Under the pieces are notes generated by a model that was not told the origin of the DNA, did not search any database, and worked only from the letters and a program-made list of their open reading frames with translations. Positions 1 through 64,000 of a DNA stretch of 64,000 nt are shown here, piece after piece. Made by a program: the position numbers and the translations under genes. Where the stretch lies: contig CACVBU010000789.1 of the NCBI GenBank assembly GCA_902728285.1, positions 149,027-213,026 on the forward strand, written 5' to 3'. Position 1 is the stretch's first letter; the number at the start of each line of letters is the position of its first letter. This DNA is from Clytia hemisphaerica. Lineage: Eukaryota > Cnidaria > Hydrozoa > Leptothecata > Clytiidae.

Positions 1-523
1 GGGTCGTTTCTACAATAACAAAAGCAAAGTATCATAAAGTCAAGGAAAGAAACTTTTGTATAACAAATTCCTTTCGACGGGGTTGTTAAACTGTCGTGAA
101 AGCATAATAATGTATTAAAAGTCGTATGATATGATTTATCATTACATTTCTAGAAAGAAATCTCAAAATCTTTCCTTCCCGCTTACTCAATCAAAATACA
201 ACGTCGTTAAAAAAGAAATTTGCCGTCTGTTTTACATAGCCTTGTTTATTTTGAGATACCGAGGGGAAGCTAGATTTTTATTACGTCATTATTTTTGTCC
301 GTTCTTTTTTGAAAAATTGTCGTCAATTTTTCTTGTCGTCGTGCCAGAAATAATTGGTGTAATTGAGAAATATTTTGAGAATGTTGTTACTATGTAACAA
401 GTATCAATCCATTTTAAAAACAAGATCCCCTATAAGCTTGACTTTCTCGCTTGGTTATGAAAACCTTTGCCATCATGTTTTCTTCAATTTTCCCACTAAT
501 TCATTTTTTTAAATATTTTTTAG
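1..523 (+). other. Intron of the CPEB-like gene (5' part off window)
   Basis: This stretch lies upstream of the first recognisable CPEB exon. The splice acceptor TTTTTAG ends at 523. I see no exon matching the CPEB sequence expected just before it, so earlier exons lie outside the window. Short open frames here have no family resemblance. Confidence 0.6.
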
Positions 524-2937
524 GTTATGTTTATTTGTTGTTCGAATCTGAGAAATCAGTGAAGAATCTATTGGCAAATTGTACGCACGATTTCTCCAAT
601 GGTGGTGATTGGTATTATAAAATCTCCAGCCGACGTATGCGATGCAAAGAGGTACGATAATATAGATTTTATTTGGATTGCCATTTGTTTATGAAAGCAC
701 TTTTGTTAGCTTATGAAAAATTGGATGAAATATCATCTCTGACATTCTTAGGTTCATAGCATAATGCTAACTCCGCGAATTGCTTTTGACAATTAGACTT
801 CAGTTATATTAAGTCATTGTTGTTTTTTTAATTTAGGTGCAAGCCATTCCTTGGGTTTTATCTGATAGCAACTTTGTACGCACTTCATCCCAACGATTAG
901 ATTCAAGTCGAACTGTTTTCGTTGGTGGACTACATGGCATGATCAATGCAGGTACGTTTCTATTGTTCTAGACTCAATGTAGGTCAATTTATGTAAACTT
1001 CCAATGATGGTGAGATGAATGGTACTAATTAACAGATATCAAATAAATGTAAAGATCTTTCGATGATGCCTATTGGTCAAACCAGTATTTGAATTTCATT
1101 ACATTTCAATAAGCTTAAAAGGCACTTTTTTCTATCATTAATTTCTCTGTTGAAAATCTTATATCCTATCTTATAATATACTGTTTTAAAGTAAAATCCT
1201 AAACCCCCAATCTATTGTTTCGCCCGATAATAAAAGTCGAATCTTTATTCAATGGGTCATTGAATAGAGATTCAAAATCAAGTATCATTCATTAGTATAT
1301 GGTTTCCCAGATTAAACCTATTAGCCGATTTAGCACCCCATTGCTAAGCTTGTACAAGTTAATGCCTTTCTAATAACGATTTCTCTTGAAATTGTTTTCT
1401 TGCAGTAAAAACTTTTCAACCCTTTCATAGAAACATTTTTCCATTTTTTCACCTCTAATCTTGTTTCACTGCATAATTGCCCCGCGAATTCTTCTTCCGG
1501 ATATTTGATCTAAAATGTAAGCAGATCTTCATTTTAACTTTTCTTTTTTTTTTTTGGTATTGTTTATAGAAGCACTATGTCAAATTATGAATGACTTGTT
1601 CGACGGAGTTGTATACTCCGGTATTGACACTGACAAACACAAATACCCTATCGGTAAGTTGTTGAGTACTTATAACACAAATGCTAAGCTGATACGTCCA
1701 TAATACATCCAAAAAACGTTAGCTGTACGCTGAAACAGTGTTTTTTCTAAACTTGGATCCCCGAACCCCAAATCACTAAAATTTTATAGTTTTTGCTTCC
1801 CATCATGTCGATTCAAATAGCCGACCTTTTCGAGTAATACATCTCATTGTATTTTGAAACGTTTCGGTAAACGTATTTCTGTGACCAAAAGGGGTAGCTT
1901 AAAATATCGGTTTTTGAGTTATGGGTATTGATTAACTTAGTTCGGAGTCGCCATGGATTTTTCAATAATGGACATTTGCTCTGACTAATCTTGCCGTAAA
2001 TAGAAAACGAAAGTCATTAACTTAAACAGGAGAAAACGACAGTAAGCTAAGAGCTAAGTGAAGGGTAAATGAACAACGGTAGAAAGGATCAAATTCCCGT
2101 CATTAGCTTTGTAAGAAATGGCTGGATAATCTATAAAAGGCTTCATGCTATCCAATACAATAATAAGTCTGTTTTGTCTGAATGAAAATGTGCCTACACG
2201 TTGTTAGAAGTTAAATCATTACCGCATTACTGATTGAGGATAAATGCTATTATATGCTTAAGCATTCTTTTTTTTTACTTTGTTCGTGATTAAAACACCA
2301 GGAGGCTAATACCTTTTGCTGTTTCAATGCTTAAATAGCTCTTGCCACCATAGGAAAGAAATTTGGTGCCAACGATAGCTTTCTGAGAGGATTAGGAAAG
2401 ATTAGGAAAATTAGGAAAAATGTATTTAATTCTGTAGGTAGGAATAATTGAACGAGATTAGACCTACATAGCACACTAAATTAGAAAAATCTAAATCAAT
2501 CTCACATTGAAATAATACAGGCTTGAATTCCTAAATTTTAAATATTTTAAAATCATACAATCGGTGCATCCTAATTCCATGCCGTGGCTCTTTGTCTTCC
2601 CCAACATAAATTTAAGACAAGTCCTTTAACTACTTCTATTTCTTCAACAGGTTCAGGGCGAGTGACCTTCAACAACAATCGAAGTTTCATGAAAGCAGTC
2701 CAAGCATCATTCATTGAAATTCGCTCACCCAAATTCACAAAGAAAGTGCAAATAGACCCTTATCTTGAAGATGCAATGTGCAGTCAATGTCAATTCAATC
2801 CTGGTCCGTTTTTCTGTCGCTCAGTGGAATGCTTCAAATATTTTTGTCATTCGTGTTGGTCATGGCATCACTCCATTGATAATCTGAGGATGCATCGACC
2901 TTTGACGAGACATAGCAAGAATTCAGATTCTTCCTAA
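524..2937 (+). CDS. CPEB1: CPEB1-like cytoplasmic polyadenylation element-binding protein, C-terminal exons (partial)
   Basis: Coding exons join 524-651, 837-951, 1570-1653 and 2651-2937, each bounded by AG/GT with phases that fit; the stop is TAA at 2935-2937. They give about 203 C-terminal residues. The order is the end of RRM1 ([12 protein letters not shown], then [10 protein letters not shown]), the linker, RRM2 with RNP2-like TVFVGGL and RNP1-like GSGRVTFNN, and [13 protein letters not shown], which leads into the ZZ-type zinc domain. That domain shows paired cysteines (CSQC, CRSVEC, CHSC) and later histidines. The protein ends in NSDSS, as in vertebrate CPEB1. CPEB binds U-rich elements in mRNA 3' UTRs in the cytoplasm and controls poly(A) length and translation. 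CPEB1 rather than CPEB2-4 is inferred from the C-terminal wording. Exons for the N-terminus and most of RRM1 are outside the window. Confidence 0.93.
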
Positions 2938-5358
2938 AGGTATAAAGGTCTTTTCATTGAGTTCGACTGACCCACTGGCTACTTGGCTGTTTTTGTTGGA
3001 GTGTTTTAAATTAAACCATACGGCTAAAACGCATGAATTTTTTTTAGTTCCTGACTTTTTTTAATGGTAAAGAGAGAAAGTTTTCCCCTTCAAAAAAAGG
3101 TATTTTTAGTCACACCTTATATAACCCCTTCTAAATTTTTTTGAGAATTTTAGTTTATTTTTTTTATTTGTTTAAAATCTTATGCCTTTTCTCTCCCTAT
3201 TTTAATGTATTTTTTCATTTTATTTTTCATAAAGTAAATCTTATTCATTCACGATTTTGGAATTCAGTGTGTACTCAGCCTTAACTGTTCTTGTCGTCGT
3301 GTGTCAAACGCTTTAACTCAAAAATTGATTTTAGACATTTTTTTGATTATCAGTATATCTTGTCATTTAGTGTGAAATCACTTGTTATTGCAAGCTATTT
3401 TTATATATAAATTTTTTTTAGTGTTTTTAAGATTTTTTAGGTACTCTAAACCAAGTTGTCTTATGCACTGAAAATAATTCTAGGACTATTAAATGGATAG
3501 TGCATGCGACAACTTGGGGTGGACTACTTCTTAAATGTTCATATTATATATTTGCAATGTCGCCCTTTATAACGAATAGATACATAAAAAATATATTAGT
3601 TTTTTCCTTTTAAAAGTAAATGTTTTGTTGACAGATAGTTGTTGGCAGAATTTGAAAATTTTAATTACAATCTTTAATAAATCTTCCAGAGTTTTCAATT
3701 TGGAAATTTTTATTTTTTGTAATTTCTGTAGAGGCCAACTCTCTTTTATTGCACAGTTCTCAATAAAATAGTTGTTCTGTATCACTAATAACTCAGTAAA
3801 TGATACAGGGATGTCTTGGAAAATTGTCAACTTTCAGATAACACCAAACTATCACTCACTCAAAACATTTTTTTAAGAAATTTAAAGAATTGAAGAAAAT
3901 CTTTGCTGTTGTTTTTAAACCTATCCTTATTATTGTTACTATAGAAGTTTACCTGAAGTTGAATATAATATACTTCAAACCCAAAAGATTTTTTGTCATA
4001 ATTCTTATTTATTTATATTCATGTAATTAGAACATCTTATTGATATTACTGTTTTTTTTGTTTCAAAAAAATTATGAAAAATTATTACACCCAAAAAAAT
4101 GAAACAAAACAATTATGTAAAGGGTAGGACCTTTCGATGGGTATGAGTTTCAAGATCCTGTTTTTTAGAAAACTTTTCTTGAGGCGCTTCTACCTCTCCC
4201 AGCGTGAGGCTCACTCATTGACCTAATTGTTTTGTTTAGACCTACCTTTTTTAAAGAATTTTCTTTGTATAAAATTTGCCAAACTTTGCAGTTATTGTAT
4301 CAATTTTAGTTTTATCATTTTATTTTATTTTTTTCATTTTTTGCATAAGTACATTTAAATGAAAAATATTTTTTGCTAATATTTTTTGTTCTAATTTTAA
4401 GCAATTTTATCAATGTTATTATTTTTTTGCATTTTAAGAGATCCTGACAAAGTTTTTTAATAAGGTAACTTATACATATATACTTATTTGTTTTGGTGAC
4501 TAGGATTTTGTCCGAAAAAAAGTCGCTTAAAATAATTTTTTATTAGCCTTTAATTATTTTTAAAAATTCAAAATAAGTATTATTTGGTAAAAACAAGAAT
4601 TATTTTCTTTTATCCTTTAAAAACTCTTGGCATTTTTTTTTTCATTTTTAGCCTGTTCAATCAGAAGTGATGTTTTATTTTCGCTTTTTTTGTAAAAGTT
4701 TTTCTCAGACAATATTATTTTATCAAATTCAATATTTTTTTTGTTTTGCACTGGCAAAGTTAGTGTTGAATAGCTTTTAGGACCAAAAATTGGGGTCAAA
4801 AAAAGGTTTTTATAATATGATGAAAATTTTAAGTCCTAAAAGCTTCCAAAATAACTTTGCCAACTTGTTTTTAACAATGTATTAAAATGAATCATGTTTT
4901 TAAAATTAGTTTTTAATGTGTTTAAAAGCTCTTATCTGTATGTCTAAGGAATTCTTTGCTTCTTAAAAATGTTTTTCCTGTGAAAAATATTATCCATCGA
5001 AGAAAATTTAATAAAAAACTGAAAGTTTATTGTTTGATTGAATTCCAAAATATTTTGAGATTTTTTGTCACTGGAAAAATTGCGAAAAATTGCCCTTGGC
5101 TCTTTGGACAGAAATCGATAAAAATCTTTTTGTATATAATGTTCTTGTTTCTCTGATTTAGTTTATCTTTATTTTTTTCAAAGATCACTTTTTTATCGAA
5201 AACTGTGAAGATTTAGTATTAGTAGTATTGTATGGTTTTTTATTCTTGTAAACTATTAGATATGATACAAGCGTTTAGTACAATTATTGTTTATCACATT
5301 ATAATCAACGAAAAATATCAACACCGAGAGAAAAGATAATACATCAGTCTCTTACTTG
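2938..5358 (+). other. 3' UTR of CPEB-like gene and AT-rich intergenic DNA
   Basis: This is strongly T/A-rich sequence after the CPEB stop codon. A possible polyadenylation signal AATAAA lies at 3676-3681. No conserved coding stretch or RNA gene was recognised; the short open frames are T-rich and look like chance. Confidence 0.5.
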
Positions 5359-5830
5359 TCTTTTTTCCTTTGAAAATACATGATTACCTTTACTTTTCCT
5401 TTTTCCTTTGAAAATACGTTATTACCTTTACTTTCCCTTTTTCCTTTGAAAATACATTATTACCTTTCTTTGTTATTTTCCTTTGAAAATACATCAATAC
5501 CTTTCCTTTGTCTTTTTCCTTTGAAAATATATCAATACCTTTCCTTTGAAAATACATTATCGGCTTTCGCCATTATACCTTTTTCCTTTGAAAATAAATC
5601 TGTTTTCCTTTCAAAAATACATTAATTAGTTTGCAATGCCTTTTTCTTTGAAAATTGGTATGAGTTGTTGTCCTTGAAAAATACAAGAATTTATTTTGAA
5701 ATGTTTTCCTTTGAAAATACAACACCATGTGTTTGCCTTAAAAATACAAGAATTAGTTTGCCTGAATTAGTTTTCCTGTGAAATTTAAGAATCAGTTTGC
5801 TTTAAAAATACAAAAAATCAAAACGTGACA
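5359..5830. repeat. Degenerate minisatellite, CCTTTGAAAATACAT core
   Basis: At least ten degenerate tandem units of roughly 25-40 bp share the core TTTCCTTTGAAAATACAT, with variable spacers such as TATTACCTTT. Units decay toward the 3' end, where the core becomes TTTGCTTTAAAAATACAA. The open frame across the array is a by-product of the repeat. Confidence 0.85.
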
Positions 5831-6101
5831 ATGGATGGAGATAATCCTTTTTACTACAGAATAACAAAGTTGATTTTCTTTGTTAAATGAAACTAATGAT
5901 TAACATCTTTGATTAGTATTTAATTTATCTCTGTTAATTGCAGTGCAGCAATAATTATACCTCGTAATTTGCAGCAAATTAAGTTTTGTGCTGCGTAAAA
6001 AAGTGATTAAAGAGAAAACCATTTGAAGTACGTATTAAGGCAACACGTTTGGCAGCAAAGAAAAATGACGGAGTAAGAGATAAACGGCTTTGAAAAGCAA
6101 A

Positions 6102-7203
6102 ATGGTGCAGACTTTCAACGACCCACAAGAATGGTTACGTGTGCTCAAAACATATCTCATCACACTACCATGGCTAATTTTTACGGCAATCAAATTGCGA
6201 GTGTTGTACGTCCTAAATCCTGCCAAATTGGAGAAAATGATGCAAATATTGGCTGGTTATCCAATGGTCACTTACTCTCGGGTACCTAATAGCCGTCCCC
6301 CCCGCTAATTAATTTTTCGAAAATTTTCCACCCAGGACATTCTTATTCCAACCCCCCCGCTTATTAATTTTTGGAAAAATATTTTTGAAAGTTCCCTCTT
6401 TTGTCCTAATTCTGCTGTATTAGCCTACTTTTCAAAAACTTTCCACCCAGGACATTTTTATTCCAACCCCCCCGCTTATTAAGTTTTTCGATTTTTTCCA
6501 ACCCCCCTGCTTATTCCAAACCCCCCGGCTATTAGGTACCCGAGAGTACGCTACTGAAGAACAAAAAGCAAAGAATCAGAAAATGAGTGTACCTTTCACA
6601 TTGTCTATCCATGAGAGAATGAAGTTCCTTGGTACATATCGTTTCATCACAAAAAGATTAAAAGTGTCTTTGTTAGATGCTCGCAGAAAAGCATTTCTCT
6701 ACAAAGACGCACCTAACGTTCCAATATACAATCTTGCCAGTAAGATGGAGAAGAAATTATTCGATTTTCAACGTCAATCTCGACCTTTGGTTTTGAATTT
6801 TGGAAATTGTACATGACCCCCGTTCTTAGCTGTTCTCGATCGTCTTGCTGTTCTATGTGAGAGTTTTAAAGGGAGAGTCGACTTTGTGACAGTCTACATA
6901 CAAGAAGCGCACCCTGTGGAGGATAATGAATATACAACTTATATCCCACAAATCACACAACAGACAGAGATGAGTGAAAGAATAAAAGCAGCTAAAAAAT
7001 TATTCGAAATGAGTCCAATCAAACTGAATGAGAACTGTCCAATGCTGGTTGACTTCATGACGAACGAAGCTAACAAGGCATACGCTGCTCTCCCAGATCG
7101 TCTGTATGTGATTCAGAATGGGAAAGTGGTGTATGATGGAGGACAAGGACCTTATGGTTATAATCTTGACAAACTAGAAAGCTGGTTGAAGCAAAATTCA
7201 TAA
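6102..7203 (+). CDS. Iodothyronine deiodinase-like selenoprotein, copy 1 (interrupted by a MITE)
   Basis: The coding sequence runs 6102-6275, then 6550-7203 once a 272-bp element and one TA are skipped. This would give about 275 residues. An N-terminal hydrophobic segment (YLITLPWLIFTAI) is the membrane anchor. The thioredoxin-fold core reads RPLVLNFGNCT-TGA-PPF, with the TGA at 6814-6816 (residue 147) exactly where deiodinases carry selenocysteine. Downstream are YIQEAHP, NKAYAALPDRLYVIQNGKVVYDGG and a stop at 7201-7203. Deiodinases reductively remove iodine from iodothyronines; in invertebrates the substrate may be another iodotyrosine derivative. Cys two residues before Sec matches vertebrate D1/D3. 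A SECIS hairpin lies 14 bases past the stop. The inserted element brings an in-frame TAA and a frameshift unless it is spliced out. It is paralogous to the gene at 9008-9757. Confidence 0.88.
6275..6546. mobile_element. MITE with CTCTCGGGTACC inverted termini, inside deiodinase copy 1
   Basis: The terminal inverted repeats are CTCTCGGGTACCTAATAGCC and its complement, flanked on both sides by TA (6273-6274 and 6547-6548). The interior is C-rich and pyrimidine-biased, with several CCCCCCCGCTTATTAA-type subrepeats. Removing the element plus one TA joins ...GTC ACT TAC to GCT ACT GAA in frame, which shows the insertion site. A related copy lies at 41218-41443. Confidence 0.9.
6814..6816 (+). other. 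Selenocysteine TGA codon, deiodinase copy 1
   Basis: TGA lies between GNCT and PPF, the deiodinase active-site context. The reading frame continues for 128 conserved codons past it, and a SECIS structure is present in the 3' UTR. Confidence 0.92.
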
Positions 7204-7216
7204 AATTTTTCATACG

Positions 7217-7283
7217 TACAAAAGCTTATGATTGATCTGTCGTCAAATTTGTATCGGTAGAGCATGATTTCAAGTGCTTTGTA
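7217..7283 (+). promoter_or_regulatory. SECIS element (type I) of deiodinase copy 1
   Basis: A lower helix pairs TACAAA (7217-7222) with TTTGTA (7278-7283). The core is ATGA at 7228-7231 opposite TGAT at 7264-7267. A nine-pair upper helix (TGATCTGTC with GGTAGAGCA, one mismatch) leads to a 14-nt apical loop containing AAA at 7245-7247, 13 nt after ATGA. These are the hallmarks of a eukaryotic SECIS. It would recruit SBP2 and eEFSec to read the TGA at 6814 as selenocysteine. Confidence 0.88.
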
Positions 7284-7336
7284 AATAGGGAAGAGCTAAA
7301 TTCATGTTTTTACTTTGTATCAGTTTTTTTTTATTC

Positions 7337-7342
7337 AATAAA
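7337..7342 (+). terminator. Poly(A) signal of deiodinase copy 1
   Basis: AATAAA lies about 55 bases after the SECIS in an A/T-rich 3' UTR; it is the first canonical signal after the stop. Confidence 0.7.
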
Positions 7343-7343
7343 A

Positions 7344-9007
7344 AAATTTCCAAAAAATCAATATTTTATACACAAGTTTCCAAACCCTTACCTTTCCTTT
7401 TATAAAAATCCCAATAAAATTTGTAACATTGAAGGGCATAGTAAATATCTACATTCTTCGGTAAACTTCGACAAAATAACAGGTTTTCGTAAACTCCGGA
7501 GAGTAACCTGCACGTCAAGTTATACAATGTGGTCAGACAAATGATGTCTGCAGCACCAAGGAGTTGCTTCCTTATAGTGCAAAATATACGGACGACACAA
7601 ATCAGTTCAAGTTGACGTTTTCAAGTAGATGTCTGTGTATTATAGTCTCTTTGGATTTTATAGTTCATGGTTTGGTTGCTGAGAATGAGTAAACTTATCT
7701 CAATAGGAACAAATATTTCATTTTCGCCAATTCGAAGGTCCAATTATGGTCATTTCTCCTGTTAACCATTTTGTTTTCAACGGTGTTGCGCGATTGTTTT
7801 TCTGGGTCTGAAGGTTATTTGTCAACTTCGTTCAAATCTGGTATCCAAAATGCCTGTAGATAAAAAGAGCAAATAAATGACAAACAAGCGATACTTTAAT
7901 GGACCTACCTGGTTATGCATTTAACACATATATAATTGATATTTACGTGAGCGTGACCATTAAACAATCATTCAGAACACAAATAGTGACGATATATTAA
8001 AATTCGTCGTTTATTTCTTATAAAAAACACGTTTAGAAAATCGAAAATCGAGCTCCGTCACATTCGAGGGTTTATAGTTATGCATCTTTGTGCAAAAAAA
8101 TCATAAAGAATGAAAGAGCCAATCTCGAGAAAAGCTAATAACTAAGTAATTGGTAATAATAGTAATAATAATAGGCTTATAACAAAATATCGAATTTGGT
8201 CACTTTTTCTATAAAAACACGTCTTGCAACCAAAACTTCATGTCTAAACACACATATTCTTCAAAAGTTAGCCTTTATGAGCAGAAAAACATCTGTCTCA
8301 TCAAAAATTGACTAATTCGGCTAAGAACATTGATGTATGCTTATTAATAGTATTCTTATAGATAAAGTTGCGTTTTTTGAGCCGAAAATTTTTTTTGCAA
8401 AAATCTGCTTAAGCCATGTTTTACCTCTGATGGTACCCTACTTTCATGCAAAAAAAATCAGAGAAAACTAATGGTCCGATTTTTCACAAAGTCCAAAAAA
8501 ACCGTTTTTAGCCGTTTTTTTTCTCGAAAATTGGGCTCCGTCACCTTCGAGGGAGTCATGTACCTTTGTGCCAAAAATCAGAAAATTTGAATGAGCCAAT
8601 CTTGAGAAAAGCTTGTAACTAACATACGAACGCACGAACAAATACGGGTTAATTTATAGGACCTCCACCGGGGTATGTCCAAAAAGTAATCTAAGCTTTA
8701 CGGTTTATTGTCTTGTGACGATGAAAACTAACACACAGTATCACAATATAAGATTCTACAACATTGGCAATGTGAAGAATCTATCTATATAACATTAAAA
8801 ATAACCAAATGTAAATGGTAATTACCAAATGTCAATACTTTGATTTATGTAGTATAATTTCTTTTCAATCAAGAGACGTTAGTCCGCATTTTTTATTTCG
8901 TTGAAAATAATCGTTTATTTTATTCAGCCTTTGCTTTTTACTCAGCGAGGAAGAAGTTGACAAGGAGGGACAAAAGAAATGGTTTAGTGGTTCGTGCGAG
9001 TGTTAAA
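7344..9007. other. Intergenic DNA between the two deiodinase genes
   Basis: No coding similarity was recognised. Nearly half of it is one GGACCTACC-family element (7901-8680), listed separately. Confidence 0.6.
7901..8680. mobile_element. GGACCTACC-family element, copy A
   Basis: It begins GGACCTACCTGGTTATGC and ends CCGGGGTATGTCC, an inverted pair. The interior contains family landmarks shared with five other copies: the block TCAATTATATATGTGTTTAA (in complement), CTCCGTCACATTCGAGGG, TCTCGAGAAAAGC and a GAACGCACGAACAAA run near one end. There is no transposase frame, so it is non-autonomous. Confidence 0.8.
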
Positions 9008-9757
9008 ATGTTATTCACCTTAGAAACAAGTTGGACTATAAACTACATACAGAGTTATGACGACCCACAACAATGGGTCCGCACACTCAAAACATATCTC
9101 ATCACCCTACCAATGTTGATTTTGACAACACTCTACCATAAAATAGTTTACATCTTTGACAAAAACAAAACACATCACTTTCTTGGCAGACCACAACAAA
9201 CTTTAAAACGCTTCAGAATCGCGTTAGCGGACGCTCGTAGAGAAGCATTCATCAACAAAGAGGCACCCAGCGTCAAAGTGTATGATCTACAGGACGAAAC
9301 AGAGAAGAAAATACTAGATTTCCAACGCCAATACCGGCCTTTAGTATTGACTTTTGGAAATATCACCTGATTCCCGCTAGTTGGTGTTCTTAAACGCCTG
9401 GCCGGACTTAGTGAACACTTCAAAGATAGAGCTGACTTTGTCATGATTTATATCACAGAAGCACACCCGGTCGATTTGAACGAAGATCTTCCTCACATAC
9501 CACAAATCAAACAACAAACAAAGTTGGAGGAACGAATCCAAGCAGCTGAAATGATGATCGAATCTGCTCCAACCAAACTGAAAGAGTACTGTCCAATGCT
9601 GGTTGACTTCATGACGAACGAAGCTAACAAGGCATACGCTGCTCTCCCAGATCGTTTGTATGGGATCCAGAATGGGAAAGTGGTGTATGATGGAGGCATA
9701 GGCCCAGTCGGGTATGACTTGAATAAACTTGAAAAATGGCTGAATGAAAATGCTTAG
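9008..9757 (+). CDS. Iodothyronine deiodinase-like selenoprotein, copy 2
   Basis: An uninterrupted single-exon frame of 249 residues starts at ATG 9008 (an upstream in-frame extension exists but lacks conservation) and ends TAG 9755-9757. A hydrophobic anchor (YLITLPMLILTTL) precedes the thioredoxin-fold core. The active site reads LTFGNIT-TGA-FPL, with TGA at 9368-9370 (residue 121). YITEAHP, CPMLVDFMTNEANKAYAALP and NGKVVYDGG follow. Compared with copy 1, the Cys two before Sec is Ile, PPF is FPL, and the linker after the membrane segment is much shorter. I found no convincing SECIS in the 370 bases after the stop, so selenocysteine readout is less certain. Its 3' end converges on WDR82. 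Confidence 0.85.
9368..9370 (+). other. Candidate selenocysteine TGA codon, deiodinase copy 2
   Basis: TGA aligns exactly with the Sec codon of copy 1. The frame stays open and conserved for 128 codons beyond it. The assignment rests on homology because no SECIS was identified. Confidence 0.75.
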
Positions 9758-9979
9758 TTTTCTTAACGAAATATTACACATTCAATTTCTGTTTTTGGTT
9801 TACATTAGAAATATTTAACGCTCTTTGGTTTTACTTTAATCAAAAAAATATACATTTTTACAATATAAATGTCAATTGGACATGATAAATATTTGTTCTA
9901 TGCAGTAGGACTTTAGATTGTATGTCTTTTGTTTTGAAGAGTGAAAAAGAGAAAGTATCATATCTCTTGCCTCAATTTC

Positions 9980-9985
9980 TTTATT
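9980..9985 (-). terminator. Possible poly(A) signal of WDR82
   Basis: AATAAA on the minus strand, about 170 bases past the last well-supported WDR82 exon and shortly after its candidate terminal exon. Confidence 0.4.
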
Positions 9986-10157
9986 CCCCCGAATTTGCCC
10001 AACATACTGATAGTGACAGACAATAGAGACATTCTCGAAAATTTCCCAGCCCCTTCTTGAAAAACACCAAAATTCAAATCTAATTTTCTTATTTCATCAT
10101 TGATTTGTTGTGTTAGAAAATAGTCCTAAAGCAAATTATGTCGAAAGGTACACTTAC

Positions 10158-13100
10158 AAGGTTAGAGCAGCTAGAAGCGAACATCATGTATTTGGGGTTG
10201 AAAGCAACACATTGCGTGCTTCCAGGGTGCATACCATCCAGCACGGTTATCCGTTTACCGCTGTCCGATGACCACACGTAGATCTTGCCGTTCGATGAAC
10301 CTAGAGATGATGGGAGCAAAAACAAAACAAGCAACATGCTGAATGGACCTACCTGATGATGAAAGTTAGATAGCAATGCAAGGAGAAAAATGAAAAAAAA
10401 TCATTCAGAAAACATAGCGTTTAGCGAAAATGCATAACGCAATAAATTCATCATTGATTCTTGATAAGGGGAGAGGGAAGGGTTGTAGGGAAAAAATTAA
10501 TAGAAAGTTCTGGTCGCAAAAATCAGTTTTATTGACAATTGAATCATGCTTGATGGTGAGCATTGTTATCAATAATGTTTTTGTGTCAAAAACATAGAAA
10601 TACAAGGAAAAAATCTAATGAAAATCTGCAAAAACGGCGATTTCCGGCATTTTCAACCGGAAAAAAAAATTTCTCAAAAATCGAACTCAGCCATGTTTTG
10701 GGCAATATTAATACGCATCTTAGAGCAAAAAATCAGAAAAAACTAATGATAAAATCTCGAGAAAATGCCAAAAAAACAGTTTTTCCGGCATGTTTCCGGC
10801 ACTTTCGGCCGGAAAAAAATGTTTTTCGAAAATCGGGCTCCGTCACTTTTTAGGTATTGTCATTTTCCATCAGTGTGCAAAATTTCATAAAAAAATATAA
10901 AGTACAGCTCGAGAAATTCAAGAAATACCGTTTTTCCGGAGAAAATCGGCTGTTCCGGCGATTTTTAGAAAGTTCCGGCTTCAAAAATCAGTTTTATCGA
11001 CAATTGAACCATGCTTAATCGTGGACATTGCTATTAATAATGTTTTTGTGTGAAAAAACAACGAAATATAAGGAAAAAGTCCGATGAAAATCTGCAAAAA
11101 CGGCGATTTCCGGCATATTTCCGGCATTTTCGGCCGGAAAAGAATTTTTCTCAAAAATCGGACTCTGCCATGTTTTAGGCATTGCTAATACGCATCTTTG
11201 TGCAAAAAATCTGATAAAAGTAATGATGAAATCTCGAGAAAATGCCAAAAAACCGGTTTTTCCGGCATATTTCCGGCATTTTCGGCCGGAAATGATTTTT
11301 TTTCGAAAATCGGGCTCCGTCACATTTTGGGCATTACCATTTTGCATCATTGTGCCAAAAATCAGAAAAAACTAATGAGCCAATCCTGAGAAAAGCTGGT
11401 AACAGACGGACGGACGAACGAACGAACGAACGGACGGACATCGGTTAATTTATAGGACCTCTACCCCACCGGGGTAGGTCCAATAAATTGAATCAGGTTT
11501 GAGTTCACCAGTGTGGAAAGGCGTAAAATGTCTTTAGAAGACATCAAACGCTATTAGAAGCAGGTAACCTGGAGCCCAATCACTTTTAATTCAGCTTTTT
11601 TTTTGGGGGGGGGGTGTATAGATTAACTGCTAATTCCTTGGTTTCTTGGAAAAGACTATTAATTCGTTGTAAAAATATGTACAAGCATTATTTTGAAGAT
11701 TTACAAGGTGGTGGCAATATTTAATTCAAGTTTGTATGGATTATAGTAATCAGCACAGAGAAGAGCTATGTATACACGAAGTTTTTCTAACCTGACAAAA
11801 CGTATTGTGAATCTGGAGAAAAGGATACTTCCAAGAAAACAGCACCGCTTCCTGGTGTAGAGAGACCCTAAAAGTACGCAAAATACAATGTGGCACAACA
11901 ACACGAACAAATACAATTTTCAAATTTGAAAAAAAATTCAACAACAGTGTATAAACTCACATATAACCCGAAAGTTCCAGGTACTTTTTATTAAAATTCA
12001 GATAAGATCCCAGGTTATTCACTAAGCACACATGTGAGGATTTAACTTAAAAATTAACCGGAAAATTCCAGGTTCTGAACCACATACCACATACTTCTAG
12101 GTAAATGAAACTTCTAAGCAAGCGACACCAAAAATACACCAAACTATCTTACCATAAACGTATGAAGAAGATTGCCTTGGAAAGCATCTAACAGATACAC
12201 CAATCCTGATGTTGTTGAGACCAATATCTTTTTACCGTCGTTACTGAACTTGATACTAGAAAGTTCAACGCCATTGTCTGCTTGCGGTAGATTGAATGTA
12301 GCGAATGGACCCTTTAAATTTCGGAATGAAGAAAGATTTTCATATTTACTTCATTAATCAAAAGTAGGGTAGACATTTAATAAGTCATAACCTTCGTAAC
12401 GTGATTATGGACTAGTCGAGATAGGGAGTGGTTTTGAACTATGGGGATTTTGGTGGTGAATAGAGCTTTTTCTTTGAAAGCTTGAAACTTTGGGCATCAG
12501 AAAGGAGTGCCAATCAGAGAATATAGGTTCTATCCAAGAACCAAAAAGGGTCCAAAACGTTCTCAATGATGACGATGATTCTTTGCCACGGAAAGTCATG
12601 TGACATCTTTTAATTTAATTACCTTAAAGGAAGAAATTTTGGCGGGAATTTAATTTGGCGGATGGTCGAAAAAAATTTTTCAGAGGGAATTTACTTTGGT
12701 GGATGGCTGGAAAAATTAAATTTGGCGGGAATTAAATTTGGCGGTTGCAGGATATTTTTGGCCAAAATCTATATCAAATAAGTAAAAAAACCTGTTTTAA
12801 GGCCTGAAATAGCACCAACTTGGGGAATGCGTTAAATAAAATAAATTTGGCGGGAATTTAATTTGGCGGATGAAGGAAATAATAAATTTTGGCGGGAACC
12901 GCCAAATCCGCCAAATTTTCTTTCCGCCAAAATTTCTTCCTTTAATCTTATTCAACCTAGGCTTTTAGGGGCGGTTCAGAATTAGGGGAGGGGGCTTTTC
13001 CTGTACCACCCCTTAACTTTTGATCTAATGGGTCTTTTTGGATGAAATTTGGCACACAAGATCCTTGTCACGTAAGGTAACTTTTGACAAAAAAATTTTG

Positions 13101-15298
13101 ATGACGTCACTCATCATGCCCAAAGTGAGCAAAAACCGAAAATTTCCTTTGTTCTTATAAATAGATATTGTATTCTAACAAAGGCTTTGGAGAAAAGTTG
13201 CCTGAGTTTAAAATGCTTATTTTATCCTGAATATTCAATAAATTACGGTTTAAACGATATAATTTGACATTAAAAATAAATTTGTATTGCAAAAGTGTCA
13301 ACTTTTGTGACACCTTACTGTCACAAATGTCATCATGCTCAAGGTGTGAAAATATCTAAGTGTCAATTTTTTTTTTAATTTGAAGCAAAATGAAAGTTGG
13401 GAATTTACAGAAAATTTCACGGCAAAAGCTCTATTATTTCAGGAGCTATTACCAATAGTTTGACCTCCGAACAGAAAGAGCCCCCCCCCCTAGGCCGAAT
13501 AGGGTTAAGGTATTGCGAGGGGAAAACAAACACTATGGTTTAACTCACTAAAAGATTTTGTTTGATGATTACACATAATTATCTTTAGTAAGTGTTCTGT
13601 TTTCCCCAATTGTGACGTCATGCCGTGGCAAAGAATGATTAAACGAAATATTTTTATCAAACTATTCACACTTGTAAGATTGAGGGAAATACCAACCTTA
13701 TCAAACGTTCTTAGATCATAGAGACGGATGATTTCAGCATCAACACCAGCGGCAAAGATGAGACCTTCAGGATCAAAAGATGTCACCGGTCGACTGCTCA
13801 CATGCATCAAACCCTGAATAACAAAACACAAATACAAACGAAATTATTGTCTGTCTTTTATTATGATGACTAAAGGTCGATAATTTTTAGACGATTTTCT
13901 TTGAAATTTTTTTGCATGGACACACACGTTGATCAGAGATTTTCGAAGAAATAAAAGAACGATTGAACTACAAAATTGTATTAATTTGGAATCTCAATTT
14001 ATTCGAATGGAATGAGCGATAAACTTGATCGAAGATAAATCTTTAAGCAACAAAAGTAAAATATGGTTACTTATTTTTTTCGAAAGTAGTTACCTGACAG
14101 TTGTTGGAGCGAAGATCCCACAATCTGATGGTACGATCCAGTGAACCGGATATGAAGCTATCATCTACAGGTGACATGTGAAGGGAGACAACACTGAAAC
14201 AAATATTGAGAAATATTTATTTCGCTTGACAGAGCAGTCAACAAAGGCTATGGAGAAGGTCAAGAAACAACATCAATTAATTCGTAAATCTCATGTTAGA
14301 CAAGACTCAATGCAATCAAATTTTATGGAGATTTGTATGCCAATACTTACGTTTTGGTATGTCCAGAGAAATAGCGCAGATATTTGTTATCGTGCAGTGA
14401 CAAGTATCGAATGGTATCTAAATAGATGAAAGTGAAAAATGACAACTAAATCTGTAAATCTTAATCCCATTTCTTAATTTTTTCGTACTCGGAGTACGAT
14501 ACGAATACGAATCTATGCGTGTTTTATTTAGGAAGTGTTATAAACATAGATGGTATATCGTCCAAATAGCTTTTTAAAAACAAATTTTATTAATAAAATA
14601 AAACCTAAGAAATTAACGAGATCTATTACCGTCGACTTTGGTTGAGGTGTGTATAACAGTGTTTGATGCGTGAGTGAATTGAATGAGCGATACTCCATAT
14701 TTCTTGCTATTTGATGTCTTCTTCTGTCTAAAAAAGGAGAGAAACACATTTATTTGAAAGAATGAATTCTATATACATGATATTGCTGCCAACCTGAGAT
14801 TTTAGGCCAGGGATAATTGTAACAGAACTCACTCTAAAATACGGACAATCCAATGACAAAGCGATACGATCCGATCAAAATTCCGTTTTCATTCAGTTCT
14901 TTTAAGAAAAGTATGACCGCCAATAAGAACGTTTGTTTAAAAAAAGAAAAAAATTATTTTACTACTTCTACTAGTAAGATCTTCTCATAATGATAGAAAA
15001 TTCTGAAGTTTAGAAGCAGCAAATTGATAAGACAGAAAAATGAAGCAACCACTTTTAACTTGAAATTTTCATCATTTTTACGTGACTTCATCAGCATGTC
15101 AATAATGACAATTGATGATGTTAAAATAAAATCTTACTTTCCATCAAAACAATCGTAAAGGGTGATGGAGTCATCATCGCTACTTGTGATCAATGTTTCA
15201 CCGTTGGAAGTGTAATCGATGTGGTTTATCCTGTCTGTGTTGTCACGAAAAATCTTGGCTGGTTTGAAAGCACGGATAACGTTGTCTGTGAGTCTCAT
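10158..15298 (-). CDS. WDR82: WDR82 (Swd2-like WD40 repeat protein); 3' end uncertain
   Basis: In coding order the exons are 15138-15298, 14630-14727, 14351-14417, 14094-14193, 13697-13813, 12153-12311, 11792-11867 and 10158-10300. All have GT-AG borders and consistent phases, giving 307 residues against about 313 in vertebrates. It starts [20 protein letters not shown]. Landmarks are [101 protein letters not shown] and [17 protein letters not shown]82 is a WD40 propeller subunit of SETD1A/B H3K4 methyltransferase and PNUTS-PP1 complexes in the nucleus, and binds Ser5-phosphorylated Pol II. The family ends AFWLPTIDD after CSN. Here a possible last exon begins at 10125 (TTTAG acceptor, DYFLTQQINDE) but matches poorly. 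Introns carry several MITEs. Confidence 0.95.
10345..11481. mobile_element. GGACCTACC-family element, copy B (WDR82 intron)
   Basis: It is bounded by GGACCTACCTGATG and CCGGGGTAGGTCC. The 1.14-kb interior repeats a block (TTTCCGGCATTTTCGGCCGG, TCTCGAGAAAATGCC, TCGGGCTCCGTCAC) about three times and ends in a GACGGACGAACGAACG run. It lies entirely within a WDR82 intron. Frames over it are repeat by-products. Confidence 0.85.
12624..12945. mobile_element. Foldback element with TTAA ends (WDR82 intron)
   Basis: The left end is TTAAAGGAAGAAATTTTGGC and the right end is its inverted complement GCCAAAATTTCTTCCTTTAA. The interior has repeated GGCGGGAATTTAATTTGGCG blocks. TTAA at both extremes fits piggyBac-type target duplication, so a piggyBac-like MITE is inferred. 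Confidence 0.8.
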
Positions 15299-15871
15299 CT
15301 TTCTGTTTTTTAACTTTTTTTTATTTTGTTTTTTTTAGTTTATCTGCAGAAGAAAATAGAAAGAAAATATCAAATATTATAAAAGAATGCTAGGAAATCA
15401 TATCACACCAACTTGAAAGACACCCACTCTTAGTATAAGTATACATAGACAATGAAAATTACTGTTCTTCGAATGTTTGTGGTAAAGTTAATTTTTGAAG
15501 CATTTGAAGCAATGAATTGAACACATTTGAATATTTTTCTATTATTGATGCCTAGCTATATAAAAATGTACAAAGTAATAAAAAATAAAAACATTTCTTT
15601 TTTGATATTTTATTTACAAAATTTTAAAAACTTAAGACTTTTAAAAATTGTAGCTAATTCATAAGAATCCTATCTGTAAATATGTCAAGTTCTAGTTAAT
15701 TGGAGCTGTTGGAAAAGGACAAACAAAAATGCGAATCAACCATTCTTCAAGATATCTTTTATAATAAAAATACAGATAGATAGGAGGGGTATTTCAAAAT
15801 AAAAAAAAACGAACGAATTTCTACTAGCCCATAATGGCATAGAAAATTATAGCTATTTCACTAAAAGTTTT

Positions 15872-15937
15872 ACTTGTTTTAAAGGGGAGTAATGTTACTC
15901 CCTTACTTGTTTTAAAGGGGAGTAATGTTACTCCCTT
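15872..15937. repeat. Exact 33-bp tandem duplication
   Basis: Two adjacent identical units, 15872-15904 and 15905-15937, each begin ACTTGTTTTAAAGGGGAG. Each contains the palindrome GGGAGTAATGTTACTCCC, so each unit can form a hairpin. Confidence 0.95.
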
Positions 15938-16539
15938 TTAGAATAAGTAAAACTTTTCCCAAATTTTAAAATTCTTCCCAGATTGCATAATATCCTTGAG
16001 AAATATAAATATAATAAAAAGTGCACAAGAAAATGCAATAATAGGTGTTTAAAAGTTATTTTTCTGACAGGGTTTACCTTTAAAATAAAACCATTCCTCA
16101 CAAGTTTAAAGAATAGATTTTTCCCATGGCTTATATAATATGGGTATATGAAAAGTTTTGTACGTAACCACAAATATTTGAAACATATATTCCTAACATT
16201 AATAAGGGAAGAATTAATCTTTTATAGGATTTGATTGAAATTTCAAATTTATTTTTCAAAAATCTAGGGATTAGGGGACTCCTGATACCAAATATTCAGG
16301 TAAGTTTGCCGAATCCAAAATTGACTCAAAGTAGTGGGTGAGACTCAATATCTCAAATACTGCATTTCAAAGAATTCTTCTCTTATTAAAAGTTTCATGA
16401 AATCTTTATTCTTGAAGTTCACAAAATATTACTATGGTGGACGCATAGTTCCTTTAAGGAAGGGAGCAATTCTAAAATCACAGACATTATATGTTTTTTA
16501 AGGGAAGTTGGTGATTATAGAAAATTACTTATTATTTAT

Positions 16540-16869
16540 CAGGGCCCGCGTCACGATTTTGAAAGTGAGGAGGCAAACAAAAATATAGTGACTAAGGAGG
16601 CGCAACCCGTGGTTTGCACCTGGTTTGCACCGACGGGCCGGAAAATTTTCGATTTTGACCTGGCTTGTTTGGCTAAAACAGCTTCCTTTTTGTTCTGATT
16701 TTCCGAAAGATAATACAAACCATGTCCCCTTTTAGAAAGGTTCTGACGTTTTTATTGGCACGCGCACAGAAAAGAAAAAAATAATTAGGTGAAGAGAATT
16801 TTTTTTTTTGCTTTGCAAAAAAGTGGAGGGGCCATTGCTCCCCGGCCTGCCCCTGTGGCACGGGCCCTG
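16540..16869. mobile_element. Foldback element with CAGGGCCCG termini
   Basis: The left end CAGGGCCCGCGTCAC is complementary, with few mismatches, to the right end GTGGCACGGGCCCTG. CAGGG-type ends resemble hAT MITEs, but no clean 8-bp target duplication is visible, so the superfamily is a guess. Confidence 0.65.
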
Positions 16870-18059
16870 TTTAAAAAAAATGTTTAATAAGAAAATTGGA
16901 AAATTTGAAATGAAAAAATGTGGCTGGGTCTGGCTGGATATAGACAAAAATTGGACCAGACTACTAAAGTGGTGTATTTGAAATTGACTTCATCAAAACT
17001 ATTTTGAAACGAAAAATATTCTTCTAGAAACGTTTGTCAATTTAAATTCTGAAAATATCAAGTTAAACAGAGTCAAAAGGCATAACCAGTACTTAAGTGC
17101 TATTAGAATAGTTTTAGAAAAGGATGTTCCCTAAAAGGCCAAGACATTGAATGGTTTTTATGTCAAAATTCTTAAAATTGATCATACATGGAATGCACTG
17201 ATACGAAATAAAGTACATAATTTCACGTACTTTATTCCCCCATGAAAAAATAATTTAAAATCATTATTATGTCTGAGATTTTAGTAGAGCCCTCAGATCC
17301 TTATAAATAAAATATGAATTGAATTGTTGTTAATGTCAGAATTTTATATATAATAAGTGTGACAAACAGAAAAGTCTGTGTAGTGTATCTCAAAGAAAAG
17401 TTTATAGGGCATACTTGTGCTCAACAGATTTAATAAAAACTTGGACAACATTTTAGACATGTTGCAACAAAGTCATTTTTGAAAATAGAAAGGACAACAT
17501 TTTAAAGAAAGTTACAATAAAAGCTGGGTGATTTTGATATAGTAAACACTGCAACTGTTTCAAAAATCTAAGAAACCTACAACCAATTTTTTAAACCTGA
17601 AATTTACACAATCATACTTTAATTAGCTTCACCTATTAGAAAGGAAAGAACAAATACAAACTGTTTCAAACATTTTTTCGAAACCACTCAAAAATAGTTG
17701 GAAATAGCTTCTAATTTTCTCAAAATTAGGAAAATCGCAATAATGTGGGTTACTTAACGTCGTAAACTGTTAAGGACTAATATTTAGAAAGGTGGGTTAT
17801 AATGTGCTTAGAATGTTGTCCTATTTAAATTTATTTACTTCAGAGGAAGCTAAAAAGACCAACTAAACTTGAGTTTCTCTTGTGAACACAAGGGTATAAT
17901 TTTATGCCGATAAATTTTGTTTTGAATTGAACAAAAAACTAAACTGGAAAACAGTTTTTGTTTGAAATTGACCAAAGATCATTTCTATTTAAATCAAATA
18001 TTTTGATATGGTTATAATTAAAACTTTAAAAAATAATAAAAATAGAATAACACTAAACA

Positions 18060-18482
18060 TTAACTGTCTATAAATCTCAGACAGTCATTTATAATTTTCC
18101 AAGTGTTATTCACACTCATCAATAATAGTGTCTGTGTAAAATATTGGTAATCCCTTTCATTTTCGAATTTCACTTGTCCATCAAAAGTCACTAAAATTGC
18201 TGTCTGTCCTTGAGTTGCAATCTTATTTATCGGCTGACTATCCATTGAAAATATTTGGTGTTCTGTTGCAGGGAGATTTATGAAGAATTCATTGATGGCC
18301 TGTGTTCCATTAACAGCATTTCCATTCCAAACAACTGTTGATCTGTCATTGTACAACTGAATCAATCTGTGCCGCTGAGTATCGTAAAGTTTATAATAGA
18401 TTTGGCTGAACTCATCAGCTGCACTGATAGCTTGTTCTGTTAAACTTTTGAAGTCTGACAAAAGACCTGCAGCAGTTGCCAT
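18060..18482 (-). CDS. NXT: NXT1/NXT2 (p15), NTF2-related mRNA export factor
   Basis: A 140-residue uninterrupted frame has an NTF2-like fold over its whole length. Family hallmarks in order are a short N-terminus, ISAADEFSQIYYKLYDTQRH, LIQLYNDRSTVVWNGNAVNG, INEFFINLPATEHQI, MDSQPI, QTAILVTFDGQVKF, FTQTLLLM and NTWKIINDCLRFID. Length matches human NXT1 (140 residues). NXT proteins pair with NXF1 (TAP) and carry mRNA through the nuclear pore. There is no intron in the CDS, as in vertebrate NXT1. No poly(A) tract or target duplication flanks it, so I do not call it a retrocopy. The symbol is generic because the NXT1/NXT2 split is vertebrate-specific. Confidence 0.95.
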   Translation of the reverse strand: MATAAGLLSDFKSLTEQAISAADEFSQIYYKLYDTQRHRLIQLYNDRSTVVWNGNAVNGTQAINEFFINLPATEHQIFSMDSQPINKIATQGQTAILVTFDGQVKFENERDYQYFTQTLLLMSVNNTWKIINDCLRFIDS

Positions 18483-19559
18483 TTCTACTATCTATATCTT
18501 AATAAAACAAAACAACATAAATTGCATCAGTCTTCAAAAATCTTTCACCGAAAGTAGAGTTGGCATGATGCACCATAGAATGGCAAATGTTTGGTCTTGA
18601 GTTGATGAAAGTGTAATAGAGAAATACATAAAAAATTACATTTTGCCACAGACTGAACGTTAGAGCCATTTTTTAAAAAAATCTTCAGAGTAAAGAAGGT
18701 GTGATACCTCACCCTCTTAGATTTTGATGAAATTTGGACCAAATGATCTATCGCACCATAAAATAAGACGCTGAAAATTTCACCTTGATATCTCAAGTAG
18801 TTTTGAAGATACGTCATCTCAAAGATGGGCTACTAAGCGGAAATTGACCCCTAAAAATCACTCTGGTGGGGAGCAGATTTTCAAAGCCAATGAATTTTTA
18901 TTTTAGTACATTAGAAAGCTGATTGTGTATTTCAAGAACTTTTTGTAGGGAATCAGAAAAAAAACAAATTGAGTCTCCAAAATTTTCCCCGAAAATCTCT
19001 AGCACCTCCTGTAGAGGTCTTTTGATGACTCAGTAATTTGCCTATAAATCATTCAGGTGTTTAAAAATTAGGAGGAAGGGCCTTTCAAAACTAACCAAAA
19101 TCCATAGTGTCTTCCTGTATTGGGCTTCCCCCTACTAAAAATCCAAATTTTTGGTCCCCCCCCTCTTTTTTGCTTTTCCCAAGTTATTTGACGATTTTGC
19201 GGTTCCCCCATATGATTAACATAAAGATGCCTTTAATCAAGTTTAAAGTTTTGGAAAACTTGTAAATATGAAAATGCTTGAAAATGAAGTTTTATTGAAA
19301 AATTGGTTTGGTTCAAGTAAGCTGATTCTATTGTTTTAACAGGTCTTCTACGAGATTACCTTGAGATCAGTAAGACTTGAAACTGAAATGAAGTTTTATT
19401 GAAAGTAAGGTTTGTTGATTTTATTGCTTAAGACCTCTTCTACAGGGCTGGAAATAAATATTTTTAGTCAACCAGACATCATGTCCCACTGAAATGAAAT
19501 CCTGGCAGTCAAACTCAAAATCCTGTCGATCGTTCAGTGTACATATATTTTCTAAAATT

Positions 19560-20200
19560 ATACAGTCTTGAAAGTTATGGAGAAAGCAAGTAGATAAAAG
19601 TGACCTTGTGACAACTCTTTGCTGTAACAGAGAAGTTGATTCAATAAAAGTGATCTTATAGAAACATTCTTGAAAGTTAAAAAGAAAGTGAGTCAATAAG
19701 AGTGATCTTAGAAACACCCTTAAAAGTTACGAAGTAAGCAAGTCAATAAAAGTGATCTTAGAAACACCCTTTGAAAGTTACGAAAAAAGTGAGTTGATAA
19801 AAGTTAACTTGAAAACACTCTTGAAATTGCAAAGAAAGCAATTTGATAAAAGCAATCTTAGAAACACCTTTGAAAGTTACAAAGAAAGCAAGTTGATAAA
19901 AGTTAACTTAGAAACACTCTTGAAAGTTATGAAAAAAGCAAGTCAATAAAAAAGTGATCTTAGAAACACTTGTTAAAGTTACGAAGAAAGAGAGTTGATA
20001 AAAGTTAACTTAGAAACACTTGTGAAAGTTAAGAAAGCTAATCGATAAAAGTGATCTTAGAAACCCTCTTTAAAGTTACAGAGAAAACCAGTCAATAAAA
20101 AGTGATCTAAGAAACAACCGTTAATAAAATGACAAAGAAAGCAGTCAATTAAAGTAAACCTTAGAAACACTCTTGAAAGCTACAAAGGAAGTGAGCATTA
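19560..20200. repeat. Degenerate ~50-55 bp minisatellite
   Basis: About 12 tandem units share AAAGTTACGAAGAAAGCAAG and AAAAGTGATCTTAGAAACAC. Unit length varies by small indels, so no frame runs through the array. Confidence 0.85.
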
Positions 20201-21445
20201 AAAGAATAAGCTAAGTAAGAGACAGGGGTTTAAGAGATTTATTTTCAATTCGAGTTAATGGATTATTCCTCTTTTCATTTGGACATAATGACCGATACAA
20301 ATGGTTTTCAGTTGGTCAAAAGGCTTTTTCAGTCTGACATTGACTGATGACTGACGCTTATTTGCAGCCCTGACTTCTACAAGATTGACTTGAGATCAGC
20401 AAAGTTTCCACAGTCAAAATTTCCAAAATTCATGGTTTCCTGCAGCCCCATCTTTATTTTCTCCCATCAAATTCTTCATTTCCCCCCATACCCCCCAAAA
20501 TGCTATGCTGGAATTAGTGTACAGTAGGACGAATATATTCGGCGTATTCAGCGTGAGGCAGTAATTACTTTTGGTGTATAAGCAGATATAAAGTAAGATA
20601 TTGGCGTAAGTCAAAGCTTTTTAAGACGAAAGGAGCACTGCCATTCTGAAGCCTGATTTCATTACGCTAGGTTTAAACGCACACTCTCCCTTATAACAAT
20701 GCAGAGTGTAGAGTGTAAATAGAATATAAAGTGCTTTTAATTCATTAATCCCTTATCCCATTATTCCTAAAATATGGCTCATCGTCATGATTCAGTTAAC
20801 TTTATACATTTCTTTCTTAGAAATACCAGCAATTCAAGCTCTTTTTCTACAAATTTTGGGCAACTTTTAGACATGAGAAGATGAAAATCTCAGGGTATTC
20901 GGGGGCTTTGTCCCCTGAACCCCCACCAGGACTCAGCCCTGGACCCATTTAGGAGGCTTAAATAGCGCCACCAAAAACCTCCCTTGCATGCAATTTCACA
21001 AGCCGAACCTCTTTTGGTGTGCACCTCACTTTAATCAAATAATAATTTGGCAGGAACTTTGCTGCATCGTTTTCACACTGGCAAAAATTGGGCAACATCA
21101 GAATCCCCCACCTTATATATAAAGGGGGAGGAGGACACTATGAGATCTTGATGAGCAAGTGAGTCGTGTCGACTCCTCACATTAAAATCATCAATTACAT
21201 CCTCAAATTCAGATGACGAAACCCATCTAGGTAAACCAGACAGTAGATAAATTATAGACAAAAATACCTTTTCTTATTTTCAAATTACAAATAAAATAAT
21301 CTTACTTTCAAAACTTCACATTACTGTACAGCTGCAATCCGTTATAAATGGGCAGAAAATGGGTTTACAATGGGTAAAAAGGAAAGTGACAAATATAAAA
21401 TATGTGTGATTGCATTGGGCAAATGAATGGAATTACTAACAAACA

Positions 21446-22831
21446 ACCGTCAACTGCTCTAACTTGGGACTATCTAACAAAACATGGGACGGCAATTCGG
21501 CCACCATTTCACCGAACTTCCAAAGTCATTTGATTTGAGTTAATGAACGGCATATTAAAAATACACGATTTCTCTTTCGCATCGAGTAGGCTTTTAAATT
21601 GAAATATGAAAAAAAATCTGTAGTGCAAAACAGCGAATATCTGGAACGAAGAAGACCAAATTAGTGGCAAAACGATGGAGCGTTTGCGCAGCAAGTTACA
21701 CACTCGTCATTTGTTAATCCCATCAGGCGATAGGCGGCGGGCGTTCTCTAATTCTCCAATCATTTTGAATGAAAACAAAAAAGTTAAAAAGGGCATGCTA
21801 TCAGTGAAAATTATTGTGACATGTTATGACAGAAAAAGTATGATTGATAAACTTGGTGGAGTTAGGGGTCACTCACATATCGATTCTTCTCACAATAACC
21901 AACGTCAAATTGACGCTGATTTGAAAACCCCCCACCACCACCTCTTAACGTCAAAGACATAAACATCGTCATCGGGCCGATTGTCTTAGTTAAAATTGTT
22001 CTATAAAATAGCAAAGCGAACGAATACTTAGGTATATATATAAAAGGAGGAAAAAAAATATGGAAATAACATTTCGATTGTCGAATGCAATCGAATATTA
22101 CCGCAATTTTCAGATTTGATTGATATTCGATTGATATTTGATTGCGTTTGATTGAGATTCGAATGCGTTCGATTGCACGGTGCTGGCAGTTGCGTCATGG
22201 TTCCCGTTCTTTTGCTTCGCTAACATTAAATCGCTTCTTTTTTTTGCACAGGAAAACATGTGGTTTTGAACCGTGACCTAAGGATTTGGCCTGAAGCGAG
22301 TAAGGGCGGGATAAGAAAGCGAGTGTTATCATGAGGGTGGAAGGACAAATTGCCGAATTAGGTCACGTGACGAATCATATTCTTTCTATACAGCTGAGAA
22401 AGTCAAACACTCTTCTTTGATTTACGATGGAAAATCGGCCTTCTTTAGAGCATAGAGCATCAAATGCAGTCGGAAGACGATTAAACAGCAATCGAACCAA
22501 TCGAAAATTACCCAGAATTTTGACGTTCGATTGAGATTTGATTGCATTCAACAATCGAATTTCAATCGGTTGATTGCGTTTGATTTGGTTCGACTGGTTC
22601 GATCGTCGGTTCCGTTCGATTGAGATCGTCTGGACATTTTTGTCACAGAATAAATGTATTAAAATTCGATATTTCTGGTGAAATTTCTTAGCGTCACAGA
22701 CTCTAACCCCCCACCCCTTCGCATCAATTTGACATTAGTCGTGGGAAGAATCGATATGTGAGTGACCCCAAAAACCAGATATCAACAGTCCCATGTTTCG
22801 ACCAATCGTCCCAAGTTAGAGCAGTTGATGG
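21446..22831. mobile_element. ACCGTCAACTGCTCTAAC-TIR element, long copy with nested inserts
   Basis: The left end ACCGTCAACTGCTCTAACTT and the right end AAGTTAGAGCAGTTGATGG form inverted termini. Subterminal blocks CATGGGACGGCAATTCGGCC (left) and CCCATGTTTCGACCAATCG (right) match the short copy at 59464-59684. The interior includes a decayed CCAGACG-family copy near 22470-22633 and other ATCGAATTTC-type repeats. Confidence 0.65.
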
Positions 22832-23557
22832 TTGACGGAATTGAATACACCTTTCCCGTAATTCAAACTTCTGAGAAATGGCCAGGGAAAATGTGAGCTC
22901 TGACACCGTTGCGTTATAAAATTGTTTGGGAGGCAAACGAACGCGTTTTTGCCTGTGAGCGAGGAGAGGTTAGGGAAAGTGGGATTTCAGCTTCTAACTT
23001 TTGATAGCAATCTTTGTTTGGCAAAAAAATATAATATCATGAATAGAAAGAACATACTAAAACTTGAGGGGATTTTATTTGATCGACAGAACTTTTATAA
23101 GAAAAGCACAAAAAACCAACTTTCCCTCCTAAGGACGGAAACGTAGGCAAAAATGGATTTGTTTACCTCCAGAGTCCAAAGGGTGGAGAGCATCAAAATA
23201 ATGCGCACGCATCTGTTTTGCGAATTACGGGAAGAGTGTGTTGGACAAATAAAATTTTATCTTTGGGTGCATGTCACTACTGTAGTTCGACACTTTCTAG
23301 TCGGACAGTAAAATAGTCCCAATCTATAAAACAAATTTACGATTTAAAAGTCTTTTTTTTCGACGTCACTTTTGTCTGAAAATGAAAGATTTTAGCGGAG
23401 TGTTGAATGTTGAATAAAGGTTTTTCACTGAGATAATATTATAATAAAAGTTCATTTTGGCGGCATTTTGACATAATTAGAAATAAAGGACCAATCAAAT
23501 TTGCGTAAAGATATTTTATAGCAAAAAGAATGTACCGCCTTTAAGGGTCCCTTTTTG

Positions 23558-24173
23558 CAGTTAGTCGCACTAGCGTCCCGCCAAAATGTGTATCAAAGAT
23601 TAATGCTGCGAAAGCGCTATATCGTTTACTTGACTCTGAAGCAAAAAAATGCACCGCAAAACATCTAAAGGGATTCATGAAAAAATAACCCGGCGCTTTT
23701 TAATGAAATTATAATTTTCAAAAACTTTGAGAAATTGCCTAAAATTTGAGCCATAGTTGAAAAAATTTGAGCCAAGCCAACCATGAAAACTAATTTGAAG
23801 ATCAACTTCCCAAGAAAAAGATCTACGGGGGAGGCGGAACCCACCTAGATCCGCGCACCGCCGGATAGGATATCTCCCGGAAATTTTGCCGGACCTCAAA
23901 CAATGACCCATTTACATGTGCGGAATCGTTTTTACTTTAACGTATAAACAAGGCCTTAAAAATCGAAGCGCTGTCTTGGGAATTGAAATGACAAATTTTG
24001 GTTGGTTGATTTTGGCTGCTGCACATTTTATTTTGTTTCTAAATTTCAAGTTTTATTTAATATGGTCTTGCGAACTTGATTCAGGTAACTCTCATCCTTA
24101 TTGTTGAAATGTATCCTGTAGATGACTGATGTTGTTTTTCCTGAAAGCTTAATTTCCTAGTGTGACTAAACTG
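23558..24173. mobile_element. CAGTTAGTC-TIR element, copy 1
   Basis: The ends CAGTTAGTCGCACTAG and CTAGTGTGACTAAACTG are inverted. The element is flanked by the 5-bp direct repeat TTTTG (23553-23557 and 24174-24178). The body is about 90% alike by eye to 58141-58773, including the frame starting MGHCLRSGKISG on the minus strand, which is probably not a gene. Confidence 0.88.
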
Positions 24174-26586
24174 TTTTGCATGTTCAGAATTAGGCGGATC
24201 TTTAGAAATTGTTTGGTTCCCGTCATTTCGACTTTACAAAGTGGGTCGGTCGGTCGGTCGGTCGAAAATATTTTTTTGTGCATACATACCATCTTTGTTC
24301 ATTGTAGGTACCTGCATTGTGAGCCCCATAATCATCATGCAACATCTTGTTTTTTAGAAAGTGATGCTTCGCGAGCGTTGTCTGCTTCCACGAAGGTCGG
24401 GTTAAAAAATCGGGAAATCATGGATAAACTGGTTTTTGGTTCACTTTCCGCTGGCACGCCGCGCTCGCTATTTCGATTTGAAAACTTGTAAACACTGAGC
24501 GCGCAGAGGTTGACAATTAGGAATCCAGAAGTGGCAAAAGGGGTCAACTCACCACATATCAATTCTTTTCACCAGAAAATATAGATTTTTGAGACATTTA
24601 TTCCATACAAATGTTACTTTCCATATTTCTTTTCCTCCTTTTATCAACTAAGATCTGCTAAAGTCGCATACCTAAAGTATCACTTCGCTATTTTTTAGAA
24701 TAATTTTAACCAAAACAAACGACCCGATGTTTAAATCTCGTGTTCCCACTGCTGTTCCCCTCAGGCAAAATGGCTGCCGAGCGAGCACTGACTAAAACAA
24801 AAAATCAGAAGTTTTCATTTGCCTACTACAGCAGAATAAGACAGAGAAATGCAGTAAAATAAAAAGTAAACAAACCTTGAACCTTTTGTTTGTCAAAATA
24901 AAAAAAATATTCTAGCTGCAGTAATGTTTACATTCAGAAATAAATCCATTTTCCACCAGACCTACAACAAGGTTTCAAACCACGCTGCGGCATTACTGGC
25001 AATGAATTCTGACTTAATAAAATGTTGGTCCAGTTCCCCGGAAAGGGTATGATTACACTTCCAAATGACTTTTTTTTACAATAACATTTGTCTTCTCACA
25101 AATCCAAAAATATAGGTTATAAAACCAACACGGGGGTCAACATTCTTTACAACAAACCGTCAGATCAAACTTTATAAAGATCAACCATGTAAATGTCACT
25201 TGTTTTCCTGATATTATTTGGATGATATTAAAACCTTTCTGTATATATTTGTTTCTTCAAAACCATTTCCCTTTCCCGCAGCAGGCTTTAAATTTCATGT
25301 TGACCCCCGGTTTTTTTTGCGCGGTAATCTAGAAAGGCCTTTAGTGCGGTATAAACAAATGTGGTCATACGTCATATGATATTTTCGCGCGTTTTAATTC
25401 GGCAAAGTTTAGTAAACTCGACCACGTATCAATATTTTGATTTTTCAAGCGGGGATTTCTGTAGAATGATAAAATATGGCTTGGCTGGAATGGACACCAT
25501 AACAGCAGTGTTCCTTTTGTTTAGACGGTCCGCGTGGCCCTTGAATTTTGCAGACGGTCGGTCTTTTTTCTTTGAAATGCCACTATTCTTTTGATTATGA
25601 TTACGGAGATAATTAATGCGCGCAACTTTCGGAAAAAAGTTTAGAAATTATCTCCGTTATTTTTTAAATGTAAACTGAGCGAAGCCGTAGCGAGATTAAA
25701 GATGGCTGACGAAACAACGATGAAAGTGAAGGAGAAAATTTAGAGTTTCATCGATTTTTGACAATTTTTTAACTTTAGAGAATTGGATGGCCGTTAATGT
25801 TAGAGGGGGGGAGGGGGTCAGAACCATAACGGCCAAATGCCGTTAAAAAATTCGAAAGTCGGATGTCGACGGCCCCTTATGGGAAAGATCTGAACCTGCG
25901 AACAGCGCCCAAAAAAACCTGACGATTTTACCGACTTTCCTAATCGGGTTTTTTGTAAATAAACAGTCGGTCGGACGACCCGCCGCCGAACGCAACATAA
26001 TTTTGATTGCCGCCTAAGGGTTGTAAATCACAAACTTTAAATCCCTCCCAAAAAAAAATCCTAATCTTAATTAATAATAAGCTTCCAAAATTTAAGAAAA
26101 GTCAGGTTTAGTTTAGGGGCCCAACCTCAAAGTCGGAACTTTGGATTTTCATTATTTTTATCGTTCCAAAAAACTGTCAAACAACACAGCAGTCAGAAAA
26201 CCTACATTTTATTTTGAGCTGTGACAGTGTAATTTAATCAAATCTGCAATTTTGTATCAAGACATTATCATAATAAAAAGCAGAGGAGCCTAAAAAGCAA
26301 CTTACTATTCACCAGAAAATACAACACATATCAAGCAACACACTTTCACACTGCCAACTGGCAACTGCAAGCTTGCCAACTAGCCAAGTAATAAAGTTGG
26401 TTTCGTTTTTAAAAGCACACTTTTTTTCTTACAAATTACAGACCAGAGTTTCTTTAGCAGACTTTTGATTGCCGTCATTGAAGATTTCAGGTCAGCAAAA
26501 TGTACATGTCTGTTTTGAATTTCTGGTGGTTTTTTTTCCGCGCGCTAAAAACTGTTCTCTTTTCAAACTAAGGAAAATAAGTTAAG

Positions 26587-26596
26587 ATAAGGTAAG

Positions 26597-26599
<3 letters not shown>
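26587..26599. repeat. Target site duplication, left (RLE retrotransposon)
   Basis: ATAAGGTAAGAAT is repeated exactly at 30156-30168 on the other side of the element; the final T merges into the poly(T) run. Confidence 0.9.
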
Positions 26600-26647
<48 letters not shown>

Positions 26648-29600
26648 ACCCTGTCTAAACGCTTTTTTAATCAAAATGATATACAACATGAGTCAAATAT
26701 ATTAACAAACATACTTTTGTATAAATTGTAAAAAAAGAGAACAATGAAACACCTGAAAAGACCAAAATGATGAAAAACTGAAAAGAAACCCTCGAAAAAG
26801 TAGCCTATGTAATCGTCTAACCCACAACACTCAAACATGCAAGGACGTCAAAATTTCCGTCAGTTTGGAGTCCTTCAGTGCCGCTTGTTCTGGGGTAAAC
26901 GAACGACTCGATCGTTCACCTCTCAGGCAAGCAACCACTGATCGGATCAAAACGAAGGAAATTTTGCGTCGTATGCCATTCACAACCTCACTTTTCGAGC
27001 ATTTTTGTTTTGCCGAGATTTTATCAGCTAACCTGCTCATAAAAATTGAGCATTCTCGGGCTACACCACCTGTAGCACCAAATACTAATGGGGTGAAAGT
27101 CCCTTTCTCAACTTGAAGAATCCGTTCGTTATATGCTCTCTTCTTTTGCTTTTCAAGGGAAGTGAATGTAGTGCCAATAGATTTTATGCGATAGCTCGGA
27201 GCTAAAAGGTTGCAAACCTTCACGTCAAAAAATGCTCTTTGATACCGCTGCCAAAATCCATTAGCACTAACATCCGCCCTAGCTTCATTCCCAGTAACAG
27301 ATGAGCGTGGTAAATCGACCTGTTCACGAGACAAATCCATAAGCTGGGGCTCGATCGACACGTCGTGACAGACTTCATTCATCATGGTTGCCAGAGTATC
27401 GCGAACGTTGTTATGTCGATGGATAACGTAGCCGCCAAGATGGCAAGATAGCGCATGGTCGATTGTGAAGTTGGCTGAGCAGGCACATTTGATGGGCAGT
27501 CGCTTCATTTCCCAGCCATACCTCATGTGGAGTGCGTCAGCGAATTCACGTTTATTCAATACAAAATTCTCTTCTTTCAGTGGAAGAGTGGTCAGCCACG
27601 AGGAAGCACCTTGAGATGAAGCGATTTCCAAAGCTTTTTGGTTGATTGATGGGAGTTGTTGAACGATTTGATCGAGTGATCGTTTTTGTTCTCCAATTCG
27701 TTTAGCGGCTAGTGATTTCAACATCTTTTTCGATTGACTTGGATCAATTGATTCATTTGATTGTGTTATGATGCGCTCGACTAGCACTTTAGTTGCCAAA
27801 CGACTTGTTTCGTTTTGAAATTTAGCCTCATCCTCGATGTTGATGATTCCAAGGCCTCCCATCTTGATCGGAAACGAGAGGATCTTCCTTTCAATATCGG
27901 AGCACTGTCTGCCATCACATATGGCTGGTATGAGGTGAAAACGGATGACATTTTCGATGGGTCGAAGCAATTCTGATATATCGTCTAGAGTTCGGATGAT
28001 ATAGTTGAATTTTTGCCGGTAGCCAATAACGAAGGCGACATACGCAGCTTGGGGTTGAGTTATTGCAATGTCTGACAAAGTTTTGATTTCTTTAACCCAG
28101 GTTTCGACTTTATTTGAAACGAATTCCTTCTTGTAGCTTTTTTCCCCAACAGAAGCACCGAGATGTTTATGCCCCTTTGCTGTGATCTTTATAGACGTAC
28201 CTTCGAATGTGTCGAGTGCCGTTTGATACATTTCGGGTTTTACTATCAACCATGACTTAGAAGGTTCTGGGTAGTAGCCGATAGTTGGACCGAGTTGCGT
28301 TAGGTCATCCCACCACTTGCGTAGTGCAACAAGTTTACCAGCACCAGTGATGTCGTCAGCGTACGCGACTTGTTTGGTATCTGGTACGTTTCGGAGGGTG
28401 TCGGTCAAGGGAAGCAAACATATGCCGTAGAGAGCCATAGCGATCGGATCTCCTTGTGTTGTACCTTCAGAAGACGACAGCTCTGCTCCTCCAATCGCAA
28501 ACAGACGGACGTGGTTCGAATAGCAGTTGGTAGCAAACATCGCCAAGGTTGGACAAAGGATGTTAATGTTGTGCATCATAACTTCACGATTTATGCTGTT
28601 AAATGCATTTGAAGCGTCGACCAGTAGAACACCGTCTGTGTTCTCGTCGTTGTAGATGTCTGCCATCGCGTGCACTGCAGCCTCACATCCACCCAGCTGA
28701 CCAGCGCACAGTTGGAGATTGCCAGCTGCTTCTTGTATTTCATTCCTCAGGAATGTTGTAACAGTCTTTCCAACGATGCGTCTAAGAACTTCCCCGATGC
28801 CGATCGGTCGAATGCCGGGGTTCTTATCCAAAGGTATCAGGGTGCACGATAAGAACGCCTCCATGTCCCTACCGGATTCTTTGTTGCATTGTTCAGTGCA
28901 CATGATTCTCGTCATCCTTGCAATCGCCTTGCATAAATCACTAGAACGATCACCGAAGTTTTTTGACAAAAGGATACGTTGCCACATTTGTGCATCGATC
29001 TTGGAGGGGCCGGAAGAACCTTTTGTTTTAGCTGCCATACTTTTTATGAGTTCTTCATCGATGGCTTCAAAAAGCGTGGGGTCGATTTTGTTGAATGGTC
29101 CCTGAACAATCAGCTCGTCAATCTTTGGTTGACCTCTAGGATGCTTTTGCTGAAGAATTTGCAACGTGGTATCGTTGATTGGTACAATTCCGTGTGAATT
29201 CGTTGAGTTAGATAAGAGTTTGATTGCTGCGTTTACTTTGCCTTGAAACATCAAATCACTAAATCGTTTCGATATTGATGTAACTCGATCAGCAGCAGAC
29301 TTTGAAAATTTTGATTGTAGCATTCGGCTTTCGCGGATCAACGAGTCAAAATCGCCTTCTCTCCAAAGATCCAGACGTCGCTGTAGATGTTTCGTATGTT
29401 CTCTCGATTTCGATGTCTTTGATGGTTTCTGTAAAAGGAGCGATGGTAACACGGACAGGGCTTTCAAGGCGACATTCGACAAAGGTGACAGATTGTTCCA
29501 TAAATTTATCAAGCGAGTGATTTCCTCAACAAAGCTTTTACCGACTGCACCACTTGGGACGTTGAAGATATTCTTCCGCCATTGACTGGTTTCATTGAAC

Positions 29601-30155
29601 GCGGCAGAAAGGATCTGATCGATGTCATTCACTGTGTGATTGCCCCATACTTTTGGCTGGAAATCTTTCGGATTTATCGGTTCTGACGACGATTCTTTAT
29701 TTAGGCTAAGTGATGTCACTTTAAGGTTGACAGTTTTTTTCGATACAGGATCTTCGAATTCTTTAGTGTGACTTTTAAGCGGACATTTTCTTTCGTGATT
29801 TGACCTTCCCGATGGCTTTGAAAATGACCTTTTGCAACCCCATTTACATTCGTATTGAAGTTCTTTCGGTGGTTCTTTAGGTGGTTCTTTCGGAGGTTGA
29901 GAGTCACGGTACACGGGCACGGTAGCTAGGTCAGGAACGGGTACATTCGCCACCAAAGATTCTGATTGTACAGCACCGGTTGAACTGTAATTTTCAGGAA
30001 AAAGTTTCCGCATCAATTCTTCCATCTTTGGTGTAAACTTTCTTCTGCTTTTAAGCACTGTTCACTAAGCAAAGAGTTAAAATTTCTGGAAAATCAGTAC
30101 CGTAAGTTACAGATTGACGGTTTTGCGTCCGCCATCTTTGCCGTTGCGTAGAAAA
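26600..30155 (-). mobile_element. Complete RLE-type non-LTR retrotransposon
   Basis: On the minus strand: a short 5' UTR (30155-30059), one 1075-codon frame (30058-26831), a 3' UTR of about 185 bases and a poly(A) tail of about 47 (T run 26600-26646). A 13-bp target duplication flanks the whole. The undamaged frame, long pure tail and exact duplication point to a recent full-length insertion. Confidence 0.93.
26831..30058 (-). CDS. Reverse transcriptase with C-terminal restriction-like endonuclease
   Basis: The protein has 1075 residues. A proline-rich PPKEPPKEPPKE stretch (55-66) precedes a zinc-finger-like CKWGC...HERKC motif (71-92), a likely DNA-binding head. The reverse transcriptase has RPIGIGEVLRRIVGK (417-431), motif A VDASNAF (480-486), motif B TTQGDP (533-538) and motif C YADD (566-569). 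After a helical thumb comes the knuckle CACSANFTIDHALSC (858-872). A PD-(D/E)XK-like nuclease follows, with ARADV (D929) and FFDVKV (D945, K947). This architecture defines early-branching RLE-type LINEs (R2, NeSL, CRE, Hero, Utopia groups). Such enzymes nick a target and prime cDNA synthesis from it. I do not assign a clade. There is no frameshift or internal stop, so activity is possible. Confidence 0.92.
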   Translation of the reverse strand: MLKSRRKFTPKMEELMRKLFPENYSSTGAVQSESLVANVPVPDLATVPVYRDSQPPKEPPKEPPKELQYECKWGCKRSFSKPSGRSNHERKCPLKSHTKEFEDPVSKKTVNLKVTSLSLNKESSSEPINPKDFQPKVWGNHTVNDIDQILSAAFNETSQWRKNIFNVPSGAVGKSFVEEITRLINLWNNLSPLSNVALKALSVLPSLLLQKPSKTSKSREHTKHLQRRLDLWREGDFDSLIRESRMLQSKFSKSAADRVTSISKRFSDLMFQGKVNAAIKLLSNSTNSHGIVPINDTTLQILQQKHPRGQPKIDELIVQGPFNKIDPTLFEAIDEELIKSMAAKTKGSSGPSKIDAQMWQRILLSKNFGDRSSDLCKAIARMTRIMCTEQCNKESGRDMEAFLSCTLIPLDKNPGIRPIGIGEVLRRIVGKTVTTFLRNEIQEAAGNLQLCAGQLGGCEAAVHAMADIYNDENTDGVLLVDASNAFNSINREVMMHNINILCPTLAMFATNCYSNHVRLFAIGGAELSSSEGTTQGDPIAMALYGICLLPLTDTLRNVPDTKQVAYADDITGAGKLVALRKWWDDLTQLGPTIGYYPEPSKSWLIVKPEMYQTALDTFEGTSIKITAKGHKHLGASVGEKSYKKEFVSNKVETWVKEIKTLSDIAITQPQAAYVAFVIGYRQKFNYIIRTLDDISELLRPIENVIRFHLIPAICDGRQCSDIERKILSFPIKMGGLGIINIEDEAKFQNETSRLATKVLVERIITQSNESIDPSQSKKMLKSLAAKRIGEQKRSLDQIVQQLPSINQKALEIASSQGASSWLTTLPLKEENFVLNKREFADALHMRYGWEMKRLPIKCACSANFTIDHALSCHLGGYVIHRHNNVRDTLATMMNEVCHDVSIEPQLMDLSREQVDLPRSSVTGNEARADVSANGFWQRYQRAFFDVKVCNLLAPSYRIKSIGTTFTSLEKQKKRAYNERILQVEKGTFTPLVFGATGGVARECSIFMSRLADKISAKQKCSKSEVVNGIRRKISFVLIRSVVACLRGERSSRSFTPEQAALKDSKLTEILTSLHV

Positions 30156-30168
30156 ATAAGGTAAGAAT
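30156..30168. repeat. Target site duplication, right (RLE retrotransposon)
   Basis: ATAAGGTAAGAAT, the exact partner of 26587-26599, bordering the 5' end of the minus-strand element. Confidence 0.9.
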
Positions 30169-30430
30169 CGAATCCAAAAGGGCGGACGTGACTTTCGTTT
30201 TCAAAAAAGTTCCAAAAATTGAATTTTTTTTTTAGAAACTGAAGATTTGCGAATTTTCAACCAAATTTTCTACTGGCATAAGGGGATTCCAAGACAAGAA
30301 GCAAGCCTCAAGGTCAAAGATGTATGTAATTTTTTCAAATTTTTAAAGATAATCCTTCTGATCTGATCTAGGTTCGATGTCTTAATTATTATTATATACA
30401 CCGTTCACACAATTGTCAATTATAAACACA

Positions 30431-31556
30431 CAGGCAGTGTCAGTCAGGACCTCTTTGGTCTTTTTTAACATTAGTTCGGATAGAATAAAAACATACCTGA
30501 TCAACACAACCAAACCTTCTGTCTTGCGTTTACTCTTTCCTTTACAACAACTTTCGTTTTTGCTTATGTCCAGACGATCTCAATCGAATGAACGGAATCG
30601 ACGATCGAACCAGTCGAATGACAATCGAACCAATCGAATATTACCAGAATTTTGACGTTCGATTGAGATTCGATTGCGTTCGACAATCGAATTTCAATCG
30701 GTCGATTGCGTTCGATTTGGTTCGATTGGTTCGATCGTCGATTCCGTTCGATTGAGATCGTCTGGTTATGTACGTAGGTTTTAAAATCCACAAGTAATGA
30801 ACCTCTTATAGCTTTATCTGAATAAATCTGGTTGAAAACCTTCTATCAGGTTTCATTCCGTACGTTTTTTATCCACGTGGTGAACCGGTTTCCCCGATTT
30901 CCCGATAATTAAAAAAAGGAACTTTCGCGCGAAATATTTTTCGTGAAAATTTACCGTGTTCTAACGCTAATATAATCTAGATAGGAAACAAATATTAAAT
31001 TTGATCTTTTTTTGCTCGTATTTCAAAATTTCAAGATAAAAAGAACTATCTATGAATTATTTTCTTTAACGGGCGTTGAATCGACATTGACATAAATTAA
31101 TGATGTCATATTTTGTCAGCGCCGTGCATATTTTGTCAACATCCTTTTCGTTGGATAAATACCACTAAAATATACAAGATAAGTAAACATAAATTTATCG
31201 CCCGCGAGCACGGCTTAGCTAAGCGCACCTCTCTTATTCATTATCTAAGAATTGAAGCGGGCAAGATTACCGCGCGGCTGATAGCGGACGAAGGTTTTTT
31301 GAAGATATTTTCAGTTATAATCCAAGGTAGAACAAACTAAACATAGAAAGGGGGTATTTTTTAGTGCTTTATACGATGATCGCTATTTTTTTTGAATTCT
31401 ACGTTTAGATTTTTCTACCCAGCCCCGTTGCTATGTACGCGCGCCCTGTTGCTAAGACATATGCTTGAAATCGAAAGCGAAACCAAGATTATTTAGCGCA
31501 CACTGCCGTTTGCGTAATATCGATGAAGTGAAATGAGGTCCTGACTGGGCAGTGTA
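30431..31556. mobile_element. CAGTG...GTCAGGACCTC-TIR element, host of a nested MITE
   Basis: The left CAGTGTCAGTCAGGACCTC and right GAGGTCCTGACTGGGCAGTG are inverted with small mismatches. A CCAGACG-family MITE (30570-30765) sits inside. No transposase frame was found. Ends are approximate. Confidence 0.65.
30570..30765. mobile_element. CCAGACG-family MITE, short copy
   Basis: The termini CCAGACGATCTCAATCGAA and TTCGATTGAGATCGTCTGG are perfect complements. A 6-bp target duplication TTATGT flanks both sides. The interior is rich in CAATCGAA repeats, so almost the whole element can fold back. A decayed relative is at about 22470-22633. Confidence 0.9.
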
Positions 31557-31648
31557 GACCTAAAGCTCTAAAACAGCATCTAATAACATGAAAACCAGAA
31601 TATGATTCTTCAATGGGAATCAAAACTATAAAGTGCACTTACAAACAT

Positions 31649-31991
31649 CAATTTGTCAGATCTAACAAAATTAATAACCACAGCTGTCATCATTGACAAT
31701 AAAACAAACGATTTTCTGTCAAGAGCCTTGTAAACATTCCAACAACTTCCATCGTAATGATCTATCACAGCTCAGATTACCATTTTTAGCGCGGTCCGAG
31801 GATTGAGCCGAGAACTCTCACATAGCGCCCGAGCTTCCGCGCGGCGCGCGCCGCGGGGATGAAAAACTTCAATCAGTCAATCATTTTCTCAAGCGAAGTG
31901 TACGCGAAGTGATTCTAGCTTTAGGATAGTGCCGCGGATCATCAATGGATAGTATTCAATTATCATTATCCCTTTATTTTCATTCCTAGAA
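31649..31991. repeat. 343-bp tandem duplication, first unit
   Basis: This unit starts CAATTTGTCAGATCTAACAA and includes CATTCCAACAACTTCCATCG and GATCATCAATGGATAGTATT. The same blocks recur in order from 31992 to 33878, interrupted there by two inserted elements. Confidence 0.85.
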
Positions 31992-32021
31992 CAATTTGTC
32001 AGATCTAACAAAATTAATAAC

Positions 32022-33143
32022 CGGTCAAAATTATTTTAGCTAAAGGGAACCAAAAAGTGCATCTGGGAGCTGAAAAATTTTTTTCAGTAAACATTTTCAA
32101 ATTTATATGTATCATTTCTCATAGTATCTTAAACTCATTTGCAGTTGCTTTAGAGCTACAGCACTTCCGAAACTTGATTTTGCCATTTTTCAGGCTAAAA
32201 AGCCTTGAAATTAAAGCTTTTTAGCTTAAAAAACAGCCACAGCCATATCACAAAAATACAATGAATGCTGCAGTTTTAGTTATTCAAAATCCAACATAGG
32301 CCAACAATTGATCAAGAAAACTCATTTACAGCATGTTTGGCCTTCCCTGGATTGAACGGTTGAGGATTTTATTTTCCAAAAATCTTGGTTACGGAATGAC
32401 GGAAAAATTAAAAATGCTGTAATATTTTAAGGAAACATTTTTAGAGTAAAATATTTGGCAAGTTTCTACCTCTTACTGAGTACTTTCAAACCAGGCATAA
32501 ATTAATTGCCATTGGGGGAAGACTGGTTTTTAATTGAGAAATCATTTTTGGTTACGGAATGACGGAAAATTATCTTACTTTACTGAAATAAAAATTATGA
32601 AATTTTCACTTAACCATATCACCTCAAACATTTTTTAAGCTGAAACAGTAACTTTGTATCAAAATCTAAGCATTTGATACATCTTGAAAACCTTTCCATC
32701 AACCCTATATAGGGTTCTAAAGTTGAATAAGATTTTTACAGCAGATTCTGTTTCATATCATGTGTACTGCATTCATGATAAATTTAAAAAATTGGTTGAG
32801 TGTTACCAAAAATTGTTTTGATTTTCTCAAAGTGTTATCGTTGCTATGGCTAAAAAACATGACTTTGATAGCATAATCATCAGTCAGTGTCAATTTATTA
32901 ACCACTTTAACAATGCAAATTTTTGGGTGACACTCCGTTTCATGGAAAAAATCGGCAGTTTTTGAGCTTTAAAATGCCATAACTTTAGTTTCGCTTGTGC
33001 TACAGACTTGTATGAGCTCTCATTTTTCAGCATTTTTTATTGTGCATCCTCTGAAATCAAAATCATTCAATGACAATCTCCACTTTATGCACGATATTCT
33101 TTTGAAATCAAGGTGGTCTCTGGTTCCCTTTAAAATAATTTTG
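32022..33143. mobile_element. Foldback element, GGTCAAAATTATTTTAGC termini
   Basis: The left CAAAATTATTTTAGCTAAAG then GGAACC is complementary to the right GGTTCCCTTTAAAATAATTTTG. AACC occurs at both borders as a possible 4-bp duplication. It interrupts the second unit of the 343-bp duplication, so it inserted after the duplication. No protein was recognised. Confidence 0.7.
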
Positions 33144-33186
33144 CCCAACCGCACTATCATCATTGACAATTGACAAATAAAACAAA

Positions 33187-33615
33187 CCAGACGTCCGCGC
33201 TCGATAGGATCGATCATCGGAAAGGCTCGATGACGGATCGATATGTGATCGATGGATTACTTAACGATCCGGATAGGAGATCGATAGAGGATCGATACTC
33301 AAGATTTTTTTAAGCTTATGATTAGTTATCGATTATTTATCGATCTATCATCGATCTTTTATCGATCTTATAGACCCTATCGACTCATACTCGATTTACG
33401 ATTGATAACAAATCGATTAACGATCAATGACGAATCGGTATACTCGATTGAAATATAGCTCGATAATGGATCAACGAAGGATCGATACTCAAGACTTTTT
33501 AATGGCTGAATCTTCCATCGATCTCCTATCCGGATCGTTAAGCAATCCATCGATCACATATCGATCCGTCATCGAGCCGTTCCGATGATCGATCCTATCG
33601 AACGCGGACGTCTGG
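33187..33615. mobile_element. CCAGACG-family MITE, long copy (ATCGAT-rich)
   Basis: The ends CCAGACGTCCGCGCTCGATA and GACGTCTGG form long inverted arms that extend over about 110 bp each, such as CTATCCGGATCGTTAA. AACAAA flanks both ends, a 6-bp target duplication like that of the short copy. The interior is saturated with ATCGAT/TATCGAT. Confidence 0.88.
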
Positions 33616-34999
33616 AACAAACGATTTTCTGTCCAAGAAGAGAGCCTGCCTTGTAAACATTCCAACAACTTCCATCGAAATGATCTATCACAGCTCAGTC
33701 TACCATTTTTAGTGTGGTCCGAGGATTGAGCCTGCGTGCGCCTGCTTCCGCGCGCGGGAGAAAAACTTCAATCTGTCAATCATTTTTCAAGCGAAAACTA
33801 TTCTAGCTTTACCATATTGCCGCGGATCATCAATGGATAGTATTCAATTATCATTATCCCTTTATTTTCATTCCTACCGGGTGTGCCATAAATAAGTTAC
33901 CCTCTTTGACTTGATATTGCAGGCAGTATATCGGAAAGATTTTTCAAAGATTGTTTTGGAATCATTCAGAGGAAAGCCTAACTTAAAATTTGGTGTATTA
34001 CTTTTTAATTTTACTTCATTGGTTAAGTTATGTTCAAAAACCTAAAATGTCAATTTAAAAAAGTATCAAAAAAAGGCTAAAAACAAGGCAGTTACATCAA
34101 AATGCCTCGAAAATGTCAATATGAAAATTGCGTAATCAGAGAACGTATGTCTCGCTCATTATAAAAAGGCAGAGACAAACTTTCAATAATTGGATTGTAA
34201 CATCGAGTTAAGTCTCTTTTGTTAAGTTACCAGGGGGTAAATAAAACAGACCTTGATACATTTATCGTTTGTTTCAACTCGACGATTCGTTTAAAACTCA
34301 GCCTCCTAATTATTTGGGGTAGGTAAAATATGTACAAAGAAATTCATACTTTTCCAACCCGGCGTATCTTTAAAAAAGAAAGCGAACAATAGAATATAAT
34401 TACCCTTTCCAAATAAACCTCTTCGCTGGCGAGCGTAGTCTACTCTGACGTAATTGTAAAATTTATGTGATGGGAGTTTGACATATGCTTGTACTCTCTG
34501 TGTATTTACATTCGTTGTAATGTAATGTTGTTTGGGGAATTATGAAGTTCTCTGGAATTTTGATTGCATTTATTCAGGTTGATTTTTTATGACTTCTAAT
34601 GGTATATACTTTTTCTAACGAGTTTGATTACTCTGTTCTCACACTTATGTCTTTTTTTTTTGCGTCCTTTTCCGTGATTACTTTTATTTATATTTTTAAA
34701 GACAGGAATGAAGGCATATTGATGTAACTGCAAGGGTATCAATTATGAGAGAAAGGACTTCTTTTACCAAAACATTTAAAGTACAAGCTGAAATTAATAG
34801 AAAGTTTGAAACTGTCTTTCTTTGCTTAGTGGTCAGAGAGGAATAATCCTTTTTCAATCAGTGATTCAAGCTTTAATATTATTCCTGTCTCTAAAGAAGG
34901 GTGTCAGAAAAAGACAAGGGATGTCGATATCAGACCAACTCATGGTACTTGGTGCAAAAGAGAAATCTTGTATTTTTTAATACACCTTTCATTATCTCA

Positions 35000-35470
35000 A
35001 ATCAAATGACTTTGGAGGTTCGGTGAAATGGTGATCGAATTGTCATCCCATGTTTTGTCAGATAGTCATAAGTTAGAGCAGTTGACGATATACTACTACA
35101 GTACTATACTATGTACTAATAGACTAAAGACCTTTCCGTAATCTTAGTATGTTAAAACAGTTACGTGGTCACAAACTAGCATCCCGCTGAAAGTTGTATC
35201 AAAGATTACCGTCAACTGCCAGGCCATATTTAAGAAAGGCAGGGCAGCGTCCGTTGGTGGTCAAAAAGGGCACTTTTTCTTGTGTTTTTCTGCTAAAAAG
35301 GCTGTTTTTACCAAAATTTTAGAGACTTCAGGAGGGGCAGCGTCCGATGACCGGACGCTAAAAGGGCATGAAAAATGGCCTGACTGCTCTCTAATCTTAC
35401 TTCTTGGGACTATCTGACAAAAAATGGGACTGCCATTCTTCGGCCACACCATTTCACAGTCCGTCACAAA
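35000..35470. repeat. Fragments of TACCGTCAAC- and CAGTTAGTC-type elements
   Basis: AAGTTAGAGCAGTTGACG (about 35069) and GGGACTATCTGACAAAAAATG (about 35406, quoted without its last base as GGGACTATCTGACAAAAAAT) match subterminal sequence of the element at 59464-59684. ACTAGCATCCCGCTGAAAG (about 35175) resembles the start of the CAGTTAGTC-TIR elements. The order is rearranged, so these are remnants. Confidence 0.6.
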
Positions 35471-35741
35471 CATTGATATTCAAAAAAACTTAACATCCTT
35501 ACAAAGTTTGTCTTTTTGATCTCCCAAACATTGGTTTTAAGCGTTCACTTCTACAATAATTTATATAATTACTCTTTTGGTCAGTCGGGTTCAACATATA
35601 CGAGTGTTTTAGTCACGTGACTAAGGGGCCGTCGACAATCCTTTTTTTTAACGGCTTCAGGCCGTAAGGGGGGAGGGGTCAACCTTTATGCCGTCAAAAA
35701 TAGTTAAAGAAGGAAAATCTCCCTTACAATAGAGAAGCTCC

Positions 35742-36231
35742 CATAGTGGGTACCCCCCTTGAAAAAGGGGGGGGGTTTGAGAATTTTACTGAATTCAAAA
35801 GGGGCTTGTGAAAATTTCAAATAAAAGGTGTGGCTTGGACAAAAAGAGGGGGTTAATTTTTAAGGGGGGGGGGCTTGGAAGATTTGGCAATTTGTAGAAG
35901 AGTGTTTTCCATTCATTTTTAAATTTCTCAACTATCATCAATTTCCAAGCAAAAACTGTTTCTACAATTCTTGATGGAGTGTGTTGCTTTTTCAACCTTT
36001 GCAAGACAGTTGCTTTTATTCTTCATTTTAACAACCTTGAAATGTAGTTAGAGATTGTAAGAGTTTGTGCATAAAAAGGGCGAAAAACAGGGGGGGGAGT
36101 TGAACTTAAATCTGGGAAAAAGAGGGGGGTTGAATAAAAAGAAGGGGGGATCAAGGAATTCTCCTTTTTAAGAGGGGGTTGAACTAGAAGAAGGGGTTGC
36201 CATCGGGCTTGATACCCCTATGCCCACTATG
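35742..36231. mobile_element. CATAGT-TIR, G-rich foldback element, copy 1
   Basis: The left CATAGTGGGTACCCCCC and the right CCCCTATGCCCACTATG are inverted. The interior has many GGGGGG runs after GA-rich spacers. Flanks GCTCC and ACTCC may be a decayed 5-bp duplication. It is the same family as 47759-48146. Confidence 0.8.
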
Positions 36232-37250
36232 ACTCCTCGTAGTGTCCCAAAGTCTTGAAAAATACTAAGAAACCATACAATCCATCACTTCTGCATACTT
36301 TTCAATCGTATATTGAGAAATATAATTCATCACGTGACCCTATTAGGCAATTCCCACCCCTGCCCTCATGGTAAAAACCGCTATTCGTATCACGCCCTGA
36401 CTCGCCTCGGGTGAAATTATAAGGTCACAACTCAAAACCACATGTTTTCCGGTGGAAAAAAGAAGCATTTCAATGTTAGCAAAGAAATATAACGCAAAAG
36501 AACATGCAAGGGAAAGGTAATTTCAGGCCTTTAAAAGTTTATTTTTTTCAATAAATTCTTTGCCGTTAAGAGGAAGGGGGGAGGGGGTCAGTTAAAAAAA
36601 AGGATTTTATTTTGTCAATGGCCCCTAAAGTGCCTACTAAAACAACCCGGGGTAATTGTCGAAGTAACACAGATTATTCTTAAAGTAAATAAATATCTTT
36701 TGGCATTGACGATCAGATATAATATAATATATTATATTTCTTTAATTCATAAATACAAAAATTTATTTTGCATTTACGAAAAATAAAAAACAAAAATTAT
36801 ATTACATACTAAAAACCCCGGTCTTTTAATCTTGTCTAACTTTCGATCTTGAAACGTTTAAAACACCTGTCCGCCCAATATCCACCCAATCATCTTAAAT
36901 TCACTTTAATTGTCCTTTGGCTTTCAAAAAATGGTATTTAAAAACTATGAATTTATGATCATTACAAGAAACAAAAAGTTTGATGCTTCATTAGTGAAAT
37001 ATTCAACAAATTCCTAGCTTCAATTTTCAGTGGCCGTTATTCTAACAGTTTGTTTATTTTGCAATTTTTGTGTCACACAAACTTTCTATGTCGTTTGTAA
37101 TAATTATTCATTGTCAAATTTTGTTCTCCATTGTTCTTACAGTCAAGTCAGGATCGATGGTGACATCTAAGAATAAAAGTAAAGGATGATCAGAACTAGA
37201 ATTTTTGGTTTATATGTTTAACCTGTTATACTTTTTGTATTTTACAGAAA

Positions 37251-40200
37251 ATGGATGAGGTTGATAAAATTATCATTCACACTCTGAGACAAATAGGATG
37301 GTAAGTCAAGATATTTTTTTAAGATCAAATCATTTTTTTAAATTTTTGTTATTGAATTGATTATTTTTGTATCTTAATCACCCATAATAACAAAGATGTA
37401 TTAAAACAGGCTAGTAAATTTCATGATCCTAGAAATCCTCAGATGTTAATAATTTAATGAATTAATTAAATTTAGCCCTTTTTGTATCAAATTTGTTTAC
37501 CAAACAATTAAAATTGATTTCAAGTTTCTATATTATATCAATTAAAAGCTTCTAAGAAACTTAATCAGAATAATTTTGATAAATTTTAATTCTAAATCAA
37601 TTTTTCCAATGAAGTAGGTTTTTAACATGAATGGTTAAAGAAGCAATACTTATTGTTTCTTTTTTCTTCAAGTGATATTTCAGATGCTGTTGTTACAATC
37701 AGGGAGTTTTCTGTGGAACTTGTCGTTCAAGCTGCATCCAAATGTTTGTTTACTATAAGTGAGCAATATAATATTCCTTCTGCATTACCACCAAGCATGT
37801 CAGCTAAATTCAGGATCGGTTCCTCGTTGGCTGCAGCCTGCCAGGTATGTTGTGTAATTCTTATGTATGTATTGAACTTCGATATTGTCAATATTGTTAA
37901 TCATTGTTCATTTTCTTTCCTTTTACATAGTGATTGCAAATGAAATTTAGAAATTTTCGATGTTATTTATTTTTAAATTGAAAGTAACACTGTCAGATAT
38001 CGTTATTTCCATTCTATGTTTTCATTAATAGTAATGCCAAAATATCCCCTTTATATACAGCCCCTTATAATATTTAAGATGACTAAAAGTTTATTTTTGA
38101 TAAAGAAATCTCCCATTTTGGATTTTTCCTGCATTGTAACGGTTTCAAGATGATTTTTTCTGGGATCCTAGTTTGATTTCAGAGTTTAGTGTTAATTCAA
38201 TTTATTTTTATCTTGCCCTATGAAGTATTTTTATTGGACCTGCCTTAAGGCGCCCCTATAAATTTTCCTATGAATTTTAACCTGTGTCCGTCCGTCCATC
38301 TATCCATCCATCCATCTGTTATTAGGTTTTCTCAGGATTGGCTCTTTAGATCTTTTGTACAATGATGCAAGAGGATAATGCCCAAATTAAAATGAAAATT
38401 TGGCTGCTATACATGTTTTTATAGAAGAATGGGCCAAATTCAATATTTTTTCATAAGCACATTACCAATTACTTAGTTATTAGCTTTTCTCGAGATTAGC
38501 TCATTCATTCTTTATGATTTTTTACACAAAGGTGCATAAGTATGGAAAGATAATGTGGAAAAAATTTGGGGGCAAATTCCACCCAAAAATGGCTAAAAAA
38601 GGGATTTCTGGACTGCTGAAAACTGGATCATTTATTTTTCCAGATTTTTTTGCATGAAAGTAGGGTGCCTCATCAATAAAAGTTGGGTGAAGCAGATTTT
38701 CATGAAAACATTTTTCTCTCCTCAAAAATTGAACCTTTATCCATAAAAATAACAATTTATAAGCATTCATCAATATTCTTTTTCCTTCCAATCCTTTCCC
38801 TTAGTACCACCCCAATGAACAAAGGGAACAATCAATGATGAAAACATACGAAATAATAATAAATCGTCACTATTTGTGTTCCGAATGATTGTTTTAACGG
38901 TCACGCTCACGTAAATATCAATTATATATGTGTTTAAATGCATGACCAGGTGGGTCCATAAAAATATGACTTGTTTATTCCACATGAATTTGTGTACAAA
39001 ATAACAATTACTTTTAAATGATATTTTCAGGACCTAGGATACAAAGGAGAGATTGGATATCAAACTTTTCTTTATGCGAACGAGCATGAATTACGTAAAG
39101 TGATGATGTTTCTGATCGAGAAATTACCCAAAGAAAGTGGAGAAACTATTGATGAACCACTTGGTAGGGTTCGGCTTTACCTTCTTTATAATGTTGGGTT
39201 TGTGTGTGTGCTATCATCCACCAATTATATCTTATGTAATATCGATAGGATATCATTTGACATATTGAGCCCTTTGTACGTTGTATCCCAGCTGAAATAA
39301 AATGTAAAGGCAACGTCCTTATCTTATAAACCCATTAGAATAACGGTATGAATATTGACACAATGTTGTATCTTTATGTAAGTTAGGATGATATTATTGA
39401 ATCAAGGCTTTGATTGTTTTTAGGGAAGGGTGTTCTGCTAAACAGAAGGATAGCAGCAGAGCTGAAGAAGCAGTTATCTTTCCCATGGACACCTGCTTAT
39501 TGCAAGAAGAGAAATATGATGAATTCTTCAAACAATAATTGGTTTTTGCAGGTATCTTCCTTTGCTTCCCTTCCTACTACTTGGCATAATTTATAAAATT
39601 AGAGATATTATATTTCCCACTTACGTTTACGTTTTGTTCTATTTTCAAAGACTCTATCTAGCCTATCCGATCAATCTGATTTGTCCATTGCAACCTCGAA
39701 ACAATCAGCACTCATTAGAAGTGTTCTGGAAGTTAGACAATATCTTTGAAAGTAAAGCATACATAAATACGAAACCTGTATGAGAAAGTAATTCATTGTT
39801 TTTTCTAGGGTACATCGTCATTTAATCCTGTCAACACATGTCAACTTCAATACCCCATTGGAATGAGCAACCCAAAGAAAATTTCTAAAGGTATATACTT
39901 TATACATATTTCTTAATTCTACCTTCCCTTGTTTCAAAACATTATTATTATTCACCGGTTCATATTTTTACGCTCGGAGAAACCTTAGATAGAAAATCTG
40001 CGTTTATTCTGGTTTACTTTTCTCAACTTCAGTTGAGCTAGAATCTGAGACTGTCTGTCTGTCAGCCAGTCTGTCTGTCTGTCATCTCAAAACTCGAGGG
40101 CAGTCTAGAGACTTCAAAAATGGTCGGATTCGGCTGAAATTTTGCACACTAAGTGAAAAAACAACTATTATTGTTTCTTGGGTGAATATCTGGGTGTTTT

Positions 40201-43200
40201 TTGGACCTACATACCTCCGGGTACTCCGGTGGAGGTCCTTTAATTAACCAATTCCCACCATCAAGCATGTTTCAATATTCAATAAAATTGATTTTTAAAG
40301 CCAGAACTATTCAAAAATTGCCGGAACAACCTATTTTCGCTGGAAAGACAGTATTTCTTGAATTTCTCGAGCTGTACTTTATATTTTTTTATGAAATTTT
40401 GCACACTGATGCAAAACTGTGCAAAATGACAATACCTAAAATGTGACGGAGCCCAATTTTCGAAAAACATTTTTTTCCGGCCGAAAATGCCGGAAATATG
40501 CCGGAAAAACCGTTTTTTTTTACATTTTCTCGAATTTTCATCCTTATTTTTCTCTGATTTTTTGCAGAATGATGTGTATTCGCAATGCTCAAAACATGAC
40601 CGAGTTCGATTTTTGAGAAAATGTTTTTTCCGGCCAAAAAAGCCGGAAATTTCCGTTTTTGCAGATTTTCATTGGATTTTTTCGTTTCATGTCTTTGTTT
40701 TTTTTCAAACAAAAACATCATTTATAAGAATGTCCACGATTAAGCATGGTTCAATTTTCAATGAAACTGATTTTGGTAAAGGAACTTTCTAAAAATCGCC
40801 AGAACAGCCGAGAATCGCCGGATTCCATGAATTTCTCGAGTTGTTCTCGTATTATTCTGCATTTTCATACTATTCTTCTCATTTTTCAATTGTCTTATTA
40901 CATCAATCTTCAGGTAGGTCCATTCAGCATGTAGCTTGTTTTTCTTCATTTTTTCAAAATTTTGATTTTAAGGGCCTGGTCGTGAGTTTTAGCCTTAAAA
41001 CGAGGCTAAAAATTTTTGGGCCCACTGGAGACTTCAAAAATTGTCCGATTGGCTGAAATTTTGCACACTTGTTCCTTGGGTGAATATCTGGGGTTGCTTT
41101 TTCATATTTTAAATTTTTTGATTTTTTCTGGCCTGGAGACTAATCTTTGTGCTACACTGTGCTACATATGGGCCTACGAGGAATTGAAAAGATACTGAAG
41201 TTGAGCAAGTGTGGTTACTCTTAGGTGCCAAATAAACGCCCCCCCCCGCTTGTTAATTTTTCGAAAATGCCTGACTTTAGCCTATATTTACCTTAATTTT
41301 GGGTTTTCAGAAGTACAATTTCCGACCCCCCCGGCAATTAGGTCCCCCCCCCCGTCTATTAAAATTTCGTAAATTTTCCAACCCCCCCGTCTATTCGAAC
41401 CCCCCCGTTTATTCGAACCCCCCGTCTATTTGGCACCTAAGAGTAGCACATTTTCTATGATATGTAGAGGAAAATATGCTTTTTTATGTACCAACAAACA
41501 TAAATCAGAAAGGCAATATTTGCTAGCCGTACGATTACTACTAATAACTGTGGAATATAAACTAACGCCATGAAATAATGGCTTGAGTTTGTTTAGGTGG
41601 GTATCAAAACAAATGAGAGAGAATATGCAACCTTAGGGGTGACCAAGCCAGTAGTAAACAATCTTACTGTTCTTCTTCTTCGTAGAAGACAAAGAAGCAT
41701 TTGGGCAAATGAAATATATTTGCAATCAACCAATCAATTCTCGTGATCTTTATGCATCTCTGGCGGAAGAGAACTCCTGTTTGGTTGCCAAAGAACGAGA
41801 ATGGGAGAAAGAGTGGAACCAATCTGGAATCATGTCTCGTCTCACAGAGCAGGTATACCAGAATACAATTGCAACTTCAATCGCAAACATAATATTCTAC
41901 GAAATGGAAGGTATCCTCGACTCCAAAAGTCTAAAGTAACCTCACTAGAGCAAGCATATACTCTTGGTTGGCTACCTTGAAATCTTTCTTAAAATGACCC
42001 AAAATTGAATTCTACAAAAATTCACAGACCGTTATACCCTTTGAAGTATTTTTGTCATAAGAGCTTTGTCTATCCTAACCTGGTCACCAACTACACAAAT
42101 CAAATAACGTTGCATGGACGTTAAAAGAGCGTCACAAGGACGTTAAAACATTTTTTGTTGATGTTAGATTGACATTATTATTACGTTGTGGTACCAGCAT
42201 CATCAAGTGTTTTTTTCTCTTTTGGACCTACCCCGGTGGAGGTCCTATAAATTAACCTTTCTCCGTTCGTTCGTCTGTTCGTTCGTTATTAGGTTTCCTC
42301 ATGATTGGCTCGTTAGTTTCTTCTGATTTTTTGCACAAAGATGCATAACTATAAACCCTCGAATGTGACGGAGCCCGATTTTCAAAAAAAAAAAAAATTT
42401 GTATTAGCTTTTTTCGAGATAGGCTCTTTTATTCTTTATGATTTTTTGCACAAAGATGCACAACTATAAACCCTCGAATGTGACGGAGCTCGATTTTTGG
42501 AAAAAAAATTTGGGGTAAATTTCAGCTAAAAAAGGGCTAAAAAAGGGTTTTTTTGGATTTGTTATTTTCTGACTTTTTGCATGAAAGTAGGTAAAAGATG
42601 GCTCAAGCAGATTTTTGTAAAAAAAAATTTTTCAGCTCAAAAAACGCATATTTATCTATAAGAATCACAATTAATAAGCATACATCAATGTTCTTAAAAT
42701 TACTGAATTTTTTGATGAGATGTTTTTTTGCTCTCGAAGTCTTGAATATGAAAGAATATTTCAAGAGCATGAAATTTTGGTTTCTTAACGTGATTTTTTA
42801 TAAGAAACGACTAATTTTAATAGATCGTCACTATTTGTGTTCTGAATGATTGTTTAATGGTCACGCTCACGTAGATATCAATTATATATGTGTTAAATGC
42901 ATAACCAGGTAGGTCCATAAAAGTATCACTTGTTTTTTTTAGGAATATAAAAATCAAAAGCGTGAGCGTCTGTTGAAGAAGATAAAAGAGAAACTACGTT
43001 ACAATGTTGAGAATGAGACTTTGAGCAATGTCGCATCTGGAACCAAATTAAATGATTTGCTAGATGCCATGTCAGGTATGATTTAAACTGATATGATATG
43101 ATATCTTTCCATAAATTTCCAATTTAAGAATCCTCAAATAATGTATAAATAATAGAAAAGCTATTAAAACATCAAGTCACAGAACAAAAATAGACATTCG

Positions 43201-46200
43201 TTTGATATAAGTTAGGAAGGAGTTTCTTACAAAGAGATTCTTCTAATTTCAATCTAAAACCAAAGCATACTTTATTTCATTTTCAATTTTTCAAGGTAAA
43301 AACAACCAAAAGTCAGGAAAAGGCTCAAGATTCACTCATGCTGAAAAACTACAATTTGCTCCTGTAAGTTTTTAAACTTATCTGAATAACGGTAAACTTT
43401 TTGGTTGACACAAATTTTGATGAAACATCTAAACAGATTTTAATTGTAACGGTTAAAATTCCAAAATTTGAATGATCATAGACTAAACTATTCTAAGTAA
43501 GCATGGTGGTCTAAATTTGAAGGCCTTACAAACGCGTGCCTGCATGTTAATTTTGTCGAGGCTGATTTTGTCGAAGCTTTCGATTTTGGGATGTAGGGGC
43601 TAGGAAGCGATTAAAAATATCATTCACAAGGGTTTAGTTGATTCTCGTTAAATCCTTAGTACTTTGCTATTCATGATATGCACCATTACAATGTCTCCCA
43701 CGGGTCTAACAGCATTGGTTGAAAGTAACGTATTGACTGATTTTACGTCACTTACATCCAATCAGCTATTGGGTCCGTGATGCAATGTCAGAAGACATTG
43801 CAATGGTGCATATCATGAATTACGCACCGACCTTTATATATATATCCCTTGACCAAGCTATATCCGCCATCTTTGACTGGAGTTTTTTTGGAATTGGTAC
43901 CCGAGAAGAAGCCATTGCAGTGTTAAAGATTAACGTCTAATGGCGCTACATCATCAAAAGTTTTTGAGGGAGAGTATTTCTAACGTCATCGATACATTTA
44001 CACGGCTATTGAGTAGTGCCACCATTAGGGTACCACTTTTCAAAAAACTCCGATCAAAGACACTGCTTGGCAGAGATTGAGAAACTTGGTCCAGGGTATA
44101 TAAAGGTCAGTGGAATTACGTTTGATTGGATCGCGGTGATCAAATTTAGAACGCCACGTAGGCAGGCTATAAATCCTTCATGAGTCATATTCGCAGGTAC
44201 CAGATGTAATTGTGCTTTGTGTTCTTTTTCTTCTCTAAAGGATGAAGAAGTGGTTGCCGCACGAACACAGCAAAAGAAAGAGGAAGAAGAAGAAGCTCAG
44301 CAAGAAACTGAAGAGGTAAAACTTACGATAGTTTCTTTAAAATATTTCAAACGATTCTTGTAATCATGAACATATTCTTACAAATACTTCTTTCGTAGAC
44401 TTAAGATTTTTAAAATGATGATTTGGAACTCGTATAGGCAAGATTTTACGCCCAGGCTGTCATTTATAATGGAAAACAGACTAGAGCAATCGTACAATCC
44501 TCAGTAGCCAACTTAGGTAAAAAATGTGAATTATTCTCTTCATTTACTTCTAGGAAAGACAAGAAAAACGAGAAAAGGAGATAGATGACCTTCGAAACCA
44601 ATTGAATGAATTAACTGAACGTTTTGAGAACACTCAAATTACTATCAAACAATTGACAGCTCAAAAACAACAAGTAAGTAGAGACTTAAAAATATGTGAT
44701 GTCACATCCCTTAAACTTAAATCCTCCTAGGGGAAAAGGGAATTTCTAGTTAATGAGTACCATAAAAACTCAAATACTTCAAAACTTCGTAGGCCTTATT
44801 ATTTTTTTCGGTTTTCATGAATCGCATTCTTTCCTTTTAGCAACGAGTTTATTTACAACGACATTAACTTGTATTCAAAAATTAATTCTGGGTTTTGCAC
44901 AATAGAAACATAACATTTGTAAGTGACACAAACATCTTCATTCTTTGAGATATTGTTCAGTTTATTCGGGGTTTATTCCTGAAAGATAATTAATTCTCGG
45001 ATTCTTTAATTTAGATGGACGAGCAATCAGTGAAAATGGAAACTTCAAACAAAGATGCTGAAAATGCATACCGTGTGAAAAAGAAAACGTTCGATTTACT
45101 GCCCGAATCTGAAGAAAACCTCAACAAACTGATGGTAATAATATATCATATGTACGGTCGGTACAGATTTTTCTTCGATCACCGCAAAAGTTTACCATTA
45201 AATACCTTAGATTGGCCAATATGGTCTTAGCTGTAAGTTGATGGGAGCTGAGAATAGTTGAATATTATTTTCGCTAAATAGACTCAGGTAGCGAATACTT
45301 TTTGTTGGTTTTATTATTCTTAATGTATTAAAAACTGTGCTTATCAGGGTCTCGTTTTATATGCACAGCCTTTCAGTGTAAATTAGGTTTAAACTCAGAA
45401 AATCATTTCCATGTTGATGTAGTTATCAATTCTGTTTCCTTTTTCTTCTTTAGCAACTTGTTGAGAACAGTTCCCAGAAGTTGGTCACTCTAAACGAGCA
45501 ATGGGAAAAACATCGTGCTCCACTTATTCAGAAATATCGAGAACTGAAGGAACAAAGCAAAAATCGTCAAGTATAAAGAATTGAATTTCCATCATACTAG
45601 AAGATATTAATAGATGGACTTTTCCTATCTTTTTGCTAAAAAACGAAGTTATTATTGAGATTGAAGTTTGATATCTAAGATTACTTGTTACTATTATCTT
45701 AACTGATCTTGGACCATATTTCCAGATATATTTAGTTTTTTTAATGACCTAGTTAAAACGTCTGAATCAACAATACAGATTTCAGTTACGTGTAGTGCCG
45801 AATTCATTTTATGACTTTATTCTTTTCACTTTAGTCCGAAGTAGAAACACGAATCGAACAAATTCGCGTTCTTCGTGAAAAGATGAAATCAGTGACTGAC
45901 GATACTAGAGACAAAGAAGAAATGCTGAAGCAATTGGTAAAAAACATAAAGTTTTGAAATCCCCTTACCCTGGCCTTGTATCTCTCTCTGATATTGCGAT
46001 CATTATTTTGACACTTTTGTCTCTAGTCTCTAGCATGTTTAATTTAAGAAAAAGTAGGTGATGGTGAGGAAAACTTCTAAGGGCATTATTATACAGGGTG
46101 TGCCACAAAATAATCTGAACTTTTGAACTTTGACTTCTAAAAGTGATGGATTGATTCCCTCCTTTTAACCAAGTAGCTACGAGATAACCAAAACTATATG

Positions 46201-49200
46201 GATAGGACTTGCTTGTTTAGCTCTTTTGGACAGATGTATATCCAGGCGTTTTATCACTGCAACTTTCAGGTCAGCGAATATGAGAGTTTATCAAAAGATG
46301 TCAATCGTTCATCATACACCAAACGTATACTGGATATCGTTGCAAGCATCAAAAAACAAAGAGAACAGATTGCCAAGGTTTGACATTTTTACTTGCTGAA
46401 AGAAAGAAGTATTTGGTACAATGCTAAATTTTAGATCAACTCTTACTTTTATGAAAGATATCGATTTTTATAAAGCACTTTGAGGAGTGTGACGCAGCAG
46501 AAACACCATTTCCCAGAAGACATCCAAAGTTTTTATGGTGTACATTTTATCTTTAGATTCTGCTTGATACAAAGACTTTACAAAAAGACATAAATTTCTT
46601 GACTGGCAAACTAGATCGAACTTTTACCGTTACGGATGAACTCATCTTCAAGGTATGGTTTACTCCCCCCTCTCCCCGGTTCTCTTGCAAAAGCCATCAA
46701 ACTAAGACGATTCAATACTACTGATCTACACAATGTTCTTTGCAATGTGCTGCCTTTAAAAGACAGTGCTCCTAACGCCTTCAGTATTTGTAATAGTTGA
46801 AATCCTCATATAAATCTAGCAATCATCGACTCTTCTCTGCTCCACTGTGAAATAACATTTGACTACTACACAATAAATAGATAAAACACGAGTGAACGGT
46901 CAAAATCTTGGAAACTCAAAGACTCGAAGGAATAAGAAATCAAACTTTTCGAATTTAGCATTCAGTCAGTTTTGATAGACATTAAAAATGTTTTTGTTGG
47001 ACCTACCCCAGAGGTCCTTTAAATTAACTGATGTTCGTTCGTCCGTTTGTCTGTTACCAGCTTTTCTCAGGATTGGCTTTAGAACATTGCCTGTAGTACG
47101 GCTATCGTAATACTTTAAAAAGCTTCCAAATGATATTCTTATAATTGGAAGTGACACAAATTCGAGCATTGGTTGTCTCAACAAAACTATTGACTATTAT
47201 AATAACTCTTGTGTGGGACAATTTGGGTTATCGTATGCTAACGATGCCGGACATCGTTTCGCCTCCCACTTATCATTAAACGAACTACTTGCAGTGACGA
47301 CTTGTTTTCGAAAGAATAATTACGCAACATGGATCCACCCTAGATCTAAATTAAAACACCAAATCGATCATTTTATCGTAAAAAAGGAACATTTCAAATA
47401 TGTGATGGACGCTGGAGTCTCTCAAAACGTGATCGACTCAGACCATTCAGCCATAGTATGTAAACTTCGAATGATTTCACGCCTCAAAAAGAAAACTTCT
47501 CTACGAGATCGCCTGATACGTCTTGATTATAGTGGACTGAAAAGTGATGTAACCAGTCAAAATTTCTGTGCTTCCGTTATGGAGAATTACAATATTCAAC
47601 CCCCTTCAAACAGTCCATATACACGTTTATCTGACTCTGTCAAAGCGACATCTAGTACGCTTCCACAAAAAAAAGCCTTCACCAGGTTGGTTCACTGCAG
47701 CAGAGGATAGTTTAATTCCATTAATTGAAAGAAGAAACATTGCAATGTTGAAACATTTCATAGTTTGCCCCCCCCCCCCCTTTTTAATAGGGGGGGATGC
47801 CAACTTTCTGGAGGGCCTTTGTAGGGGGGGTACCGAGATCTGCCGAAAAAACTAGGGGGGATGGGAATGTAGGGGGGGGATCAAATAAAAAAGGGGGGGG
47901 GTTTGGAAATTTTGGTCAATTTTCTAATCAAATACAAATTGTCACAGTTTGTGTTTTAAAGTAAAAAAAATATGTAGTTCTTTCTTGTTGATAATTTTGC
48001 TGGTAGGTGGGAAAGCGAGTTTCCTTCGAAATGGATTTTCTGTAAAAAAAAAGGGGGGGATAAGATTTCATTACAAAAGGGGGGGATGGGTATATAGGGG
48101 GGGATGAAATAAACCTAGGGGGGTTCATACCCCTCTGCAAACTATGCATTTGTCAAGACCGCTTCGTTCTACCGCCGAGAAGCTGAAACAGGCTAGGAAA
48201 GCCCTAAAGCGTACAGTAGGGAAAGCTAAAAATGAATGGATTTTTTCGAAATGTAGTGAACTGAATAACGCCTCAAACACAGGGACTAAAGTGTTTTGGG
48301 AAAATATCAAACAACTCAGTGCTGGTCTGTGTAAAACAAAAGCTAGTGCTGTACCATCAATGAAAAAACCGGATGGTTCCATTTGTAAAACTCCGGAAGA
48401 AAACACGCTCGTTTTTCAAGATCACTTCAAAGCTTTGTATGGTCGTCAACCTATCTATGATGACTCAGTTCTCTCCTTACTTCAACCCAAAGAAGCCGTT
48501 ACCGGTCTTGATAACTTCCCCACTGATGAGGAGATAGTAAAGGCTACTTGTAAGCTAAAGAGAAAAGCTCCAGGTGATTCCGGAATTCCGCCACAAGTGT
48601 GGAAATCGATCATTCAAAATGAATCTACTTACGAAATTTTCAAATCCGTGATTTTAGACTTTTGGGAGAATGAAAAACCACCCCTAGAATGGGAGAAAGG
48701 ATTGCTAAAGGTTCTTCCAAAGAAAGGAGACCTTAGTATGCCCGGGAACTATCGTGGCATTATGCTACTTGAAACGTGTTATAAAATTGTAGCTATAATA
48801 TTGCATGACAGGCTCCGCCCTGTTGCCGAATCCCTAGACAACGAAGCGCAATGTGGTTTTCGATCAGGGAGAGGATGTGCGGATGGAGTTTTTACCGTCA
48901 AAATGGCTATAAAGAAGAGAAAAGAGCACGGCCTTGAATCTTGGGTCCTATTTTTGGATCTAGTTAAGGCATTCGATCGTGTCCCTCGTGAACTGTTGTG
49001 GCAGGTCTTAGAAATTTTTGGCATACCTGCTAAATTGATTCGCCTTTTAAAATCGCTACATGCTCGTGTCGAGGTGAAATTTGTTATTAATGATGTCACA
49101 AAGTCAATTGAAAGTATGATTGGAGTCAAACAGGGGGATATTTTGGGTCCTCTGTTGTTCATATTTTATCTTGCAGCCGTAATGATATCATGGCGTAATG

Positions 49201-50947
49201 CGTATGATAGACCGGTCTGTATTTTCCATACGAAGTACGATGATGTATTAACTGGTCGTAGATACAACACAAAAAGAAATATCGAGGAATTCTCTTTACC
49301 AGATTCGGAATATGCTGATGACACAGCTGTTTTATTCACATCGCGTGAATCGACTGAAACGTACGTACCCCTCCTCTTCAATCATTTTAATAGATACGGT
49401 CTCGAAATACATGCTGGCACTGACGAAAAACCCTCCAAATCAGAAATCCTTTTCGTTGCAGCACCAAAACGCATCTATGTAAATCCTTCTACATACGATG
49501 GCTGCAATCTGTCAAATATTGTTCTACCAGGTGGCGCACATTTACCAATAGTGGATCGCTTTTGTTATCTGGGCTCTTTTCTGACGAGAGATTGTAATGA
49601 TAATGTTGATGTTGATGCCCGAATCAATTCGGCAAGTCGGGCATTTGGTAAATTGAGAAATTGTTTATTTTCGTCAACCAGTATTTCATACAAAGCTAAG
49701 AAATTTGTATACGAATGCATTATCTTGGCTATTCTCTTACACGGTGCTGAACAATGGTGTTTAACCGAAAATCTTTTCCGAAAATTACGTTTATTCCATG
49801 CTAGATGTGTACGTGCAATGTGTCGTGTGAACCGGCTCCACACCCGTGTGTATAGAATCAGAACGTCTGATCTGTTAAATCGTTTAACTCTGAAATCCGT
49901 TGATTCGTACGTGAATCGCCGTCAACTTCGTTGGCTGGGTCATGTCGCTCGTATGGATCAACAGCGACTACCCAGAAAAATGCTAACTTCGTGGGTGCCA
50001 TCGAAACGCCCTCGTGGAGCACCAAACTTCACATATGGAAGAGGAATTTATAAGTGCTTGAAAAAGGTTGGTTTGTCAAAAGATGACTGGTATCAAAAAG
50101 CTTTGAATCGTCTGGATTGGCGTAAAATTATTAATTCCAAGTAGCATATTTTTTGATAGTTTTATCTAGTTACTTATTTGCATAATTTTTCCTTTTTTCG
50201 CTTTTTATTTTATCTACCTAGCGCTGTGATCTCTATCTTAGGATAGGGCCTATTCCCTGTGCTAAGGGAAGGTTTATCTCTCTCTCTCATTGCCTGTAGT
50301 ACGGCTATCGTAATACTTTCGCTAATAATTATCTTCTCTGTTTTCCATTTTAGGATGCTAAAAGGAACGAATTCAGTCGTAAAGCTTACAAACTATTGGC
50401 AAATCTTCACGAGGTTTAAAAGCTTTTTTCCATAGGCATCATATCTGAAAATATTTGAAACCCCCTATCTGACAGGCAAAGTTATTATGGTGTTCTGAAA
50501 GCTCTCTTGTATGATTTTGCAAAATCATAACCAGACATGTAATTACAGTTTACTCTCGCTAATTCGAACTCGAACAGAGAATTTTATTAGTTCGAAATAC
50601 AGAGACATAACTGAGAATTAGTTGGAATTATGGAAAGATTCGAAAAATATAAATGCGAATAAAGCGAGAGTCTACTGTGTCTTTGTTTTATGGCCGTTAC
50701 GTGCGTACTTACTTACGTGTAATAAGGTATTCTTTATTTTACAAATTTTTTATAGACATTTGGTAATCTGGTGCAGACGGTTGAGGAGACTGGGCTAATC
50801 ATGCGTGAAACACGTGACCTTGAAGAGCAGGTGGACAACATTAATGAAGATGAAATTCATCAGAACTTAACCAAGATTAGCAAAGATTTGAAGCAAATTA
50901 AAGAAGAAAATAGTGAAATGATTTCCAAATTGAAGTCAAGAAAGTAG
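37251..50947 (+). CDS. CCDC22: CCDC22, subunit of the CCC (Commander) endosomal complex
   Basis: There are 17 coding exons: 37251-37300, 37673-37844, 39031-39163, 39424-39551, 39809-39890, 41686-41852, 42943-43075, 43296-43363, 44241-44315, 44554-44673, 45015-45134, 45454-45570, 45835-45936, 46270-46377, 46557-46652, 50354-50413 and 50756-50947. All borders are GT-AG with matching phases, totalling 640 residues (human 627). The N-terminal calponin-homology-like domain shows [36 protein letters not shown] and GYQTFLY. The middle has [17 protein letters not shown] and [15 protein letters not shown]. The C-terminal coiled coil shows [60 protein letters not shown] and [12 protein letters not shown]. 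With CCDC93 and COMMD proteins it supports endosomal recycling and NF-kB control. Introns hold several transposons. Confidence 0.97.
38236..38957. mobile_element. GGACCTACC-family element, copy C (CCDC22 intron 2)
   Basis: It starts GGACCTGCCTTAAGG and ends CCAGGTGGGTCC, with TATTTTTAT-like flanks extending the inverted ends. It contains TTTTCTCAGGATTGGCTC and CAATTATATATGTGTTTAA, as in copies A and E. Confidence 0.85.
40203..40921. mobile_element. GGACCTACC-family element, copy D (CCDC22 intron 5)
   Basis: It is bounded by GGACCTACATACCTCCGG and CAGGTAGGTCC. The interior has TTTTCCGGCCGAAAATGCCG and GACGGAGCCCAATTTTCG blocks in the opposite orientation to copy B, its closest relative here. 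Confidence 0.85.
41218..41443. mobile_element. MITE related to the deiodinase-exon insert (CCDC22 intron 5)
   Basis: The termini CTCTTAGGTGCCAAATA and TATTTGGCACCTAAGAG are perfect complements, flanked by TA on both sides. The C-rich interior with CCCCCGCTTGTTAATTTTTC and repeated CCCCCGTCTATT matches the style and parts of 6275-6546. Confidence 0.88.
42224..42916. mobile_element. GGACCTACC-family element, copy E (CCDC22 intron 6)
   Basis: It starts GGACCTACCCCGGTGGAGG, continues into CCGTTCGTTCGTCTGTTCG, and ends ATAACCAGGTAGGTCC only about 25 bases before exon 7. It contains two copies of GATGCATAACTATAAACCC-type sequence and is close to copy A in reverse orientation. Confidence 0.87.
43669..44113. 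mobile_element. Two adjacent foldback structures (CCDC22 intron 8)
   Basis: The first spans 43669-43820: ATTCATGATATGCACCATTA pairs with its complement before 43820. The second spans about 43823-44113: GACCTTTATATATATATCCC pairs imperfectly with GGGTATATAAAGGTC. Both are probably MITEs; no target duplication was resolved. Confidence 0.6.
46999..47084. mobile_element. GGACCTACC-family fragment, copy F (CCDC22 intron 15)
   Basis: Only the left end is present: GGACCTACCCCAGAGGTCC, TTCGTTCGTCCGTTTGTCTG and TTCTCAGGATTGGC. It stops just before the left target duplication of the RTE-like element. Confidence 0.75.
47085..47116. repeat. 32-bp target duplication, left (RTE-like element)
   Basis: This 32-bp sequence, beginning CATTGCCTGTAGTACGG, recurs exactly at 50288-50319. 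Confidence 0.95.
47129..50144 (+). pseudogene. APE endonuclease-reverse transcriptase, truncated and interrupted
   Basis: The endonuclease C-terminal part runs to about 47680 (frame including 47213-47710) with HQIDHFIVK and [10 protein letters not shown]. The frame shifts at an A-run near 47670 (CCACAAAAAAAAGCC). A 388-bp MITE plus a 5-bp duplication then interrupts it. The reverse transcriptase frame (48144-50144) is otherwise open, with [14 protein letters not shown], motif [13 protein letters not shown], motif [11 protein letters not shown] and motif [10 protein letters not shown]. Downstream come FCYLGS and a tail with [12 protein letters not shown]. Family knowledge places this set in RTE-like LINEs. 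It lacks the first part of the endonuclease, so it cannot be autonomous. Confidence 0.88.
47759..48146. mobile_element. CATAGT-TIR, G-rich foldback element, copy 2 (nested in RTE-like element)
   Basis: The ends CATAGTTTGCCCCCC and CCCCTCTGCAAACTATG are inverted, flanked by the 5-bp duplication CATTT (47754-47758 and 48147-48151). The interior has GGGGGGG runs as in 35742-36231. The reverse transcriptase frame aligns across it when it and one CATTT are ignored, so it inserted after the retrotransposon. Confidence 0.92.
50288..50319. repeat. 32-bp target duplication, right (RTE-like element)
   Basis: Exact partner of 47085-47116. The sequence GGCTATCGTAATACTT within it also occurs, in complement, near 57485-57502. 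Confidence 0.95.
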
Positions 50948-51113
50948 AATGTTTTTTTAATATCTAATCTTGTTTTTTTATTAGGCGAGGTCCACTTGAT
51001 TCATTTTTGCTTTATCCTTTGATGGGTTTGATTCTATGTACTTCATAATTTCTAGCTCTTCCTTCTCATAAATATTTTATTTGATACTTAATACTGATTT
51101 CTATTGAAAAGTT

Positions 51114-51119
51114 AATAAA
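51114..51119 (+). terminator. Poly(A) signal of CCDC22
   Basis: AATAAA about 165 bases after the stop codon, the first canonical signal. Confidence 0.65.
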
Positions 51120-52883
51120 TAATTCTTCTGGTGTGCTGATACCTTTAATAATATTATAAGGATATCGTTCCTCGAATTGACAATTTTTTCTCAAATTCAG
51201 TTTTATATAATTACATAGAATTTAGCATTTGATAATTTAATTACTTAAATTTCTTAATTTTATACAAATTTGTTAATATACATCTAGCTAAACTAGAATA
51301 AATTGAACTCTGCAGACAAAATGATAGTAGAATTCAATACACCTGATACAATTTCACTTGTGGGGCTCCCAGATATAAAGGCTCAATTTTAACATTATGT
51401 TATCCAAAACTAACCTTCGGCTTCGACACTATCAGTAACATCACCCTGTCTGTATACTTATCTTATAATCCCGGGGGGGGACACTCTATTTCGAAACGAC
51501 GGTATGTGCCGCGCAAAATCTGCTTTTCAAAATCGTACCAGTTCAATATGGGTGAAAAGGTACCCTTTCAGTGCATTTTCTCTTGATTTACCCAACCCTT
51601 ATAGTGCACTATATTTCTCATCTGTAAATCTGCGTGAAAGAAGTTTGGGAAATTTTCTGTTTTTAAGAAAAACTGATTAAAGAGGTAAAAACACACTACA
51701 CGTTTAATTAAAAAAAAAATAAATTTTGACTGCTGATCAGCTGCTTTTTGTGATTTTCAGGCTTTTGAACGTTCTTAATATGCTTACTCTATTCACTTAT
51801 TGATTTAAGAGGTGTTTTCTTTGCCAATAGTTCTTAATTTTTTCTTCAGTTTTGTGTCAAAACTGAGCCTCATTTTCTTATGAAAATTCTCTTAAAACCA
51901 GGGAAGGGAGTCGGTACTAAAATCCAAGACACATATGAATACTAAAAGGTTTTTTGACGATTTTTGACATACCCCCACCTAATCTTTGAAAAAGGAATCT
52001 TAGTACTGAAATTCTAGCATAGGCTTATTTTGGAATTCGGTTCAGAGAATGGGTCTTTGGACTTTGAGCAAAATGCCAACTTAAGCTGTCAATAAACCTG
52101 ATCTGTCTCTCTTTATTTAGTGGGATAAAAATTCTATTGTTCCAAGGTTAAAAAACCCAATGGGATGGTTTTTGAGTGCAATTTTTAAACATGGAATTTC
52201 GAGTGGGGATGAAATCAAAGTCAATTTCCCAGTGGGGCTGAAATTCAAGGGTATTTTTCCACCGGGGACGAATTTTTTGCTTAATTTGTGACACATGTTT
52301 AAAGGTTTTGTTTTTAAATAAGAGTGATATCGTTTGCTTACTCGTCAATTTTAGTTCACAAGCTTTTTCACATTGAATTGGAGCAAGATTGGTCAGAAAG
52401 AGGAAAAGAAAAACATTTTTTGCTTATATCAGCATTACATATAAGAAATTGGGAACACTTATGCAAAAATACAACCTTTAAATCTTATGTAGAAAGTTTT
52501 TATTTTTTTCCTTTTGCCTAAAATGCTCGGTCAATCTATGGTAAGCCCTCAAGGAAAGAATCTAAGTGCGTTAGAAATTTTTTTAATTTATTTGGTATTT
52601 CAAGTTTTGGATTCTTTTAAAATGTTTATAAATAAGAAGAAGGAATATGAAAAATATTTCATTAATTTTTCTATAAAAATTTATAATTAAGTATTTTTCT
52701 TATAAACATTTAGCTATTTTATATTGTTGTGTTACACGTTATTTTGATGACAATGAATAATTCAAAAATTTGGGGAAAATACCAAAAAAGGGATGAAAAC
52801 CCAATTACTTAACACTGTGTCGTTTTAATTTTCCTAAAATCTTCAGTGCTACTACCCTATAAGTACTAGTAATCGTATGGTTT

Positions 52884-53173
52884 GGAGTGCAATTAACGAT
52901 TAATCACGAGTAACAAAGGAGAAAATAGTAATTTGCACGAGTCCAAAGGACGAGTGCAAATTACGGTATTTTCTCCTTTGTTACGAGTGATTAATCGTTA
53001 ATTGCACGACAAAACATACGTTTCCGAGGTAAACGTCTTTGTTTTTTATTATATAGTAAAAAAAAGTCTCTGACACAGGACTTGGGAGAGAAAATAATAA
53101 GGGGACAAAAGTGTCCCCCCGCCGAAGAGTGCAAAAAGTGGTAATAGTGCAATTAACAATTAATTGCACTCCT
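52884..53173. mobile_element. GGAGTGCAATTAA-TIR element with a 121-bp near-perfect hairpin
   Basis: The outer ends GGAGTGCAATTAA and TTAATTGCACTCC are perfect complements. The left part (52887-53007) is itself a large palindrome: GTGCAATTAACGATTAATCA and AACAAAGGAGAAAAT pair with their complements, centred near 52947. A smaller palindrome AATTAACAATTAATT lies at the right end. Confidence 0.85.
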
Positions 53174-54287
53174 CTTAACCAATCAGATTCGAGTAATTTT
53201 GCACGGCTGACGATTATGTTTATAATCCTAAATTTCCAAAAGGATTAGGTAGGCATTCAATTTGAGGACACTCGGCATACAGTATGGAACTTAGCTTGGA
53301 GATCCATGCAATGATTTCTTCTTTTATGAACTGATAACAAAATGAATAGCATGGTTTGGGCTAGGAGTTTGAATTTCCCAAACAAAGTGAAGCCATTAAA
53401 GGACAGCGCTAAATTCAAATTTCCTACTGTAAGTAGCCCGAACCCGTCCTGTATACATCAGATTTATAAAATTATAGGACGGGTCTCCTAAAAGAACTAA
53501 AGTCAAACTTTCATTTTACCCCTTTAATAGTTTTGACACCCTATATTGTCTTAATACCAAATAATTCATGTGTTTCCGCAAAAGGTTCTAGAAATTTCCC
53601 AATGGTTGCAATTGACCTTTTTCATTTTATGTGTATGTAGGTCCTTTCCAACAGTTCAATTCTTTTATTGAGTTGATGGATTTTCAGACAAATTATTCGG
53701 CATTAATTCGAGAACAAAAAATAAATGAATCTCTGGTAAACAAAACAAATCAAACAAAACAAGCAAAACCAATGTTTTGAAAAATCTCTTTAAACGAAAA
53801 AAAAAATTAAAATGGCAGATCCGCGAAATTAAGTCGCATTAAAATGTTGGTAAACGAGGGGAAAGCTTTCGGCAACTCGGATTATTTGAAATAACTCCTC
53901 AAATCGAACATATCGAAATTCATAGGTTAATGTAAGTAATTATCGTACATAATTATTAATTTTTTCGTGTACAGTATACCGTGGATTTGTGTTTTCTACA
54001 ATTCAGGGGTCACCTTAGCTTCTCAAATTCGGTTAGAGCAATGATAATAATGAAGGACAATGAAAACGGAAGACAGCAAAACTTATTATTTTGGGTCGAA
54101 AAGCATCTTCACAAGTGAAGAACCTGTAATTTAAATCGTGCACACGGAATTAAAATAAGCATTCACATGAAAAGATGTTTGATTCATTCTGAAATTTATT
54201 GTTTTCAATTAGGGACCAGATAAGATCTAATAGCGAACCTACAGTACCCTGGTCCTCTTCAAAAATATTTTTTTCAACAGGTAATAA

Positions 54288-57200
54288 ATGGCGAAGACCA
54301 ACGGATTAGACACCAACAAAAGTAAATTAGAACCCAAATATTCCTTCAGTCCATTCTATACATTCCTCGAAAGTCCAGAAAAACGTCAACAACAGCCTTT
54401 GACACTCGATATCTTCGCCCTCAGTAAGAAAACACAAGAACTTCAACATCAAGATAGTATATTTTATGATGACGATAACAGTTCTCTTGTTCAAACTTAC
54501 GACTCCATTTTTGGACAATTCAAAGAAGAAAAAGAACCAGAGAGCAATTCGTGGAATCACTTGAAAATGATTGGTTTGATATTCTTGAGCAAAGGTAAAT
54601 AATTAGAGGAGACGGTCAAAATCTCATATTGAAACATATAGATTATTTCAGATTAAAGAATTAAAGATAAGAATCTGCCGGGAACACAAAATAACCTTTC
54701 GGCTGGTAAGACAGAGCTCTTATTATGGGCTCTGACCATAATCAGGAAATTTGTTAAGGGATTTGAAGATGAAACTCTTGTTTTGGGTTCCTTGACATTT
54801 TTTGACAAAAAATTGCAATTACAGGTTGTTTGTTAATTTATTGTGTCAAGAGTATATTTAATTACAAAATTGACGTTAGGAACTTTGATTAAAAAGACGT
54901 TAATAAAATGTTAATTTACACTCTTTTACAAAAAGTGCTTAGTTTCAATGGGCAATTCACCTTTTTTCTTTCAATTTTTTTTTTTAAATTGTCCACCGAG
55001 AAAAAAACTATTTGAATTTCTCCGAAGTGTTGTCAAAATTTATGAATCAAAACTTATGACTGCTTTTCTACGAAAAATTGGGACGAAAAACTGGTCAAAA
55101 CCATTAATTAGATACACCATCTACCGCAAAAATTGTTTCAAAATCTTTTTTCTTCCCCGGAAAAAAGGACCTCAAGGTTGAAATACTCTTCTTCGGGTTA
55201 TTTTAAAAAGCATGGTACCCCAATTGGTGCACCAATTGGGGTACTTGTTGGGGTACCACTTTCTGTCCTTAATTTTGTTAAATGACACTTAATTTCATTA
55301 AAATATGGTGCTACAATCTTTCATTGATGATTTAATAAAGTTAGATTTAAGATTGTCACAAAACTTTTGTCACAATTGCCGTTTTCCGACACGAAGTGAA
55401 AATCTACTGCTTTTTAATTAAATCAGCAGCCATCTTGCTTTTCTCCTTTCCTACTTCAAACAATTACAGACCAGAATAAGTAAGACCAGAATAAATTCAG
55501 TAACCAAACCAAACAGTATTCCACTCCAGTAACCAACATAATATTATAGCTTAAAATCAGGAGAATTGTAAGGTACTGGCTAGTAACATCTTGTTAATAT
55601 CTTTTCTTTTTACATGTCAGAATGCTGACAAAAAATGACACTTTCTTGCAAAAATATTTAAAAAATATTGAAATATAATAATCGTAAGTCAAATTCCTCC
55701 AAAAAGACTTATTATACTGAAAGTGATGCTCGATTTTAAAATTTTCAGATTCAGGAATAGTTGGCCTAAAGAAAATACTTTTGTTGGTTACATCATATCG
55801 GACAGAAATCTATATTTTGTACATGGCAAATATGAAAAATTCACTAATCCATAAGAGCCCCCTTAATTTCCATTGAATACGTACACTTCATTGGCGTGAA
55901 ATTTTCGACGAAAATCCTATTCAATTTGAATGAGTAGAATCAGTAGTTTGAAAGGGGCGGTTCCTTGAGATCCAAATTTTTAAGTTGAAGATTGTATAAT
56001 GAAAATATCTACGCCTTATTTCGATAAACTAAATTGATGTTGTGTCTCACAGATGAGAAAATGGCAAAACTAAATAATGTCAAGGAAAGCTAATACATTA
56101 GCCTTGTGTAGGCTTCATGTTATCACAGCTGGCGAATTTCTTAAATTTAAATAAAGTATTGACATTGAATAAAATACGCTTTAAGTATAAAAGATGACAT
56201 GTGTGATTCGTGAAGATTTTCGATGAAAGATTTTTACAGTTTAAAAAAGAGATGTAGGGTTTTTTGAAACATTTCAAAAGTTTCTGGATAAATTGAAAAT
56301 TTCGAGAAATGCTTAAAAGCAACTTAGAAAGACAGAGGAATGATCTGCAGTCTGAATGGTATCTATTTAATTAGTTCAAATTTTAATTGCCTTCTACCTT
56401 TACTTTCTTAATTCATAATTTTTGTGTACATGGGAAATAGGGGTGCCTGAAGATTATTTGTATTATTACAAAAAGATATTTGTATTATTACAAAAAGAGA
56501 TAATCGATATTGAAGATATTCTTTATATTTTTAGTTGGTTGCACATTAATGCTGATGATGTTGTTGGCTTTACCAATGTCTATGGTCGTTATTGATAAGG
56601 ACAAAGCTACCATTCAACTTTCTTATACCTGTTAAACGCAACTAATCGATTTCTAGCCCTAACCTCTATTTTATATGATAATAAACAGACTTTACTTTAT
56701 TTTTTTGTGGGAAGCCAAGTAATATAGGACTTTTAAACAATCTTTTAATTATTCTCCCGAACACGATGTCCGTAGCTAAGATTTGAACGGAACATTCATT
56801 CCTTGTTTATGGTCGAGGACATGTCTGTTTCGTTGAAAGTTCATTAAATCTCAAAAATTGGATAATCACTGGGAAAAACATAATGTGCCTGAGAGATGCC
56901 TTGTAGACTGTAAACAGTGATTGTGAATTTATGTGAATTCAAATATATGAAAAGTCTAATACCATACACCTTTTTTAATTTCGCTTAGCGTAGACTAGTA
57001 AACTAGTCGTTGAAAACAGACCCATATACAAAAAATTTAAGCTCCAAAAAAAAAAGAATTGAAGAGATGAGGTTGCGTGTCTTTTCTGAATTTCAACGAC
57101 TAGAAGCTTCTTCTCTCAAAAAACGTTGTTTAATTTTACAACCTTTTTTAGGTTTTTGAGAATCCATCCAACTTTTTTGACTAAATGATATTTCATAGTA

Positions 57201-60200
57201 ACATTAAACATGGGAACATATAAATAAATGAGTATTTCCAAAAACACAATAAACAGAAAGAAAAATAAATACAATCCCGCACGGGTCAGACATACAGAAA
57301 TCTGTATGTCTCTCCTTACGATTTTAGGTGAAGAAAAAAGGCGTTGGAAGTAGCTTCTAGTCGGTTATTTTCCTTTTCTCTCACGCGCGCTGAATATTTA
57401 ACTAGTGTTTACATTATTTGATTGACAGTTTTATTATAAGGTTATAAGTAATGACCGACTAGTTTACTAGTCTACGCTTAGCGAAGTATTACGATAGCCT
57501 TTCGCGGTGGCGGCGGCGGCGGTGTCCTCGGAAAAAAAAATTAGAAAACGAAAGTACTCGATACGGTGGACGAACTTACTAAATTTAACTTACACTTTAC
57601 ACGTTCGTTTAGCCACGGACGATTTTCGCGCGTTTTTATAGTGGTCCGATAACTGTGGAGATAATAAATTACATCAAGCCTTTTTTACGACTGTATTATT
57701 AGCTCCACAGTTTGGAGCGTACGGCTCCATAACTTTCTACATTTTTGTAAGCATTCATCGTGAGAATTTTTTCAATCATTAATGGCTGCTTTTGAAACTT
57801 GCTGCTGCTGTATCAATTTTTATCATGTTTTCTTGCCTTTTGTAGAGTATTTAAAGAGGTTTATTATTCGTTTACTACTAAGTATTTTATGTTTGTGTAG
57901 TTACTGAATGCACCAATAAATTGATAATGCTCAGTAAGTAGAATAAAAAGAGTTACTTTTTCACAACATAAAACCCTGCCTCTTCTTCACTAAAACTACG
58001 AACAGCGCAGGTATGATATTTTTTTCCTTTTTTCACCAGATAGTATTGTGTTAATAGTGAAACCAGTTGTGACAAACAGTCAGCTTTAGCAAGTATTCTT
58101 TAGAAGTTAATTGAAATTCAGCGATCATTTTCGTAATAGACAGTTAGTCACACTAGCTTCCCGCCAAAATGCATATCAAAGATTAATGCTGTGAAAGCGC
58201 TATATCGTTTACTTGACTCTCAAGCCAAAAAATGCGCCGCAAAACTTCTAAAGGGATTCATGAAAAAATAACCCGGCGCTTTTTAATGAAAATAACATTT
58301 TCAAAAACTTTGAGAAATTGCCTAAAATTTAAGCCATAGATGAAAAAATTTAAGCCAAGCCAACCTTGAAAACTAATTTGAAGAGCAACTTCCCAAGAAA
58401 AAGATCTACGGGGGAGGCGGAACCCACCTAGATCCGCGCACCGCCGGATAGGCTTTTTCCCGGAGATTTTGCCGGACCTCAAACAATGACCCATTTACAT
58501 GTGCAGAATTATTTTTACTTTAGCGTATAAACAAGGCCTTAAAAATCGAAGCGCTGTCTCGGGAATTGAATGACAAAATTTGGTTGGTTGATATTTGGCT
58601 GCTGCATGTTCGCAATCGGTAATTTTGTCTCATTTTAAGTTTGCAAGTTTTAATTGATTGTCTTGGGATCTTGAACTTGATTCAGGTAACTCTCATCCTT
58701 GTTGTTGAAATACATCCTGTAGATGACTGATGTTGTTTTTTCTGAAAGCTTAATTTTCTAGTGTGACTAACTGATAGAACTGTCAAACTACTGTGAGATC
58801 GGGTAACTTGCGTCAGTGGAGGCTAATGCATAGCCCCTCAAATGAAGTTAAATGGTAGCGTAGAGCTTCGAGCAGAGCTGTGCAGTTCTTTTGTTTTGAA
58901 ATTTTGATGGCTATATGTAAGTTTCCCTCCACTGATGCAAGTTATACCCGACTTCACTGGGACTTCACAGTATCCATCGAAATCAAACGATAGCTGTTCG
59001 ATTACCGAACCTTATTTGGTAAGAAATTTTTTTGATTAGTTTGATTATATAAGTTTGATGACAGTTTTTTTATCCGATGAAGTTTGATCGGTGTTCGATG
59101 GGTTTGGTAAGTAAGTTTTTCCAGCTTTTCCTCCCCAATGGGATGATAGACATTGCCCTGCTCTTTATGGTTTAGCGTGGGTTCCTATAAGCCGTCGGAA
59201 TGTAAACAAAATGAGCAACAAGTTATACATCAAACTAATCGAGCTTCAAATCCAAACTTCACCGATCTGATACACCTTTTGCTAATCTGGATTTTCATTT
59301 TGATATATAAAAAACTCCAGTGGTACCGTTGTTTTGTATAAGATTCCCATTTCCGTACTAAGATTCTTGTTGCTTTTCTGGAATCTTTCCCCTATATATT
59401 TTTTACGGGATAACCAGCAAGAGATTGGGGAGGGTTTGTTTAATGGGATGCATTTTAAATAGTTACCGTCAACTGCTCTAACTTAGGACTATCTGTCAAA
59501 GCATGGGGCGGCAATTCGGCCACCATTTCACCAAACCTCCAAAGTCATTTGATTTGAGTTAAGGAACGGCGTATAAAAAAATACAGGATTTCTCTTTCGA
59601 TTTTACAGTAAGTGAAAATACAGACCAGATATGCAACAGTCCCATGTTTCGGCCAATCGTCTCAAGTTAGAGCAGTTGACGGTACAAAGGAGTCATTGTT
59701 GTGATTTGCTAGAAGGGCCATTAATCGATTACGTATAATATTGATTCTTTTACTGTTTTTAGCACTTACTACTTTCACTTGTGTGTAAACATTTATTTTA
59801 TGATTTTGTAAGGTTTACGGTCAACCTAGAAATAATTAATTAAATAATTTTAAGAGTCTATTACAGCATCAGAAGAATAATTGTATTACTTTATAAGTGA
59901 GGTTTAAGTCAATTTGTATCTGGTGGGAAAATTTGAGTAACAGTGGTAAATAAATCTTGACCGAAGTCGTATCCTTAAGTTACAAGCTTTCTTAATATAT
60001 TTTCATATGGGATTATTGCATATTGAGATTTTTGGAATTTTTGGCAAAAAGAGCCAAATTTTAATCTCAAGGAGTATTATTTCTTTAAAGCTTATAAAGT
60101 TGGCTAGTTTTTTAACCCTGCTATTTTCTAGTCCGAAGCTGGAGCTCAACAACTCAACTGTTTTTTTGCCTATGATTTTGATGGTGGTGCACCATCATTC

Positions 60201-61574
60201 ATATCAAAAAGTGAAATAGTATACAACAGATTTTTTCTGACAAGCCATTTTCTCAATTTTAGAAATTCTACTGTTTATAGAAAGAAGTTGATAAAACTTT
60301 GCCCAAGTGAAGCACAAAATGAAGTTTTCTGGCATCAAAGAATGAAAAGTTCTTTTTTTCTTCTTCATTTTCAAAGAATTTTAAAATTCATTTTCTCAAG
60401 TTTATTACAGTTCTCTGAATTATTCTTCTGAATTGAAAGATTTTTTTACGCTTATATATAAAAAGGAATTTTTTAGTCGCATTTTTTTAGGAATCTTTTT
60501 GTTCTTAGTGGATTGAGATTTTTCATAAGAAAACAGGGTATTTACGACCTGTAATACAATGTGTATTTTTTGTGTAACGCTTCATTCAAAATATATAATG
60601 CATAATGCTGATCGTTTATGTTCAAATATTATGCGAAATTTTCGACTTTAAGTCGTCTTGTTTAACTATTGTAATAAAACCGTGTACGTGTTTGCTTTTT
60701 GGGTGATCACAACCAGTTACCTGATGTTAGGATTGATTTGTTTGTGCACGTGTATATGAAAAGTCTAATACCATACACCTTTTCGACCGTAGCCGCGCGT
60801 GCCACTTTTATCCCACTAAACTCGATCCAATCCTTTTTTGACACATTCTTCTATTGTCTATAGGTGCGAAAAAAGGACTGGGACGGTTAAAGTGGGATAA
60901 AGCGGACAAAAAAATGCCCGCGCGGCAATTGGCGGCTACGGTCGAAAAGGTGTATTGATATCTACCTCGCAATACCAAAGATATCTGAATATAGCCTATC
61001 GGCTATGGCTGTATCCAAAAGTTTCCCCACTCGTTTAGAACATGTTGATCAAAATTGCAATAACTTTATTTCTATAGGAGTGACATACAAAGATTTTTGT
61101 CCGATCGAACCATTCATTCCAATCTATCTCATTGTCGGTGGATCATTCGGTATCGTCAAAATGCTCTCCATCATAATTCAGCGAATCACATATAACGGAG
61201 ATATCTTTCAAAGCGATAAAAGCAACGAGGAGGAGCTTCCAATCGCATGGTTGTTCGTTGACGGCGTATTAAACTTGTTTTTATTCACGTGGTTCGTGGC
61301 GGGAAACATATGGGTGTATTCCAAATATAAACCAAATTACACGCCCCCGTCCCATCAACCGTTTAACTATTGTAATAAAACCATGTACGTGTTTGCTTTC
61401 TGGGTGATCACAACCAGTTACCTGATGTTAGGATTGATTTGTTTGTGCACGTGTTGCTTAGCCGCGTGCGCGAGCTGTACGGCGTTCTTTTTAACGAAAG
61501 CATCGAATTCAGAGGTGGGTGCAGAAGATGAGGTGAATGGTGGTGATAGGTTTATTGATAACCGTTTTCGATAA
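54288..61574 (+). CDS. TMEM272-like multipass membrane protein, three exons, one non-canonical donor
   Basis: Exons are 54288-54594, 56535-56594 and 61078-61574; the phases match and give 287 residues. The N-terminal ~100 residues are hydrophilic (cytosolic by inference). TM1 is VGCTLMLMMLLALPMSMVVI, and then GVTYKDFCPIEPFIPIYLIV joins TM2 (GGSFGIVKML). LFVDGVLNLFLFTWFVAGN is TM3, WVYSKYKPNY and FNYCNKTMY form a loop, and FAFWVITTSYLMLGLICLC is TM4, followed by a cysteine-rich CTCCLAACASC. This wording, especially IPIYLIVGG, WFVAGN and NYC-KT, is typical of the TMEM272-like family, whose function is unknown. Exon 1 ends AAAG|GTAAAT normally. Exon 2 should end ATTG, but the next bases are ATAAGG, not GTAAGG. 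If unspliced, translation ends after DKDKATIQLSYTC. Confidence 0.85.
55215..55244. repeat. Perfect 30-bp palindrome
   Basis: GTACCCCAATTGGTG followed immediately by its exact reverse complement, in intron 1 of the TMEM272-like gene. A further GGGGTACC follows at 55250-55257. Confidence 0.97.
56945..56974. repeat. 30-bp sequence shared with 60754-60783
   Basis: ATATGAAAAGTCTAATACCA and the next 10 bases are identical to 60754-60783, where they follow a copied exon fragment. Confidence 0.9.
56980..57486. mobile_element. Foldback element, TTCGCTTAGCGTAGACTAGT termini
   Basis: The left TTCGCTTAGCGTAGACTAGT and right ACTAGTCTACGCTTAGCGAA are inverted (one mismatch) and extend through AAACTAGTCG. 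It is about 0.5 kb with no coding content. The right border continues into GTATTACGATAGCC, which also occurs in complement in the 32-bp duplication at 47085 and 50288. Confidence 0.8.
58141..58773. mobile_element. CAGTTAGTC-TIR element, copy 2
   Basis: The ends CAGTTAGTCACACTAG and CTAGTGTGACTAACTG are perfect complements. The flanks ATAGA at 58136-58140 and 58774-58778 are a 5-bp duplication. The body matches 23558-24173 along its length with scattered differences. Confidence 0.92.
58790..58971. mobile_element. Small foldback element, ACTGTGA termini
   Basis: ACTGTGAGATCGGGTAACTT and GTCAGTGGAGG on the left pair imperfectly with CCTCCACTGATGCAAGTTAT and CCGACTTC...TCACAGT on the right. It sits 17 bases after the CAGTTAGTC copy 2. 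Confidence 0.65.
59464..59684. mobile_element. TACCGTCAACTGCTCTAAC-TIR MITE, short copy
   Basis: The left TACCGTCAACTGCTCTAACT and right AGTTAGAGCAGTTGACGGTA are perfect complements over about 20 bp. They continue imperfectly through GCATGGGGCGGCAATTCGGC and CCCATGTTTCGGCCAATCG. It is related to 21446-22831 and to remnants at 35000-35470. Confidence 0.88.
60660..60753 (+). pseudogene. 94-bp duplicated fragment of the TMEM272-like exon 3
   Basis: Nearly identical (about two mismatches) to 61361-61454, the part encoding FNYCNKTMYVFAFWVITT and the next residues. It lies in intron 2, about 320 bases before the acceptor, is cut off abruptly at both ends and has no splice sites. Confidence 0.93.
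60774..60954. mobile_element. MITE, TACACCTTTTCGACCGTAG termini
   Basis: The left TACACCTTTTCGACCGTAGC and right GCTACGGTCGAAAAGGTGTA are perfect complements with TA at both extremes, which fits Tc1/mariner-like TA targeting. Its interior also pairs (TTTATCCCACT with AGTGGGATAAA). Confidence 0.88.
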
Positions 61575-62244
61575 AGAATCTATGCTTTGGTGTAATTTTG
61601 TCCGAATTCAATCTTTCTGATTAACACCTCGCCATCTAAAAAAGAAGAGTAATTTATTGGTCAATATCCTTTTTTGACTGTGGAAAATTATTATAATTTA
61701 TAAACAACTAACACCCAATTCATTTTTTATTTGTTTTATTCCAGTTTTGTAATAATTTGTAAAAGCGGACACAATGCAAATTCTCAGTATTTTCAAAAAA
61801 AGAATTGCAATTTTTCATCTAAACTTTCAAGAATTTTTCTGCGTCTGACTCATTTGTTTATGTTTTTTGCCGCCATCTTTTTTCGTCGCTTGTAGTGACG
61901 TCGAATTTTATAAAAATACACGGCGTCGACAAATTCGGTTAAGTTCTCCATCGTAGACGCGAAATTGGTAACAAGTGATAGACCAACAGAGTGATAAAAA
62001 AATTGCGTGTTGGGATAGAGATAGGCTACCAATACACCATCGGAATATCAGATAACGCGGTTAGTATCACTTTCGATTTCATCCAGCTTCAAAAAAAAAA
62101 AAAAAAAAGACAACAAGAAAAATCGGATCAGGTTGACATTACACGGCCCATGGGCACCAAGCCTATCAGTGAGAGTGACTGATACGCTTGGCGCCAAAAG
62201 GTAAATTTACTGACCGAAAGTAGACCCCGCCTAATTCTCAACCC
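61575..62244. other. Downstream of TMEM272-like gene
   Basis: AT-rich 3' flank with an A-run near 62089-62108. No gene or clear poly(A) signal was identified. Confidence 0.5.
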
Positions 62245-63255
62245 AGTTTCACTGATACGTTTCGCACCCAAAACGCGTTAGAACCTAGACCCTTCACTGA
62301 TACGCTTTGCACCCAAAACACCATAGAACCACACCCTTCCACTGATACGCTTCGCACCCAAAACGCGTTAGAACCTAGACCCTTCACTGATACGCTTCGC
62401 ACCCAAAATGACTTAGAACCACACCCTTCAACTGATACGCTTCGCACCAAAATCGCGTTAGAACCTAGACCCTTCACTGATACGCTTTGCACCCAAAACA
62501 CCTTAAAATCACACCCTTCCACTGATACGCTTTGCACCCAAAACGTGTTAGAATCTAAACCCTTCACTGATACGCTTTGCACCCAAAACGCCTTAAAACC
62601 ACACTCTTCCACTGATACGCTTCGCACCCAAAACGCGTTAGAACCTAGACCCTTCACTGATACGCTTTGCACCCAAAACACCTTAAAACTACACCCTTCC
62701 ACTGATACGCTTCGCACCCAAAATGTGTTAGAACCTAGACCCTTCAGTGATACGCTTTGCACCCAAAACACCATAGAACCACACCCTTCCACTGATACGC
62801 TTCGCACCCACAACATGTTAGAACCTAGACCCTTCACTGATACGCTTCGCACCCAATACGTGTTAGAACCTAGACCCTTCACTGATACGCTTCGCACCCA
62901 AAACACCATAGAACCACACCCTTCACTGATACGCTTCGCACCCAAAACGCGTTAGAACCTAGACCCTTCACTGATACGCTTCGCACCCAAAACACCATAA
63001 AACCACACCCTTCCACTGATACGCTTCGCACCCAAAACGCGTTAGAACCTAGACCCTTCACTGATACGCTTCGCACCCAAAACACCATAGAACCACACCC
63101 TTCCACTGATACGCTTTCGCACCCAAAACGTCTTAAAATCACACCCTTCCACTGATACGCTTCGCACCCAAAACGCCTTAAAATCACACCCTTCCACTGA
63201 TACGCCTTGCACCCAAAACGCCTTAAAACCACACTCTTCCACTGGTATGCTTAAC
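62245..63255. repeat. 45-bp minisatellite with 90-bp higher-order unit
   Basis: About 22 tandem 45-bp units start CACTGATACGCTTCGCACCC. Two alternating types are seen in much of the array, one with GCGTTAGAACCTAGACCC and one with ACCATAGAACCACACCC, making a 90-bp higher-order period. Because 45 is divisible by three, several frames on both strands stay open (235 codons on the minus strand), without start context or family similarity. Confidence 0.95.
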
Positions 63256-64000
63256 ACTCAAAATAAAATATCGAACCAAGACCTGCCCTCTGAGAAATAA
63301 TTTTTTGCACCGAAAATAAAATAGAGCCCTGACGTTCTCATTTTTCGGTGTTTCACCGAATACGAAATAGAACCGTACCCCTTCACTTTTCTCTGATGTA
63401 CCCTAACACAATAGTCCCCAGACCATCGGTATGTGTCAAGGGAGTGATTTACAGTTATAGTTTCAAAAGTAAAGTCTTCATATAAGAACAATTCTATAAA
63501 AATACAAGGCTGAAATTTGGCCAAAACCTAAGAACAAGTTAAGAACAATCCGAGCCTCAGATTTCAGAAATTGCTGAGAAGTACAGATTTCCATTTTAAT
63601 AAATATGACAAGGACATTTAAGTCTGAATAACTCATAAAATTCAGAACAGCCTAGCCAGAGCCATAACTTATTGGTGTTTTATAAAAAACCGTATATGTA
63701 AGCATAGGCGAAGCGAGATACCCTGCAAAATCTATCAGGGAGTGCACATGTATGTTTATGACATATTCATTATCTTTTGATAAAAGAAAGACAATAATTA
63801 CAGTGTCGTAAAAACCGCTCTCATCCGTTAATTTTGCAGGGTATCTCGTTACGCCTATGCTAAGGATACTGCTTTCATATGTTATTTTACTAATGTACAC
63901 GGTTGTTTAATCATGGAATTATTATTGACACTGGATTAACAACTGACTGATTTTTACTGGTATCTCATGTTCAAGCCTTCTTTGCAGTAATGACATTATT
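63256..64000. other. End of window, non-coding
   Basis: A degenerate tail of the minisatellite, then AT-rich DNA with one foldback element (63701-63861). No gene was recognised. Confidence 0.5.
63701..63861. mobile_element. Small MITE, AGCATAGGCG termini
   Basis: The left AGCATAGGCGAAGCGAGATA, continuing CCCTGCAAAAT, pairs with the right ATTTTGCAGGGTATCTCGTT then ACGCCTATGCT, with two mismatches over 31 bp. Confidence 0.88.

Follow-up and report, generated by a model that had tools for sequence, protein, structure and literature searches.

A recent MITE insertion interrupts one of two neighbouring deiodinase genes in Clytia hemisphaerica and probably disables it

The 64,000-nt stretch of Clytia hemisphaerica DNA analysed here (the window; 35.2% G+C) belongs to a 417-Mb genome of 951 contigs and carries the multi-exon genes WDR82 and CCDC22, an NTF2-domain gene and selenocysteine (Sec)-type deiodinases. 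The deiodinase frames lie on the + strand ~1.8 kb apart: copy 1, whose coding sequence falls into two parts (6102..6274, comprising codons 1-57 plus two bases, and 6549..7203), and, downstream of it, copy 2 (9008..9757), an uninterrupted single-exon frame with a TGA, for which the start codon was chosen by eye. Irregular tandem repeats of TTTTCCTTTGAAAATACAT occupy 5360-5830, directly upstream of copy 1.

The second part of copy 1 matches the deiodinase family (PF00837, E 4.3e-50), and its deiodinase domain found structural matches in a type III deiodinase (PDB 4tr3, 8.7e-35) and in 9h48 (1.6e-28). An in-frame TGA at 6814..6816 (+) is read as Sec on the basis of the family and of an aligned TGA in copy 2, and presumably coincides with the catalytic Sec position of the family. 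By sequence, copy 1 therefore has the domain with an in-frame TGA that marks Sec-type deiodinases, and it is in these features that the likeness to iodothyronine deiodinases resides; both copies here are single-exon coding frames, and that of copy 1 is broken. When the 272 bp between its two parts and one TA are left out, an open frame runs from the ATG at 6102 to the stop at 7201-7203, encoding 275 residues with a single internal TGA at codon 147, exactly as proposed in the preliminary description, in which skipping the inserted element and one TA restored the frame. That description had also considered a decayed gene, an option that is unsupported because the frame of copy 1 contains no other stop or frameshift. 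With the element retained, by contrast, the frame meets a TAA at 6306..6308 (+) and ends after 68 codons, upstream of the Sec TGA.

A candidate SECIS-like hairpin begins 25 nt after the copy-1 stop (7228..7268, +), with an ATGA / AA / TGAT core and 9/10 helix pairs. We treat it as tentative: the scan was hand-built, its rules were written after the candidate had been spotted by eye, and by expectation it yields 0.5 places in 64 kb of single-strand sequence. Because four candidate places were returned from both strands of the window (7228 and 27616 on +, and two on −), the hairpin at 7228 is softer evidence than its appearance suggests. No such hairpin was found after copy 2 by the same scan, and neither the window nor the 3′ regions of the two copies gave a SECIS match in Rfam.

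The sequence dividing copy 1 is a MITE, a non-autonomous DNA transposon of 272 bp (6275..6546, +), recognised by its terminal inverted repeats (TIRs), TA flanks and family copies. Its left TIR, CTCTCGGGTACCTAATAGCCG (6275..6295, +), is perfectly complementary to the right TIR (6526..6546, −) over all 21 bp (21/21 pairs), and each end adjoins a TA target-site duplication (6273..6274 and 6547..6548); counted with the duplication, the inverted arms (6273-6295 and 6526-6548) comprise 23 nt at 100% complementarity. The 21-bp TIR sequence has only 2 occurrences in the window with up to three mismatches allowed, against a chance expectation of 0.00. Internally the element contains a 59-bp direct repeat (6314..6372, +, and 6429-6487, 93% identical), and it is too short for a transposase and has stops in the frame read. 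The preliminary description's account of a MITE interrupting a deiodinase exon is thus upheld, with exact coordinates. We take the TA targets to suggest a Tc1/mariner-type transposase, the superfamily being a candidate name. In its short non-coding body, TIRs, TA duplication and many near-identical copies, the element resembles other TA-targeted MITEs with this type of target site, but its superfamily assignment is tentative, being suggested by the TA target site.

The element belongs to a large, young and abundant MITE family. A 20-mer joining the TA to the start of the TIR has 1,881 exact occurrences in the genome (946 forward and 935 reverse), compared with 0 for its reversed-sequence control, and exact scans for the 21-bp end returned 0 matches each in GTDB genomes and IMG/VR. 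Near-full copies in the same genome, 40 including that of the window, are 93-100% identical; these are the best 40 of 2,762 first-look candidates and, having been picked for similarity, do not form a random sample. The other 39, drawn from a family of perhaps 1,000-1,900, were fetched with 3 kb on each side and are 268-285 bp long, with TA on both sides in 39/39, although one copy (L027) lacks two bases at its right end. Family lengths vary, since inverted end pairs are ~108 to 579 bp apart among the matches listed. The window itself holds a diverged relative of 226 bp (41218..41443, +), TA-flanked and with the TIR CTCTTAGGTGCCAAATA, which represents a second MITE subfamily built on the same plan.

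Comparison among the 40 copies also bears on age. The window copy departs from the majority at 8/272 sites, of which seven are common to other copies and one is private; private changes number 0 to 4 in 37 of the other 39 copies and 10 and 13 in the remaining two. Because only 1/272 bases is private among 40 copies, the insertion is recent, an estimate that stands on one site in a similarity-biased sample and has an upper 95% bound of ~5.6/272 private substitutions. A coding frame of copy-1 length that is under no selection would be intact with a probability of 0.65 at one private change; this falls to ~0.11 if the upper bound of 5.6 is taken, and to 0.036 if all 8 differences arose after insertion. 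We therefore rejected the argument that an intact frame implies splicing of the element: after so recent an insertion, the intact flanking frame does not prove it.

We also asked where the other family copies lie relative to host exons. Frames of at least 48 aa spanning the insertion junction numbered 42 and came from 27/39 sites (12 sites gave none); 41 of them, all except an antisense frame of copy L012, were given to Pfam, and none of the 41 reached a family cut-off. The closest was a C9orf72-like frame at L023 (21.6 vs 27 bits), alongside zinc fingers at L012 (18.6 and 15.8 vs 27), a GKRP-like frame at L032 (15 vs 27.7 bits) and further sub-threshold frames at L045 (18.8 vs 33) and L049 (14.4 vs 26.4 bits). 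None of the 39 copies thus lies in a recognisable host gene exon, a count that exons shorter than ~144 bp and Pfam-less genes escape. If the coding share of a genome of this kind is taken as ~7%, 0/39 has a probability of ~0.06; any depletion of copies from exons is weak at most, and there is no sign of gene enrichment of the introner type.

Copy 2 offers a comparison for the interrupted gene. In the alignment of the two copies, the element falls within a copy-1 linker that is absent from copy 2. A 68-bp run is identical between them (7034-7101 in copy 1, 9588-9655 in copy 2), with 0/60 differences over one 20-codon stretch, and stretches farther away differ at ~1/4 to 1/2 of their bases; this identical run amid strongly differing stretches points to recent gene conversion between the copies. 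Two further deiodinase-like places elsewhere in the genome (G000:C308:591942-592172 and G000:C430:1308190-1308420) show 43% identity across 82 residues close to the C-terminus; the frames that contain them have 103 and 96 codons, respectively. Because the match is confined to these 82 residues in short frames, the sequence suggests that they may be intron-bearing genes. No more tandem deiodinases were found in the 10 kb to the left of the window. The 5′ flank of the insertion has one full copy in the assembly, and consequently no insertion-free haplotype was seen there.

Collectively, these observations make it most likely that a recent MITE insertion disables copy 1 in the sampled haplotype, a loss of function to which we give a clear but far from overwhelming preference. 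A TA-targeted MITE of an abundant family would have transposed recently into the single-exon frame of copy 1, where the stop after 68 codons, ahead of the Sec codon, should prevent the presumably transcribed gene from yielding any deiodinase unless its mRNA loses the element. The insertion would then amount to a null or hypomorphic allele of recent origin, presumably polymorphic in the species, and the uninterrupted copy 2 may serve as a backup. Among the options raised in the preliminary description, an allele-specific null fits best. That copy 1 was already an old pseudogene when it happened to receive the MITE is hardly credible: its frame is indeed disrupted in the assembly, but we rejected such an origin on account of the otherwise clean coding sequence, free of other frameshifts or stops, the tentative SECIS-like hairpin still placed after it and the recent conversion-like tract that it has in common with copy 2.

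Readings in which the mRNA of copy 1 is repaired must be weighed against disruption, and spliceosomal removal is the more conventional of them. Splicing from a GT at 6282 to an AG at 6546 (CGG|GTACCT ... CGAGAG|; 6282..6546, +) would remove 265 nt as a newborn, introner-like intron and, as the preliminary description had anticipated, keep the frame, adding three residues (YSR) in a variable linker; because copy 2 does without this linker, the extra residues might be tolerated. To score these sites we used a host model built by eye from 13 donors and 14 acceptors of WDR82 and CCDC22, with unplaceable intron ends left out, a selection that leans the model towards good-looking sites; left-out host scores ranged from 2.2 to 10.2 for donors (n=13) and from 1.7 to 10.4 for acceptors (n=14). 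At 2.4, donor 6282 ranks among the lowest of the host donors, and acceptor 6546 scores −4.3, below all 14 host acceptors and at the 58th percentile among all AGs, with a G at position −3 where 14/14 host acceptors have C or T. The other acceptor that had been pointed out, CTATTAG| at 6535, scores −5.9 and with donor 6282 would excise 254 nt, out of frame. Among random inserts drawn from a first-order Markov model with matching composition, moreover, 411/1000 contain at least one internal in-frame GT-AG pair and 290/1000 contain one scoring at least as high as 6282/6546. Partial splicing, or exonisation, would instead join donor 6267 or 6282 to acceptor 6423 or 6450 and leave the rest of the element to be translated in frame. 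Of all in-frame pairs, these four rank highest by summed score (2.8 to 5.0), the best within the element being a 169-nt intron (6282..6450, +) that would leave its last 96 nt exonic; the individual sites (donor 6267 in the flank, 3.1; donor 6282, 2.4; acceptor 6450, 1.9; acceptor 6423, 0.4) fall just inside the host ranges except for acceptor 6423. From 6424 onwards, nothing but the Sec TGA interrupts the frame before the deiodinase stop, and the TTAG at 6423 is preceded by CCTAAT, which we take to be a branch-point-like word. Against this, 146/1000 random inserts reach the best score inside the element, and the protein would gain about 30 to 44 residues, leaving partial splicing a distinctly improbable outcome. 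As for the full-length intron, Aureococcus has introners that bring along both of their splice sites and lengthen the coding sequence by some codons (PMC9860276), and the element shares with the introners of Gozashti et al. 2022 (PMC9860276) a TIR/TSD structure in a coding exon and possible internal GT and AG. It differs from them in having no host-like splice sites at its ends and in the absence of its 39 sampled relatives from recognisable host exons, against a gene enrichment of introners in 161/175 genomes (PMC9860276). In view of the host splice scores and the random inserts, we rejected the end-to-end GT-AG intron as our main explanation, and the newborn intron put forward in the preliminary description appears very unlikely on present evidence. 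A proven introner here would be notable, because among animals just two groups are recorded as having introners (PMC9860276); a literature search listed no close precedent for a MITE insertion spliced out of a coding exon.

Repair could also proceed without the spliceosome, and it is this RNA-level rescue, although improbable, that constitutes the most interesting live alternative to disruption. SOS splicing is triggered by the pairing of inverted terminal repeats, is independent of the spliceosome and needs AKAP17A and CAAP1; RTCB, which takes part in it, also serves tRNA splicing in animals. In a review (PMC13247085) that cites Zhao et al. 2026 (Nature 649:496) as the recent primary study, SOS splicing is presented as a metazoan pathway in which an unknown nuclease excises a transposon from mRNA and RTCB joins the pieces. 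Applied to copy 1, pairing of the element's inverted repeats in the mRNA would allow excision and RTCB ligation, a cut at the stem base that leaves one TA would restore the frame exactly, and copy 1 would yield some deiodinase, an outcome that we consider unlikely. Folding the RNA of the element with 10 nt on each side predicted a perfect 23-bp terminal stem that includes the TA and closes a loop of ~230 nt (MFE −62.1, z −5.97, with 0/200 shuffles as good), and the relative at 41218-41443 is predicted to fold likewise, with a few unpaired bases (z −5.18). At exon level, the genome contains four above-cut-off matches to RTCB, which share a single contig, and one CAAP1 match over its curated cut-off (32.1 vs 25 bits), with a match to the CAAP1 model in 0/14 control genomes. 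However, the presence of RTCB is little informative, given its use in tRNA splicing; an internal TAG occurs in one of the four matches to it, and the CAAP1 match spans 36/63 model positions. The predicted stem and the RTCB- and CAAP1-like matches make SOS splicing possible. Like SOS splicing substrates, the insertion is a DNA transposon that lies within an animal gene and has inverted repeats predicted to pair, a likeness of sequence and predicted fold. Should the pathway act here, which we think improbable, the insertion would be a natural, present-day substrate of RNA-level removal, and an exon-breaking transposon could persist at little cost.

As it stands, copy 1 most likely carries an ordinary disrupting insertion, population frequency aside. 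The wider interest of the locus lies in the fact that exon-breaking DNA transposons are raw material for gene loss, for new introns or for RNA-level rescue. Here the insertion is very young, its stem is perfect, and the short single-exon frame that it occupies has broken and healed products that are easily told apart; the exact family ends across the genome supply replicates. If removal by SOS splicing proved true, a tolerated exon insertion could be a step before a true intron.

Several further features of the repeats were observed in passing. Two family members are nested in other members, L026 (~3001-3273), apparently inserted into a TA within a TIR, and L045 (~2909-3274). At G000:C34:221863-228742, two exact inverted ends stand ~6.9 kb apart, as either two separate elements or one long family member. 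Within the window, a long frame at 26702-30064 (−) has an RVT_1 match, and another at 47928-50144 (+) has, by eye, the look of a non-LTR reverse transcriptase. Copy L012 (~3001-3273) has inserted into an opposite-strand frame of retroelement type, 403 codons long once its flanks are joined; inspected by eye, this frame is similar to the reverse-transcriptase one at 26702-30064. Finally, a tandem repeat at 62163-63254, whose units include TDTLRTQN, has open frames on both strands.
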